Assembly (NCBI GenBank): GCA_016839515.1 | Contig: JAEOUE010000032.1 | Location: 1-51,297 of the forward strand | DNA: 51,297 bases | Direction of reading: 5' to 3' | Source of the DNA: Candidatus Hodarchaeum mangrovi | Lineage (GTDB): Archaea; Asgardarchaeota; Heimdallarchaeia; Hodarchaeales; Hodarchaeaceae | Part shown: positions 1 to 51,297 of the stretch, piece after piece | How the letters are laid out: each line of letters starts with the position of its first letter | Position numbering within the stretch: the stretch's first letter is position 1 | Notes under the pieces: generated by a model | The model's database searches: none | The model's input: only the letters and a program-made list of their open reading frames with translations | Told to the model about the DNA's origin: nothing | Position numbers and translations under genes: made by a program

Positions 1-551
1 GTTAGGGGAGAATAAACTCCGTAAGGAGGATTAAAAACTGATGTTGAAATTCTTCTATCACCATGTAACATAAAAGGTATAATTGATTGGTAGGAATTCA
101 TCCATTTCACAATATATTTTGTTGGGATGTTTTCTGTTCCTAAAAAGATTAAAGAATTAGTTCGTTTTCGTATTCGTTCCAAAATATTAGGAATAGCATC
201 AGTGATAGAGTTTTTACAATCAATAGTTGAATAGAAAGGATAACCCGCAACAACACAATATAATAATCTTTGAGATGAAAGAGTTTCCAGATAATTTTCA
301 AGTAAAAACCTACCCTGCTGATGAAACTCACTAGCACGGGCAGCTATTGTTAAAACAACCACTCCAGTAGTACTTTTTAAGATTGTTTTTAGCTGTAAGG
401 GGTCTAAAAGTGAACCGATTCCTTCATAATCTATAAATACAAACTTATGATATTTATAGGAAAAATCAATTGCTCTAAGAAAAGCTTGATAAGATAAAAA
501 CTGGGAACGCTTTAAGGCGATTCCTGTTAGGCATGTTGAATTACCTAGCAT
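1..551 (-). CDS. Hypothetical protein, 3' end cut off by the window edge
   Basis: An uninterrupted reading frame of about 183 codons begins at the ATG complementary to 549-551 and runs off the left edge with no stop codon, so only the N-terminal part is visible. It starts MLGNSTCLTGIAL and has alternating hydrophobic strands (HKFVFIDYEG, GVVVLTIAAR, LLYCVVAGY), which suggest a soluble alpha/beta fold. I do not recognise the family and see no Walker, metal-binding or cofactor motif. Codon use (A/T-ending) matches the neighbours. It diverges from the small membrane-protein gene at 689, so the 137-bp gap probably holds both promoters. That it is coding is fairly safe; the function is unknown. 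Confidence 0.6.
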   Translation of the reverse strand, partial: MLGNSTCLTGIALKRSQFLSYQAFLRAIDFSYKYHKFVFIDYEGIGSLLDPLQLKTILKSTTGVVVLTIAARASEFHQQGRFLLENYLETLSSQRLLYCVVAGYPFYSTIDCKNSITDAIPNILERIRKRTNSLIFLGTENIPTKYIVKWMNSYQSIIPFMLHGDRRISTSVFNPPYGVYSPL

Positions 552-688
552 AATTTCCTCATAATAGAAAAAGGATATTCCTTTATAAGCTCAAAAGAAT
601 TTATAAAATTAATATATTAACTTGAAATTGATAATTAATTCTGAAAGTTTTTCAAGCATTAAATTCCTTCCTCTTTAAGTAGAGAAAA

Positions 689-985
689 ATGAATCAAGAT
701 GATATTATATCTCAAGAAACAAATCTGGAAAATATAAGAAATTTCCCGCACCCCTCTGGCCTTTTAATTAAAATTCTAGCTTTTTTAGGATCTATTGCTT
801 TGATACTAGGCCTTTTTACAACCTTAAGTGTTATAATCATTTCTATTCCATATTCTGGTATCATTCACCCTCATGGGTTCTTAATTGGTATTTTTTTAAT
901 ATTAGGAGGTTTAATATTATTATTTAGCCTAATTATTGTTTCCAACACGGCAAGGCCCCATGAAAACCAACCTTTAGCCCCCTAA
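689..985 (+). CDS. Small two-TM membrane protein, unknown function
   Basis: A 98-residue protein. A polar N-terminus of about 24 residues is followed by two clear hydrophobic segments, roughly residues 27-53 and 63-87, separated by a short loop containing IHPHG. The C-terminus is polar (RPHENQPLAP). No catalytic motif is visible and the family is not recognised. The start ATG follows a weak purine-rich stretch (gtagagaaaa). It stands alone, with 223 bp before the next gene. It could be a small membrane scaffold or a lineage-specific protein. It is called coding because of its length, codon use and coherent two-helix topology. Confidence 0.5.
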   Translation: MNQDDIISQETNLENIRNFPHPSGLLIKILAFLGSIALILGLFTTLSVIIISIPYSGIIHPHGFLIGIFLILGGLILLFSLIIVSNTARPHENQPLAP

Positions 986-1163
986 GATTAAACTTTCAAT
1001 ATAATCTGTTTGAAAATTATTGAGAATTTTCCAACAAAGTAAATAGAAGATATATATGGAAGAGAAAAATAGAACGAATGTGTTTAAAGGATAATTGATG
1101 TATTTTATAGCCATATTAATTAATCAGAATTAGATGAATAATTATTAAGTGCCAATAGACGTC

Positions 1164-1179
1164 TCCTTTTATAAGAGGA
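1164..1179. promoter_or_regulatory. Imperfect palindrome over a TATA-like box upstream of the winged-helix gene
   Basis: TCCTTTTATAAGAGGA pairs with its own reverse complement at 14 of 16 positions. Its core, TTTTATAA, resembles an archaeal TATA box. It lies 30-45 nt before the GTG start at 1209, and an AGGAG ribosome binding site follows at 1195-1199. A DNA-binding protein here would block TBP, so autoregulation by the downstream regulator is a reasonable guess, not a demonstration. Confidence 0.35.
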
Positions 1180-1208
1180 ATATATGTTTTAATTAGGAGC
1201 GTTTTTCT

Positions 1209-1931
1209 GTGGATACTTATTCTCCAAAGGCTGGTCAAGCAATTCAAGTTATTTCAGCTTTCGCTGATCCTACTCGGCGAAAAATCTTGCTGGAACTGTA
1301 TAAAGCCAGACCTACAGGACTTACAGCCTCCAAACTGTCAGAACATCCAGAAATTAATAAGAGTATCCCTACCATTTTACACCATTTGGAAAAGCTCCAA
1401 GAATTAAATTTAATATATTATAGTATGGAAAAAATAGAAAATTCAAATCGGGAAGTAAAACACTGGAAAATTGATTATGAATCTTTTCTAATTAAAATTG
1501 ATATGCAAAGTCTAGCATTAGATGATTTTAATCCTGATAATTATATTTTTGTTCTCTTTAATCGTCTCAAAGAGGATAAATGGACGCTAACAGAAGCTTT
1601 TGCACAGGAATATTCAATAGAGCAGCTTAAAACCGATTTGAGTAAGAAATTTCCAACGATTGCTGATCGAATTGTTCAGATTCTTTGGAATTCTTTACAA
1701 GATAAAACTGAATTCTTGAATTTCATTGAAAATTGGATCATTAATACTTTTCGTGAGTCAGGTGGAACTTTACGATTAGATTTTCAAGAATTTGGACATT
1801 GTTTTAGTTTAGATGATTATCTTCGACGTTATATGTTTGAGAAACTCATGGCTTCAGGGATTTTTACTTGGGATTTAACTGAAGGAAAACAACGAATTAT
1901 AATAAAAGGGACTCACCTTAAGGAAGAGTAA
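1209..1931 (+). CDS. Winged-helix (ArsR-like) transcriptional regulator with unknown C-terminal domain
   Basis: A 240-residue protein. Residues 10-85 form an ArsR-type winged helix: FADPTRRKILLEL for the first helix, then LTASKLSEHPEINKS and TILHHLEKLQELNLIYY for the recognition helix and wing entry. The remaining 150 residues are acidic and helical with no identifiable ligand motif; no cysteine pair suggests metal sensing. The start is GTG at 1209, preceded by AGGAG at 1195-1199 with a 9-nt spacer. An imperfect palindrome overlaps its promoter. The next gene encodes rubrerythrin in the same direction about 107 bp away, so it could respond to redox or oxygen stress, but this is positional inference only. 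Confidence 0.75.
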   Translation: MDTYSPKAGQAIQVISAFADPTRRKILLELYKARPTGLTASKLSEHPEINKSIPTILHHLEKLQELNLIYYSMEKIENSNREVKHWKIDYESFLIKIDMQSLALDDFNPDNYIFVLFNRLKEDKWTLTEAFAQEYSIEQLKTDLSKKFPTIADRIVQILWNSLQDKTEFLNFIENWIINTFRESGGTLRLDFQEFGHCFSLDDYLRRYMFEKLMASGIFTWDLTEGKQRIIIKGTHLKEE

Positions 1932-2038
1932 TTTTTAAAACACAACTCTTCACAATTTTGAACCATACAGTTAAATAAGATTCGTTATTGCCTTTCTTCT
2001 AATATAAAGTAAAACTAATCTGACTTGAGGATTCAACT

Positions 2039-2542
2039 ATGAAAAAGACTGAAAAAAATTTGATGGCAGCTTTTGCTGGAGAAAGCCAAGCCAATCGAAA
2101 ATATCTAGCATTTGCTAAAAAAGCTGAAAAAGATGGTTATAAACAAGTTGCTCGTCTTTTCCGCGCTGCTGCAGCAGCGGAAACTGTCCATGCCCATTCC
2201 CATCTTAAAGTTTATGGTGGTATTAAATCGACGGCAGAAAATTTGCAAGAGGCAATGAAAGGAGAACATTACGAATTTACATCCATGTATCCCGAATTCC
2301 TTAATGATGCGAAATCAGAGGGTCATAAAATGGCTATTAGAAGCTTTGATTTAGCAAATCAGGTTGAAAAAGTCCATCACAAGCTCTATGAAGCAGCTTT
2401 TAAAGCTGTTGAGAAGGAAAAAGACCTTCCACAGATATCCATATTTGTTTGTGATGTTTGTGGATTCACTGTGGAAGGTGAGGCACCCGAGGTATGTCCA
2501 ATCTGTGGAGCGGTTCATGATAGATTTATGGAGATTCAATAA
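2039..2542 (+). CDS. rbr: Rubrerythrin (diiron peroxidase with rubredoxin domain)
   Basis: A 167-residue protein of normal rubrerythrin length. The N-terminal four-helix ferritin-like domain has the conserved AFAGESQAN motif (ligand Glu15), E48-x-x-H51 and a second E110-x-x-H113 segment, which together form the diiron site. The C-terminal rubredoxin-like domain has C138-x-x-C141 and C153-x-x-C156 for a mononuclear Fe(SCys)4 centre. Rubrerythrins reduce hydrogen peroxide in the cytoplasm with electrons from rubredoxin or NAD(P)H systems. The gene appears monocistronic: a regulator lies upstream and a convergent IMPase gene downstream. It indicates a cell that meets oxygen or peroxide but carries an anaerobe-type defence. 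Confidence 0.95.
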   Translation: MKKTEKNLMAAFAGESQANRKYLAFAKKAEKDGYKQVARLFRAAAAAETVHAHSHLKVYGGIKSTAENLQEAMKGEHYEFTSMYPEFLNDAKSEGHKMAIRSFDLANQVEKVHHKLYEAAFKAVEKEKDLPQISIFVCDVCGFTVEGEAPEVCPICGAVHDRFMEIQ

Positions 2543-2561
2543 CCTTTAATACAGAATAATC

Positions 2562-3383
2562 TCAACTGAACTGTTTTAAATTGCTTACCCACTGTAACAT
2601 CTGTTCATGTAATGTTGGGGAAGCAACTATCAATTGATCAAAAATTTCATCAGTTGGATGAATTGATTCCCCCTCTAAATTAGAAACTTTAAATCCAAGT
2701 CCTTCTAGTATAAGGAACGCTGCTGCTAAATCCCAAAATTGTCCTTTAGACCCCGCACCCCAAAAAATAGCTCCATGCAAGGTTCCTTGAGCAACTAACA
2801 TTAAATGCTGTGAAATTCCTCCTCCTAAACGGTATGCACGACCAATAATCCCATTCAAGTCAGCTATCGCCAATTCTTTTTTTAATGTTTTTTTCAACCG
2901 ATTAGAAAAGTCTACTAATATTCGAGCTTTATTTAATGGATAAGTTCGTGGACGTGGCAAAGGGGAACCATTTAATCGAACAGAACCTTCTCTTGCTGCA
3001 GAGTATAACATATCAGTAAAAGGGTTGTATACAACACCAGCAATTAAGCCATTTTGATCCCAAGCTGCTATAGACATACTTACAAACGCAAAATTCCCTC
3101 TTAAAAATGCTTTAGTTCCATCAAGAGGATCAATAAACCAGATAATATTCTCAGGAAGGGTCTGGATATTTATCTGTGACTCTTCAGATTGAATTAGATG
3201 ATTTGGATAATACATTAAAATATGGTTTTTAATTAGGCGTTCACTTTCAGTATCAAAATTTGTATAAACATCATTCTCTCCTTTTCGGAAAATTTGGAGA
3301 TCCTTGAAAGACATTAAACGTAAAAAAGACCCCGCTATTCGTGCAGCTTGTTCAGCAATTAATCGATAATTTTCAGAATCCAT
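2562..3383 (-). CDS. Inositol monophosphatase-family phosphatase
   Basis: About 273 residues, from the FIG (FBPase/IMPase/GlpX) superfamily. The metal-binding signature WFIDPLDGT is at residues 82-90, preceded by the E67-E68 ligand pair in QSEES and followed by the C-terminal motif GQFWDLAAAF. These residues bind Mg2+ and position phosphate for Li+-sensitive hydrolysis. The substrate may be inositol phosphate, fructose 1,6-bisphosphate or PAP; the sequence does not decide. An in-frame TTG at 3392 overlaps the stop of the preceding roadblock gene, but the ATG at 3383 is better placed behind GGGTTGAT. The two genes are probably translationally coupled. Archaeal members can have dual IMPase/FBPase activity. 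Confidence 0.85.
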   Translation of the reverse strand: MDSENYRLIAEQAARIAGSFLRLMSFKDLQIFRKGENDVYTNFDTESERLIKNHILMYYPNHLIQSEESQINIQTLPENIIWFIDPLDGTKAFLRGNFAFVSMSIAAWDQNGLIAGVVYNPFTDMLYSAAREGSVRLNGSPLPRPRTYPLNKARILVDFSNRLKKTLKKELAIADLNGIIGRAYRLGGGISQHLMLVAQGTLHGAIFWGAGSKGQFWDLAAAFLILEGLGFKVSNLEGESIHPTDEIFDQLIVASPTLHEQMLQWVSNLKQFS

Positions 3384-3388
3384 TAATA

Positions 3389-3781
3389 TCAACCCTTTAG
3401 CTTGGAAAGAGCAAATTTCACTTGGGCGCTTAATCCATCTAATAATGGCATAACACTCCCCACAGTACCAGGAACCGCCGCTGCAACCATGAAAATATCT
3501 TCAGCTACTGGTGAAACATAACATTCCCGTGTAGCAGTTCGAAATATCAAGATATTAATATCATTTTTAGTTCTACTATTAAAAGCCGACTTTAACTCTT
3601 CAAAGGCAATTAAACCTAAAACATTGATCGACTCCATTTCTTCAGCTATACATGTACGAGTAGAATATAATTCTAATCCTTCAGTCGCAGAAACGATTGA
3701 TATACAGAGTGGAATTTCAATATCCTCACTTTCAAAAACTTTAGATACAACATCAATCGCTTTTTTAGCAATTGTAGACAT
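3389..3781 (-). CDS. Roadblock/LC7-like domain protein
   Basis: About 130 residues forming one alpha/beta domain: N-terminal helix, strand pair (ISIVSATEGLELYS), long helix (INVLGLIAFEELKSAF), strands (INILIFRT, ECYVSPV, FMVAAAV) and a C-terminal helix. This order and the 'EGL...S' turn are typical of roadblock/LC7 proteins, which in archaea and bacteria (MglB-like) pair with small GTPases and are expanded in Asgard archaea. The ATG at 3781 is preferred over that at 3790 because AGGATGAT sits four bases upstream of it. It precedes and is coupled to the IMPase gene. No GTPase gene lies in the window, so its partner is unknown. The assignment is by fold pattern, not strict motif. Confidence 0.65.
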   Translation of the reverse strand: MSTIAKKAIDVVSKVFESEDIEIPLCISIVSATEGLELYSTRTCIAEEMESINVLGLIAFEELKSAFNSRTKNDINILIFRTATRECYVSPVAEDIFMVAAAVPGTVGSVMPLLDGLSAQVKFALSKLKG

Positions 3782-3988
3782 TTTTATCATCCTATAAACA
3801 ATAGTGTTGCAGAATTTGTGCTTACAAAGGAGAATTCACGCTAAACGATAACTTTCATTTGCCTCTGATATATTCCATTGAAAAATATTTGTATTAAATC
3901 CAGCTTCAGTGATAAGGAGGAAGCATTTTATCTTAAAATCTTTAACTAACAATAAAAAATGCTTTCTCTGAGGTTAATGAGAATATAA

Positions 3989-5008
3989 ATGGAATTGAAG
4001 AACATGCATCCCATTTTAATAACACAGGATCTGGAATCATTAAAAAAAGCAACTGAAGTTTTAGATAAAATATTTCTAGAAAGTAAAGTTCCTATCGAAA
4101 TACAAAATGAATGGACTAAATGGAATAAATGGTTTCTAAAACAGAAAGAAGCCTTTATCCAAGGAAAAACGACCATCCCAAAATATTTTGCTCAGATTAA
4201 GCGGATTCAAGAATTCATTTTAGAAAATACACCCCTTAAGGAAGAAAATTTATTTCAGATGAGTTTAGTTAAACGAGAACGTGTTTATGATATCACAAAA
4301 CTAACACATGAAAAACCAGAAGCTCTACCCACTAGTGAAAAAGAATTTCTTATTAAATCGATCTATGAAAATTTAGTAAAATCACCATCAGATCTTAAAA
4401 ATAACCCTACTATTGAATCAATGGTAACAAAGAAAATGGAAAAACGATTCGGAAGGAAACTTCCAGAGGATTTAAATTTAGAAGCAGAAAGGTTAATGAC
4501 TTCAAAAAATATTCAAAAAGAAGATGATGATTATTTTATTCAATTAGGGGAAATATTTCTTGAATTAGGCAAATTAGATCAAGCAAAGTCAATAATTAAT
4601 AATGTTTCAAATGATAAAACCAGATTTTCCCTCCTCACTTGGACTTCTTTCCTAGAAAATGATTATTCTGCTTTTAAAAAGAACATTCAAAAAGCCTATC
4701 CAGAAACATTTGAACCTCAAACAAAAGGTCCCTACATCCTATCGTTTTTACTTGGAAACGAAAAAAATTATAAACTTATACTTGATGAAAAAGGTAATCG
4801 AACATTAGAATATACATTCACAACTGGAATCTACCAAATACGACAAATGGATGTTTTTCGATCTTTTTTAGATGATTTAAGACAATCACCTGATTTTAGG
4901 TTAGGAATGTGGATTCGTCCAACGACTATTAAGACCCAAAACATCGCAAAAGATATCTCTCAATTATATTTTAAACAAGTTATTGGGTGGAAAGATATCT
5001 CAGTTTAA
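3989..5008 (+). CDS. Hypothetical helical protein, possible TPR-like region
   Basis: A 339-residue soluble protein rich in Lys, Glu and Leu. Most of it is predicted helical. Residues 180-235 (YFIQLGEIFLELGKLDQAKS and following) look like one or two tetratricopeptide-type hairpins. No signal peptide, TM segment, cysteine cluster or nucleotide-binding motif is visible. I do not recognise the family. It lies upstream of ileS in the same direction, but a double poly-T tract at 5052-5070 probably ends its transcript. The start ATG at 3989 follows a purine-rich AATGAGAATATAA leader. It may be a lineage-specific scaffold; no function is assigned. Confidence 0.6.
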   Translation: MELKNMHPILITQDLESLKKATEVLDKIFLESKVPIEIQNEWTKWNKWFLKQKEAFIQGKTTIPKYFAQIKRIQEFILENTPLKEENLFQMSLVKRERVYDITKLTHEKPEALPTSEKEFLIKSIYENLVKSPSDLKNNPTIESMVTKKMEKRFGRKLPEDLNLEAERLMTSKNIQKEDDDYFIQLGEIFLELGKLDQAKSIINNVSNDKTRFSLLTWTSFLENDYSAFKKNIQKAYPETFEPQTKGPYILSFLLGNEKNYKLILDEKGNRTLEYTFTTGIYQIRQMDVFRSFLDDLRQSPDFRLGMWIRPTTIKTQNIAKDISQLYFKQVIGWKDISV

Positions 5009-5051
5009 TCTATAAGGACAATGATAATTTTTTGCCTTTGATAACCTAAAG

Positions 5052-5070
5052 TTTTTTTGTGGTTTTTTTT
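5052..5070 (+). terminator. Double oligo-T transcription terminator
   Basis: A run of seven T (5052-5058) and a run of eight T (5063-5070) are separated by GTGG, about 45 nt after the stop of the gene ending at 5008. Oligo-T tracts without a strong hairpin are the usual archaeal termination signal. The tract is followed by the ileS leader. Confidence 0.6.
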
Positions 5071-5121
5071 GAAGCTTTTATTCAAGATAAATAGCATATT
5101 TAGATTCACGGAGACATTTCA

Positions 5122-8100
5122 TTGAACTTTCCTGCTCTACCTGAAAAACCAAATCTTCCTAGAAGAGAAGAAGAAATATTAAAATTATGGGAAAATATTA
5201 ATCTCGAAAAAAAGATTCAAGAAGCATCAAGTAAAAATCCCCCCTTTGTTTTCTTAGAAGGACCTCCTACAGCAAATGGTTACCCACATATGGGTCATGC
5301 ATTGACACGCGCAATTAAAGACATTTTTTTGCGTTATAAAACAATGACTGGTTATTATGTAACTCCGCGAATCGGAGGATGGGATTGTCATGGTCTTCCT
5401 GTTGAAATCGAAGTTGAAAAGGAATTAGGTTTAGAGAATAAAGAAGATATTGAGAAATATGGAATTGAGAAATTCATTCTTAAATGCAAGGAATCTGTAA
5501 TGCGATATGTTGGGGAATGGGAAGAAATGTCACACAGAATTGGATTTCACCTTGACCTTTCACGTTCATATATCACTATGTCTGAAGAATATATAGAATC
5601 TGTATGGTGGTCTTTAAAACAGATTTATGAGCAAGGATTATTATTTAAAGGATTTAAAGTTGTTCCTTATTGTACACGTTGTGGAACACCGATTTCCTCC
5701 CATGAAGTTGCTCAAGGTTACCAAGAAACAGAGGATCCGAGTATTTATATCAAATTTAAGGTAAAAGGTGAAGATAATAAATTCTTTTTAGCTTGGACTA
5801 CAACTCCATGGACACTACTATCTAATCTTGTTTTAGCAGTGAACGAAAATGAAATCTATGTTGAAGTTGAACATCAGAATGAATGTTTGATATTTGCAAA
5901 GGCTCTTTTACCAAAAGTTTTTCCAGAAGGTAAGAAAATTTTAAAAGAATTTTTAGGTCAAGAGCTTCTAAATATAGAATATGAGGCATTATTTTCGTAT
6001 ACAAGTGAACAAACGCATGGAAAGCGCCATTTTGTTGTAGCTGCTGATTTTGTTTCCATGGATGATGGAACAGGAATAGTTCATTGTGCACCTGCTTTTG
6101 GTGTTGAAGACTATGAACTTTGTCAAAGTATCGGTGTTGAGATGTTCAACCCTGTTCTAGAAAATGGTGAGTTTAAGGATGATATGCCAGATTTTGGAGG
6201 TATGCATGTCAAACAGGCCGACCCCTATATAATGGAAAAACTTAAAGAAATGAATTTACTTCTAAAAGTAGAAACAATCACACATACCTATCCATTTTGT
6301 TGGAGATGTGATTCTCCGCTACTTTATTATGCAATGGAATCATGGTTTATTGCTATGAGTCAAATGCGAGAAAAAATTCAAGGATTAAATCAAAAAATTC
6401 GGTGGATGCCAAAGCATCTAAAGGAGGGTCGATTTGGAAATTTCCTAGAAGAACTTAAAGATTGGTCCCTCTCTAGATCACGCTATTGGGGAACTCCTTT
6501 ACCAATCTGGACCTGTGACTCCTGTAAACACGAATTCGCTGTTGGAAGTCTTTCAGAATTAAGTTCACTTACAAAAGGAGGCCTTCCAGAAAACTTCACA
6601 CTTCACAAACCAGATGTTGATGAGATTTTTGTATTATGTCCGAAATGTCAAAATAAAGCTACACGGGAGGAATATGTAATTGATTGTTGGTACGATTCAG
6701 GATCTGCAACATTTGCTCAATGGCATTATCCATTTGAAAATCAAGAGGAATTCAAAAGTCATTTTCCAATAGATTTTATTACGGAGGCGATTGATCAAAC
6801 AAGAGGTTGGTTTTACACATTACTGGCAATATCGACTGTTGTTTTTAGTGAACCTGCTTTCTTGACATGCCTTACGATGGGACATATCCAAGATGAAGAA
6901 GGAAAGAAAATGTCTAAGTCAAAAGGAAACGTTATTGCACCAGAGGAAGTTTTTAGCCGTTATGGTGCTGACCCGGCACGATGGTACCTATTTTCTACAC
7001 CTACTTGGAATGATGTACGTTTTGGGTTTAAATTAGTGGAAGAAAGTTTGAAAGAATTTATTCTACCATTATGGAATGTTCTTTCATTTTTCACAACCTA
7101 TGCAAATCTCGATAAATTTGCACCAAAGAGTAAAAAATATTATGTTCCTTATTCAAAGCGTCCAATTCTGGATAAATGGATTATCTCTAAGTATAATAAT
7201 GTTCTTATCGAGGTTCATCAGGCTTTTGAAGAATTATCAATTCATCAAGCAGTAAAATCCTTTCAGAGCTTTCTAAATAATGATCTTTCAAATTTGTGGA
7301 TTCGACAATCTAGACGTCGATTTTGGGAAAAAGAATTGACTATTTCAAAAAAGTCGGCCTATTCGACTCTATATGAAATTTTAACCTCTTTAAGTAAGTC
7401 ATTAGCCCCATTCATTCCATTTTTGGCGGAAGAAATGTATCAATTACTAATTATAAGTCAAAAGGAAGGATTAGAAAGTGTACATCTAGAAAAATTCCCT
7501 CAACCAAATCAAAATTACATTAAGCCTGTGATTGAAAATCAGATCAATATTGCTCGTGAAGCAATAACTAATGGAAGAGCAATCAGATCCAAAAAAGATA
7601 TAAAAGTAAGATGGCCTCTATCACAAGTTATTTTTGTTTGTAATGAAGAAGGAAGAGAAGCAATATCAATTTTAGAGGATCTTATTAAACAGGAACTTAA
7701 TGTAAAGGAAATAATTTTTAGTGATGATCCTTTAGAATTTCAAGAAATCGAATTTGCTCCTAATTTTAAAAGTATTGGTCCTAAACACAAAAAAAATGCA
7801 AATAATGTAGCCCAATGGATAAAAACCCAAAAAGGTAAGGAAGCAAAAAGAATAGCCGAGATATTAAACAAAAATGGAAGCTACTCTGCTAATATCATTA
7901 ATGAGGAAATAATAATAGATGAAGAAGATTTAGAAATCCGCATTACAGAACGAGAAGGTTATTCGGGTGCACCCTTCAAAAACGGAGACCTTTTTCTAAA
8001 TCTAGAATTAGATAATGGTCTAATAAAAGAAGGCTTCATACGTGACTTAATTAGGCGTATTCAATCAATGAGAAAAGATATGGAACTTGCTTATGATAAG

Positions 8101-8295
8101 GAAATTCTAGTATTTTTCTCCAAAACGGATAGTGAATCCATTGAAACAATAAAAGAATTTTCATCTCTACTAAAAGAAGAGGTATTAGCTGATCAAATTG
8201 ATTTTAAGGAAGTTAAAAAAGGATTCCGGAGAGTTTGGAATATCAATGATCCTTATGGTAAGGGGCATGAAATTTCTATTGTAATCCAATCTTAA
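5122..8295 (+). CDS. ileS: Isoleucyl-tRNA synthetase, archaeal/eukaryal type
   Basis: A 1057-residue class I synthetase that charges tRNA-Ile with isoleucine. The HIGH signature appears as HMGH (residues 56-59) in GPPTANGYPHMGHA and the KMSKS loop is exact at about 596-600. The CP1 editing insert carries the WTTTPWTL motif. Cysteine pairs such as CTRCG and CWRCD suggest zinc binding. The C-terminal region follows the long IleS2 pattern found in archaea, eukaryotes and some bacteria. The start is TTG at 5122, supported by GGAGA at 5110-5114 and by the family N-terminus (FP.LPEKPNLPRREEEIL). alaS follows after 21 bp, so the two are probably cotranscribed. Confidence 0.97.
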   Translation: MNFPALPEKPNLPRREEEILKLWENINLEKKIQEASSKNPPFVFLEGPPTANGYPHMGHALTRAIKDIFLRYKTMTGYYVTPRIGGWDCHGLPVEIEVEKELGLENKEDIEKYGIEKFILKCKESVMRYVGEWEEMSHRIGFHLDLSRSYITMSEEYIESVWWSLKQIYEQGLLFKGFKVVPYCTRCGTPISSHEVAQGYQETEDPSIYIKFKVKGEDNKFFLAWTTTPWTLLSNLVLAVNENEIYVEVEHQNECLIFAKALLPKVFPEGKKILKEFLGQELLNIEYEALFSYTSEQTHGKRHFVVAADFVSMDDGTGIVHCAPAFGVEDYELCQSIGVEMFNPVLENGEFKDDMPDFGGMHVKQADPYIMEKLKEMNLLLKVETITHTYPFCWRCDSPLLYYAMESWFIAMSQMREKIQGLNQKIRWMPKHLKEGRFGNFLEELKDWSLSRSRYWGTPLPIWTCDSCKHEFAVGSLSELSSLTKGGLPENFTLHKPDVDEIFVLCPKCQNKATREEYVIDCWYDSGSATFAQWHYPFENQEEFKSHFPIDFITEAIDQTRGWFYTLLAISTVVFSEPAFLTCLTMGHIQDEEGKKMSKSKGNVIAPEEVFSRYGADPARWYLFSTPTWNDVRFGFKLVEESLKEFILPLWNVLSFFTTYANLDKFAPKSKKYYVPYSKRPILDKWIISKYNNVLIEVHQAFEELSIHQAVKSFQSFLNNDLSNLWIRQSRRRFWEKELTISKKSAYSTLYEILTSLSKSLAPFIPFLAEEMYQLLIISQKEGLESVHLEKFPQPNQNYIKPVIENQINIAREAITNGRAIRSKKDIKVRWPLSQVIFVCNEEGREAISILEDLIKQELNVKEIIFSDDPLEFQEIEFAPNFKSIGPKHKKNANNVAQWIKTQKGKEAKRIAEILNKNGSYSANIINEEIIIDEEDLEIRITEREGYSGAPFKNGDLFLNLELDNGLIKEGFIRDLIRRIQSMRKDMELAYDKEILVFFSKTDSESIETIKEFSSLLKEEVLADQIDFKEVKKGFRRVWNINDPYGKGHEISIVIQS

Positions 8296-8316
8296 ATAAC
8301 TATTTAGGGATGAATT

Positions 8317-10092
8317 ATGAAGTCAAATGAGCTAAGAAGCCTTTATTTAAAATTTTTTGAAGAAAAGGATCATGCTATTATTCCTTCTGCTTCATTACTA
8401 CCAGAAAATGACCCCACGGTTCTTTTCACGACTGCTGGTATGCATCCACTCCAGATTTATCTTTTAGGAGAACCTCATCCTGCTGGAAAAAGATTAGTTA
8501 ATAGCCAAAAGTGTATAAGAACTGGTGATATTGATGAAGTTGGTGATCCATCTCATTTAACATTCTTTGAAATGCTTGGAAATTGGTCTTTAGGGGATTA
8601 TTTTAAAGAAGAGGCTATTAATATGAGTTGGGAGTTTTTAACTGATCCTAAATGGCTTGGCTTAGATCCTAATAGAATTTCAGTTACAGTTTTTGCAGGA
8701 GATGAAGAAATTCATCCTGATTACGAAACAGCTGAAATTTGGAATAAAATTGGTATCCCAAAAGAACGAATTTTCTTTTTACCACGTTCTGATAACTGGT
8801 GGGGACCTGCAGGAGAAACAGGTCCTTGTGGACCAGACACGGAAATGTTCTATGATACAGGAAAACCACTTTGTTCTAAGAACTGTAAGCCAGGATGCTC
8901 TTGTGGAAAATACTTTGAAATCTGGAACGATGTATTCATGACTTACAATAAAACAGTGGAAGGAAATTATGAAAAGCTTAAACAACATAATGTAGATACT
9001 GGTATGGGCATTGAGAGAACAATTGCGGTTTTAAATGGATTTGATAGTGTCTACAAGATTGATACTATTGAACCAATTGTGAATCAGGTAAAAAAATTAG
9101 CAAAAATTAAAAATGAACCTTCTGATGAAGAATATAAAGCGATTTATATTATTTCAGATCATATAAGAGCCTCAACTTTTATCTTGGGGGATGATAAAAA
9201 CTTAATCCCCTCTAATCTGGGCCAAGGATATGTATTAAGACGATTAATTCGAAGGATAATCAGACAAGGAAATATTTTAAATATTAAACAAAAATTCCTT
9301 CCTATACTTGCTCAAATTGTTATTCATTTATATAAAGAAACCTATCCAGAATTAGAACAAAATAAAGATTTTATTATTAACAATCTTACTACTGAAGAAG
9401 ACAAATTTACGGTTGCTTTAAAGCGGGGTTTAAGGAAATTCAACAAAATTTTAGTAGAAAAGGGAATAATTACAGGAGAGGATGCTTTTCTTCTCTTTAC
9501 TTCCTTTGGTTTCCCTCTTGAAATAACATCTGAGCTTGCAACTGAAAAAGGTATAATTTTAGATCTTGAAACCTTCAGAAAAGAGTTTGAACACCATCGT
9601 GAACTTAGTCGTAAAGCAACAGCAGGAACATTTCAAAGTGGTTTAGCAGATCACTCAACCAGGACTACTAGACTTCATACAGCGACTCATCTTTTACAAC
9701 AAGCTCTTAGAAACGTTTTAGGCAATCACGTGGAACAAAAAGGTAGTAATATTACTACCGAAAGAACAAGATTCGATTTTTCACACCCAGTAAAACTTAC
9801 TGAGTCTGAACTAAAACAGGTTGAAGACTTAGTAAATCAAAAAATCAAAGAGAAAATTCCTGTTACAAAAGAAATCATGACACCTCAAGAAGCATTAAAA
9901 AAAGGAGCACTTGGATTTTTTGAAGCCCAGTACCAAAGTAAAGTCTCAGTTTATTCAGTGGGGGAATTTTCGAAAGAAATTTGTACAGGACCTCATGTAG
10001 AAAATACTCAGGAAATAGGAAAATTCATTATTCAAAAACAGCAAAATATTGGAGTAGGGTTAATGAGAATTAGGGCAACCATCGAAGACTAG
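8317..10092 (+). CDS. alaS: Short bacterial-type alanyl-tRNA synthetase lacking the C-Ala domain
   Basis: A 591-residue class II synthetase for tRNA-Ala. The N-terminal catalytic core (1 to about 240) has FTTAGM, RTGDIDEVG and the FFEMLGNWSLGDYF motif of bacterial AlaRS. The tRNA-recognition middle domain follows (about 250-440). The editing domain ends the protein, with H454-x-x-x-H458 and C556-x-x-x-H560 zinc motifs. Full-length AlaRS is near 870-900 residues; the C-terminal DHHA1/C-Ala domain is absent, and the stop comes directly after editing motifs, with no trailing remnant. Both the truncation and the motif wording resemble the short AlaRS of candidate-phyla-radiation bacteria more than archaeal AlaRS, so lateral transfer is likely. 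SD AGGGATGA precedes the ATG. Confidence 0.93.
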   Translation: MKSNELRSLYLKFFEEKDHAIIPSASLLPENDPTVLFTTAGMHPLQIYLLGEPHPAGKRLVNSQKCIRTGDIDEVGDPSHLTFFEMLGNWSLGDYFKEEAINMSWEFLTDPKWLGLDPNRISVTVFAGDEEIHPDYETAEIWNKIGIPKERIFFLPRSDNWWGPAGETGPCGPDTEMFYDTGKPLCSKNCKPGCSCGKYFEIWNDVFMTYNKTVEGNYEKLKQHNVDTGMGIERTIAVLNGFDSVYKIDTIEPIVNQVKKLAKIKNEPSDEEYKAIYIISDHIRASTFILGDDKNLIPSNLGQGYVLRRLIRRIIRQGNILNIKQKFLPILAQIVIHLYKETYPELEQNKDFIINNLTTEEDKFTVALKRGLRKFNKILVEKGIITGEDAFLLFTSFGFPLEITSELATEKGIILDLETFRKEFEHHRELSRKATAGTFQSGLADHSTRTTRLHTATHLLQQALRNVLGNHVEQKGSNITTERTRFDFSHPVKLTESELKQVEDLVNQKIKEKIPVTKEIMTPQEALKKGALGFFEAQYQSKVSVYSVGEFSKEICTGPHVENTQEIGKFIIQKQQNIGVGLMRIRATIED

Positions 10093-10100
10093 ATAAAAAT

Positions 10101-10856
10101 TCATCCGCGCACTATTGAAAATTTTGGGGGAGTAGATGTGATCTTTACCAAAGATTGGTTTGGAATTTCTCTCCAATTACTCTTATCTAGTTGTGGTAAC
10201 GAAATTGGTTCAGAAGAAACGATTACACCTTCTAAAGAGTTGAAATAAAGATATAGGGTATAATATTCTGGACTTTTTGTACACCAACGTATTGCATACA
10301 AATCAGTGCCATTACTAAATATTGAGTTAATAGCAGTAAACCTATAATTGCTTTTCAGAACCATTTGGACGAAATTAGGCCAATTTTTAGCGATAATAGG
10401 CTCATTAAGAAGAAAAGTAAGCAAAAAATGAAATAAAAGTTCAGAGTCGGATCCATCCGAGGTTAATTCAAGGTTTTTATTACGAGGAAGGTTTTCAGCA
10501 TCATAAAATGTACCGTTATGGATAAAAGCCCATGGAAAACTGAAAAATGGGTGAACATTCTTCAAATTTACCTTAACCCCTGGGCTTGCTTTTCTTAAAT
10601 GGGCTAATAAAGCTATGGGCTTCCCAGTAATCCCTAAAACAGAATTTATATAATTTCTAGATTTGTATGCTGATTCACTCCTTTTATCTATTAATATTAA
10701 AGGGTGTCTATTTAATGAGGCAGCAATTCCCCAACCATCATAATGTCCTATTGGAGCTCCAAAAGGTACTTTTCCAATTTGAGACTGGTTCTGAAATTCA
10801 AATAATATTTCATGCCAATTTTGAAAGTTCCCAAGAAACCCTAATAATCGACACAT
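10101..10856 (-). CDS. Class II glutamine amidotransferase (YafJ/GATase type 2-like)
   Basis: A 251-residue N-terminal nucleophile (Ntn) amidotransferase. Met removal exposes Cys2 in MCRLLGFLG, the glutaminase nucleophile. YDGWGIA, HLRKASPG and AFIHNGTF match the conserved substrate-binding and oxyanion motifs of the YafJ/EgtC-type group. It releases ammonia from glutamine (or a gamma-glutamyl compound); no synthetase domain is attached, so the acceptor is unknown. The gene starts 29 bp after nadE in a block of glutamine-related genes (glnA, nitrilase, nadE), which suggests a nitrogen-transfer role. It converges on alaS with an 8-bp gap. The assignment to superfamily is secure; the acceptor is not. 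Confidence 0.88.
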   Translation of the reverse strand: MCRLLGFLGNFQNWHEILFEFQNQSQIGKVPFGAPIGHYDGWGIAASLNRHPLILIDKRSESAYKSRNYINSVLGITGKPIALLAHLRKASPGVKVNLKNVHPFFSFPWAFIHNGTFYDAENLPRNKNLELTSDGSDSELLFHFLLTFLLNEPIIAKNWPNFVQMVLKSNYRFTAINSIFSNGTDLYAIRWCTKSPEYYTLYLYFNSLEGVIVSSEPISLPQLDKSNWREIPNQSLVKITSTPPKFSIVRG

Positions 10857-10885
10857 ATCAGATTTACCTTTTTGAAAAAACTCGA

Positions 10886-11746
10886 TTAATATTCACCTGG
10901 TTCAACCAAAGGAATCCGCCAATCAATGGTTGGAGTTCTAATTCCCATTTTAAAAATTATTGGTCCTCTTCTCTTATGCTCACTACGGTATATTAATGAT
11001 TTAACTTTCTTAACTTGAGAAAGAGGGACATTAAGTTTATTTACAATTTCTTCATCTGTCTGAAACCGTTCTAATCCATAAAGAATCTGATCTAGCTCTA
11101 CATAGGTTATTCCTATTTCTTCTTCATCAGTTTGATCTTTCCAGAGTCCTGCTGACGGTGCTTTGTTTAGAATCTTTTCTGGAATTTTTAATGCTCTCCC
11201 CAATTGATAGATTTGGGTCTTATAGATGTCTCCAAGAGGCAGAAGATCTACAGCAGCATCACCATACTTTGTGAAATACCCAATCATGATCTCAGATTTG
11301 TTTCCACCACCACAAATTAAACAATTGAGTTTATTAGCATAATAATACCAAACTGTCTGACGCAAGCGTGGTTTTAAATTTGCCCATTCCATCAATCTAG
11401 AATCTTCAGGAGTCTTGATAGTACTTGAAAAAACGTCAATCAGTTTTTGGATGTCAACAACGGTTAAAGAAATATTTAAACTTTTACATAGCTGTTCTAC
11501 ATCTTTATAATCAGACGGGGGAGTTGTTGAACTGGGAAAGAAAACCCCATGCACCCGGTCAGAGCCTAAAGCTTTCACACATAATGAAACAACGACTGTA
11601 GAATCAATACCACCACTTAAACCCACTACAATGCCAGAGCGCTTTGATTCTTCAACACGTGTTTTAATAAAATCAGAAATAATTTTAATCACATGGTTGA
11701 TGTCAATTGGAGGAAGAGAGGATTTAACTTCTGCTTTTCGTGTCAT
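10886..11746 (-). CDS. nadE: NAD+ synthetase
   Basis: 286 residues. It is an N-type ATP pyrophosphatase with the signature SGGIDS at residues 44-49 and downstream motifs KSEIMIGYFTKYGDAAVDLLP and KAPSAGLWKDQTDE, which are diagnostic of NadE. It amidates deamido-NAD+ using ATP. The size is that of the ammonia-dependent form, without an attached glutaminase. The start is ATG at 11746, not the upstream in-frame codon at 11785: it forms an ATGA overlap with the stop of the nitrilase gene, and AGGAG lies 11 nt upstream. The coupled nitrilase is a good candidate for supplying ammonia from glutamine as a separate subunit. Confidence 0.95.
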   Translation of the reverse strand: MTRKAEVKSSLPPIDINHVIKIISDFIKTRVEESKRSGIVVGLSGGIDSTVVVSLCVKALGSDRVHGVFFPSSTTPPSDYKDVEQLCKSLNISLTVVDIQKLIDVFSSTIKTPEDSRLMEWANLKPRLRQTVWYYYANKLNCLICGGGNKSEIMIGYFTKYGDAAVDLLPLGDIYKTQIYQLGRALKIPEKILNKAPSAGLWKDQTDEEEIGITYVELDQILYGLERFQTDEEIVNKLNVPLSQVKKVKSLIYRSEHKRRGPIIFKMGIRTPTIDWRIPLVEPGEY

Positions 11747-12573
11747 ATTTGACGAACTCCTAATTCTAAAGTGTTGAAAATCCAAGGTGGAATATCACGA
11801 AGAGTAGGAACAAAATTTTTGGAAGATTTAGGGCTTTCAGTGTTTAATTTTGCAATACCAAAGTCTGGTTCATCGTATTTTAACTTTAAAATACGATTTC
11901 CAGTCGCATTACACACCTCTGATCCTCCCCAGAATATTAGTTCATCCTGAATCCCAGATTGATTCACATAAACCATATTTACAGTGTTCTCCATTGCACG
12001 TGAAGAAATAAAGGATTCAAAATATTGTCGTCTTACCCCAGGTGAAGCAGAAATACAAATACTTGTGTGAGCTCCAAATAAAGCATGAGCTCGTGTTATT
12101 TCAGGACTGAAAAGGTCATAACATATTTGTAAACCTAACTTCCCAAATGGAGAATCGATAACATTAATTTTAGTGGCGCTTCTAAAATAACGCCTTTCAT
12201 TAAACACTGTATGGTTAGGAATCATTATCTTCCGACTTTTTCCAATGAAACCGTTAGGACCAAACATTACAGCAGTATTATAAATTAAACCTGGAATTGA
12301 ATTTTCTGGTAATCCTGCAACTAAATAACAGCTATTTTTCTTAGCTATTTCAGCCAGTACTCGTGATAATGGGCCTTCAGGAACAGGCTCAGCCAATTGA
12401 AAAACATCATCATGCATCAAATAACCTGTAACTGATAATTCTGGAAAAATAACGATAGTATTAGGATCTTCCTTTATTTCAGGCTTTTGACAAATATTTC
12501 TAATTTGTTCTAAATTTGCTTTTGGATCAGCTTGGATTGATTTAATCTGTCCAAGGGCGATTTTAAAGTCCAC
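11743..12573 (-). CDS. Nitrilase-superfamily amidase, probable glutaminase partner of NadE
   Basis: 276 residues with the carbon-nitrogen hydrolase catalytic triad: E45 in FPELSVTGY, Lys115 in SRKIMIPN and Cys151 in GLQICYDL. The fold and the motif spacing resemble the glutaminase domain of glutamine-dependent NAD+ synthetases. It overlaps nadE by four bases (ATGA), so stoichiometric cotranslation is likely. My reading is a split two-subunit glutamine-dependent NAD+ synthetase; a stand-alone amidase acting on another substrate remains possible. The start is GTG at 12573 behind AAGGAG. glnA lies 37 bp upstream in the same direction, linking glutamine supply to its use. Confidence 0.85.
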   Translation of the reverse strand: MDFKIALGQIKSIQADPKANLEQIRNICQKPEIKEDPNTIVIFPELSVTGYLMHDDVFQLAEPVPEGPLSRVLAEIAKKNSCYLVAGLPENSIPGLIYNTAVMFGPNGFIGKSRKIMIPNHTVFNERRYFRSATKINVIDSPFGKLGLQICYDLFSPEITRAHALFGAHTSICISASPGVRRQYFESFISSRAMENTVNMVYVNQSGIQDELIFWGGSEVCNATGNRILKLKYDEPDFGIAKLNTESPKSSKNFVPTLRDIPPWIFNTLELGVRQI

Positions 12574-12610
12574 TTAACTTTCTCCTTATCCTATCATAGT
12601 TTTTTAAATA

Positions 12611-13885
12611 TTAAACATTAAGATATTCGTTCCAATCCCAATCTGTTACCTGAGTGGAATAACGGAGCCATTCATCTCTTTTTAATTCAAAGAAGTTCCT
12701 GCAAATATGAGTTCCAAGAGCCTCACAGAGTAAAGAATCAGATTCTAAATATGTTAAAGCTTCAAATAAATTTCCAGGTAAAGTCTTTATATTAAGTGCC
12801 TCAAGTTCCTTTCTATTTAGTGTAAATATATTTTTTCGGATTGGTGCTGGGAGCTCTATATTTCTATTTATTCCATCCATTCCTGCTGCTAATATTGCGA
12901 TGAAAGCTAGATAAGGGTTACAACTAGGATCAGGACATCTATATTCAAAACGTGCCATCTTAGGATCTCTAAACATTGGAATTCTAATCAAAGCTGATCG
13001 GTTCATCGGACCCCATGCAACATAACCAGGAGCTTCATATCCTGGTACTAAACGTTTGTAAGAATTGACAGTAGGAGCAACAATAGCAGTCATAGCTTGA
13101 GCATGTTCTAAAATACCCGCCATAAAGTGTTCAGCTGTTCCAGTCAAATTTTTTTCCTCGGAAGAGGTGAATAAATTGTTATCGCCTTCCCATAAAGAAA
13201 TATGACAATGCATACCATTTCCATTTTCTGTCATAAAAAGCTTTGGCATAAAAGTAGCTGTATATCCAATTTTAGCTGCCAAAGCACGAATTATTGCTTT
13301 ATACGTGACAATGGTATCAGCAGTCCATAATGCTTCTTCATGTCCAATTTCAATTTCATATTGTCCCGTACCAACCTCATGATGATGAACTTTTGGTTTA
13401 AGATTAGCTTTAGTAAGATCTTGTGAAAATCGCTTGATAACACCCTCTGCTATTGAACTTGGATAAATGTCAGCATAACGACCATGATCAATTGGTTTTC
13501 CATCTTTTAATAAAAAAAATTCAGGTTCTGGACCTATTTTAAGTTTCCAATCTTTCTTTCCTAATAATTTCTGTATTATCAAACTCAAGCGAGATCGAGT
13601 ATCTCCTTGGAAGATCTCCCCATTTTGTAGAATTTTACACATTACAGCTAATTTTGGTTCCTCGGTATAAGGCAATTCGATTAAAGTTTCAGGTATTGGA
13701 AGAAGATGTAAATCGGAATTTTCGATTGATGTGAATCCTTGAACTGAACTACCATCAATATTAACTCCTTCAGAGAATATGGGGTCATCGATAACACCCC
13801 CTATGTCTTGTGCTGAAATTGGGAGGTTCATTGCTTTAAGTGTGCCATTTATATCCACAAATCGGACTTCCAACATGTTATACAT
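12611..13885 (-). CDS. glnA: Glutamine synthetase type I
   Basis: About 424 residues. Condenses glutamate and ammonia with ATP hydrolysis. GSI motifs are complete and in order: INGTLKAM near the N-terminus, VNIDGSSVQGF, GPEPEFFLL, HHHEVGTGQYEI, NGNGMHCHISLW, RLVPGYEAPGY and the C-terminal RFEYRCPDPSCNPYLAF. The ATG at 13885 is preferred because GGTG stands six bases upstream; the frame stays open to 13948. The adenylylation loop has NIFTLNRKE where enterobacterial GS has NLYDLP, so the regulatory tyrosine is absent and covalent control is unlikely; feedback or PII-type control is not visible here. It heads a probable operon with nitrilase, nadE and the amidotransferase. Confidence 0.96.
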   Translation of the reverse strand: MYNMLEVRFVDINGTLKAMNLPISAQDIGGVIDDPIFSEGVNIDGSSVQGFTSIENSDLHLLPIPETLIELPYTEEPKLAVMCKILQNGEIFQGDTRSRLSLIIQKLLGKKDWKLKIGPEPEFFLLKDGKPIDHGRYADIYPSSIAEGVIKRFSQDLTKANLKPKVHHHEVGTGQYEIEIGHEEALWTADTIVTYKAIIRALAAKIGYTATFMPKLFMTENGNGMHCHISLWEGDNNLFTSSEEKNLTGTAEHFMAGILEHAQAMTAIVAPTVNSYKRLVPGYEAPGYVAWGPMNRSALIRIPMFRDPKMARFEYRCPDPSCNPYLAFIAILAAGMDGINRNIELPAPIRKNIFTLNRKELEALNIKTLPGNLFEALTYLESDSLLCEALGTHICRNFFELKRDEWLRYSTQVTDWDWNEYLNV

Positions 13886-14035
13886 TTTAAACACCAAATT
13901 AAGGTAAAATTTATTTTTAATTAAAAAAGCTACAAATGCATATATCATATGGGTACTTTAAGCTACCGAAATTTAGAAGAAATATGAATTCTAAATTTTA
14001 GAATAATAAGAAAACAAGTTTGGTATTCAGAGAAG

Positions 14036-14944
14036 TTAGTGATTCTTACGCATTAAATCACGGAGTTGACGATAACCAATCAATTTCAACTGAAATTTAT
14101 CAACACATTTTTTAATTATAGGGTTAGTAAACGCCTCAAAGTCTTGATTCCTCCAGACAGCTGAGTCTTTGGTAATCGCTTCCAATTCAGAACTCATTTG
14201 AGCAGGATGAAATAGCAAATGGGTAAGACCAGATTTTATTTCTGCAAAACGTTTACAATAGTAATCGGTCTTATTTTTTTGTTCCCCTCCAGTATCAATT
14301 ATTATTTGATCTAATAAAGGTAATCCACTTTCTTCTAAAACGGGAAGAAAAGAAAGGAAAAGATCAGCATATTCACCAAATCCCATCGCTATCATTTCTT
14401 CTCGTGTGAGTTTTGGAATAAAAGCAGGGATGTCAAACTCCTGAGCTAATTGTATATAAGATTGGATGAACTTAGGGTAGATAACAGTTCCCATATGAGT
14501 ATCAATATGTGTTACATCAATACCTTGGTCAAGAGCAGTCTGAATTTGAGCTCTCATTTCTTTTTCTGCTGCTTCTGGAGTTACATTTGCTAGGGCTTCT
14601 TCAGTAGTCCGCCAGAGACACATTTCATGATCTAATAATCCAGTTTTAGGATCAACACTAGATAAAGCCCGCCAACGATATGTTTCATACTCACATGTTA
14701 GTGTTAAATGCACACCAACGTCATAATGTGGATTTGATCTACAAATAGATGCTGTTTCAAGAAACCAAGCTGAAGGGATTATGACAGAACCACAAGTTGC
14801 AACACCAAAGTCCAAACATTTGAAAGACCCAATATTTGAAGAATGTGAAAAACCCATGTCGTCAATGTGAATTATAACAAGTTTATCATCCTTTTTAAAT
14901 CCTAATTTTTCTGAAATTGATTCTATGACCATAGAAAACCCCAT
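14036..14944 (-). CDS. ChbG/YdjC-family carbohydrate deacetylase
   Basis: About 302 residues, depending on the start. The metal-dependent deacetylase signature is clear: HIDDMGFS after the first strand and THIDTHMG later, supplying Asp and His ligands, with GVHLTLT as the middle motif. ChbG/YdjC proteins remove N-acetyl groups from sugars such as chitobiose or related substrates. An in-frame TTG at 15013 would overlap the preceding hydrolase gene by 11 bases; ATG codons at 14944 and 14932 fit the family length better, but no strong ribosome binding site decides. It is the last gene of the carboxylase operon, where a sugar deacetylase is unexpected; the real substrate may not be a sugar. Confidence 0.8.
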   Translation of the reverse strand: MGFSMVIESISEKLGFKKDDKLVIIHIDDMGFSHSSNIGSFKCLDFGVATCGSVIIPSAWFLETASICRSNPHYDVGVHLTLTCEYETYRWRALSSVDPKTGLLDHEMCLWRTTEEALANVTPEAAEKEMRAQIQTALDQGIDVTHIDTHMGTVIYPKFIQSYIQLAQEFDIPAFIPKLTREEMIAMGFGEYADLFLSFLPVLEESGLPLLDQIIIDTGGEQKNKTDYYCKRFAEIKSGLTHLLFHPAQMSSELEAITKDSAVWRNQDFEAFTNPIIKKCVDKFQLKLIGYRQLRDLMRKNH

Positions 14945-15002
14945 TAATATTTTGTAAATCAAATTTAGACAGTATCTAAAGAATTTTATGGAATATGGTG
15001 AT

Positions 15003-15761
15003 TCATTTTCCAATAGCGGGAATTGATGATAAAAAGTTCAATATTATTTTGTTGACTTCATCTGGTTTTTCCTGAAAAATAAAATGACCTCCAGAGGGAA
15101 TAATTTCCAATCTAGAATTTTTTATGTGTTCATGAAGATAGGTAGAAAATTTCACGGGGGTCATCTGATCATTTTCTCCACAAATAATCAGTGTAGGACA
15201 TGTGATCCTAGAAATTTCAGTCCGTTGATCAAAATTTTTACAGGCTTCAAAATCAGCTAATAGAATTTCTTTTCCATTAGATCGTATCAATCTTTCGTTC
15301 TTTTCAATAATTTTTAAGTCAATGTTATTAGAGTAAGCATATTGCCCTAAAAAATTCATTGCTTCATTAAAAGTATTGGAAATCATCTCAATAATAGTTG
15401 GTGCTACATTTAATTTAGCTCCCGTTCCAATTAATACAATAGCATGAATTTTTAATCTTCCATTTATTGCTAGCTGCTGAACAATCCCACCACCCATTGA
15501 GTGACCAACGAGAACTAATGAACTTATTTGAAGATCAGAGACTAGAGTTGTTATTGCTTTTGAATATTTCTCAATTGAAATTTTTTCTAACCTCGGACTT
15601 TTTCCATGACCAGGAAGATTTATTGCTAACGTTTTAAAGCCTTGTTTTTGAAAGAATTTTACTTGTGAACTCCATTGCTCGATTCCTCCTCCAGCTCCAT
15701 GAATAAAGACAATTGTTGACTTTTTTCCTTGAATCACATGATTATAGTTATATTCCATCAT
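15003..15761 (-). CDS. Alpha/beta hydrolase
   Basis: 252 residues with the standard alpha/beta hydrolase layout: oxyanion motif FIHGAGGG at 19-26, nucleophile elbow GHSMGG with Ser88, acid Asp198 in CGENDQMTP and His226 in SGGHFIFQEKP. A cap region sits around 115-180. It overlaps the LiuC gene by four bases (ATGA), so the two are translationally coupled. In this operon it may be a thioesterase or esterase acting on an acyl-CoA intermediate of branched-chain or terpenoid acid breakdown. The sequence alone does not give the substrate; haloperoxidase-like or lactonase activity is equally possible. Confidence 0.88.
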   Translation of the reverse strand: MMEYNYNHVIQGKKSTIVFIHGAGGGIEQWSSQVKFFQKQGFKTLAINLPGHGKSPRLEKISIEKYSKAITTLVSDLQISSLVLVGHSMGGGIVQQLAINGRLKIHAIVLIGTGAKLNVAPTIIEMISNTFNEAMNFLGQYAYSNNIDLKIIEKNERLIRSNGKEILLADFEACKNFDQRTEISRITCPTLIICGENDQMTPVKFSTYLHEHIKNSRLEIIPSGGHFIFQEKPDEVNKIILNFLSSIPAIGK

Positions 15762-16591
15762 TTTTCATCTAAATCAAGATCTTTGAACAAATTACTCTCA
15801 TAGGAAATCTTCCAGCGTGGAGAACGTTTTTCAACGAACGCTGTGAGTCCCTCCTTTCCCTCATCAGAAGTTCTAACCTCTGCAATTTTTTTTATGCAGT
15901 ACTCACGAATATTTTTTAGTTCTGAACCACGGTTTTGGTTAAGAACTTCTTTTATGCTTTTCATTGCAGCAGGACTGCTATTAAAAAGGTGGTTAATGAT
16001 CTCAGTGAGTTTTAGATCTAATTCCTCTAAATTTTCAGCTATCTCATGAACTAAACCGATATCAAGGGCTTTTTGACCATCAAATCTTTCACCAGTTAGG
16101 AAGAATCTTGTTGCGTTTGAAAAACCAATTTTTGAAATAACATATGGGCTTATAACTGCTGGTAGAATTCCTAAATTTACTTCAGAGAAGGCCAATTTAG
16201 CGTTTTTAACTATTAGTGATATGTCACATACCGAAATTAAACCTATTCCTCCACCGAATGCAGAACCATTTATTCTTCCAATTACAGGTTTCGGGGTTTT
16301 ATAGATTGTATAAAATAATTCTTCAAGTCTCAGTGCATCATCTTCATTCTCTTCATATGTAAATTCTTTACTTTCTCGCATATAATTGACATCAGCACCA
16401 GCAGAAAAAGATTTACCTTTTCCTGTTAAAACTATTACTCTAACTTCCTCGTCATTCTCAAGAAGCTTAAAGGCCGTTGTTAATTCCTCTATCATTAAAG
16501 AATTAAAGGCATTATGGATTTCAGGTCTCGATAATGTCACAACAGCAGCATAATTACTAATTTTAACTTTAATTGTTTCATATTTTTGCAT
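15758..16591 (-). CDS. liuC: Methylglutaconyl-CoA hydratase, LiuC type (enoyl-CoA hydratase family)
   Basis: 277 residues of the crotonase superfamily. CoA and oxyanion motifs are GKSFSAGADVNYM and GSAFGGGIGLISVCDI. The segment SEVNLGILPAVISPYV followed by FFLTGERFDG is the wording typical of LiuC-type methylglutaconyl-/carboxygeranoyl-CoA hydratases rather than ordinary short-chain enoyl-CoA hydratases; GGGIGL replaces the GGGxEL of canonical hydratases, as in that subfamily. It would hydrate 3-methylglutaconyl-CoA, the product of the carboxylase encoded just upstream, to HMG-CoA. It starts 31 bp after the carboxyltransferase gene and is coupled to the hydrolase gene downstream. HMG-CoA lyase and isovaleryl-CoA dehydrogenase are not in the window. 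Confidence 0.85.
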   Translation of the reverse strand: MQKYETIKVKISNYAAVVTLSRPEIHNAFNSLMIEELTTAFKLLENDEEVRVIVLTGKGKSFSAGADVNYMRESKEFTYEENEDDALRLEELFYTIYKTPKPVIGRINGSAFGGGIGLISVCDISLIVKNAKLAFSEVNLGILPAVISPYVISKIGFSNATRFFLTGERFDGQKALDIGLVHEIAENLEELDLKLTEIINHLFNSSPAAMKSIKEVLNQNRGSELKNIREYCIKKIAEVRTSDEGKEGLTAFVEKRSPRWKISYESNLFKDLDLDEK

Positions 16592-16622
16592 TAATACTTC
16601 CTTACCTTAAGAATTCAAATAT

Positions 16623-18227
16623 TTACATCCTGAAAACACCAAATTTTGTATTTGGAATTGGTGCATTTAAAGAGGCAGAAATACATAACGCTAATACTAT
16701 TCGGGTGTCAGCTGGATCGATTATTCCATCATCCCAAAGTCTTGCTGTTGAGTAATATGCACTTGATTCTCTGTCATATTTTTCCAAGATCGGAGTCATT
16801 ATCTTCTCTCGAGCTTCTGTTGTCAATTTATCTCCCTTTAGTGCTAATTGAGATTCTTTAACGGTAACTAACACATTTGCAGCCTGCTCACCTCCCATCA
16901 CTGAAATTCGTGCATTTGGCCACATGAATAAAAACCGAGGAGAATAAGCTCTTCCTGCCATTCCATAATTTCCAGCACCGTAGGATCCTCCTATAATTAT
17001 CGTCACTTTTGGTACCGCGGTATTACTAACTGCCATAACTAATTTAGCACCATCTTTTGCAATACCCCCAGCTTCAGCTTCCTTCCCAACAATGAATCCT
17101 GTGATGTTTTGTAGAAAAACTAAGGGAATTTTTCTTTCAGAACACAGATTGATAAAATGAGTTCCTTTTAAAGCACTCTCAGAAAAAAGAACTCCGTTAT
17201 TTGCTAGAATACCAACTGGATATCCCATTATTCGTCCAAAACCACACACAAGGGTAGTCCCATACAATGCTTTGAATTCATGAAACTTTGATCCATCAAC
17301 GATTCTTGCAATTATTTCATGTACATCATAAGCTTGTCTTGGATCTTTTGGTAATATTCCATAAATTTCCTCAATATCATATTGAGGAGGTTCAGGAGCT
17401 CTAATATCAAGTCGTGTTTTAGGGGGTAAATTTAAATGCTCAATGATGGTTCTTGTCATTAACAATGCATGTTCGTCATTAGTTGCGTAATGATCTGCTA
17501 CTCCTGAAGTTCGGCAATGAACATCAGCACCACCTAAATCCTCTGCTGATACTTCCTCGCCAGTAGCAGCTTTTACTAGTGGAGGACCTCCTAAAAATAT
17601 TGTTCCTGTTCCTTTTACAATAATAGTTTCATCAGACATAGCAGGAACATATGCTCCTCCTGCTGTACAGGAACCCATTACTACGCTAATTTGAGGAATC
17701 CCTTTAGAGGACATCTGTGCTTGATTATAAAAAATCCGTCCAAAATGATCACGGTCTGGAAAGACTTCTGCTTGTAGAGGTAAAAATGCCCCGCCAGAAT
17801 CTACCAAGTAAACACAAGGAAGATGATTTTCTTCAGCAATTTCCTGAGCTCTTAGATGCTTTTTTACTGTCATTGGAAAATATGTACCTCCTTTAATCGT
17901 AGCATCATTCGCAATAAACATCACTTCCCTTCCAGATACCATTCCAATTCCTGTTACTATACCTGCATAAGGACATGAATTATCATATATGTTATATGCT
18001 GCAAGAGAACTTAATTCCATAAAAGGAGTGTCAGGATCTAATAATTTCTGAATTCGCTGTCTTGCGGGAATTTTTTCACGACTTATGTGTTTTGCAAGAG
18101 CTTCTGGATCACCTGCTCTGATTTTATCTAATGTTTCTTTTAAGAGCTGAAGGATATCCTGATAATGTTTAGTATTTTCCTTGAATGCCTTAGAATTAAC
18201 ATCAATTTTACTTTTTATTATTGGCAT
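16623..18227 (-). CDS. mccB: Methylcrotonyl-CoA carboxylase, carboxyltransferase (beta) subunit
   Basis: 534 residues, the normal MCC beta length. Two crotonase-fold halves are present: the N half with [20 protein letters not shown] and [17 protein letters not shown], and the C half with [17 protein letters not shown] and [17 protein letters not shown]. These phrases, especially [16 protein letters not shown] and the C-half [10 protein letters not shown], are characteristic of methylcrotonyl-CoA carboxylase rather than propionyl- or acetyl-CoA carboxylase. It transfers CO2 from carboxybiotin to 3-methylcrotonyl-CoA in leucine degradation. A 157-bp gap separates it from the carrier gene and holds a possible internal promoter (CAATATATTA near 18281-18290). 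Geranyl-CoA carboxylase is the main alternative. Confidence 0.93.
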
Positions 18228-18384
18228 ACAATTTCCCTTTGTAAATTCGTTACTATTATTAGTTTCATTTGATGATAGATTAATATATTGCTTGATTTAT
18301 GTTTAAAGACTAGTAATAAAATGAATTAATGTTCTCACTTGGAAACAAATCAGAAGAAAATGTAAATTCAAACGCTATTAATCT

Positions 18385-18909
18385 TTATTCTTCTTTGGTC
18401 TTTTTTGACTCGATATTTTCTAACTCAATTAGAGGGATATTAGCTTCAACCTGATCCCCTACAGAAAACAATATTTTTGTAATAATGCCATCAAAAGGAG
18501 CTGTTATTCTATTTTCCATCTTCATGGCTTCGATGGAGATAAGATCCTGCCCCTTTTTGACCTTTTGTCCCTCTTTAACAAATATTTTGACTATTCGACC
18601 AGGCATTGGACTCTTTAATCCCCCTTCTGCTTCGTCAATTTCTTCAAATTCTGTTTCTAAGGTTGAAACACGACGAATCTCATAATCCTCACCATCAAGA
18701 TGAATAAATCGTGTATCCCCATTCTTTGAAACATTCACTTTGTATATAATATTATCTAGAGTAAATTGGAATTGGCCCACCCCTAAGACCTTTGCTTGAA
18801 CCTGAATTTCTTTATCTCCAACCACAACAAAAAAATTATTCTTTTCATCCCTTCTTAATCTTACCTCATGCCGTCTTCGACCATCATCAAATGTAAAAAT
18901 ATCACTCAT
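18385..18909 (-). CDS. Biotin carboxyl carrier subunit with BT-domain-like N-terminus
   Basis: 174 residues. The C-terminal biotinyl domain (about 98-165) carries the exact EAMKM motif, with biotinylated Lys130, flanked by SPMPGRIVK and GDQV. The N-terminal 80 residues form beta-strand-rich sequence (RRHEVRLRR, FFVVVGDKEIQVQ, FTLDNIIYKVNV) resembling the BT (biotin carboxylase-carboxyltransferase linking) domain of MCC and PCC alpha subunits. A short acidic linker joins the two. It lies 20 bp after the biotin carboxylase gene. In bacteria and mitochondria these pieces are one alpha subunit; here the polypeptide is split. It carries carboxybiotin between the two active sites. Confidence 0.93.
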   Translation of the reverse strand: MSDIFTFDDGRRRHEVRLRRDEKNNFFVVVGDKEIQVQAKVLGVGQFQFTLDNIIYKVNVSKNGDTRFIHLDGEDYEIRRVSTLETEFEEIDEAEGGLKSPMPGRIVKIFVKEGQKVKKGQDLISIEAMKMENRITAPFDGIITKILFSVGDQVEANIPLIELENIESKKTKEE

Positions 18910-18929
18910 ACTTCGTCACAGAATTTTAA

Positions 18930-20633
18930 CTATAACTTTCTTGTGTCCTTTTTCCCAAGCTGCCAAGAACCTATTTTTCGCCAAGGAGAGTGGGGATCAG
19001 AATCAGGTAAAAAAGAAGAATGAAAATCATCTCCGACTTTAGGTAGGATCTTCTTAATTGCTGCCTTCCCTTTCCCAATAGTAGTAGTCAGTTTTCCGGA
19101 CATCGCATCTAAGGATTCCCGTCCCCAAGTTCCTAATTTGGACCAAGGTGAATAATAGTGATCGATACCATTTATTAATGAACTTGGTGTAAGATCCTGT
19201 CCCGTAGACAAAAAAGGTTCCATTACTTCAAATAAAGCTGCAGCTAAGAAAACCTCAACTGGAGTTTCTTTTTGATTCCCTTTCCATTTATTAAAGTGAT
19301 TTTCTACAAAATTAGTGTGAGTATCTCCCTCTTGAAAAGCTTTTTTGTTTAAAACTTCACGAAGAAATGCGATATTTGTTGGAATTCCTTGAGCACTGTA
19401 ATTCCTTAGTGCCCATCTCATCTTTTGAATTACCTCTTCACGGGTTTCAGCATGGACAATAAGTTTTGCTATCATTGGATCGTAATAAGTCGAAATTTTC
19501 CCACCCAACGTGGAAATTCCAAGATCATTGCGAATATTTACCCCTACAGGAACTTGAACCTGATAAATTGTACCTGAAGAGGGTAGAAATTGCTTTTCGG
19601 GATTTTCAGCATAGATTCTGAATTCCAAAGCATGTCCTCTTGAGACTATATCTTCTTGATTTAAAGTCAAATTCTGTCCTGCAGCTATTTTTATTTGCCA
19701 TTTCACTAAATCAATACCTGTAACAGCTTCAGTAATGGCATGTTCCACTTGAAGTCTTGCATTTATCTCGAGAAAATAAAATTCTCCAGTTGTATCATCT
19801 AATACAAACTCAACAGATCCTGCATTTGAATAATTCACAGCTTGAGCTGCGGAGACAGCTATTTTCCCCATTTTATTACGAAGCTCTGGACTTAATGCTG
19901 TGGATGGTGTCTCCTCAATGATCTTTTGATGTCGCCTTTGTATTGAGCATTCTCTTTCATTCAAATGAATAAGCTTACCATACTTATCTCCTAATACTTG
20001 AAATTCAATGTGACGAATATATGGAAGATATTTCTCTAAAAATACATCACCAGAGCCAAATGCACCCTCAGCCTCTCTTCTTGCACTTTCGAAAGACTCA
20101 ATAAATTCATCTTCAGATTCAACAATACGCATACCACGTCCCCCTCCTCCAGCTGTAGCCTTGATCATCAAAGGAAAACCAATTTCTTTTCCTTTCTTTA
20201 AAAGATAATCTTTATTTCGTGAACCACCATGATATCCTGGAATTACTGGTATTCCAGCTTTTTCCATCGTCTTTTTTGCTTGGATTTTGTCACCTACAGC
20301 ATAAATTGCCTCGGGTGTTGGACCAATAAAATTAAGTCCATTATCAAGAACTTTCTGTGCAAATTCAGAATTCTCTGAAAGAAATCCATATCCGGGGTGA
20401 ATTGCTTCTGATTGACTTTCTAATGCAATTCGGATGATTTTTTCCATGTTCAAATAACTATTAGCAGGTGTTGGATCTCCTAGGGGGTATGAATAGTCCG
20501 CAGCGTGGACATGTACTGAATCTTCATCAACTTCGGAATATATTGCTACAGTGTCAATTCCCATCTCTTGAGCAGCATTTATTATTCGTGTAGCGATCTC
20601 TCCCCTATTAGCAATAAGAATCCGTTTAAACAT
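18930..20633 (-). CDS. mccA: Biotin carboxylase subunit of the methylcrotonyl-CoA carboxylase
   Basis: 567 residues. ATP-grasp biotin carboxylase: N-domain MFKRILIANRGEIA, glycine-rich ATP loop KATAGGGGRGM (158-168), biotin/bicarbonate region RRHQKIIEE (233-241) and catalytic EINARLQVEH (289-298). It carboxylates biotin with bicarbonate and ATP. The enzyme core ends near 450; the extra 115 residues contain two SPW...W motifs (495-503 and 549-557), the second being the W-rich segment that in fused alpha subunits lies between BC and BT domains. The alpha subunit has therefore been divided around the BT domain. First gene of the operon. Propionyl-CoA carboxylase is unlikely given the partner mccB. 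Confidence 0.93.
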   Translation of the reverse strand: MFKRILIANRGEIATRIINAAQEMGIDTVAIYSEVDEDSVHVHAADYSYPLGDPTPANSYLNMEKIIRIALESQSEAIHPGYGFLSENSEFAQKVLDNGLNFIGPTPEAIYAVGDKIQAKKTMEKAGIPVIPGYHGGSRNKDYLLKKGKEIGFPLMIKATAGGGGRGMRIVESEDEFIESFESARREAEGAFGSGDVFLEKYLPYIRHIEFQVLGDKYGKLIHLNERECSIQRRHQKIIEETPSTALSPELRNKMGKIAVSAAQAVNYSNAGSVEFVLDDTTGEFYFLEINARLQVEHAITEAVTGIDLVKWQIKIAAGQNLTLNQEDIVSRGHALEFRIYAENPEKQFLPSSGTIYQVQVPVGVNIRNDLGISTLGGKISTYYDPMIAKLIVHAETREEVIQKMRWALRNYSAQGIPTNIAFLREVLNKKAFQEGDTHTNFVENHFNKWKGNQKETPVEVFLAAALFEVMEPFLSTGQDLTPSSLINGIDHYYSPWSKLGTWGRESLDAMSGKLTTTIGKGKAAIKKILPKVGDDFHSSFLPDSDPHSPWRKIGSWQLGKKDTRKL

Positions 20634-20683
20634 GGTTTACCCAAAACCTTTTTATTTAATGTATTAGAGATGAAGAGTCTCAG

Positions 20684-20697
20684 AACTATCTATAGTT
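20684..20697. promoter_or_regulatory. Inverted repeat upstream of the carboxylase operon, proximal copy
   Basis: AACTATCTATAGTT is a perfect 6-bp inverted repeat with a 2-bp centre, about 52-64 bp upstream of the biotin carboxylase start at 20633. It sits upstream of a minus-strand TATA-like element, where an archaeal regulator could act. Operator function is inferred from symmetry and position only. Confidence 0.35.
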
Positions 20698-20706
20698 TCA
20701 AATTGT

Positions 20707-20721
20707 AGGAAGATCCTTCCT
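20707..20721. promoter_or_regulatory. Inverted repeat upstream of the carboxylase operon, distal copy
   Basis: AGGAAGATCCTTCCT is a perfect 6-bp inverted repeat (AGGAAG / CTTCCT) with a 3-bp centre. Its centre is about 23-24 bp from that of the neighbouring palindrome, a little over two helical turns. The two repeats differ in sequence, so they may bind different proteins or only one may matter. Confidence 0.35.
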
Positions 20722-21116
20722 CTGTGGTTTTTCATGTGTTTAAATGTTAGAAATTTTTGATGCTGCACTGAACGAATACTTCTGTGAAGCTATTTAAATA
20801 TAGGGGTTAGTTTATTTTCACCCATATAAGAGATCTGGGTAAAAATTTAATGTATCTATTTTAACCTAATTTTTTTGTAATATGTAGATATTCAAGATAT
20901 TTTAAATTATAGATCAGTAAAATTAATCATTTTGATATTTAAAAAACCCACTCTTAATAGATGTAATAATCCTATTTCTAGAGAATTAGAATTTGATTTA
21001 TCAAACTTATTTTTTAATAAACAACTAGAAAATAAATATTGTAACAACTGAAATAAAATCTAATGTTATAAGAACGATACCTTTTGTAAACATTATTTTG
21101 CTAATTTCCGAGAACA

Positions 21117-21127
21117 TTATATATATA
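21117..21127 (+). promoter_or_regulatory. TATA box for the nfeD-flotillin unit
   Basis: TTATATATATA is a strong archaeal TATA element with a purine-rich GAGAACA just upstream as a possible BRE. Transcription would start around 21145-21150, giving a very short leader before the GTG at 21151 or ATG at 21160. Confidence 0.55.
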
Positions 21128-21150
21128 ACTGTGGTCATACTGAGGTATAG

Positions 21151-21903
21151 GTGAGCAATATGGCACTGATAGAAATAGATACCATCTTATTACTCCTTGA
21201 ACAAATTTGCTTAGGTAGTTTAATCTCAGGATTAATCCTATTCTTCCTAACGTTATTTCTTCAAGGAAGCCATATTTTCGATCATGATACTGACATAGAT
21301 CATGATATTGATCATGATGTATCTCTAGATCACGGGGGTATAGATTTAGGGGATGCAGATATTGATACTGACATTGATCTAGATGTAGATCATGATGTAG
21401 GTCTTCATGTCGATAAACACTTTGATATTAAGGACCATGCATTTGAAGCAGATAATCCTACTCCTTTAATGTTATTAATTGGTACTTTTCTAATGACATT
21501 CGGTGGAATAGGTACCATTCTTCTTCAAACTTCAATTAATCCAATTTTTATTATAGGTTTGACTTTTATTATCCCTATTGGAACTACATATGGTATTTCC
21601 AAACTCTGGGCAAAATTAGCTGTTTCAGACATTTATGAAACACCTCTTCAAACAATAAAAATTGATGATAAGGTTAAAACTATTACCACAGTTGACACAG
21701 ATGGAGGATTAGTTGTAATTGAGACATCTTCAATTCATGGTCCAATTAAAATGGCAGCAAAAACTAGATATGGAGCAATAGCGAAAGACATGGAAGCTTA
21801 CGTTATTAAAATTGACTCAAATGCCGTAATAATTGATGAATGGCCCTCATCAGAGGAAAATAAGAAGCCAATCCCAGACAAGAGATCTATACGTTGGGAT
21901 TAG
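21151..21903 (+). CDS. NfeD-like membrane protein with Asp/His-rich segment
   Basis: About 250 residues. One or two N-terminal TM segments (about 10-38) are followed by a roughly 50-residue stretch made almost only of D, H, I and V in DHD/DID repeats (about 43-95). Two further TM segments follow (about 105-145) and then a C-terminal OB-fold-like domain (TIKIDDKVKTITTVDTDGGL onward). The C-terminal domain and linkage to a flotillin gene are typical of NfeD proteins, partners of SPFH proteins in membrane microdomains. The Asp/His segment could bind divalent metal; this is inference. The start is ambiguous: GTG 21151 behind GAGGT, or ATG 21160 behind GGTGAG. The flotillin gene follows after 29 bp. 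Confidence 0.75.
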   Translation: MSNMALIEIDTILLLLEQICLGSLISGLILFFLTLFLQGSHIFDHDTDIDHDIDHDVSLDHGGIDLGDADIDTDIDLDVDHDVGLHVDKHFDIKDHAFEADNPTPLMLLIGTFLMTFGGIGTILLQTSINPIFIIGLTFIIPIGTTYGISKLWAKLAVSDIYETPLQTIKIDDKVKTITTVDTDGGLVVIETSSIHGPIKMAAKTRYGAIAKDMEAYVIKIDSNAVIIDEWPSSEENKKPIPDKRSIRWD

Positions 21904-21932
21904 TGACTGATGCTCAAATAAAGGTGTAAATA

Positions 21933-23183
21933 ATGAATAATATATTTGTACTCCAAAATTTAGATAGTTTGATTGCTGACTTGGCTCCATATGGAGCTGG
22001 GATAGTCATACTTTTTGTATTTGTCTTTATTTTCTTTGCTATATTTTATGTATCTCGTTATCGAAAGTATAAAACAAATGAATATGTTATCCATTTTCGG
22101 AGAGGAAAAGTAAAAAGAGCTGGTACTGGTGGAACTGTATTTATGTGGCCTATTTTTGACGAAGTTATAGTAATTCCCACCACTGTACAGCAAACCCTTC
22201 TTGAGGCTAGAGAAAAGGTCGTTTCACATGAATATCAAGATATTGCTATTACAGCATTTGTTTATTGGCGGGTTACCAACCCAGAGGTATCATTCTCGAA
22301 AGTTAGTTGGAATCCAGCCCGCTCTGATTATGTTGAAAAAGCAATTAAAAATGCTACTGAAGCAATTATTCGAACTACTTGTGCAAACATGAGAATTGAA
22401 CAAATCATCAGAAACCGTGCTGAAATTATCAAAAATGTTACAAGTGAACTTCATCATCTTGCTGGAGACTGGGGAATTACTGTAGAATCAGTAGAAATTC
22501 GAGATGTTGAAGTACTCGATGCAAGATTAAAAGACAATCTTGAAGCAGTAAAAAAGATAGAAGAAGCACAAACTGCTCAACTACGTCAGGCCGAAATGGA
22601 AGAAATGGTTCAACTTCGAAATCTTGCAGTGAAACAGAAAACTGGAGAGACAGATCAAGAAGTAAAACTTCAGATTGAATCCAAAGCTAAGCAAAGAGAA
22701 ATTCAAATTGCTCAATTAGAACAGGAGAGGGCAGTTATCGAAGCTGAAACTAAACGGAGAAGAATGAAGATTGAAGCAGAAGCAGAAAAATTCTTAAAAG
22801 TTACACAAGAAATTTCAGTTGATGCAGAACGAATTCGACAAGAAGCAATGGCACGAAAGGATCAATTAATAGCTGAAGCAGAGGGTGAAGCAGCTAAAAT
22901 AAGTAAAACTCAGATTGCTTTAGCTCAAGGTATCCTTGAACAAGCTAAGGCTTTAAGTGAAGCGGATGAAAAATATATTCAACTGAAAACACTTGATATG
23001 CTTCCTGAAGTCTTTAAAAACATAAATGTCGATAAAATGATTTTATTGGGTGAAGGACAAGATGCTTATAAATCGATTGCTCAAATGGTTTTACCATTTG
23101 TCGAATTAGCCCGAGAAATGGGATTGAATAAAACAGGAGGAGGAACCTCTGAACGTATTCCTCGTTCAAGAGAAGAAGATTAA
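21933..23183 (+). CDS. Flotillin-like SPFH domain protein
   Basis: 416 residues. An N-terminal TM helix (about 17-40) anchors the protein. An SPFH/band 7 domain follows (about 48-205; FRRGKVKRAGTGGTVFMWPIFDEVIVIPT is split by motif into strand pairs), ending in RDVEVLD. Then comes a long charged coiled coil rich in E/A/K/Q (about 208-345) with EAEKFL and AEAEGEAAKI repeats, as in flotillins. The C-terminus is short and polar. Flotillins oligomerise on membranes and organise microdomains and protein turnover. GGTG seven bases upstream gives a clear ribosome binding site. It forms an operon with the NfeD-like gene and converges on the longin/TPR gene with an 18-bp gap. Confidence 0.92.
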   Translation: MNNIFVLQNLDSLIADLAPYGAGIVILFVFVFIFFAIFYVSRYRKYKTNEYVIHFRRGKVKRAGTGGTVFMWPIFDEVIVIPTTVQQTLLEAREKVVSHEYQDIAITAFVYWRVTNPEVSFSKVSWNPARSDYVEKAIKNATEAIIRTTCANMRIEQIIRNRAEIIKNVTSELHHLAGDWGITVESVEIRDVEVLDARLKDNLEAVKKIEEAQTAQLRQAEMEEMVQLRNLAVKQKTGETDQEVKLQIESKAKQREIQIAQLEQERAVIEAETKRRRMKIEAEAEKFLKVTQEISVDAERIRQEAMARKDQLIAEAEGEAAKISKTQIALAQGILEQAKALSEADEKYIQLKTLDMLPEVFKNINVDKMILLGEGQDAYKSIAQMVLPFVELAREMGLNKTGGGTSERIPRSREED

Positions 23184-23201
23184 TCTTACCCTTACCCTTT
23201 T

Positions 23202-24224
23202 TTACTTAACATCACCAAAAAGCATATTTTTTGAAATTCGTACGGATTCTTTCCGTTTACGCATCCGAGAAAAACCACTTTCAATCCAATCTTTGGCCTC
23301 CTCATCTCTCCCTAATTTTCTATAGATAGATCCTATTGTTAAATATAGGATTGAATCATCTTTAAGATCGTTTGCGCGCATATAAAACTCGATGGCTTTC
23401 TCAAATTCTATGGTTTGATGAGAAATTAAAGCTTTCCAATAAAATAAGTTACCAATACGAACCAAAACAGAGATTTCAACTATTTCTTTTACTGTTTCTT
23501 TATCTTCACCATCTAACCGTGCTAATACTCTAATATAACGAGTGATCAATGGATAAATTTTTAGAAATTCTTCCGGTTTTACATTTGGACGCATATAATA
23601 AGATCCTTCTAAGATAGGAGGGTCTGTAAATACCATATATTCATCTAGAAGTTGATTAATCGATGTCTGGACTTGTGTAATGTCTCGAATGATTGCTGAT
23701 AATTCTTGATGCCGAGTTTGAGATTCACGAATCTCTTGAAAACTGAGTGCAGATTCTTTAATTGAACTAGGAGCACTTTTACCCTCATTATATGAAATAA
23801 AACTCTCTAAATTCGTATAAATATCTTTAAGATAATCAATGGATATTTGTTTTTGGTTTTCGATTGACTTCAGACGTTCAGCCAGAATTTTTTCAATATT
23901 TCCGAAATTGGTTAGAGCTCGTGACTTTTCCTCTTTATCGAATAATAAAAAAATAGTACAATATCTTCCTGAGAATTGAATTCGTGGATCTTGTGATTCA
24001 TTACCTTCTAAAGTAAATGGATATGCTAATGCTAGTTCTTTCCTCCCTGGAACTGGAAAAGGACCATGAAGTTGATTTATTTGATCACGACTTTCCCCTA
24101 AACCAAGGGCAGTCAGAAGACTGATGCTAAGTTTCATCGAAGAAGTTTCATCAAGTTGAGAAAGATTAATCTCAGTCATTGGACCTGTATCTGCCATCAC
24201 TGAAAAGATTATTCCGTTAAACAT
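23202..24224 (-). CDS. Longin-like protein with C-terminal TPR-like repeats
   Basis: About 340 residues. The N-terminal 120 residues (FNGIIFSVMADTGP..., RYCTIFLLFDKEE) have the strand-helix pattern of a longin/profilin-like sensor domain of the kind expanded in Asgard archaea; this is judged by pattern, not a diagnostic motif. The middle is helical. Residues about 255-320 (LVRIGNLFYWKALIS, KAIEFYMRANDLKDDSILYLTIGSIYRKLGRDEEAKDWI) form tetratricopeptide hairpins for protein binding. A GTG at 24242 directly follows the stop of a doubtful short frame; the ATG at 24224 begins exactly where the domain begins and is preferred. Facing the flotillin gene, it may belong to a membrane-organisation group. 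Confidence 0.6.
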   Translation of the reverse strand: MFNGIIFSVMADTGPMTEINLSQLDETSSMKLSISLLTALGLGESRDQINQLHGPFPVPGRKELALAYPFTLEGNESQDPRIQFSGRYCTIFLLFDKEEKSRALTNFGNIEKILAERLKSIENQKQISIDYLKDIYTNLESFISYNEGKSAPSSIKESALSFQEIRESQTRHQELSAIIRDITQVQTSINQLLDEYMVFTDPPILEGSYYMRPNVKPEEFLKIYPLITRYIRVLARLDGEDKETVKEIVEISVLVRIGNLFYWKALISHQTIEFEKAIEFYMRANDLKDDSILYLTIGSIYRKLGRDEEAKDWIESGFSRMRKRKESVRISKNMLFGDVK

Positions 24225-24405
24225 GCCACTGCACCAAATCACTTAATGTGAGGTGGTTTCAACTCCGAATCTACATTCTTCTGATTCTATAGGAATGAAA
24301 TTATTGTCATACTTCGTATGAAATTTATCTTTATCTGTTTTGTTAAAAACCTTTATGTTCCCAAAGGATAAATTAAGGAGATTAGAGAGGTTTTTTGATT
24401 CAGAA

Positions 24406-25971
24406 TTATCTCTCAGTAATTTTTTCTCTTGACTTTGTTTTAGGTGGAATGGGTAAATCACGTTCAATTCTCTTCATTCTTTTCTGAGAATAATCTCCTA
24501 GAGCTTTATTAAATGCTTCCTTATTCATGGAAATTCTTTGATACGATCCTAAAGTAGGTGAATATAAAGATTTTACATCTAATTGATATTTGGTCAATAA
24601 AGCCCAAGAATTTCGCATAGCTAATAAATCATATAGAAAATAAGTGCTATCCATCAGCTCTATCACAGTTTTTCTGACATTTAATTCTAATTCAAAAATT
24701 CTAGGACGATTTAGGATTTCTAATAAAAGCTGTAAAAGATCTATCAGTTCATCCAATTTCTCTTGTTGAATCTTCTCAGTCTCAAAATATGCAATAAATA
24801 AATTAACTTCACTTGTTAAACGCTCTAGCTGGTATTGAAGAAGGGGAGTACTTCTAATAAATTTCCGTTTATCCATCTTTTTTATCAAAAGCCGTATTGT
24901 CCTAAGAGATAGGTCAGGATCTGAGGATTTAAATCCTAATCTTCTTAAGAATCGAGCAAGCTTCCCACTAATTCGAAGTTGCCCTTTCATCTCACGAGTT
25001 GTATCAATCCCCTGTTTATGATATTGTTGTACTACTTCTTTAATGAACGTTGAATCAATGTCTCCAGCGAGCCCCATACTTGACAATAAGAAGTATGATT
25101 CTACCATACGTGTTGGATCATTAATATTTTGAATATTTTTTCTTAAAAAGGATCCTAATAATAATCTATCACTCTCTGAAAGCAATTCAAGCTTTCCTAA
25201 CCTGTGAATTAAGAAACAAAAGGAAATTACGGAATTTTCAATCGTTTCAGTTTTGATCCCTTCTGAAATCATTTTAAATACAAATTCAGAAATTACGTTT
25301 TCTATCTCCTCACTTGGCCCAGCTAAAAGACTAGCAATATCCATCAGGGTACTTAGATTATTGATTTCTTCAGGTGAATAGGCAAATTTTTTAACAAGAT
25401 GTGATATTTCTGATTCACCAGATACACATAATCGCTTTATAAATTGAAATTCATTAATGACTTCAGAAATATCAGATGAAATTCTTTTCTCTTCAACTAA
25501 CTCATTCAACACTTTTTGTGACACTTTATGTCCTTGTAGGCTCCCCTCAAGGAGTCCAGTTAATAATTCCTCGGGAATTTCTTCAGAACTCTCTTTTCCC
25601 ATGGAATATGCAAGAGGAATGGCAATTTTTTCGAGTAAAGATTCTACGTTGTCCAATTTAGAAAGAATTGCTTGATGCTCATCCCCAAGCTTAGTTAAAC
25701 TTCCAACGATTAACTCATCAAGGTCTTTTTTTGGAGAAAATGCCCCTAGTTCCTCATGAATTACCTTACGAACCTCTTCAAGTACATCTGGGGTTAGTTT
25801 TTTCTTTAAAAACTCTTTTCCAAATTTTTTTTCTAATTTGTTATCAATCCTTTCTACTAAAAAAGAATTCGCTAATTTATACCTAGCAAAACCAGCTGTA
25901 TAATCAGCCACAATCTGTTTTATAAAAGCAGCTGCTGTTAAACCTGCAAATGCTAGAAAAGGGGCAACCAA
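24406..25971 (-). CDS. Large helical protein, unknown function
   Basis: 521 residues. A hydrophobic N-terminus (VAPFLAFAGLTAAAF) could be a membrane anchor or signal-like helix. The rest is nearly all helical and charged, with repeated Leu-rich segments (for example LLQLLLEILNRPRIFELEL), like a HEAT/ARM-type or coiled scaffold. A basic C-terminus ends KTKSREKITER. No enzymatic motif is visible and I do not recognise the family. The start is TTG at 25971. It is upstream of the longin/TPR gene in the same direction; a 180-bp gap separates them. The two may form one transcription unit that opposes nfeD-flotillin. Confidence 0.65.
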   Translation of the reverse strand: MVAPFLAFAGLTAAAFIKQIVADYTAGFARYKLANSFLVERIDNKLEKKFGKEFLKKKLTPDVLEEVRKVIHEELGAFSPKKDLDELIVGSLTKLGDEHQAILSKLDNVESLLEKIAIPLAYSMGKESSEEIPEELLTGLLEGSLQGHKVSQKVLNELVEEKRISSDISEVINEFQFIKRLCVSGESEISHLVKKFAYSPEEINNLSTLMDIASLLAGPSEEIENVISEFVFKMISEGIKTETIENSVISFCFLIHRLGKLELLSESDRLLLGSFLRKNIQNINDPTRMVESYFLLSSMGLAGDIDSTFIKEVVQQYHKQGIDTTREMKGQLRISGKLARFLRRLGFKSSDPDLSLRTIRLLIKKMDKRKFIRSTPLLQYQLERLTSEVNLFIAYFETEKIQQEKLDELIDLLQLLLEILNRPRIFELELNVRKTVIELMDSTYFLYDLLAMRNSWALLTKYQLDVKSLYSPTLGSYQRISMNKEAFNKALGDYSQKRMKRIERDLPIPPKTKSREKITER

Positions 25972-26097
25972 TCACTTTCACTGATAATCTGTTGTTCCAT
26001 ATAGTTTAAAATATTATCTAAACAAATAAGCTATTAGAAATAATTAAGAGCGAAAACTTTTCATTTTATTGAATACAACGCAACGAGGTTCCTAATC

Positions 26098-26919
26098 ATG
26101 AAGAAACATTCTACTTTTCAACTTTGGTTACGAATTATTCTCTTTATGGCTATAGCTATCATGTTAATATTTACATTTCAAGTTTTTATTCTTCCACTAG
26201 TCCAGCAGATAATCCCAAATGGAGAGGCTCTACCCTTAAATTTAGAGATTAATTTAATCCGTATGGTTAATGGAATTGTAGGTGTAGGCTTGGTATATGT
26301 TTTCCTTGCCTTTGATCGCCAAAGATTCAAAGATGTTGGGTTGGAATGGGATAAACAATACGGAATGGAGTGGATTTTAATTTCAATACCAATAACATTA
26401 GCCGGCTTAATTCCTACTGTTGTCATCGAAATAATCTTTGATATAATCATTCTTAAGGAATTAATCAATGTCTTTGCAATCATATTAACACTTCTCGTTA
26501 CAATTTTTGCAATTGGACTTGGTGAAGAAATTCTTTTCCGAGGATATATTCAAAATATGCTCGAAACAAAGTATTCATTCAAATTTTCCGCAGTATCCTC
26601 TGCTTTAATGTTTGGATTTCTCCATTTTTGGCTCGCAGCAACGAGTAGAAATCTATTTTATATGGTGGCTATCTTATTTAGTGCAGCAGTTATTGGTGTA
26701 ATGTTTTCGTACGTCTATAAATTCACTAATTATAATCTTATCTTTCCAGTAGCTATTCACGGCTTTTGGGACTTTTTTCTTTTCATTTTTCAAGCAGATT
26801 TTCGATATCAAGATCTTTTACATGTTGTAATGGAGATTTTAGCATCAACGATTGGAGCTGTAATAATATTTTATGGTGCTCTACGTTATGCTGAGAGACG
26901 AAATTATTTCTCAAAATAG
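26098..26919 (+). CDS. CPBP-family intramembrane metalloprotease (CAAX-protease-like)
   Basis: 273 residues with about eight hydrophobic segments. The Abi/CPBP motifs are complete: E143-E144-x-x-x-R148 in GLGEEILFRGY, His176 in MFGFLHFWL, and H221-x-x-x-D225 in HGFWDF. These residues line the zinc site in the membrane. Archaeal and bacterial members act in membrane protein processing, immunity to peptides or signalling; the substrate is unknown here. GAGGTT precedes the ATG with good spacing. A nitrilase gene follows after 22 bp and may be cotranscribed. Confidence 0.9.
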   Translation: MKKHSTFQLWLRIILFMAIAIMLIFTFQVFILPLVQQIIPNGEALPLNLEINLIRMVNGIVGVGLVYVFLAFDRQRFKDVGLEWDKQYGMEWILISIPITLAGLIPTVVIEIIFDIIILKELINVFAIILTLLVTIFAIGLGEEILFRGYIQNMLETKYSFKFSAVSSALMFGFLHFWLAATSRNLFYMVAILFSAAVIGVMFSYVYKFTNYNLIFPVAIHGFWDFFLFIFQADFRYQDLLHVVMEILASTIGAVIIFYGALRYAERRNYFSK

Positions 26920-26941
26920 CGTAATAGGAAAAATTTAAGGC

Positions 26942-27724
26942 ATGAAACCTTTAGATCTCTATTTAGTTCAAATGGATATTGTATTTGGGCAAAAAAAGAA
27001 AAATTTTCAAAAAGCACAACAGTTCATAAACCAGATTAAGCTTAATCCATCATCTTCTGAGCATCAACTGATATGTTTTCCTGAATTGTTCTCCACTAGC
27101 TACGATTTTAAAAATATTGGTTTACAAGCTGAGAATTTAACTGATGGGGAAACAATTTCCTTTTTAATAGATCTAGCGGTTGATTATAATGTTTCAATCA
27201 TTACAAGTCTTTTGGAATATGAAGATGGTCATTATTATAATACAGGTGTATTGATTGATGCAAAAGGAACTCTTCTTGGAAAATATCGGAAAAATCATTT
27301 ATTTCCACTCCCTCCTATGGATGAAACCCAATTTTTAACTCCTGGTAAACTACCTGAAAATGGAATTCAAACTAGTTATGCAAATATCGGTATTCAGATT
27401 TGTTATGACCTTCGTTTCCCTGAGAATAGTCGGACTCTTGCTAAATCGGGTGTAGAGGTATTAATATATGTTGCAGAATTCCCTAAACCACGGGACTATG
27501 TCTGGACAACTCTTCTTCAAGCAAGAGCAATTGAAAACCAAGTTTTTGTTGCAGGAGTCAATCGTGTTGGAACTATTCCAGGAGCTTGCTTTTTTGGACT
27601 TTCAATGATTGTAGATCCCTCGGGGACTATATTGATTAAAGGTTCACAAGCAGAGGAAAATATTTCTGCCTTCCTTGACCCAAAACAAATTGATATAGCT
27701 AGAAATTTTTTAAAAACAATATAG
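26942..27724 (+). CDS. Nitrilase-superfamily carbon-nitrogen hydrolase (omega-amidase-like)
   Basis: 260 residues with the full triad: E48 in CFPELFSTSYDF, Lys117 in KYRKNHLF and Cys154 in GIQICYDLRFPE. The last phrase and RAIENQVFVAGVNRVG are close to omega-amidases and related small amidases (Nit2-like), which hydrolyse alpha-keto acid amides such as 2-oxoglutaramate. The exact substrate cannot be read from sequence. It is a different branch from the nitrilase next to nadE. The upstream ribosome binding site is weak (AAGG directly before the ATG). It shares a transcription unit with the CPBP protease. Confidence 0.88.
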   Translation: MKPLDLYLVQMDIVFGQKKKNFQKAQQFINQIKLNPSSSEHQLICFPELFSTSYDFKNIGLQAENLTDGETISFLIDLAVDYNVSIITSLLEYEDGHYYNTGVLIDAKGTLLGKYRKNHLFPLPPMDETQFLTPGKLPENGIQTSYANIGIQICYDLRFPENSRTLAKSGVEVLIYVAEFPKPRDYVWTTLLQARAIENQVFVAGVNRVGTIPGACFFGLSMIVDPSGTILIKGSQAEENISAFLDPKQIDIARNFLKTI

Positions 27725-27756
27725 GGAATTTTACCTTAAAAAACAGGTAAGATCAG

Positions 27757-29925
27757 TTAGATTTCGATGGATGATCCTAATTCAGGAATTTTTAGAGATG
27801 AAACATTAAAAATTGGAGTTTTACGTAATTGTTCTAATTGCAAAGGATCGGTAGATAATGCTCCTAGATGGATTAAGATTTTTTCACCTTTAACTGAACT
27901 GAGGTATTTTTGAAGGGTATCATTTGAACTATGACCACTAAACCGTGCGTAAACTATTTTTTGTTTGTAATCTGGTTCCATTTTATGAAGAAGACGATAA
28001 GCTAATGTATTCTTTGCTAGAAATCCGCAGAGTATAATTGAAGTATCTGAATCAGTTTTAGTTTCCTCTACAAGCTCTCTTGCATAACCTCCACCTAGCA
28101 TACCTCCTCCAGTAATTACAACTTGATCATCAAATGGGGGAATCAAATTATCACTTAAGTATCCTTTCGTAGAAATTCCAGTTAACCGAGCTACTTTTGT
28201 GGCCATACCAAGGAGTGAAACTTTTCTTTCAGCTGTTAAACCAGCTTTATCAAGTTTTAATAAAATTTCTTGCGCTCTCCCAACACTAAAAGCGGGAATA
28301 ATTACTCGCTTACTTTCTTTTACCGTTTCAAATAACAGTGAATCACGTTTTTTAGTATCAAAAGATTCTTGATTATAATAAGTACAATCCATAATTGTAA
28401 GATTAGCATCTGTTGGTAAATTAGCTCCTTCATTATTAAATAACGCACTAGGATCCAGATTGGCATCTCCTGAGAACAAAATTGATTTGTTTCCTATTTC
28501 AAGTTTATAAGCATAAGACCCTTGAATATGATGAGCAGGTATTGGAGTGATGGCAATATCAGGGGTTAAATTATAGGTTTTAGAACTGGAAAGTGTTATG
28601 AATCTCTCTAGAAGCTGAATTATATTTGATTCATTTGAAAGATGCTTAAATCTAGGATCTACGGTTCGAACAAGATTGCTAGTATTTCTATTCATCAGAT
28701 TCTGGTTATCTAAAAGAAGAAATTTTGCTAGATTTTTACTCATTGCACTCCCATAAACATATCCTGAATATCCTAATCCGAAAAGATAAGGAATAGCACC
28801 GATATGATCTAAATGAGAATGACTTACAAGGATTGCATCTAGGTAATTTAATGCTTCATCCCAAATTGGGACTTGATAGTTTGCTATTGACATTCCATAA
28901 TCTATCAAGATAATGGACATACTGGTCTTTATGAGAATGCCCATGGTTCCAATTGTTTCGCCACCTAAGAATTTTATGATAACTTTATCTTCAGGTTTAC
29001 TATAGATTGGAAATGCTAGTTTCTCTAAAAAGGGATTCAAAGCCTCAGATGGAATATTCTGAGGAATTTTATCTTGTTGTATTGTTTTGGATGCAATAAA
29101 AGATGCATAGGGACGTATAAATGAATTAAATACGAAAGGGACAAGACTTAGTTGATTTTCCTTAATTACTGGATTAATTTCTTTTGAAAACTCCTCAATG
29201 TCATTGAATCGTTTTATTGGCTTCCAAAATTCAATAAAATCGTTAACTTTTAAATTTAGTACCCTAGAAAGAGTTTCATGATCAAAATATGTTTTTAAGG
29301 ATATTTCTTCAACATCATAAGCTATTTCTGAAACAATATCTTCTAAATATTGAGAATAATTATCAATAGCTTTTATATGGGTTTTTTGGAAGTTGTTTAT
29401 TTCATCTTTATTATGGGGAAAGATATTACAGAATTGAGGGATGAATTTTTCAATTTTGGGTAAAGGTATTCCAATAAACCTCAATAATGCTAGATAATTT
29501 GGAAAATAGGGGGGATTAAATTTATTATTCTTCAAATATTTTAAAATTGACTCACTAGAATGTAGAACTACCTCTTCCAAATCATTTGAATTGGTATAAA
29601 GATATCTGATTACAGTACGGTAATCTTCAAAATCAAATATTGAATTTTGGAGTGCAATTATAGTCATATTTGTTGTTTTTTTCCAATTTTCAGTTAAAAT
29701 TTCCAGTTCTTGATAATCATTCTTAAATAAGTCCTTTATTTTGACCCAAATCGTTCTTTCAGTTGTAAAATATTCATGATCAATGAGAGGAGTGTTTATC
29801 AACCCTAAGAATAAAAAATCTTTCTGTTCTGAAGTAAAATCAAGTCCTATATCAGTAATATTATAATTTTTACCATCTTTTATTTTTTTTAATATTTCAG
29901 ATAATCTAGAATCATTTTCAAACAT
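27757..29925 (-). CDS. Beta-CASP metallo-beta-lactamase nuclease with novel N-terminal domain
   Basis: 722 residues. The C-terminal part is a metallo-beta-lactamase/beta-CASP enzyme: HSHLDH at 369-374, a second histidine motif (AHHIQGS, H465-H466), Asp487 in FSGDANLD, MDCTYYNQ (Asp513), VIIPAFSVGRAQE and the beta-CASP histidines H665 in RFSGHSSND and H687 in LIHLGA. Such enzymes cut RNA (CPSF73/aCPSF, RNase J). The first 310 residues are helical and unlike the KH domains of archaeal aCPSF1; I do not recognise them. The protein is therefore not the standard termination factor. The KaiC-like gene lies 37 bp upstream in the same direction, suggesting an ATP-linked partner. Confidence 0.88.
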   Translation of the reverse strand: MFENDSRLSEILKKIKDGKNYNITDIGLDFTSEQKDFLFLGLINTPLIDHEYFTTERTIWVKIKDLFKNDYQELEILTENWKKTTNMTIIALQNSIFDFEDYRTVIRYLYTNSNDLEEVVLHSSESILKYLKNNKFNPPYFPNYLALLRFIGIPLPKIEKFIPQFCNIFPHNKDEINNFQKTHIKAIDNYSQYLEDIVSEIAYDVEEISLKTYFDHETLSRVLNLKVNDFIEFWKPIKRFNDIEEFSKEINPVIKENQLSLVPFVFNSFIRPYASFIASKTIQQDKIPQNIPSEALNPFLEKLAFPIYSKPEDKVIIKFLGGETIGTMGILIKTSMSIILIDYGMSIANYQVPIWDEALNYLDAILVSHSHLDHIGAIPYLFGLGYSGYVYGSAMSKNLAKFLLLDNQNLMNRNTSNLVRTVDPRFKHLSNESNIIQLLERFITLSSSKTYNLTPDIAITPIPAHHIQGSYAYKLEIGNKSILFSGDANLDPSALFNNEGANLPTDANLTIMDCTYYNQESFDTKKRDSLLFETVKESKRVIIPAFSVGRAQEILLKLDKAGLTAERKVSLLGMATKVARLTGISTKGYLSDNLIPPFDDQVVITGGGMLGGGYARELVEETKTDSDTSIILCGFLAKNTLAYRLLHKMEPDYKQKIVYARFSGHSSNDTLQKYLSSVKGEKILIHLGALSTDPLQLEQLRKTPIFNVSSLKIPELGSSIEI

Positions 29926-29961
29926 TCAAAATCAACAAAATTAATAATGATGAATTAATGA

Positions 29962-31374
29962 TCATAAAATGGGTATCAGATTATAATCAATGTACCCTTT
30001 GTAAAGTACTGGTTCAATAGCAAAATACTCTGTTGCAGGGATTATACCTTCCAATACAAGTGCACGATTAATTAAATCTATTTTCCAATGAGTTGAAGCC
30101 GCTGTTGTACCACCTTGGTACTCTTGATTTTCCTTTAACCAACCTACTATGACATCCCCCTCTAATTTAGCTTGAGAAACTAATATTGCAATTAATCTAT
30201 TTAAATCCCGGATACCATATTTGTTTTCTAGAACATCAAGGCCTAAATTAATCAAAAAAGGAGTCCCAATTTTTTTTCTCATAGTCTGTTTTATTTGTTG
30301 AATTTTCTCTAACAATTGATCAAGATTATCTGGTAGCTCATTTCTATTTGGTGTACTTTTTGGGATGTACCTTTCAAAATTGAAGGTATGTTCTATCCAA
30401 TTTTCTGTACCCGTAAAAACATCATAAAAACTCTTTTTAGAATCGAAAGTGACTCCTTCACGAAAGATTGAAATCAAGGGACGATTATTATTTAAGTGAT
30501 TGGTGATCATAGGAAATAAAATAATATCAAGGGCATCTCCTACTGTAGTTGAAACATCAAATAAGTTCCATGATCCTTTTTCTAAACCTCCAGCTAAAAG
30601 GTCGTCAAAACTAGAGGCCCCTGTTGAAATAAATTGCTCACCAGGGTCATTCAACGTGGGAGATTTTAATATTATGGCTGGAAAACGATATTTAAATGGT
30701 TCAAATGTTTTAAAACGCCCTGAACTTAAACTAGCTAGATAGGTCTCATTTTTAATCTCTCTACCCCGCATTTTTTCAAAGTTCAACTCTCTAATTCTTC
30801 GTGGAATACCATGTTCTGAGATATGCGTTCTTTTACTTAAAACTATTATACCATCAACAATCCAATCTAAACTGGAATCTTTCACCCCTTCCTCGATGAA
30901 TATAATTTTTGATTCTTCAGATCTTAAATATTGAACAATGGCTGACTCCCAATGCCTGATTTGACTGTCAGATAAATTGATTGTTAAACCATTCCAACTA
31001 TCAATTACTATAATTTTTTTTTGTGATTTAGCTCCTAGGGAAAATATTTTTTGAACGAATTCAGGCATTGTTTCAAATTTAAGAATTAAAATATCGGAAT
31101 CTGATTCAGCTGATTGAGTTCGTGTAGCATCAACAAAAAAAGATCGTTGTCTTTCAGTAGGAATCGTTTCTTCCAACCATGGAAAATCCTGTAAGAGTTC
31201 TCTCGGATTTAACCGTGTACTTACGTAAAATGAATTAGGTAAATGAGCCACTAAATCAAGAGCTAAACTTGATTTTCCAGTGCCAGGTAACCCCTTAATT
31301 AAGAGAGAATAGCTTTTGTCTAATTCTTCAAAATCTGGAAACTCAGTTGGTAACGATCCCTTTGTTCTTACCAT
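29962..31374 (-). CDS. KaiC/RadA-like double RecA-fold ATPase, second half degenerate
   Basis: 470 residues. The first RecA domain has Walker A GLPGTGKSS at 28-36 and Walker B IIVIDSWNG at 121-129, typical of archaeal KaiC-like proteins. The second half (about 245-470) begins FISTGASSFDDLLAGGLEKGSWNL, the standard KaiC-domain entry, but the expected P-loop reads DVSTTVGDALD, so lysine-containing Walker A is lost; it is probably a structural or regulatory copy. KaiC-like proteins in archaea serve signalling, motility and other ATP-driven tasks. No KaiA/KaiB is nearby. Close linkage to the beta-CASP nuclease and a 118-residue unknown upstream suggests a shared process. Confidence 0.82.
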   Translation of the reverse strand: MVRTKGSLPTEFPDFEELDKSYSLLIKGLPGTGKSSLALDLVAHLPNSFYVSTRLNPRELLQDFPWLEETIPTERQRSFFVDATRTQSAESDSDILILKFETMPEFVQKIFSLGAKSQKKIIVIDSWNGLTINLSDSQIRHWESAIVQYLRSEESKIIFIEEGVKDSSLDWIVDGIIVLSKRTHISEHGIPRRIRELNFEKMRGREIKNETYLASLSSGRFKTFEPFKYRFPAIILKSPTLNDPGEQFISTGASSFDDLLAGGLEKGSWNLFDVSTTVGDALDIILFPMITNHLNNNRPLISIFREGVTFDSKKSFYDVFTGTENWIEHTFNFERYIPKSTPNRNELPDNLDQLLEKIQQIKQTMRKKIGTPFLINLGLDVLENKYGIRDLNRLIAILVSQAKLEGDVIVGWLKENQEYQGGTTAASTHWKIDLINRALVLEGIIPATEYFAIEPVLYKGYIDYNLIPIL

Positions 31375-31413
31375 TCATCATTCACTTTCCAAATGTGAAT
31401 TATATTTATCTTT

Positions 31414-31758
31414 CTAATTAGATAAAAATTGTTGGAGGGTATCTAAATCATGAAAAAGAATTACATTATCAAATGTAGGTTCGGGTAAATGATTGATTGG
31501 ATCATAAATAAGGGCTTTTCCCCTTGCGTTTCGACTAAGTTCTCTTTCAGCTGTTAAAATTCCTGTTAGTCCATTTGACACGGCAAGAATATAAGTTCGT
31601 TTACGAAATCGACTTTTGGACTTAAGATCAAATGTAATATAGAATTGACGACTTAAAATCGATTCAACTTCAAACCCACAAAATGAAACGACTGATTTTA
31701 TTTGATCAACAACTTCTTTCACTGAATAAACAACCCCTATTGCATATAACTTATCCAT
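31414..31758 (-). CDS. Small hypothetical protein
   Basis: About 114 residues from the ATG at 31758; a GTG four codons upstream (31770) is the alternative. The sequence alternates strands and helices (LYAIGVVYS, VVDQIKSVVSFCGFEVESIL, FYITFDL, TYILAVSNGLTGILTAE) and is probably one compact alpha/beta domain. No motif or family is recognised. It is 39 bp upstream of the KaiC-like gene on the same strand and is probably cotranscribed with it and the nuclease. Its conservation next to these genes would be the best clue to function. Confidence 0.6.
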   Translation of the reverse strand: MDKLYAIGVVYSVKEVVDQIKSVVSFCGFEVESILSRQFYITFDLKSKSRFRKRTYILAVSNGLTGILTAERELSRNARGKALIYDPINHLPEPTFDNVILFHDLDTLQQFLSN

Positions 31759-31854
31759 GCTTAAATACACAGAAGGTTATTTTTCTGTTTTAATTAATAA
31801 ATCAATCCATAATTTTAAAACTGTTGTTTTATTAGAAAGTTTGATCTTTTACTT

Positions 31855-32910
31855 TCAAAGCTTTTCCTCTAATTCTGAAGCAGCTAATATACCTTTTGAA
31901 GTAATGTAACCTGTAATTAATTCATTTGGAGTTATATCAAAGGCAGGATTATAAAAATTTGTTTCGTTTAAATAGAGAGATACGTGCTGATATCGAGATT
32001 CTTGGGAATTGAATCCCCATACATATTTTATTTCAGCATTTTCTCTTTCCTCAATAACTATCTCCTTCCCCGTTTTTGTTTGTCTATCAAAGGTTGAAAT
32101 TGGAAAAGCTGTATAAAAAGGAATTTTATGATAACTAGCTAAAATAGCTAAATTATAGGTCCCAATTTTATTAGCAATATCTCCATTCATTGCAACGCGA
32201 TCAGCTCCTAAGATTATTAAATCTATTCTCCCCTGAGACATTAGAAAACCCGCAACAGAGTCACAAATAACGGTATGATTGATTTTTTCAGATCCTAGCT
32301 CCCATGAAGTGATTTTTCCCTGAATTCTAGGTCTTGTTTCGTCAACAAAAACATGGAATCGCATTCCTTCTCTCCATGCCTGTTTTAAAGGTGCAATTGC
32401 ACTTCCATGATCAACTAATGCTAAAGCACCGGTATGACAATGGGTTAATATGTTCATTCCATTCTTAATGAGATCTTTTCCAATAATCCCTATCTTAAAA
32501 CCTTCTTCTTTAATTTGAAAGGCAAAAGTTTCTGCTACTTTCAAGATTTCTTCAGGTGTTTTTGATAAAGATGAAATTATTTTGTCTAATCCATTTTTGA
32601 GATCTACTGCTGTTGGCCGAGAATTTAATAGCTCTTGATAAGCAATTAGTATTTGTTTTTGGAAATCTTTTCTATCAGAAAATTCAAAAACAGCTTGAGT
32701 AAGGCCATATGCTCCAGCTGCCCCAATAGAGGGAGCTCCACGTATAATCATGTTTTTAATCGCTAATACAGTTTCATGATAATTAGTACAAGTGACTATT
32801 TTAATTTCAAAAGGTATTTTTGTTTGATCAATCATTTTTACAGTATTAGAATCTACATCCCACCAAACCGCAGGTTTATCAGTTTCTATCCCATCAATTT
32901 TAAGTTTCAA
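31855..32910 (-). CDS. mtnA: S-methyl-5-thioribose-1-phosphate isomerase (MtnA family)
   Basis: 351 residues. The aldose-ketose isomerase motifs are complete: RGAPSIGAAGA near 60, the catalytic-cysteine segment THCHTGALA, ETRPRIQG, CDSVAGFLM and GADRVAMNGDIANKIGT with its conserved Asp. MtnA converts methylthioribose 1-phosphate to the ribulose form in methionine salvage. Related archaeal enzymes isomerise 5-deoxyribose or ribose 1,5-bisphosphate; the RGAPSIGAAGA and ETRPRIQG wording favours MtnA. The start is TTG at 32910 behind GGATG. No other salvage gene is nearby, so its role in a nucleoside pathway remains possible. Confidence 0.92.
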   Translation of the reverse strand: MKLKIDGIETDKPAVWWDVDSNTVKMIDQTKIPFEIKIVTCTNYHETVLAIKNMIIRGAPSIGAAGAYGLTQAVFEFSDRKDFQKQILIAYQELLNSRPTAVDLKNGLDKIISSLSKTPEEILKVAETFAFQIKEEGFKIGIIGKDLIKNGMNILTHCHTGALALVDHGSAIAPLKQAWREGMRFHVFVDETRPRIQGKITSWELGSEKINHTVICDSVAGFLMSQGRIDLIILGADRVAMNGDIANKIGTYNLAILASYHKIPFYTAFPISTFDRQTKTGKEIVIEERENAEIKYVWGFNSQESRYQHVSLYLNETNFYNPAFDITPNELITGYITSKGILAASELEEKL

Positions 32911-33024
32911 GTATTATACATCCATCTTCAAATAATTTGGAGTTATGAATAGAATATCAATTATAAATTTAATATGGATTAAACTTTCCATTCGATTATT
33001 AAACTCATTTTAAAACGAAAAATT

Positions 33025-34038
33025 ATGAATCCATTCCTAATAAAATTAGCTCGTTTTGTTTCTGAAGAAGAACAAGAGCAGATAAAATCTGAAATAAACA
33101 AGTTTTGTCTATCATTTAAGACATCCTTTCAGATTATATCAGATAACTGGAGAAGTAAAAATCGAATTCTCCTCTTAATCGAATCAAAGGAAGAATATTC
33201 GAAAAAAATTATCGAATACCTTCTATCTAATCCAGGAGTTATCACAGTTATAAGGATGTTCCCTGATTCTTTTAATTTCAATCTCCCTCCATTTAAAACA
33301 CTCATTGACCATCTTAGTGATAAGATTCAGCTATTTAGTATTAATGAAGAATATCAGCTCGATTTTCGTGGATTTTCCAACATACCATTTCATAAAAAAT
33401 CTATTATCGATCGATTGAAAAAGAAGAAATTAAGGTACAAGGAAGACTCAGAATCAGCCTTTTATTTCGAGGTTATGAAAGATAAACATACTCAATCTCT
33501 AATTGGACGACTAGGGGTAAAGTACACTCAAGATTTTTCTAATTTTAAAAGGAATCGTTTTTTTCATACTTCTCTAGTAATTTTTTCTCCATATACTGTT
33601 CAAGAAGTAGCAGATTTTTTTCGACTTGCTTTATGCTTTCAAACAGAACTTATAATCACTAATGAAAATCAGAAAGCCGATCAATTATTAAAAAACATGA
33701 AAAAAACATACTTTAAAGGATTAAGTAAAGTAAAATATCATATTGTAAATGAGATTGAATCTCTTATAACAGATCCACAAAATATCTGCCTTGGATTTTC
33801 TCTCTGGGGAAAACAAGATATTATTCAATTTCTAAAGAAACTAGATAGTATAAGGCAACAATATACATCCTCTGATTCTAAAATTCTTTTAATATATGGC
33901 AATGAAGAAAGAGGATTACCTTTAAATCTAAGAACGATTATCCCAGTTTTCCGCATTGGGACTCTTGTATCGGAACCTTTACGAGCATCACAGGCTGCAG
34001 CATATACTTTAGGGTTATTGGATACACTTAAATTATAA
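33025..34038 (+). CDS. Putative SPOUT-superfamily RNA methyltransferase
   Basis: 337 residues. The C-terminal segment LLIYGNEERGLPLNLR...EPLRASQAAAYTLG resembles the trefoil-knot AdoMet-binding motifs of SpoU/TrmH-type enzymes (GNE.GL and a conserved alanine-rich last helix). The middle (about 150-195) with GRLGVKYTQDFSNFKR and HTSL could be a THUMP-like RNA-binding element, and the first 100 residues are an alpha/beta region. I infer 2'-O-methylation of tRNA or rRNA. The knot is judged by short motifs, so a different nucleotide-binding fold cannot be excluded. It is transcribed divergently from mtnA and converges on the kinase gene with an 11-bp gap. Confidence 0.5.
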   Translation: MNPFLIKLARFVSEEEQEQIKSEINKFCLSFKTSFQIISDNWRSKNRILLLIESKEEYSKKIIEYLLSNPGVITVIRMFPDSFNFNLPPFKTLIDHLSDKIQLFSINEEYQLDFRGFSNIPFHKKSIIDRLKKKKLRYKEDSESAFYFEVMKDKHTQSLIGRLGVKYTQDFSNFKRNRFFHTSLVIFSPYTVQEVADFFRLALCFQTELIITNENQKADQLLKNMKKTYFKGLSKVKYHIVNEIESLITDPQNICLGFSLWGKQDIIQFLKKLDSIRQQYTSSDSKILLIYGNEERGLPLNLRTIIPVFRIGTLVSEPLRASQAAAYTLGLLDTLKL

Positions 34039-34049
34039 CTAGAGAGAGA

Positions 34050-35105
34050 TTATACATCAAGCTCAAGCATTTTTGATATTGGCATTTCATAAATAAAATT
34101 CTGACCTAATCTTGTTAAAATCTGTGCTATCTCCTGTTCCCATAGACCTGCGCGAATTATTAAATGAGACCCTAAAAAGAAATCTAGGGGTAACCGTGTG
34201 TATATTTGACTAATATCATAGGTTTGCTTGTAAGTACTCAAGATTAAAGGTACCCAAGATCGAGTGATGGAATGAATTAGAGCAGAGTAATCAGTTATAA
34301 TATTAAAATTTCGAGCAACATGTTCTTGAACAGCGTGACTAATTATATATGCAACGTCATCCATTCTATCTAATCCAGGTAACATGATTGCATCAATCCA
34401 TGCAATTTGTCCTGGAGAGATTAGGATGTTACTCATATGACTATCGCCATGAATATAATCTACTCCACCTTTTGATTGCTCCAAAATCTCCATCCAAAAA
34501 TTTAAAAATTCCTCAGTAATAGTTCCAGATAACACATCAATTAAAGGTTTATATAAAGCAGTATTAGCTGGCTTTTTCTTAGATGGACCATGTAAACGGG
34601 CAAGTGAATACCCCGCATATCCCCATAAGTCAGCTGGTTCTACTCCAAACTGAAGAAGTGGAGTGAAGCCACTAAGAAATTCCAATATTAAAGCTTGCAC
34701 CTCTGGAATTACATGAATTACTTGAGGGGCAAAAACTTGATCTGGAAATCGTTTAATTTGATGTGGTAGCTCGTGGTTCTTCTTCCAATTTTCCCAGTCA
34801 ACTTGACGTATTTTTAATAGTTCAGAAAGTTGTTTGGCATTCTCAACCTCTGTTTCTAAGTCCTTTGCGAATTTTATTACAATTCCCCCATCAATTATTC
34901 CTGCTAGTGCTGTTGAGAGAGCTGCTTCAATAACATAAGTCTTTCCTCCAGCTCCAGTAAAACAGTCTATTTTTTTTATCTTAGTATCAGAGATTCTTCC
35001 AGTTGTTACTTGTATATTTCGAGTAATTTGTTCACTTGATTGAAGGATAATCGATCTTACTTTTTCACTAATTCGCTTCTGTTTCTCAGGTGAATCTAAA
35101 TCCAT
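34050..35105 (-). CDS. APH/choline-kinase-like phosphotransferase
   Basis: 351 residues from the ATG at 35105. Kinase-like fold: lysine in IVIKFAK (about 78), Brenner-type catalytic loop YIHGDSHMSN (HGD at 219-221, Asn226) and metal-binding Asp238 in IAWIDAI. These are the APH family signatures. Real antibiotic resistance is unlikely; archaeal members phosphorylate small molecules or act like Bud32 relatives. An in-frame start at 35153 would overlap the preceding gene by 38 bases; the chosen ATG has GAGGTAG at the right distance, embedded in the stop of the acyl-CoA synthetase gene, so the two are coupled. Its substrate is unknown. Confidence 0.78.
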   Translation of the reverse strand: MDLDSPEKQKRISEKVRSIILQSSEQITRNIQVTTGRISDTKIKKIDCFTGAGGKTYVIEAALSTALAGIIDGGIVIKFAKDLETEVENAKQLSELLKIRQVDWENWKKNHELPHQIKRFPDQVFAPQVIHVIPEVQALILEFLSGFTPLLQFGVEPADLWGYAGYSLARLHGPSKKKPANTALYKPLIDVLSGTITEEFLNFWMEILEQSKGGVDYIHGDSHMSNILISPGQIAWIDAIMLPGLDRMDDVAYIISHAVQEHVARNFNIITDYSALIHSITRSWVPLILSTYKQTYDISQIYTRLPLDFFLGSHLIIRAGLWEQEIAQILTRLGQNFIYEMPISKMLELDV

Positions 35106-35115
35106 ATAAACTACC

Positions 35116-36513
35116 TCAATGAAGAAACTGGCGTAAAATATTTCCTCGTTCAACTAATGCATTAATTCCATCAACAGCATCCTCAGCAGTTTTAAATACT
35201 GGAATGCCATATCTTTCAAATTCCGAATTAACAGTTGGATCAGGAAGATTATAAATTAAAATAGGTTTTTGTGGAAATTCTCTCCGTAATAATTCGATTC
35301 GTGCCGGTGCATCCTTTGATACAGTAGGAGCATCAGTACGTGGTACAATAATTATTCCAGATACATTATTCTGTTTTAAAAATATTTTAGATATTTGTAC
35401 TATTACTTCTGTTGTGGCACTTCCAGTTAAATCAAGGAAAGATAATGCTTTGTTTCCTTTTCCTCGTGATAATGATGTCTGAACACCTTGTTTTGAAATT
35501 ACCGCCTCGGCCTCATTAACTGCTTCTTCAGAAAGCACAGCTAATTCAAGATTATATCGATTCATTCGATAAAGGGCCATTGCTGCAGGACCCCCTGTGT
35601 TAGCCACTAAAGCAATATATCTTCCAAAGATCGCAGGAGGTTGAGTATACAATGCTTTTATTGAATTTACAAACTGACTTGTACTATCACACTGTATAAT
35701 ACCTGAACGTTTTAAAATCTCTTTATAAATGCCTGTAGGACTTGCGACAGCTCCTGTATGGCTTCTCGCAGCCATTGTAACCTCTTCGGTCATTGGTAAT
35801 TTTAGAGCAACTATTGGTTTCTTTCGAGCTACAGCTTGAGAAACTTTAATGAACTTCCTACCTGCTTTAATCCCTTCTAAATAAGCTCCTATTACATGAG
35901 TTCCAGGATCTGACCCAAAATACTGGAGAAAATCTGTTTCATTAAGATCAGCTCCATTACCATATGAGACAAAACGTCTTAAGCCAATATTATTTTGTTG
36001 AAGAACAAGCAGTAGATCAATAGCTAAAGATCCAGATTGGCTGATCAAAGAAACATGGCCTTGTTTTGGTAACTCAAAGTTGGGAAATAGAGTATTAACA
36101 TTAGTCTGTGTATCAATAAGTCCTAAGCAATTTGGACCAATCAACCTTGAATCGCCCAACGCTTTAACTAGAGCAGCTTGTAAATCATCCCTTCCTATTT
36201 CAGAAAATCCAGCTGTGATACAAACAATGGCAGGTATTCCTCGTTTGGAACATTCCGCAACCGATTTAATAGCTAATTTAGTAGGTAAAACGACAATTGC
36301 AAGGTCTGGAACCTCAGGTAAATCAAATACACTAGGATAACATTTAATTCCCATTATTTCAGTAACTTTAGGGTTTATAGGATAGATTCGACCATGAAAA
36401 GGGACAACAAAATGATTAAAAATGAGTCTTCCGTATTTTTTTTCATCAGAGGATGCTCCTAGTATTGCCACTGATCTTGGTTCAAAGAAAAAGTCTAGCA
36501 CTCCATATTCCAA
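35116..36513 (-). CDS. acdA: ADP-forming acetyl/acyl-CoA synthetase alpha subunit
   Basis: 465 residues. Domains in order: CoA-binding Rossmann domain (PRSVAILGASSDEKKYG), a succinyl-CoA-synthetase-like ligase domain (LISQSGSLA) with phospho-acceptor His252 in ARSHTGAVA, and the third alpha domain to the C-terminus. The beta (ATP-grasp) subunit is not fused, and none lies in the window. The enzyme forms ATP from acyl-CoA, ADP and phosphate, a common energy step in archaea using peptides. Branched or aryl acyl-CoA could be substrates, in line with the leucine operon elsewhere. The start is TTG at 36513 or GTG at 36501. It is coupled to the kinase gene. Confidence 0.93.
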   Translation of the reverse strand: MEYGVLDFFFEPRSVAILGASSDEKKYGRLIFNHFVVPFHGRIYPINPKVTEIMGIKCYPSVFDLPEVPDLAIVVLPTKLAIKSVAECSKRGIPAIVCITAGFSEIGRDDLQAALVKALGDSRLIGPNCLGLIDTQTNVNTLFPNFELPKQGHVSLISQSGSLAIDLLLVLQQNNIGLRRFVSYGNGADLNETDFLQYFGSDPGTHVIGAYLEGIKAGRKFIKVSQAVARKKPIVALKLPMTEEVTMAARSHTGAVASPTGIYKEILKRSGIIQCDSTSQFVNSIKALYTQPPAIFGRYIALVANTGGPAAMALYRMNRYNLELAVLSEEAVNEAEAVISKQGVQTSLSRGKGNKALSFLDLTGSATTEVIVQISKIFLKQNNVSGIIIVPRTDAPTVSKDAPARIELLRREFPQKPILIYNLPDPTVNSEFERYGIPVFKTAEDAVDGINALVERGNILRQFLH

Positions 36514-36934
36514 CCAACAATATCTTATTCAAAGTTATTTATTAATGACTTTGAGTTTTTAACTAAAAAATCTAAGAGACAGTGTTCCTTTCAGGTACAT
36601 TTAATAAATTCTCATTGGTCTTAAATAAAGTACTTGTTTATACAAGGTGAATAATTTTTTAAAATATTATTTAGAGGAAGTTCTCATTTCTTTCACGATC
36701 CGAGCAACATGAGAAGGAATTGCCTCTAATTTGGGAAATTTAACCATATTATTAATAGATTAACTCAATACTTATTTTAATTCTCTGAGTACAATAAATT
36801 ATATCCCAAAGACTGATTTCAGAAAATATTCCCCCCTTTGTTTGGAAGAAGTATTCTTATTTTAGCTAAAATAAAGGTACATTCAATTATAAAGATGGAA
36901 GGACACTAAAATATCAGCCCAGAAACTTAAATAT
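36514..36934. other. 421-bp intergenic region between divergent genes
   Basis: Mostly AT-rich sequence without recognised elements. It contains a 26-codon minus-strand frame (36667-36747) of less AT-biased sequence. No tRNA-like fold was seen. Confidence 0.5.
36667..36747 (-). CDS. Candidate 26-residue small protein
   Basis: The frame reads MVKFPKLEAIPSHVARIVKE and continues six more residues to a TAA. Its sequence is less AT-biased than the flanks, charged and amphipathic, and the ATG is closed upstream by an in-frame stop (TAA) five codons away. No clear ribosome binding site is present; a leaderless transcript is possible. It could also be a relic of a longer gene. Coding status is uncertain. 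Confidence 0.3.
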   Translation of the reverse strand: MVKFPKLEAIPSHVARIVKEMRTSSK

Positions 36935-37588
36935 TTGTATAATTTAGATAAAAACGGTTTAGAACTATCTCTACAAACGATATTATTAAATTTAAATCCA
37001 ACTATACTAATTCTCTGGAGTTCAATAAATATTATTATTCCTATAATTACTCTATTTTATTATTTCTGGCAGTTTGAGTTTTACCATCCTTTATTCTGGA
37101 TATTTATTCCTGATTCCTATACTTTTGCTATTATGTTTGGAATTTTTATAATTCTAACACTTGGATTCAAAAAGAATATTCAAATCCTAAATATAATCAC
37201 TTTCATAGGTCTAGTCAAAGTATTTTTTGGTTATATAACTCTATTTCTCCTAATCCCTTCATTTTTTGATATAGTGTCTTTAACAGCGCATAGTTTCGAA
37301 TTAATTGAAGGATTAACTCTTTTACCCTTCATAAGAACTGATTTACAAAATTATATCTTTAGTGCAGGAATCCTAATACTTGATTGGTTCATGGATTTCA
37401 ATCCTTTTATTCTACCCACCCTCGCCTTGTACCCATTTCATGAACAATATAATCTGAATCCTACATCTCCATTTATTGGTATTTTTTTTCTTGTTTTTAG
37501 CTTTTTAATATTTAGTTTACTAATTATGATCAAATTTCTCAGGTGGAATCATTCTAAAACTCCTATAAAGTTTATTGAAACTCTTTAA
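36935..37588 (+). CDS. Polytopic membrane protein, unknown
   Basis: 217 residues with about five hydrophobic segments (near 23-45, 50-75, 85-110, 140-160 and 180-205) and short polar loops. Aromatic residues (F, Y, W) are frequent, and there is no signature motif. The start is uncertain: TTG at 36935 is used, and the frame is open back to 36893, with a purine-rich GGAAGG at 36897. Family unknown. It is followed after 45 bp by a longin/roadblock-like gene in the same direction, so it could be its membrane partner. Confidence 0.55.
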   Translation: MYNLDKNGLELSLQTILLNLNPTILILWSSINIIIPIITLFYYFWQFEFYHPLFWIFIPDSYTFAIMFGIFIILTLGFKKNIQILNIITFIGLVKVFFGYITLFLLIPSFFDIVSLTAHSFELIEGLTLLPFIRTDLQNYIFSAGILILDWFMDFNPFILPTLALYPFHEQYNLNPTSPFIGIFFLVFSFLIFSLLIMIKFLRWNHSKTPIKFIETL

Positions 37589-37633
37589 TCGACTTTATCC
37601 TAAATTTTAAAGAATTAAATAGGAATTAGTGAA

Positions 37634-38374
37634 ATGCTTGGTGTCAATATCATAACAAAAACCGGAATTTTAGTTTTTAGTCATGGTTTTACAAGTAGCT
37701 ATTACGAAGACGTTGATGAAGAATTACATGCTGGTATTATGACTGCAATTCTAAATGCAATTCGTGAAACTCAAAAAGAATCTATTATTTCCATCCGTCA
37801 ACGAGAAGATTATTTTTTTTTGCTTTATGAAGGTGTTTTAACGTTTGGAATTCTTCCAACCTCCGAAGAAGATCCAAAACTCCTTGAATTTTTAAGAAAA
37901 ATTGTTTTAAAATTTGAACTTATGTATACAAAGGAATTACATCAAGATGCTATTTTAGAACGTAAATATTTTGAAGAATTTCGTCCCATAGTAAAGAAAA
38001 TGTACAGTGAAATGGTTGAAATTGATACTAAACTCCTTGACAAAATTATGGTAATAATGAAAAATTCAACCTTTACTAATTATATTATTTATGAAACTGA
38101 ATTTTTTCATCCTGTTTTCAAAGCTATTTTAGAACCAAATTTGAATTTTCACGCAGATAGGCTAACCCAGGTTTTTAGACATATTATGGATTTTGGTTTA
38201 AGAATTAATCAAAATTTTATTTCGGGAGAATTTAATTTTGAAGAAATCACCATGCATACTTTGAAAACACCTTCCCATTGTATTGCAATTTTTAATACAA
38301 ATGGACAGAGAGAAAGGGAATCCATAAGAAAGGAAATAAATCAGTTAAAAAGGAAAATTTGGGAATTAAATTAA
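37634..38374 (+). CDS. Asgard-type longin/roadblock-like protein, paralogue A
   Basis: 246 residues, homologous end to end with the convergent gene at 38371-39120. Shared elements: start LGVNI, the first strand pair (ILVFSHGF), the helix DVDEELHAGIMTAILNAI, and a C-terminal half with NYIIYETEF, FHAD and a closing charged helix (EINQLKRK). The N-terminal half resembles a longin domain (strand, strand, strand, helix); the C-terminal half (about 145-240) follows a roadblock/LC7 order. Such domains regulate small GTPases in eukaryotes. No GTPase is visible here. The TAA at 38372-38374 overlaps the partner's stop. Fold calls are by pattern only. Confidence 0.65.
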   Translation: MLGVNIITKTGILVFSHGFTSSYYEDVDEELHAGIMTAILNAIRETQKESIISIRQREDYFFLLYEGVLTFGILPTSEEDPKLLEFLRKIVLKFELMYTKELHQDAILERKYFEEFRPIVKKMYSEMVEIDTKLLDKIMVIMKNSTFTNYIIYETEFFHPVFKAILEPNLNFHADRLTQVFRHIMDFGLRINQNFISGEFNFEEITMHTLKTPSHCIAIFNTNGQRERESIRKEINQLKRKIWELN

Positions 38375-39120
38375 TCCACACTAATAAATTTAGATTTTAA
38401 TCTATTAATTTCATTCATGGTTTTTTCATGTAAATGAGACATAGTAATACAGATCACAAGATATTTTTCAAATTGCTCAACAATAATCCAATAACTTGAA
38501 CCCAGATTGAATGTTAGCTGAGTTATTGGATATTTAATTTTATAACTAGCTTCCAATATTGATTTACACATTAAAGCAACAGTATTCGCATGGGAATAAA
38601 GTTCTGGAATAGAGATCGTGGTAAAAACTTGGTGTAAATGGGGTTTTTCAAGGATAATATAATCCGAAAATAAAGAATCCTCCATAATCTCAATGATTTT
38701 TGATAATCCGACCACATCAATCGAAATTAAATTATCATACTTAGTTTCAAGATATTTATGAAAGTTCTGAAAGTCATTATCATCAAATTCACTAATCTCT
38801 GATGATAGTAAATCTTGAAATTGCGTCTCAAAATCTATTAATGTTGAATTAGCAAAAACTTCCTCCTTAAGATCATTTTCATAACTGAAGAAAAGACCAT
38901 AAGCAAACTTCCCTTCTACAATGTGAACGAAATATTTTCCTTGATCTATGGTTGTGATTTCTGTTTTAATATCTGAATTAGAACTACTTTCCTTGACTGC
39001 ATTTAAGACTGCAGTCATAAGACCCGCTCTTAAATCCTCATCAACATCTGAAAATCCTGGTACAAAAAAGTGAGAAAATAACAAAAGACCATCTTTTAGA
39101 GTGATATTGACACCAAGCAC
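38371..39120 (-). CDS. Asgard-type longin/roadblock-like protein, paralogue B
   Basis: 249 residues. It aligns with paralogue A from first to last residue: LGVNI, GLLLFSHFF, DVDEDLRAGLMTAVLNAV, DYIILE and EINRLKSK. The start is GTG at 39120, which gives the same LGVN beginning as paralogue A and has GAGGAT 8 bases upstream; the in-frame TTG at 39135 lies inside that ribosome binding site. The C-terminal half looks roadblock-like. Divergence from A is high, so the duplication is old. The two genes point at each other and overlap by four bases at their stops. Function is probably regulatory or scaffold; unproven. Confidence 0.65.
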   Translation of the reverse strand: MLGVNITLKDGLLLFSHFFVPGFSDVDEDLRAGLMTAVLNAVKESSSNSDIKTEITTIDQGKYFVHIVEGKFAYGLFFSYENDLKEEVFANSTLIDFETQFQDLLSSEISEFDDNDFQNFHKYLETKYDNLISIDVVGLSKIIEIMEDSLFSDYIILEKPHLHQVFTTISIPELYSHANTVALMCKSILEASYKIKYPITQLTFNLGSSYWIIVEQFEKYLVICITMSHLHEKTMNEINRLKSKFISVD

Positions 39121-39202
39121 TGCAAAAATCCTCAAAAAATACTATTTTTTTCACTTGATTCTAACATTCTAGCTTAAGACTTTCGCTAAGATTAAAATTT
39201 AT

Positions 39203-39212
39203 CTATAAAAAA
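39203..39212 (+). promoter_or_regulatory. Possible TATA box for larC-larB
   Basis: TCTATAAAAA lies about 25-34 bases before the larC ATG at 39237. A transcript would have a very short leader, although GTGAG at 39225-39229 could still serve as a ribosome binding site. Weak call from sequence only. Confidence 0.35.
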
Positions 39213-39236
39213 GCAATTAATCAAGTGAGTCTATAA

Positions 39237-40463
39237 ATGCGAATGTTAATTTTCGATCCTAGAATCTCGGGAGCTGCAGGTGACCTTTTAATTGCTGCTT
39301 TATTAGATATGAATTCTTCTAAATTTCGATTGGAGTTTTGTACACTTCTTAAAGAGCTTTTAATAAAAATTGATCCACAATTTGATATATTACATTCGGT
39401 AATAACAAAAAAAGGAATTGCTGGAACACAGATTAAAACTAAATCAAGTACTTACTTTCAGCCTCAAGAATTAACTGATCATATAACCTCCCTTGGAAAT
39501 TCGTTAAATCTATCTAAACCTGCTTTGAATCTTGCATTGAATGCAATAAATTTCATTATAGAAGCAGAATTAAAAGTGCATAATAAAGATTCAATTAACA
39601 ACACTCATTTACATGAATTAGCTTCGACAGATACACTTTTTGATATTTTGGGTTTTTCTTATCTTTTTGATAAACTTGGGTTAAATTCTTATAAACTTAT
39701 TCTACTCCCAATAGCAATTGGAGGAGGAATTATAGCCATATCTCATGGAAAGGTCTCTGTTCCTGCTCCTGCAACATTAGAAATAATAAAAAAAGCTAAC
39801 TTAATGGTTATTGGAGGACCTATTGAAAAGGAACTGCTAACACCTACAGGTGCAGCTTTATTAGCAGCTTTGAATGCTCAACCATGTACAAATATTCCAT
39901 TGATCACTGTACAAAACTATGGAAGAAGTTTGGGGACTAGAAATTATGAAAGTGAGATAATTCCTTTTCTACAAATATTGGAAGGAACTGAAGTTCAAGA
40001 ATTTCTTCAAGAAGATATCATTATTTTAGAAACAAATGTTGATGATGTTGATGGAGAGATTCTTGGGTATCTCTTTGATCTCCTTTATCAGGAACAATTA
40101 GTTTTGGATCTTTCTATGATTAATACTATTACCAAGAAAAATCGCCCAGGAATGTTAATACGTGCCATTGTTAAACCTATAAATGCTCATCAAGTCACAA
40201 ATATTCTAATTCGTCATTTAGGAACACTAGGAGTACGAATCTTACCTAGTACACGACATATAATTCCCAGACGCATAGAAACACATCATATTACTCTTAA
40301 TGGTATGAAAGAGTCAATCCAAGTAAAGAAGGGGTTTATAAAAGATGAGCTTATTTCTGAAAAGATCGAATTTGAAGATATTAAACGTCTTGCAAAGAAA
40401 AAGAAAAAAACTTTACGAGAAATACGTCAACAAATCCATTCTGATATGAAACGGGAGACTTGA
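39237..40463 (+). CDS. larC: Nickel-pincer cofactor biosynthesis protein LarC
   Basis: 408 residues, a complete LarC. It begins with the DPRISGAAGD motif typical of the family, has HLHELASTDTLFDILG, the glycine-rich IGGGII and HGKVSVPAPAT segments, TPTGAALL, and the C-terminal domain ETNVDDVDGEILGYL. LarC inserts nickel into the pincer cofactor of lactate racemase-type enzymes. In Lactobacillus plantarum larC is made by a programmed frameshift; here it is one continuous frame. larB follows after 4 bp. Neither larE (sulfur insertion) nor larA (the enzyme) is in the window, so the pathway must be completed elsewhere. Confidence 0.93.
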   Translation: MRMLIFDPRISGAAGDLLIAALLDMNSSKFRLEFCTLLKELLIKIDPQFDILHSVITKKGIAGTQIKTKSSTYFQPQELTDHITSLGNSLNLSKPALNLALNAINFIIEAELKVHNKDSINNTHLHELASTDTLFDILGFSYLFDKLGLNSYKLILLPIAIGGGIIAISHGKVSVPAPATLEIIKKANLMVIGGPIEKELLTPTGAALLAALNAQPCTNIPLITVQNYGRSLGTRNYESEIIPFLQILEGTEVQEFLQEDIIILETNVDDVDGEILGYLFDLLYQEQLVLDLSMINTITKKNRPGMLIRAIVKPINAHQVTNILIRHLGTLGVRILPSTRHIIPRRIETHHITLNGMKESIQVKKGFIKDELISEKIEFEDIKRLAKKKKKTLREIRQQIHSDMKRET

Positions 40464-40467
40464 AGAC

Positions 40468-41253
40468 TTGAATGAAATTGAACAAATATTATCAGATTTT
40501 AAATCGAATAAAATAACTCTTGAAGAAGCCAAAAAATTACTAAGGCTTTTCAGCTTAGAATTCATTGAAAATGAAGTTACTCTTGATTCAGGACGTTTTA
40601 AACGCAAAGGAATACCTGAAGTAATTTATGCGGAAAAAAAGAGTCCAGAAACGGTTAGAAAAATAATTCAAACTCATTTGAAAGAAAATTCATCAATTTT
40701 AGTCTCACGAGTACTAGAAAAACATCTTGGAATTATTAAAACTAATTTTGCAGAGCAATATAATATCCAAATTTCACCCCAATTTGAACCTTATTCGGTA
40801 ATTGTAGCAACAAAAGATTATCAATTTCAAAAATCAGTAAATAAAATCGGAATTCTCACTGCAGGAACTTCTGACATACCTGTTGCTGAAGAAGTCAAAG
40901 CCATTGCCAAAATGATGGGAGTAAGTACTATACAGTTTAATGATGTAGGAATTGCAGGAGTTCATAGAATTTTTGAACCATTAAAAACAATGCTACAAGA
41001 AAATGTCCGAGTTATTGTAGCAATTGCTGGGATGGAAGGAGCTTTACCTGCGATAGTCACAAGTTTAGTTCAAATTCCAGTAATTGGAGTTCCCACATCT
41101 GTAGGATATGGTTATGGAGGAAAAGGAGAAGCAGCTTTATTAACGATGTTACAAACTTGCTCTCCAGGTCTAGTAGTAGTAAATATAGATAATGGTATAA
41201 ATGCTGGCGCAACAGCGGCATTAATCATAAAACAGATTGAAGAAAAAGCATGA
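40468..41253 (+). CDS. larB: Nickel-pincer cofactor biosynthesis protein LarB
   Basis: 261 residues. The C-terminal half is related to AIR carboxylase PurE: AGTSDIPVAEE, GVAGVHR-like GIAGVHRIF, AIAGMEGALPAI and GVPTSVGYGYGGKGEAALLTML, all diagnostic for LarB. It carboxylates and hydrolyses nicotinic acid adenine dinucleotide to give the dicarboxylated nucleotide. The start is TTG at 40468 with GGGAG about 10 bases upstream, immediately after the larC stop, so the two are coupled. Together with LarC it implies a Ni-pincer enzyme such as a lactate or other hydroxyacid racemase. Confidence 0.94.
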   Translation: MNEIEQILSDFKSNKITLEEAKKLLRLFSLEFIENEVTLDSGRFKRKGIPEVIYAEKKSPETVRKIIQTHLKENSSILVSRVLEKHLGIIKTNFAEQYNIQISPQFEPYSVIVATKDYQFQKSVNKIGILTAGTSDIPVAEEVKAIAKMMGVSTIQFNDVGIAGVHRIFEPLKTMLQENVRVIVAIAGMEGALPAIVTSLVQIPVIGVPTSVGYGYGGKGEAALLTMLQTCSPGLVVVNIDNGINAGATAALIIKQIEEKA

Positions 41254-41346
41254 AAAACAAGTAGATTAATTAATTTTACTTAAAACAACAGGCAAAAAAT
41301 CTATCAAACCGTCAGAGAAAGTGTTTTAATTGAAGGTGTAAATGAT

Positions 41347-42021
41347 ATGACTGAAAAAAAAGTGAATGAAAAAGAAATTCATGAAACAAAATCAAATAAT
41401 AACGAAAAGGATCAGATGGACCAAATATCCAATTCTGATAAAGAAACAGAAAAAAAAGATCAGTCTAAAAAGAAATATATTTTTAATTGTACAAAGTGTG
41501 GACAATGTTGCGAGAAAAGAGAAACAGTTCCATTGTCGTTGGCCGATATTCGATCATGGTCAAAATCAGGTATTTTTAATGCTGTATATCCTCATATTAA
41601 AATTAAAACTTTTCAAACAGATAATAAGAATCAATATATTGCTCTTGTTCTTGAAGGAACAGAAAAAGGATGCCCATTGTTTGACCAAGAAAACAAATTG
41701 TGCAATATATATCATTCGATGCCTTTAGAATGTAAAGCTTTTCCTTTAGGATTCAATGGACAAAATTATTACATTAAAGATAAGACAGTTCCTGGACTAG
41801 GTCAAGGTACTATGACTAAAGAAAGATTAATCGAAGATCGAGATAATGCTAGGGAAGATTTTGAAGCACGTCTTGATACACAGATATTACTTCCTCTCCT
41901 ATATTCTGCTTTTATGCAAAATATAATTGAACAACAACAGCAAATTATGGAAGAGATGCCTCAAGAAAAGCGAGAACAACTGGAAGAATTGTTGAAAAAA
42001 CCAAAATCTGATACAAAATAA
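41347..42021 (+). CDS. YkgJ-like zinc/iron-chelating cysteine-cluster protein
   Basis: 224 residues. An acidic/lysine-rich tail of about 42 residues is followed by the CxxxCxxCC-type cluster: C48-x-x-C51-x-x-C54-C55 in NCTKCGQCCEKRE, with further cysteines C109, C119 and C129 (GCPLFD, LCNIY, ECKAFP). This is the pattern of YkgJ/PF03692 proteins, thought to chelate Fe or Zn; their role is poorly known. The C-terminus is helical. GGTG precedes the ATG with suitable spacing. Its TAA abuts the stop of the convergent gelsolin-domain gene with no base between. Located after larCB, but a 93-bp gap makes operon membership uncertain. Confidence 0.85.
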   Translation: MTEKKVNEKEIHETKSNNNEKDQMDQISNSDKETEKKDQSKKKYIFNCTKCGQCCEKRETVPLSLADIRSWSKSGIFNAVYPHIKIKTFQTDNKNQYIALVLEGTEKGCPLFDQENKLCNIYHSMPLECKAFPLGFNGQNYYIKDKTVPGLGQGTMTKERLIEDRDNAREDFEARLDTQILLPLLYSAFMQNIIEQQQQIMEEMPQEKREQLEELLKKPKSDTK

Positions 42022-42651
42022 TCAAGCTTGAGGATTATATCCACAATTTGAACATTCCCATCTGGCAATGGGAATTGTAATCCCCTTAATTTCTTCTGAA
42101 TAAGGTAAAAGATTTCCTTTACCACATTTTGGGCATAATGGAGTATCAATTTTTGTTCTGCTATTTTTCTGAAATAACTGAGATTGTACCAATTTTTTCG
42201 AAGTGTGAGTCTTTCTCTTCGAGATTTTTGAGGGTGACTTTTCCCTTGAACTAACCTTAACTTTTGAAATTCGTTTTTTAGTATCTTTATTTACCGCTTT
42301 CACATCTTGAGTTTGTTCTATTACTGATGTTATAACAGTAGATTGATCCATCGGCCCTAAACCTTCTTCAGGTACATCTTCAATGCATATCCAGAAATCT
42401 TCAGGTTCACTTCCTTGGTCAGCGGACCGAACACGCAAAGTTAAACCATATAATCGCCGAATTTCTTGAGCCACTGTGCTTGATATAAAACGGGTTCGTA
42501 CATGTGCTCCTTGGCCTATCCAGATCCATAGTTCCTTTCTTTCTTCCACAACAAGAATAAAGACTTCACCTGATTTTAAATCTTCCTTTTTAAAGGCGAC
42601 AGGATCCCAATTACCATCATCTTGTACTTGATAAGCAACAAGTCGTGCCAA
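42022..42651 (-). CDS. Gelsolin-like domain protein with C-terminal zinc ribbon
   Basis: 209 residues. Residues about 20-95 match a gelsolin-type repeat: KSGEVFILV, ELWIWIGQGAH, a helix (FISSTVAQEIRRLYG) and the acidic EPEDFW segment. A lysine/serine-rich linker follows (about 118-168). The C-terminal zinc ribbon has C173-x-x-C176 and C200-x-x-C203. Gelsolin domains bind actin; Asgard archaea encode actin, profilin and gelsolin homologues. A gelsolin repeat joined to a zinc ribbon by a basic linker suggests binding to nucleic acid or another protein rather than simple filament severing. The start is TTG at 42651. Domain identity good, function open. Confidence 0.75.
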   Translation of the reverse strand: MARLVAYQVQDDGNWDPVAFKKEDLKSGEVFILVVEERKELWIWIGQGAHVRTRFISSTVAQEIRRLYGLTLRVRSADQGSEPEDFWICIEDVPEEGLGPMDQSTVITSVIEQTQDVKAVNKDTKKRISKVKVSSREKSPSKISKRKTHTSKKLVQSQLFQKNSRTKIDTPLCPKCGKGNLLPYSEEIKGITIPIARWECSNCGYNPQA

Positions 42652-42725
42652 AATTAAGAACCACTCAAAAGTAAAGCATCTATGTGTTGAAATAATACCC
42701 TTTTAAAAAATTTGAGTGTAGATTA

Positions 42726-43349
42726 TTAATTTCCTAATAAAGCCTCAATCTTAAAGATATGGAGAGGAATGCATTTATATTGAACTGTTTTAGTTAAGAT
42801 GAACTCTTTGGGGGTTTCTATAAGCTTATCAAAACTAAGAAAATCAATAAAGTTATTTGGAGGAGGATCCAAAATCTTGGGGAGGCGTGTTTCAACATTA
42901 TATTCGTTTAGGAATAGTCCAGAAATAGTCGACTTTTTTCTTTTAATTGTAATAATCCCTTTATTTAACTTTATAACGCATAATCGCTCAGGTAATATTA
43001 TCTTACTCCGTTTCCAATGAATTTTCATATCATATGAAGGGGAGAAAATGAATTTAAACGAGGGAGTCCAAAAAAACCCAATTTGTAGCAATAAAAATAT
43101 AGAGATTAGAATTATTAATCCTGCAACTTCATTCATTACTGGTTTTATTGGTTGTAACAATCTAACATATGAATCAGCTATTTCAAAAGAGAACTGTTCA
43201 GGAGGGGAATTACTAGAAGTAGGACCCAAGGTATTCGGAAGAGGAACAATGAAGATGAATAGAACAATACTGCAGCTTATAGCTGTTATCCCAAGAAAAA
43301 GCTTAGTTTTTCTAATTCTTTTATCAGGAATTAATAACAAATTTTTCAA
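42726..43349 (-). CDS. Two-TM membrane protein coupled to a winged-helix regulator
   Basis: About 207 residues. TM segments near 18-38 and 75-97 flank a loop of about 35 residues rich in Ser/Pro; the last 105 residues are a soluble, strand-rich domain (RLCVIKLNKGIITIKRK). Family not recognised. The start may be TTG at 43349, overlapping the regulator stop (TTGA), or TTG at 43340, which is better spaced from GGAG. Coupled to the winged-helix gene just upstream, it may sense a signal at the membrane for that regulator. No motif supports enzymatic activity. Confidence 0.6.
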   Translation of the reverse strand: MKNLLLIPDKRIRKTKLFLGITAISCSIVLFIFIVPLPNTLGPTSSNSPPEQFSFEIADSYVRLLQPIKPVMNEVAGLIILISIFLLLQIGFFWTPSFKFIFSPSYDMKIHWKRSKIILPERLCVIKLNKGIITIKRKKSTISGLFLNEYNVETRLPKILDPPPNNFIDFLSFDKLIETPKEFILTKTVQYKCIPLHIFKIEALLGN

Positions 43350-43816
43350 TCTCCTTTATTTCTAGTTAAGAGTTCCTGTAATTTTTCTCCATGTAATTGA
43401 ACTAACTCAATCATACGTTGAACAAGTTTATTATCTGCATTCGCATATGCAAGCTTCATTCTTGAATGGATTTCGTCTAACATAACTAAATTATCTTTTT
43501 CCAAAGCTTTGAGATCATTATATATTGATTTGGACTTGACTGAAATACCTAAAGTCCTTGCGATATCAATCCCAGAGAGTCCTTGTGGATAAATAGCGAT
43601 AAGCTGCATAAGTATCAATCTTTTGTGAAAGGATAAAGGGGTTGTGAATAGGTAAACAATTGATGAATAATAATCACGTGTAAGATTTAGTAACCTCTGG
43701 GTTAATATTGTAATGTACTGACTAATCTCAGGACGAACTTGAGCTGTGGTTTCCAATGAATTTAATATATCACGAATTGTATTATCACTTTTTGTTTTTT
43801 CACTGGATGAAGTCAT
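43346..43816 (-). CDS. Winged-helix transcriptional regulator
   Basis: 156 residues. Residues about 68-115 form a winged helix: FHKRLILMQLIAIYPQGLSGIDIARTLGIS as helices 1-3 region by parts, then SIYNDLKALEKDNLVML as recognition helix and wing. Flanking helices probably dimerise the protein. No ligand motif seen. GGAGATC precedes the ATG. It overlaps the membrane-protein gene by four bases and is divergent from another winged-helix gene at 43958, so the 141-bp gap between them is a likely control region. Confidence 0.75.
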   Translation of the reverse strand: MTSSSEKTKSDNTIRDILNSLETTAQVRPEISQYITILTQRLLNLTRDYYSSIVYLFTTPLSFHKRLILMQLIAIYPQGLSGIDIARTLGISVKSKSIYNDLKALEKDNLVMLDEIHSRMKLAYANADNKLVQRMIELVQLHGEKLQELLTRNKGD

Positions 43817-43957
43817 GAGTAAAGATCTCCATTAACTTTGTCAGGTTTATGAGAACACCAATAGGTGTGTAAAGATACACAATTAATAACAAGTACTTCC
43901 ACCTTTTGTATATGTTCGTAAAGGATACAATCAAAACCTTTTTTGAGGATTTATTTC

Positions 43958-44464
43958 ATGGTACAGCAATCTTTAAAACATAGCTTCAGGAGAGTTTCAG
44001 GATTTTCAACTATTAAGGAGAAAGATTCTGAGAATATAAATTATGAAAGTGCTATAAAAGGCACCACGCTTGATGTTTACTTTTTTCTCCTTAAAAAACG
44101 AGAGGCAGCTGGTGTTCGTGAAGTTCAAAGAGAATTAAACCTCTCATCACCAAGTGTAGCAAGTTATCACTTAGAAAAATTAGAATCATTAGCTATCATT
44201 AGGAAAAATCGATTTGGTAATTATGAACTTGCCAAAAAAATTGATATAGGAGCACTAAAGCAATTTGTTTTAATAGGAAATTATACACTCCCTCGTTTTT
44301 CACTTTATGCAACCTTTATTACAATATGTTTCATTGGTTATCTCGTTTTTTTTCTAACTTTTCCGATTTCAGTTGGGGAATTATTTGCACTCATTTTTGG
44401 ATTATTTGGTGTAATTATTTGTTGGATAGAAACTTTCTTGAGTTGGAACTCAAAACCTTTCTGA
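43958..44464 (+). CDS. Membrane-anchored winged-helix protein
   Basis: 168 residues from the ATG at 43958, supported by GAGGAT 7-8 bases upstream; the TTG at 43943 lies within that ribosome binding site region. Residues about 35-90 are a winged helix (LDVYFFLLKKREAAGVREVQ, LSSPSVASYHLEKLESLAII). Two TM helices follow (about 112-135 and 140-160), and the C-terminus is short. This places the DNA-binding domain at the cytoplasmic face of the membrane, a one-component membrane sensor layout found in archaea. It is divergent from the other winged-helix gene. Target genes unknown. Confidence 0.78.
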   Translation: MVQQSLKHSFRRVSGFSTIKEKDSENINYESAIKGTTLDVYFFLLKKREAAGVREVQRELNLSSPSVASYHLEKLESLAIIRKNRFGNYELAKKIDIGALKQFVLIGNYTLPRFSLYATFITICFIGYLVFFLTFPISVGELFALIFGLFGVIICWIETFLSWNSKPF

Positions 44465-44477
44465 AATACTAAGGGAA

Positions 44478-45005
44478 TTAAATAAAACGGACTCGTTCTC
44501 TTATATCAATTTTTGGAAAACGATGTTCCTGCTCTGTATCTCGCCAAATTTCCTTTAGTTTGTATTTCTCAATAAGTAATGATAGCTCTTTCAAAAATTG
44601 TAATAATTCTCGCACCTTTCTAGCAAATCGATACATAGACATCTCATCATATCGATACCCATTGAATATACGAAGTTCTTCATTTTCACTAGTGAGGATA
44701 ATCCTTCCTGTAAAGAATTGTCCCTGAATATTGAGAATATCTTTCAAAAAATCTAGAACAACTTTCTCAGGTGCTTCTTTTAGTTCCGTGAGTGCGTTTG
44801 AAAAAAAAGAAATATGAGAATATCCATTCTCTAAGGTAATATTAAGATCAGGACAATCTTTTACAGTTAAAAGGAACGTATAGGTTTTATTTTGTAAATC
44901 TGCGAGGATAACATATTCAAAACGAAGTAATTCTAGCCATTGCTTGATTCTATCGACCTGTTTTGGGAGATCTGCCCGTGGATCAATTCGGTGGATTGTT
45001 CGCAT
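44478..45005 (-). CDS. Hypothetical protein
   Basis: 175 residues. Probably a compact alpha/beta domain: basic N-terminus (MRTIHRIDPRADLPKQVDRIKQW), strands (FEYVILADL, YTFLLTVKD), then helical (APEKVVLDFLKDILN) and a C-terminal charged tail (RFPKIDIRERVRFI). I do not recognise it. GAGGAA precedes the ATG. It lies 35 bp after the NTPase gene on the same strand, so it may belong to the nep1-NTPase transcription unit. Soluble, no cysteine cluster. Confidence 0.6.
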   Translation of the reverse strand: MRTIHRIDPRADLPKQVDRIKQWLELLRFEYVILADLQNKTYTFLLTVKDCPDLNITLENGYSHISFFSNALTELKEAPEKVVLDFLKDILNIQGQFFTGRIILTSENEELRIFNGYRYDEMSMYRFARKVRELLQFLKELSLLIEKYKLKEIWRDTEQEHRFPKIDIRERVRFI

Positions 45006-45040
45006 AATTTTTCCTCGTATTAAATGATTATAAGGTGGAT

Positions 45041-45643
45041 TTAGTGGCTATTTTTCTCTTTTTTATCGCTTGAAATTTGAAAAAGGGTTCTATTTCGAAA
45101 GGGAATCAAGCACATAATTAACGTTTCTTTTAAAATATCTTTCCGGTTAATCTTATTATCAGTGAAAAATCCAATTGCTCCCTGTTTTTGTTTAATATTT
45201 TCAATACCACTAGCTTTATCTACTATTGTCCCTAATTCTAAGAAAGGATCATCTACAAGAGCTTCATACCAGTGACTAGGGAGGGGAATTTCACAACCCC
45301 GTACTGTTTCGATATACACAGGGTCAGCAACAGTGCAAAACACGATGATTCGATGTGTTCCAAACCTAGTTTGTGAAATCCCTCCCTCTAAACCCACGTA
45401 ATAATCAAATTCTGGATTATAATCCCTTATTAATTGTACCCTTCTCTGAGAATATTCAAAAGTTTCTAATTCTCCAATAGGTTGATTGGTCCATTGAACT
45501 TGGTTAAGATAATTATTTGGGGAGTTTAATGTAGGTACATCAATCGGAGTAATTCTGACATCATGGAAAAATGTTTCAAAAGCTTCTTTTGCTGCTTGTA
45601 TTTTAATTGGATTTTTACTAGCAACTTGGACTTTAATAGACAA
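45041..45643 (-). CDS. Inosine/xanthosine triphosphatase-like (YjjX/DUF84) protein
   Basis: 200 residues. The N-terminus VQVASKNPIKIQAAKEAF and the segment DYYVGLEGGI are the family signature; GTIVDKASGIENIKQKQGAIGF matches the C-terminal motif. YjjX-type enzymes remove noncanonical purine nucleoside triphosphates (ITP, XTP) from the pool. The start is TTG at 45643 behind GAGGAG, and the gene overlaps the nep1 end by 11 bases. It is probably translationally coupled to nep1. Size is normal. Confidence 0.88.
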   Translation of the reverse strand: MSIKVQVASKNPIKIQAAKEAFETFFHDVRITPIDVPTLNSPNNYLNQVQWTNQPIGELETFEYSQRRVQLIRDYNPEFDYYVGLEGGISQTRFGTHRIIVFCTVADPVYIETVRGCEIPLPSHWYEALVDDPFLELGTIVDKASGIENIKQKQGAIGFFTDNKINRKDILKETLIMCLIPFRNRTLFQISSDKKEKNSH

Positions 45644-46346
45644 CTTGTATCTTCTCCTCTAAATAACAGATGATTTTTGAAACTATAACCCATGCAGGAA
45701 GTACATCGTGATATAATGGTAGTAAGATTATCGAAAAATGACTATCTTTCAACATATTTAATAATGTAAAATTTAGGTCCCCTGATTGGTAACCCCCAAT
45801 GAGAAAGATTAAATCATTCATAAGGTTAATTTGTGACAATGAATGAATAGTAATCGGGAATTCTCCTTTGAAATGACTCGTTTCACAAAGTATTATTTGT
45901 GAACTCGGTTTCGACTGAAGGATATGATCAAGTGAGCATGATTCCAACTTTAAAATCGGATTTCCTTTAATTGGAACACGTCCTTGATATAATAATTGTG
46001 AAAACAAACCGCAAAAACGGTTATAATTAACAGGTACTCTCCAAGTTAATGGTATTTCAATACACAAATTTTCCCGAGTATGAATAATGACTTTAAATAT
46101 TCCTTCGGAAAATAAAGGAGAATAAACGGTGTTCAGAAGCATATGATGTATAATATCAGGACGTCCTCGCTGATTTGAGTCTGGTAACATGTCCATTAAA
46201 GGACTATGTATTGCCCCATCAAGTAAAATTCCTCTATCACGCTTAGATGTATTAAATTGCCATTCTTTTCGGATTAACGCATGTCTTCTTAAATTTTGGG
46301 GAATTAATTCCAATCCTGCATTAAAGAAGATAAAATCTATTGCCAA
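45633..46346 (-). CDS. nep1: rRNA small-subunit pseudouridine methyltransferase Nep1/EMG1
   Basis: 237 residues. SPOUT-class enzyme that methylates a pseudouridine in 16S rRNA (eukaryotic 18S equivalent) during small-subunit assembly. Motifs: GLELIPQNLRRH at the N-terminus, GILLDGAIH, RGRPDIIHHMLL (60-71) and VNYNRFCGLFSQLL, all conserved Nep1 phrases. Present in archaea and eukaryotes, absent from bacteria, so it supports an archaeal origin. The start is TTG at 46346 with GGAGAG six bases upstream. It overlaps the NTPase gene by 11 bases. Confidence 0.93.
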   Translation of the reverse strand: MAIDFIFFNAGLELIPQNLRRHALIRKEWQFNTSKRDRGILLDGAIHSPLMDMLPDSNQRGRPDIIHHMLLNTVYSPLFSEGIFKVIIHTRENLCIEIPLTWRVPVNYNRFCGLFSQLLYQGRVPIKGNPILKLESCSLDHILQSKPSSQIILCETSHFKGEFPITIHSLSQINLMNDLIFLIGGYQSGDLNFTLLNMLKDSHFSIILLPLYHDVLPAWVIVSKIICYLEEKIQVVY

Positions 46347-46569
46347 ATATAACTCTCCATTAAACTAGTTACGGTTAGTAAGCAAATGAACTCCATCTAT
46401 AGGGAGATTATTCAAATTTCGTAAAATCTTTTTCTATCCATCAAAAAACATATTTGGATTTTTTAATCTATATCCAATCAAGTTCATTGCAAATTGTATC
46501 ACTCTTACCGTATTCTCCTAATTTGAACTTATTAAATCGTTTAAAGATATAATCTCCTTTTTTGTCGCC

Positions 46570-46580
46570 AATATATATTT
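46570..46580 (+). promoter_or_regulatory. TATA box upstream of the 62-residue gene
   Basis: AATATATATTT lies about 65-75 bases before the ATG at 46645. A start near 46600 would give a leader of about 45 nt. It supports expression of the short gene, as no other rightward gene begins here. Confidence 0.45.
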
Positions 46581-46644
46581 GAGATTGACGTCCCTTCTTT
46601 AAATTTATAATTATGAACTCACAAGATGTTCAACAGGGAATTAG

Positions 46645-46833
46645 ATGCTACGATCATATGTTTTACCTAAAAAACTTAAAACTGTTCATCAACCAGGTCA
46701 ACAAGTAGAGATTTGGATTAATGAAAGACATATCTCATCAATAAATGAAATTCCTATGAAAGAACAATCTTTTATACGAGATTTTGTAAAAAATATGGAA
46801 GATCGTGGTTGGAAAGTCAATATTCAACTATAA
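46645..46833 (+). CDS. Small hypothetical protein of 62 residues
   Basis: The sequence (MLRSYVLPKKLKTVHQPGQQ and on) is basic at the start and acidic towards the end, with strands (VEIWINE) and a helix (SFIRDFVKNMEDRGWKVN). Composition and codon use look coding, AGGGA stands about eight bases upstream of the ATG, and a TATA box lies further upstream. Not recognised. It converges on the HEAT-repeat gene with a 24-bp gap. Possibly a small DNA- or protein-binding factor; no motif supports more. Confidence 0.5.
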   Translation: MLRSYVLPKKLKTVHQPGQQVEIWINERHISSINEIPMKEQSFIRDFVKNMEDRGWKVNIQL

Positions 46834-46857
46834 TAAATCCTTTGCAATCATAATCTC

Positions 46858-48129
46858 TTAAAATTCATCTAATGACTCTGGAGTTGTCACATATTTTTGG
46901 AGAACTAAGTGTAATGGCTGAAATTCCATATCTTCCGGTGTGTTTTCTTTTAATATCCTTGCTAGATATCGAGCTCTTTCAGATCCTTCTTCTTGAGATA
47001 TTTGTGTAAATAACTTGTCATATGCAGAAGCATCTAAAGAAGCTAAAATGTCTCCAACTTTTTCGTAATATTCTTTTGAGATAGATGAATCACTGAGTAA
47101 TTCAATTAATAATAATACCATCTTTTTATTAGATTGAGTTATTGTCCTAATAACTTCGTGCTCTTCATCTCCTGCATTCCTCAGATGGTGAACCAATACT
47201 TCATATGCTTCATTTGTAGCATTTTCTTGAAGAGCATATAAAACTTCTAAACGTATGTATTCAGAAGTTTCAGGTTTAGAAAGAACCTCTTTTAATACTG
47301 GTACTGAGGATGGATCTTTAATTTTTCCAAGGACTTCAATAAGAGCTCCACAAATATTCTCAGATTCACAATTAACAAGTGCTTCAGCTAAATAAGGAGT
47401 TGCACTAGATTGAAAACGGACAAGGATTGCACGAACAGTCTGATCACGACGTTGATCAAACTTTCCTAGCATCGTTAGAAGTGGAAGAATTGCTTTTTCT
47501 TCTTTCATTTCAGCTAAAGCATATCCTGCTGCAAGTTTTGACTCAATGTCTTCCTCATAATTATTAAGTACTTCCAACATTTTTGTTTTTGATTGAGCTG
47601 CTTTTTCTTTCATATTAGCAAGGATAAAGATTAATTGTTGTTTTTGTTTAGGTAATTTTGTGTCAAAAACCTGTAATATTGAAGGAACTCTGTTTGACCA
47701 ACATTCCTGCCACATGGATGCCTTATGACATTTTAAAAAGGTGTCATCAAATACAGCATCTTTTGGTCGGATTTGTTCTGCAATACAATAAAATGTCAAA
47801 CGCTTTCGTTTAAGGAAGGGACATTTCGTTTTATAATTTAAATACTGCATTCCAGAACGAATTGTCAATAATTGATAAGCAAATATTTCAAACCATCGAC
47901 CGATTTGAAAGAGGGTATAAGGCAATAAGATCATAAAAACGATAAAAGTAATAACTATTCCAATTAATTCTAGGGATAATATCAAACCATAATAAGAAAA
48001 AAACAATAACCAAGCAAAAAAGGCCATTATTGAGGATATAAGGGTATTGATAACATCTGATGTAAATTTAGGTCCCTTTACGATCGGATCAAAGGATTGT
48101 TGTGGGGTATCTAGCACATCTGAAACCAT
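46858..48129 (-). CDS. Membrane-anchored HEAT-repeat protein
   Basis: 423 residues. Two TM segments (about 28-50 and 53-78) are near the N-terminus. A middle region with cysteines in CPFLKRKRLTFYC, KCHKASMWQECW (about 103-140) may form a small metal or disulfide-linked unit. From about 155 to 400 come HEAT-like helical repeats (EEDIESKLAAGYALAEMK, AILPLLTMLGKFD, SSVPVLKEVLSKPE, YIRLEVLYALQE). Such solenoids mediate protein binding; related PBS-lyase-type repeats occur in archaea. AAGGAGAAG precedes the ATG with good spacing. Family and partner unknown. Confidence 0.78.
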   Translation of the reverse strand: MVSDVLDTPQQSFDPIVKGPKFTSDVINTLISSIMAFFAWLLFFSYYGLILSLELIGIVITFIVFMILLPYTLFQIGRWFEIFAYQLLTIRSGMQYLNYKTKCPFLKRKRLTFYCIAEQIRPKDAVFDDTFLKCHKASMWQECWSNRVPSILQVFDTKLPKQKQQLIFILANMKEKAAQSKTKMLEVLNNYEEDIESKLAAGYALAEMKEEKAILPLLTMLGKFDQRRDQTVRAILVRFQSSATPYLAEALVNCESENICGALIEVLGKIKDPSSVPVLKEVLSKPETSEYIRLEVLYALQENATNEAYEVLVHHLRNAGDEEHEVIRTITQSNKKMVLLLIELLSDSSISKEYYEKVGDILASLDASAYDKLFTQISQEEGSERARYLARILKENTPEDMEFQPLHLVLQKYVTTPESLDEF

Positions 48130-48443
48130 TATTATACTTCTCCTTGGAAATGAGATTCATAGAGGATGCTTCTTTCAATTCCCCTCTAAATAGAGTTGAT
48201 TTTATGAATATTTGGATTTTTTAACACATAGAATCTAAGATAACAATGGTAATCAAATTTCCTTAGAAATTTCTTTTATAAAAAAAGGATCTTATTCAAT
48301 TATTATTCAAAGTTGAATTGATAAATTAAATTTTTCTAAGCAAATCTCAATTGGTAGAGCATAATCTAAAAAAGAGAATAGTGTACAATAGAAAATATTT
48401 TAAATTACCCTAGCTTTTAAACCTCCAAGTAAATGAATAGAAG
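48130..48443. other. Divergent intergenic region, about 314 bp
   Basis: AT-rich sequence between the HEAT-repeat gene and the LVIVD gene. It holds presumably both promoters, but no convincing TATA box was fixed. A D-arm-like string at 48345-48361 does not extend to a tRNA. Confidence 0.4.
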
Positions 48444-50528
48444 TTGCTTTTAAGAGTGATGAATTCAAATCCTTTTCAGAAGCTTATCTTAATAATTTTA
48501 ATATTGACCACTTTTTTTCCAATATCCTTCCCTCTAGTAAGCATCAAAACATCTTTTGAAAGTCAAATATTTGAAAATGACTCCATTGAAATCATTAGTA
48601 ATATCCCTGAAAGTGGTGAGGCAATATCTATTGCTATTCAAGAAAATATCGCTTGTATTGCTCATGTTTGGAATGGTTTATGGACTTACAATATTAGTAA
48701 TCCTCAAAGGCCCTTACCTCTAGGTCATTACTTTGATGGAGATTGGCCTCATGCTGTTGAAGTAAACGGAAACTATGCCTATACTATATCATGGGATGAC
48801 CCCATAAAAATACTTGATATCTCCAATCCAAAAAATTTATCTAAAGTGGGGCAAATTCATACAAATTCACGTATCCACGATGTAGCAATTCAACAAGATA
48901 TTGCATATATTGCAGCTGGGAAAAATGGTTTGGTAATCACGAATATTTCAAATCCAGCAGAACCACAACAAATCTACCAACATTCATTTGGAGGCCAATC
49001 AGATAGTTATCGGGTCAAAATTATTAATAAAACTGTTTATATTATCGCAGAGTTCACCCTGTATATTTTTGATGTTACTAACGTAACACAACCTACCATA
49101 ATTGGTTCTTATAGAATAGCTGATTCCTACAATTCAATTGATCAGGGATTATTAGTAAAAGATACATTGGTATTTGTTGCAACAGATGAAAAAGGAGTAA
49201 TAATCCTTGATGCCACTAATCCAGAAAATATCACTCAAATAGGTCAAATAATAGATAATGAACTGAATCCCAAAGAAATCGGTGTGAAAGATGGGATATG
49301 TTACGTTGTGGATGAAACCAGAGGATTAAAAGCCTTCAATATATCCACTCCTAATTCTTCGTTTCAAGTGGGGTCTATACTCCCTGAAAGTTGGGGTTCT
49401 TATCTAGATATCAAGATAAAGGATAGTTTCGCTTATATTGCGGCAGAAAATGGAGGAATGGAAATTATTGATATAAAAAATCCTTCTAATCTTGTTAAAG
49501 TAGGTAATTATGCCGATATTGGTGAGACAGAAGGTATCTTTATCAAAGAAAACTTTTGTTTTGTGGCAGATGGAAGAGGTCTTTTTGATATTATTAATAT
49601 TTCAGATCCTTTGATACCCACCAAAATATATTCTTCTCCTAAATACGGGTGGGGAGCAGATATTTTTGTTGCTGAAGGGTATGCATTCCTAGCTGCAGGA
49701 TATGAAGGCTTAGAGATACTTGATGTACGAGATCCTACCAATCCTGTATTTGTTGGATCAATAAAAGATGGGAGTTTTTTTCGTCAGGTTATTGTTAGAG
49801 ACTCTTATGCATATATTGCTGCGGGAGAGGAAGGAATACGGATAATTAATGTCTCAGATCTAACTTCACCTCAAATCGCTTGGTCTTGGACTGATTCAGG
49901 CTCAGCTTTTAACCTAGATATAGATGGTGAATATTTATATGTTGCAGATGGACAAGATGGACTAGAAGTGTATAATATTGAAAATCCAGCATTGTCCAAA
50001 GAAATTTGCCAATATAGAGGTTTTTCAGCAAGGGATATTATCATCTATTATCCACTAGCCTTTATAGCTGCAGGAAGTTCTGGTTTACTTATTTTAAATA
50101 TTGAGAATCAATTAAAACCAACTAAAATCACAGAATTTCAAGATGGAACAACTCTGCCTAACTTCTATGTTGATGTTTTTTTGAATGAATCCTATATCTA
50201 CGTCATGGACAGCAACTATCATTCATTGAAGATTATCAATATTTCGAATTTAGAGGATATTCAAACTATTGCAAAATATGAAATCTGGGGATCCCATTCA
50301 TCAAAAGTTGTTGTTGTACAAGGATCTTATACTTTCGTGGGGGAGGGATCACATGGTGTTACAATCTTAAAAACTCCAATTGCGCCTCCATTAAATATTC
50401 AATCTACTTTTAAATCTCGAAAAACAAGTATTATATCGTCTAGCTCCTTAGAATCCATAGTAGGAATTATTATTCTTGGATTCTGGATGAAGAAACACAA
50501 ACTTTCGCAATATAGAAAGAAGAGGTAA
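48444..50528 (+). CDS. Secreted LVIVD-repeat beta-propeller protein with C-terminal anchor
   Basis: 694 residues from TTG at 48444; ATG at 48459 is an alternative start. A hydrophobic signal sequence (LILIILILTTFFPISFPLV, near 14-32) exports it. The body is about a dozen repeats of some 40-45 residues, each with an ISNP/VTNP turn and a YIAAG or FVAAG strand, as in LVIVD-repeat proteins that fold as propellers. A C-terminal TM helix (SLESIVGIIILGFWM) and basic tail KKHKLSQYRKKR anchor it in the membrane. Probably a surface protein for adhesion or substrate binding. No catalytic motif. The downstream convergent gene also encodes a surface-type protein. Confidence 0.85.
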   Translation: MLLRVMNSNPFQKLILIILILTTFFPISFPLVSIKTSFESQIFENDSIEIISNIPESGEAISIAIQENIACIAHVWNGLWTYNISNPQRPLPLGHYFDGDWPHAVEVNGNYAYTISWDDPIKILDISNPKNLSKVGQIHTNSRIHDVAIQQDIAYIAAGKNGLVITNISNPAEPQQIYQHSFGGQSDSYRVKIINKTVYIIAEFTLYIFDVTNVTQPTIIGSYRIADSYNSIDQGLLVKDTLVFVATDEKGVIILDATNPENITQIGQIIDNELNPKEIGVKDGICYVVDETRGLKAFNISTPNSSFQVGSILPESWGSYLDIKIKDSFAYIAAENGGMEIIDIKNPSNLVKVGNYADIGETEGIFIKENFCFVADGRGLFDIINISDPLIPTKIYSSPKYGWGADIFVAEGYAFLAAGYEGLEILDVRDPTNPVFVGSIKDGSFFRQVIVRDSYAYIAAGEEGIRIINVSDLTSPQIAWSWTDSGSAFNLDIDGEYLYVADGQDGLEVYNIENPALSKEICQYRGFSARDIIIYYPLAFIAAGSSGLLILNIENQLKPTKITEFQDGTTLPNFYVDVFLNESYIYVMDSNYHSLKIINISNLEDIQTIAKYEIWGSHSSKVVVVQGSYTFVGEGSHGVTILKTPIAPPLNIQSTFKSRKTSIISSSSLESIVGIIILGFWMKKHKLSQYRKKR

Positions 50529-50535
50529 ATTAATT

Positions 50536-51117
50536 CTAGGTATTTCTTATCCTTCTATGAATAATGATCGCAATTAGAATTAGCCCAAAGAAAATCGGAG
50601 AGAATGTAATTCCAGTGTTGCTAGAGGTTGGAAAAATCGGATTCCAATCAGTAATATGGGAAATGGAAGGATTAATAGTTAAAGCGTAATTAAAATCTCC
50701 TTGCTGAAGTGTTTGGATTCGAAGATTGATAGGTACTCCGTAAACAAAAGGTTTTTTGACAATAAATTCATAACTTGAGTAACTAAGAAGTAAGAAAGTG
50801 GGAGGAGGAATTTTTAATGGTCCAGTAAAATTAAAACCATACACAACGTGCCATAGAAGGATATCTGAAACATTACATTGAGACTCTCCATAATATGTCA
50901 ATCGAAATATAATTCCTAATGCCCCTGCAGAGTCATAGGTGCATTGAACACCTGGAGGGCATGGACCTGGGATAAATATTCCAGGAGAAGTTGCACCTAC
51001 AATTTCCAGATCCAAAATAATATTATTTGTATGTAGACTTAAGCTGAGAGAATTATTTACTATTATAAGACCTAATAGTATGAATAATGCCTTAAACATT
51101 AGCTTTCGAGAATCCAT
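50536..51117 (-). CDS. Small surface protein with signal peptide and C-terminal TM
   Basis: 193 residues. N-terminal signal helix (LMFKALFILLGLIIVNNSL) followed by an extracytoplasmic domain with a PGPCPPGVQC motif (Cys pair, possible disulfide) and beta-strand-rich sequence, then a C-terminal TM (ITFSPIFFGLILIAIII) and RRIRNT tail. The layout resembles archaeal sorting or anchored surface proteins. Not recognised. GGTAAAGTGAT precedes the ATG. It converges on the LVIVD gene with a 7-bp gap. The remaining 180 bases to the right edge show no gene. Confidence 0.65.
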   Translation of the reverse strand: MDSRKLMFKALFILLGLIIVNNSLSLSLHTNNIILDLEIVGATSPGIFIPGPCPPGVQCTYDSAGALGIIFRLTYYGESQCNVSDILLWHVVYGFNFTGPLKIPPPTFLLLSYSSYEFIVKKPFVYGVPINLRIQTLQQGDFNYALTINPSISHITDWNPIFPTSSNTGITFSPIFFGLILIAIIIHRRIRNT

Positions 51118-51297
51118 ATCACTTTACCTAGGAGAAATCACTATTAAATTCTTTGAAATTACGGAATAAGGTCAAAATGGAACATAGTCTATTAAACATT
51201 TTATAATCTCTGAGGAAAGCTGATTAAAAAATGATCTAGGGTTCTTTCCTAATAAATTATATCTCAAAGATATAAAAATCTATGAAGTCTGACATGA

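Follow-up and report, generated by a model that had tools for sequence, protein, structure and literature searches.

Eukaryotes use the longin fold to control small GTPase switches. In the tri-longin RabGEFs Mon1-Ccz1, Fuzzy-Inturned and HPS1-HPS4 (BLOC-3), which work as heterodimers, several longin-type domains occur per chain. The TRAPP core longins (Bet5/Trs23) and the small subunits of AP complexes are single-domain subunits of larger complexes. Dimers of longin or roadblock domains serve as platforms for small GTPases (PMC10933270). The published Asgard architectures considered here consist of a GTPase joined to a longin, a GTPase joined to a roadblock (RB), or a GTPase placed between longin and RB (PMC10933270, PMC4917890).

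The DNA analysed here (the window, 51,297 nucleotides) lies on contig C81 of the 4.0 Mb draft genome of a Hodarchaeota archaeon. It contains two genuine open reading frames (ORFs), A and B, which are arranged tail to tail and encode proteins in which a longin domain, assigned by profile comparison, is followed by a half that is likely roadblock-like. This arrangement, with no GTPase in the chain, differs from that of the Asgard longins and longin-GTPases, some of them fusions with Arf-like GTPases, with which A and B share the phylum and, by profile, the same longin domain (PMC10933270, PMC4917890). The domain make-up is new but the system is not; a preliminary description of the locus had seen in it the best candidate for an undescribed system.

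Like the tri-longin RabGEFs, A and B appear to carry more than one domain of this kind per chain, and the longin type to which they are linked corresponds to the Pfam model describing the first longin in FUZ, MON1 and HPS1. However, at 246 and 249 amino acids (aa) they have room for two domains and not for three longins, and the A/B family gave no profile match to the solved chains of tri-longin RabGEFs. Heterodimer formation and guanine-nucleotide exchange are traits of the RabGEFs themselves and would be putative in A and B. The TRAPP longins and AP small subunits have the longin fold in common with A and B and appear among their Foldseek matches, but they are single-domain proteins, unlike A and B, and no TRAPP-domain partner was seen beside either gene.

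Genes A and B and their family

Gene A occupies positions 37634..38374 of the forward strand and encodes 246 aa, with the longin at approximately residues 3-120 and the roadblock-like C-terminal half at approximately 130-246. Gene B occupies 38371..39120 of the reverse strand and encodes 249 aa with the same architecture. The ORF listing starts B at a TTG at 39135, but in the family alignment B-type relatives begin at residue 6 of that reading, and the start is therefore placed at the GTG at 39118-39120, in agreement with the coordinate 39120 given in the preliminary description. The two genes share the palindrome TTAA (38371..38374), so that both stop at TAA and overlap by four bases, as the preliminary description had it. 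Such an overlap was found in 4 of 95 convergent neighbour pairs among the loci fetched, two of the four being unrelated to the A/B family, and it is an ordinary feature here.

The proteins were described as strongly diverged paralogues that are homologous from end to end, and this is borne out: BLASTP aligns them over essentially their full length with 81 of 251 residues identical (32%, 105 bits, E=3e-32). Genomes were searched with A (57 genomes) and with B (22), and the loci collected gave a 39-member family alignment. Within the genus, matching ORFs have 47–62% identity, and the sole public homologue found, which is also the nearest public record, comes from a Hodarchaeota metagenome-assembled genome, in support of an Asgard origin. 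Three more relatives, each approximately 250 aa long, are encoded in the host genome: two on contig C208 and one on C47. In the tree, the genus members fall into clades A, B and C with support of 98–100 each, while two other families of the class hold members of a single type. B is present once per genome, and additional copies of A occur in G000 and G003. Between close genomes, where dS is unsaturated and measurable, dN/dS is 0.02–0.11, which means that the A, B and C types are all maintained as proteins. By tree and codon comparison, then, the family is real and conserved, with distant members in other families of the class, and A and B are two old paralogous clades under strong purifying selection.

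Damaged forms of B were also observed. The 1.4 Mb assembly G004 yielded B remnants only (G004:C1:334569-334787), and in G009 the gene is split across two frames (G009:C1:1944276-1944996). Either case may represent a pseudogene or an assembly error.

A longin domain followed by a probable roadblock-like half

No Pfam model matched A or B alone. Searches of A, B and the family against Pfam, NCBIfam and PDB sequences gave nothing significant, and weak matches to Fis1, thioredoxin-like and other proteins were dismissed. The longin assignment comes instead through other Asgard proteins that exceed the cut-off of the Pfam model Fuz_longin_1, and not through a Pfam score of A or B themselves. Fuz_longin_1 is found above its cut-off in 51 of 148 Asgard genomes, and none of 14 controls has any match. 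When the N-terminal half of the family was aligned with the longins drawn from these matches, hhalign gave a probability of 96.4 (E 1.2e-9). In hmmsearch, the same half matched two Asgard longins with a downstream P-loop (L263 and L259) at E=1.3e-10 and 3.4e-7. The longin-like half claimed in the preliminary description is thus upheld by profile matches to Asgard longins at E 1e-9 to 1e-10. The family profile itself matches 136 of the 148 genomes, and its distant matches cover model positions of approximately 3–125, which is the N-terminal half. The longin-type half of A (37634..37993, forward strand) is defined by hhalign to Asgard longins and by the N-half HMM against the longin-GTPase fusion ORF, and that of B (38761..39120, reverse strand) by the family profile common to both proteins. 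On this profile evidence, the N-terminal half of A and B is a longin domain.

The two P-loop proteins are chains of about 300 aa in which the P-loop follows shortly after the longin. L259, the one of the two covered by a Pfam scan, scores 37.0 bits with Fuz_longin_1 (cut-off 26.1) and 79 bits with Arf (cut-off 22.3), and L263 resembles it. By these scores, L259 is a direct sequence link, in another Asgard, between this longin domain and a small GTPase. A single-domain Asgard longin of 135 aa likewise reaches 38.1 bits with Fuz_longin_1 (cut-off 26.1). The longin alignment found no match in the C-terminal half, roadblocks or Rag C-termini, nor did the N-terminal half match GTPase alignments.

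Longin-type domains are present in nearly all sampled Asgard genomes (for example L238, L240, L249, L007, L031, L006, L042 and L239). Many of them form the C-terminal end of a polytopic membrane protein (7TM-like, MFS), or are neighboured within the chain by histone-fold, winged-helix-like or MinD-like parts. Their occurrence at the ends of polytopic proteins, on a transporter and beside a histone fold means that roles beyond GTPases are possible.

Larger proteins, encoded at 14 loci in family f5 of the same class (e.g. L216:4685-5773), have 336–362 aa in three segments, with room for three domains. They have the longin half in common with A and B (hhalign probability 97%), and their alignment with the A/B family is co-linear across 200 columns; Fuz_longin_1 gives sub-threshold matches in 12 of the 14 proteins, the best at E 0.0019. 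The middle and last segments gave no signal against longin or roadblock profiles, and nothing was found with the f5 profile in the PDB. On these alignments the f5 type is possibly an archaeal three-domain longin protein, with the first domain identified as longin.

The C-terminal half was compared through AlphaFold2 (AF2) models. The alignments supplied to AF2 held three sequences, namely the two window proteins and one homologue from a public locus, and the models are poor because of this limited input (mean pLDDT 49 for A and 41 for B). In the A model, the order of strands (b) and helices (a) is bb-a-bbb-aa followed by a-b-(b)-a-bbb-a, which are the longin and roadblock orders; the B model is similar but less complete. 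The longin topology bb-a-bbb-aa is mostly modelled at pLDDT under 50. The C-terminal half of A departs from the roadblock topology a-bb-a-bbb-a by one missing strand in a low-confidence model, and this expected strand is absent in both models. Foldseek searches with the A and B models gave no E-value reaching 0.001. Judged by their descriptions, every one of the best 50 matches for A, and all but one of those for B, is a protein or complex of the longin or roadblock kind, with names that include MglB, Rag, FLCN/GATOR1, Mon1-Ccz1, TRAPP, AP2, LAMTOR and BLOC-3.

Sequence comparisons of the same half were negative. The Roadblock/LC7 model PF03259 did not match A or B. Among the 39 family members four matched it faintly, at E 0.035 or worse, and the one of these matches that was located lies in the N-terminal half. 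With hhalign, the C-terminal half reached a probability of 0.1% against roadblocks of the host genus and below 1% against roadblock and Rag C-terminal profiles from the host and related genomes; a comparison of the N-terminal with the C-terminal half gave no signal of internal duplication. The roadblock-like half of the preliminary description is therefore retained for its predicted helix/strand order and its Foldseek matches, and not for sequence similarity. Its likeness to roadblock/LC7 proteins (MglB, LAMTOR2/3, Rag C-terminal domains), which are among the top Foldseek matches, comes from low-confidence models, and on these the C-terminal half is likely roadblock-like.

Gene order and GTPase context

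B is a syntenic anchor across the genus, adjoining the gene for a LarC-type nickel insertion protein (39237..40463, forward strand in the window) in 11 of 11 genus genomes compared. LarC is context outside the system. It is followed by a gene for an AIR-carboxylase-domain protein (LarB-like) in a synteny kept within the genus, and the two (39237-41253) are likely nickel-pincer cofactor genes. Farther along (42022-42651, reverse strand), a gene encodes one gelsolin-type repeat together with a zinc ribbon, and in most genomes of the genus it neighbours the B locus; some members of this homology cluster are also near C loci. The membrane gene reported upstream of A is indeed present and encodes a DUF1405 protein (36935..37588, forward strand; 35.7 bits, cut-off 25). 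It lies on the far side of B, or past A, in 9 of the 11 genomes, whether or not A is present.

The position of A is more variable. It adjoins B in three of the nine genus genomes that carry both genes (G000, G003 and G006, where it lies between DUF1405 and B), and G006 also has the 4-base overlap. These three cluster weakly in the tree of syntenic genes (71/78), and their adjacency may be either ancestral or derived. Elsewhere A is placed upstream of a TldD-type gene pair (G001, G002, G010, G011), is separated from B by 1.4 Mb on a single contig (G005), or lies on a different contig (G007). All genomes that have A also have B. A was not found in G009, which is 70% complete, or in G008, where the best TldD match starts at query residue 46. 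Since TldD is the gene following A in the closest relatives and its match is incomplete here, the apparent absence from G008 is probably an assembly gap, with A perhaps beyond the contig end. Because A is unlinked from B in six of the nine genomes, the pair is not required, and the tail-to-tail arrangement and its overlap are incidental or lineage-limited. The convergent pair is not supported as the defining unit. The preliminary description named lack of joint conservation in related genomes as a refuting result, and by this measure its claim about the pair is weakened, whereas the claim about the folds is unaffected.

The ORFs of the window yielded no Ras-like or Rag-type protein, so that the description of a complex without its GTPase is correct for the window; the genome as a whole has 56 Roc (small-GTPase-domain) and 29 Gtr1/RagA matches, in overlapping sets. 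According to one study, Asgard GTPase genes generally lie outside operons with their own regulators (PMC10933270), and the lack of a neighbouring GTPase therefore says little. In the host genome, the C-type copy begins 24 bp downstream of a gene for a 459-aa Ras-like GTPase (L087:6523-7902), but C has different neighbours in the other genomes checked. The region L087:2613-8673 is an apparent operon of a 1307-aa protein, this divergent GTPase and the C-type member. The A/B-related member in family f2 of the class has two roadblock genes directly downstream (L099).

Proposed role

We consider it fairly probable that A and B are longin-type platforms for small GTPases, acting as homo- or heterodimers. 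Each protein would dimerise via its longin and roadblock-like domains (A+A, B+B or A+B), and the dimer surface would bind a small GTPase of the Ras/Arf/Rag-like kind whose gene lies elsewhere in the genome. The fusion of this longin domain to GTPases, the GTPase gene beside the C-type copy and the roadblock genes beside the f2 member speak for this reading. The dimer may then act as a recruitment platform or as a nucleotide-exchange or GAP scaffold, the direction of regulation being left to either, perhaps at the membrane. That the C-terminal half is instead an unrelated alpha/beta domain is somewhat doubtful: profile similarity to roadblocks is absent and both models lack one strand, but the remaining helix/strand order fits a roadblock, and the best-modelled part of A (pLDDT 60–85) is formed by the last strands and helix.

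An obligate A/B heterodimer, with convergent pairing selected to balance the subunits, is unlikely. The shared slot in three diverged genomes, two of them with the 4-base overlap, would fit such a dimer, as would the observation that A never occurs without B, G008 being a probable assembly gap. However, most two-gene genomes have A unlinked, G009 has a split B and no detected A, and the extra A copies in G000 and G003 face a single B; convergent genes, moreover, are not co-transcribed. The heterodimer made from both strands was thus conjecture, and gene order gives it no backing. Still less probable is that A and B are sensory or scaffold adaptors whose longin contacts membrane receptors and not GTPases. 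In favour of adaptors, Asgards have the longin domain fused to 7TM-like and other polytopic proteins, to an MFS transporter, and to winged-helix-like and histone-fold parts; against them, P-loop GTPases, one of them Arf-like by Pfam, are likewise among its fusion partners, and longins elsewhere mostly work with GTPases or SNAREs.

It is highly improbable that an A/B heterodimer platform is ancestral in design to the Mon1-Ccz1, Fuzzy-Inturned and HPS RabGEFs, with the f5 proteins as an archaeal tri-longin stage; if this were true, multi-longin exchange factors would be older than eukaryotes.

The platform reading that we favour would leave the overall picture unchanged, longin and roadblock proteins being already known as numerous in Asgards. 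Asgard genomes encode small GTPases by the dozen, and assigning regulators to them is difficult; a conserved, selected family with a longin and a roadblock-like half but without a GTPase is a concrete candidate regulator, one that bears on the origin of eukaryotic multi-longin exchange factors.
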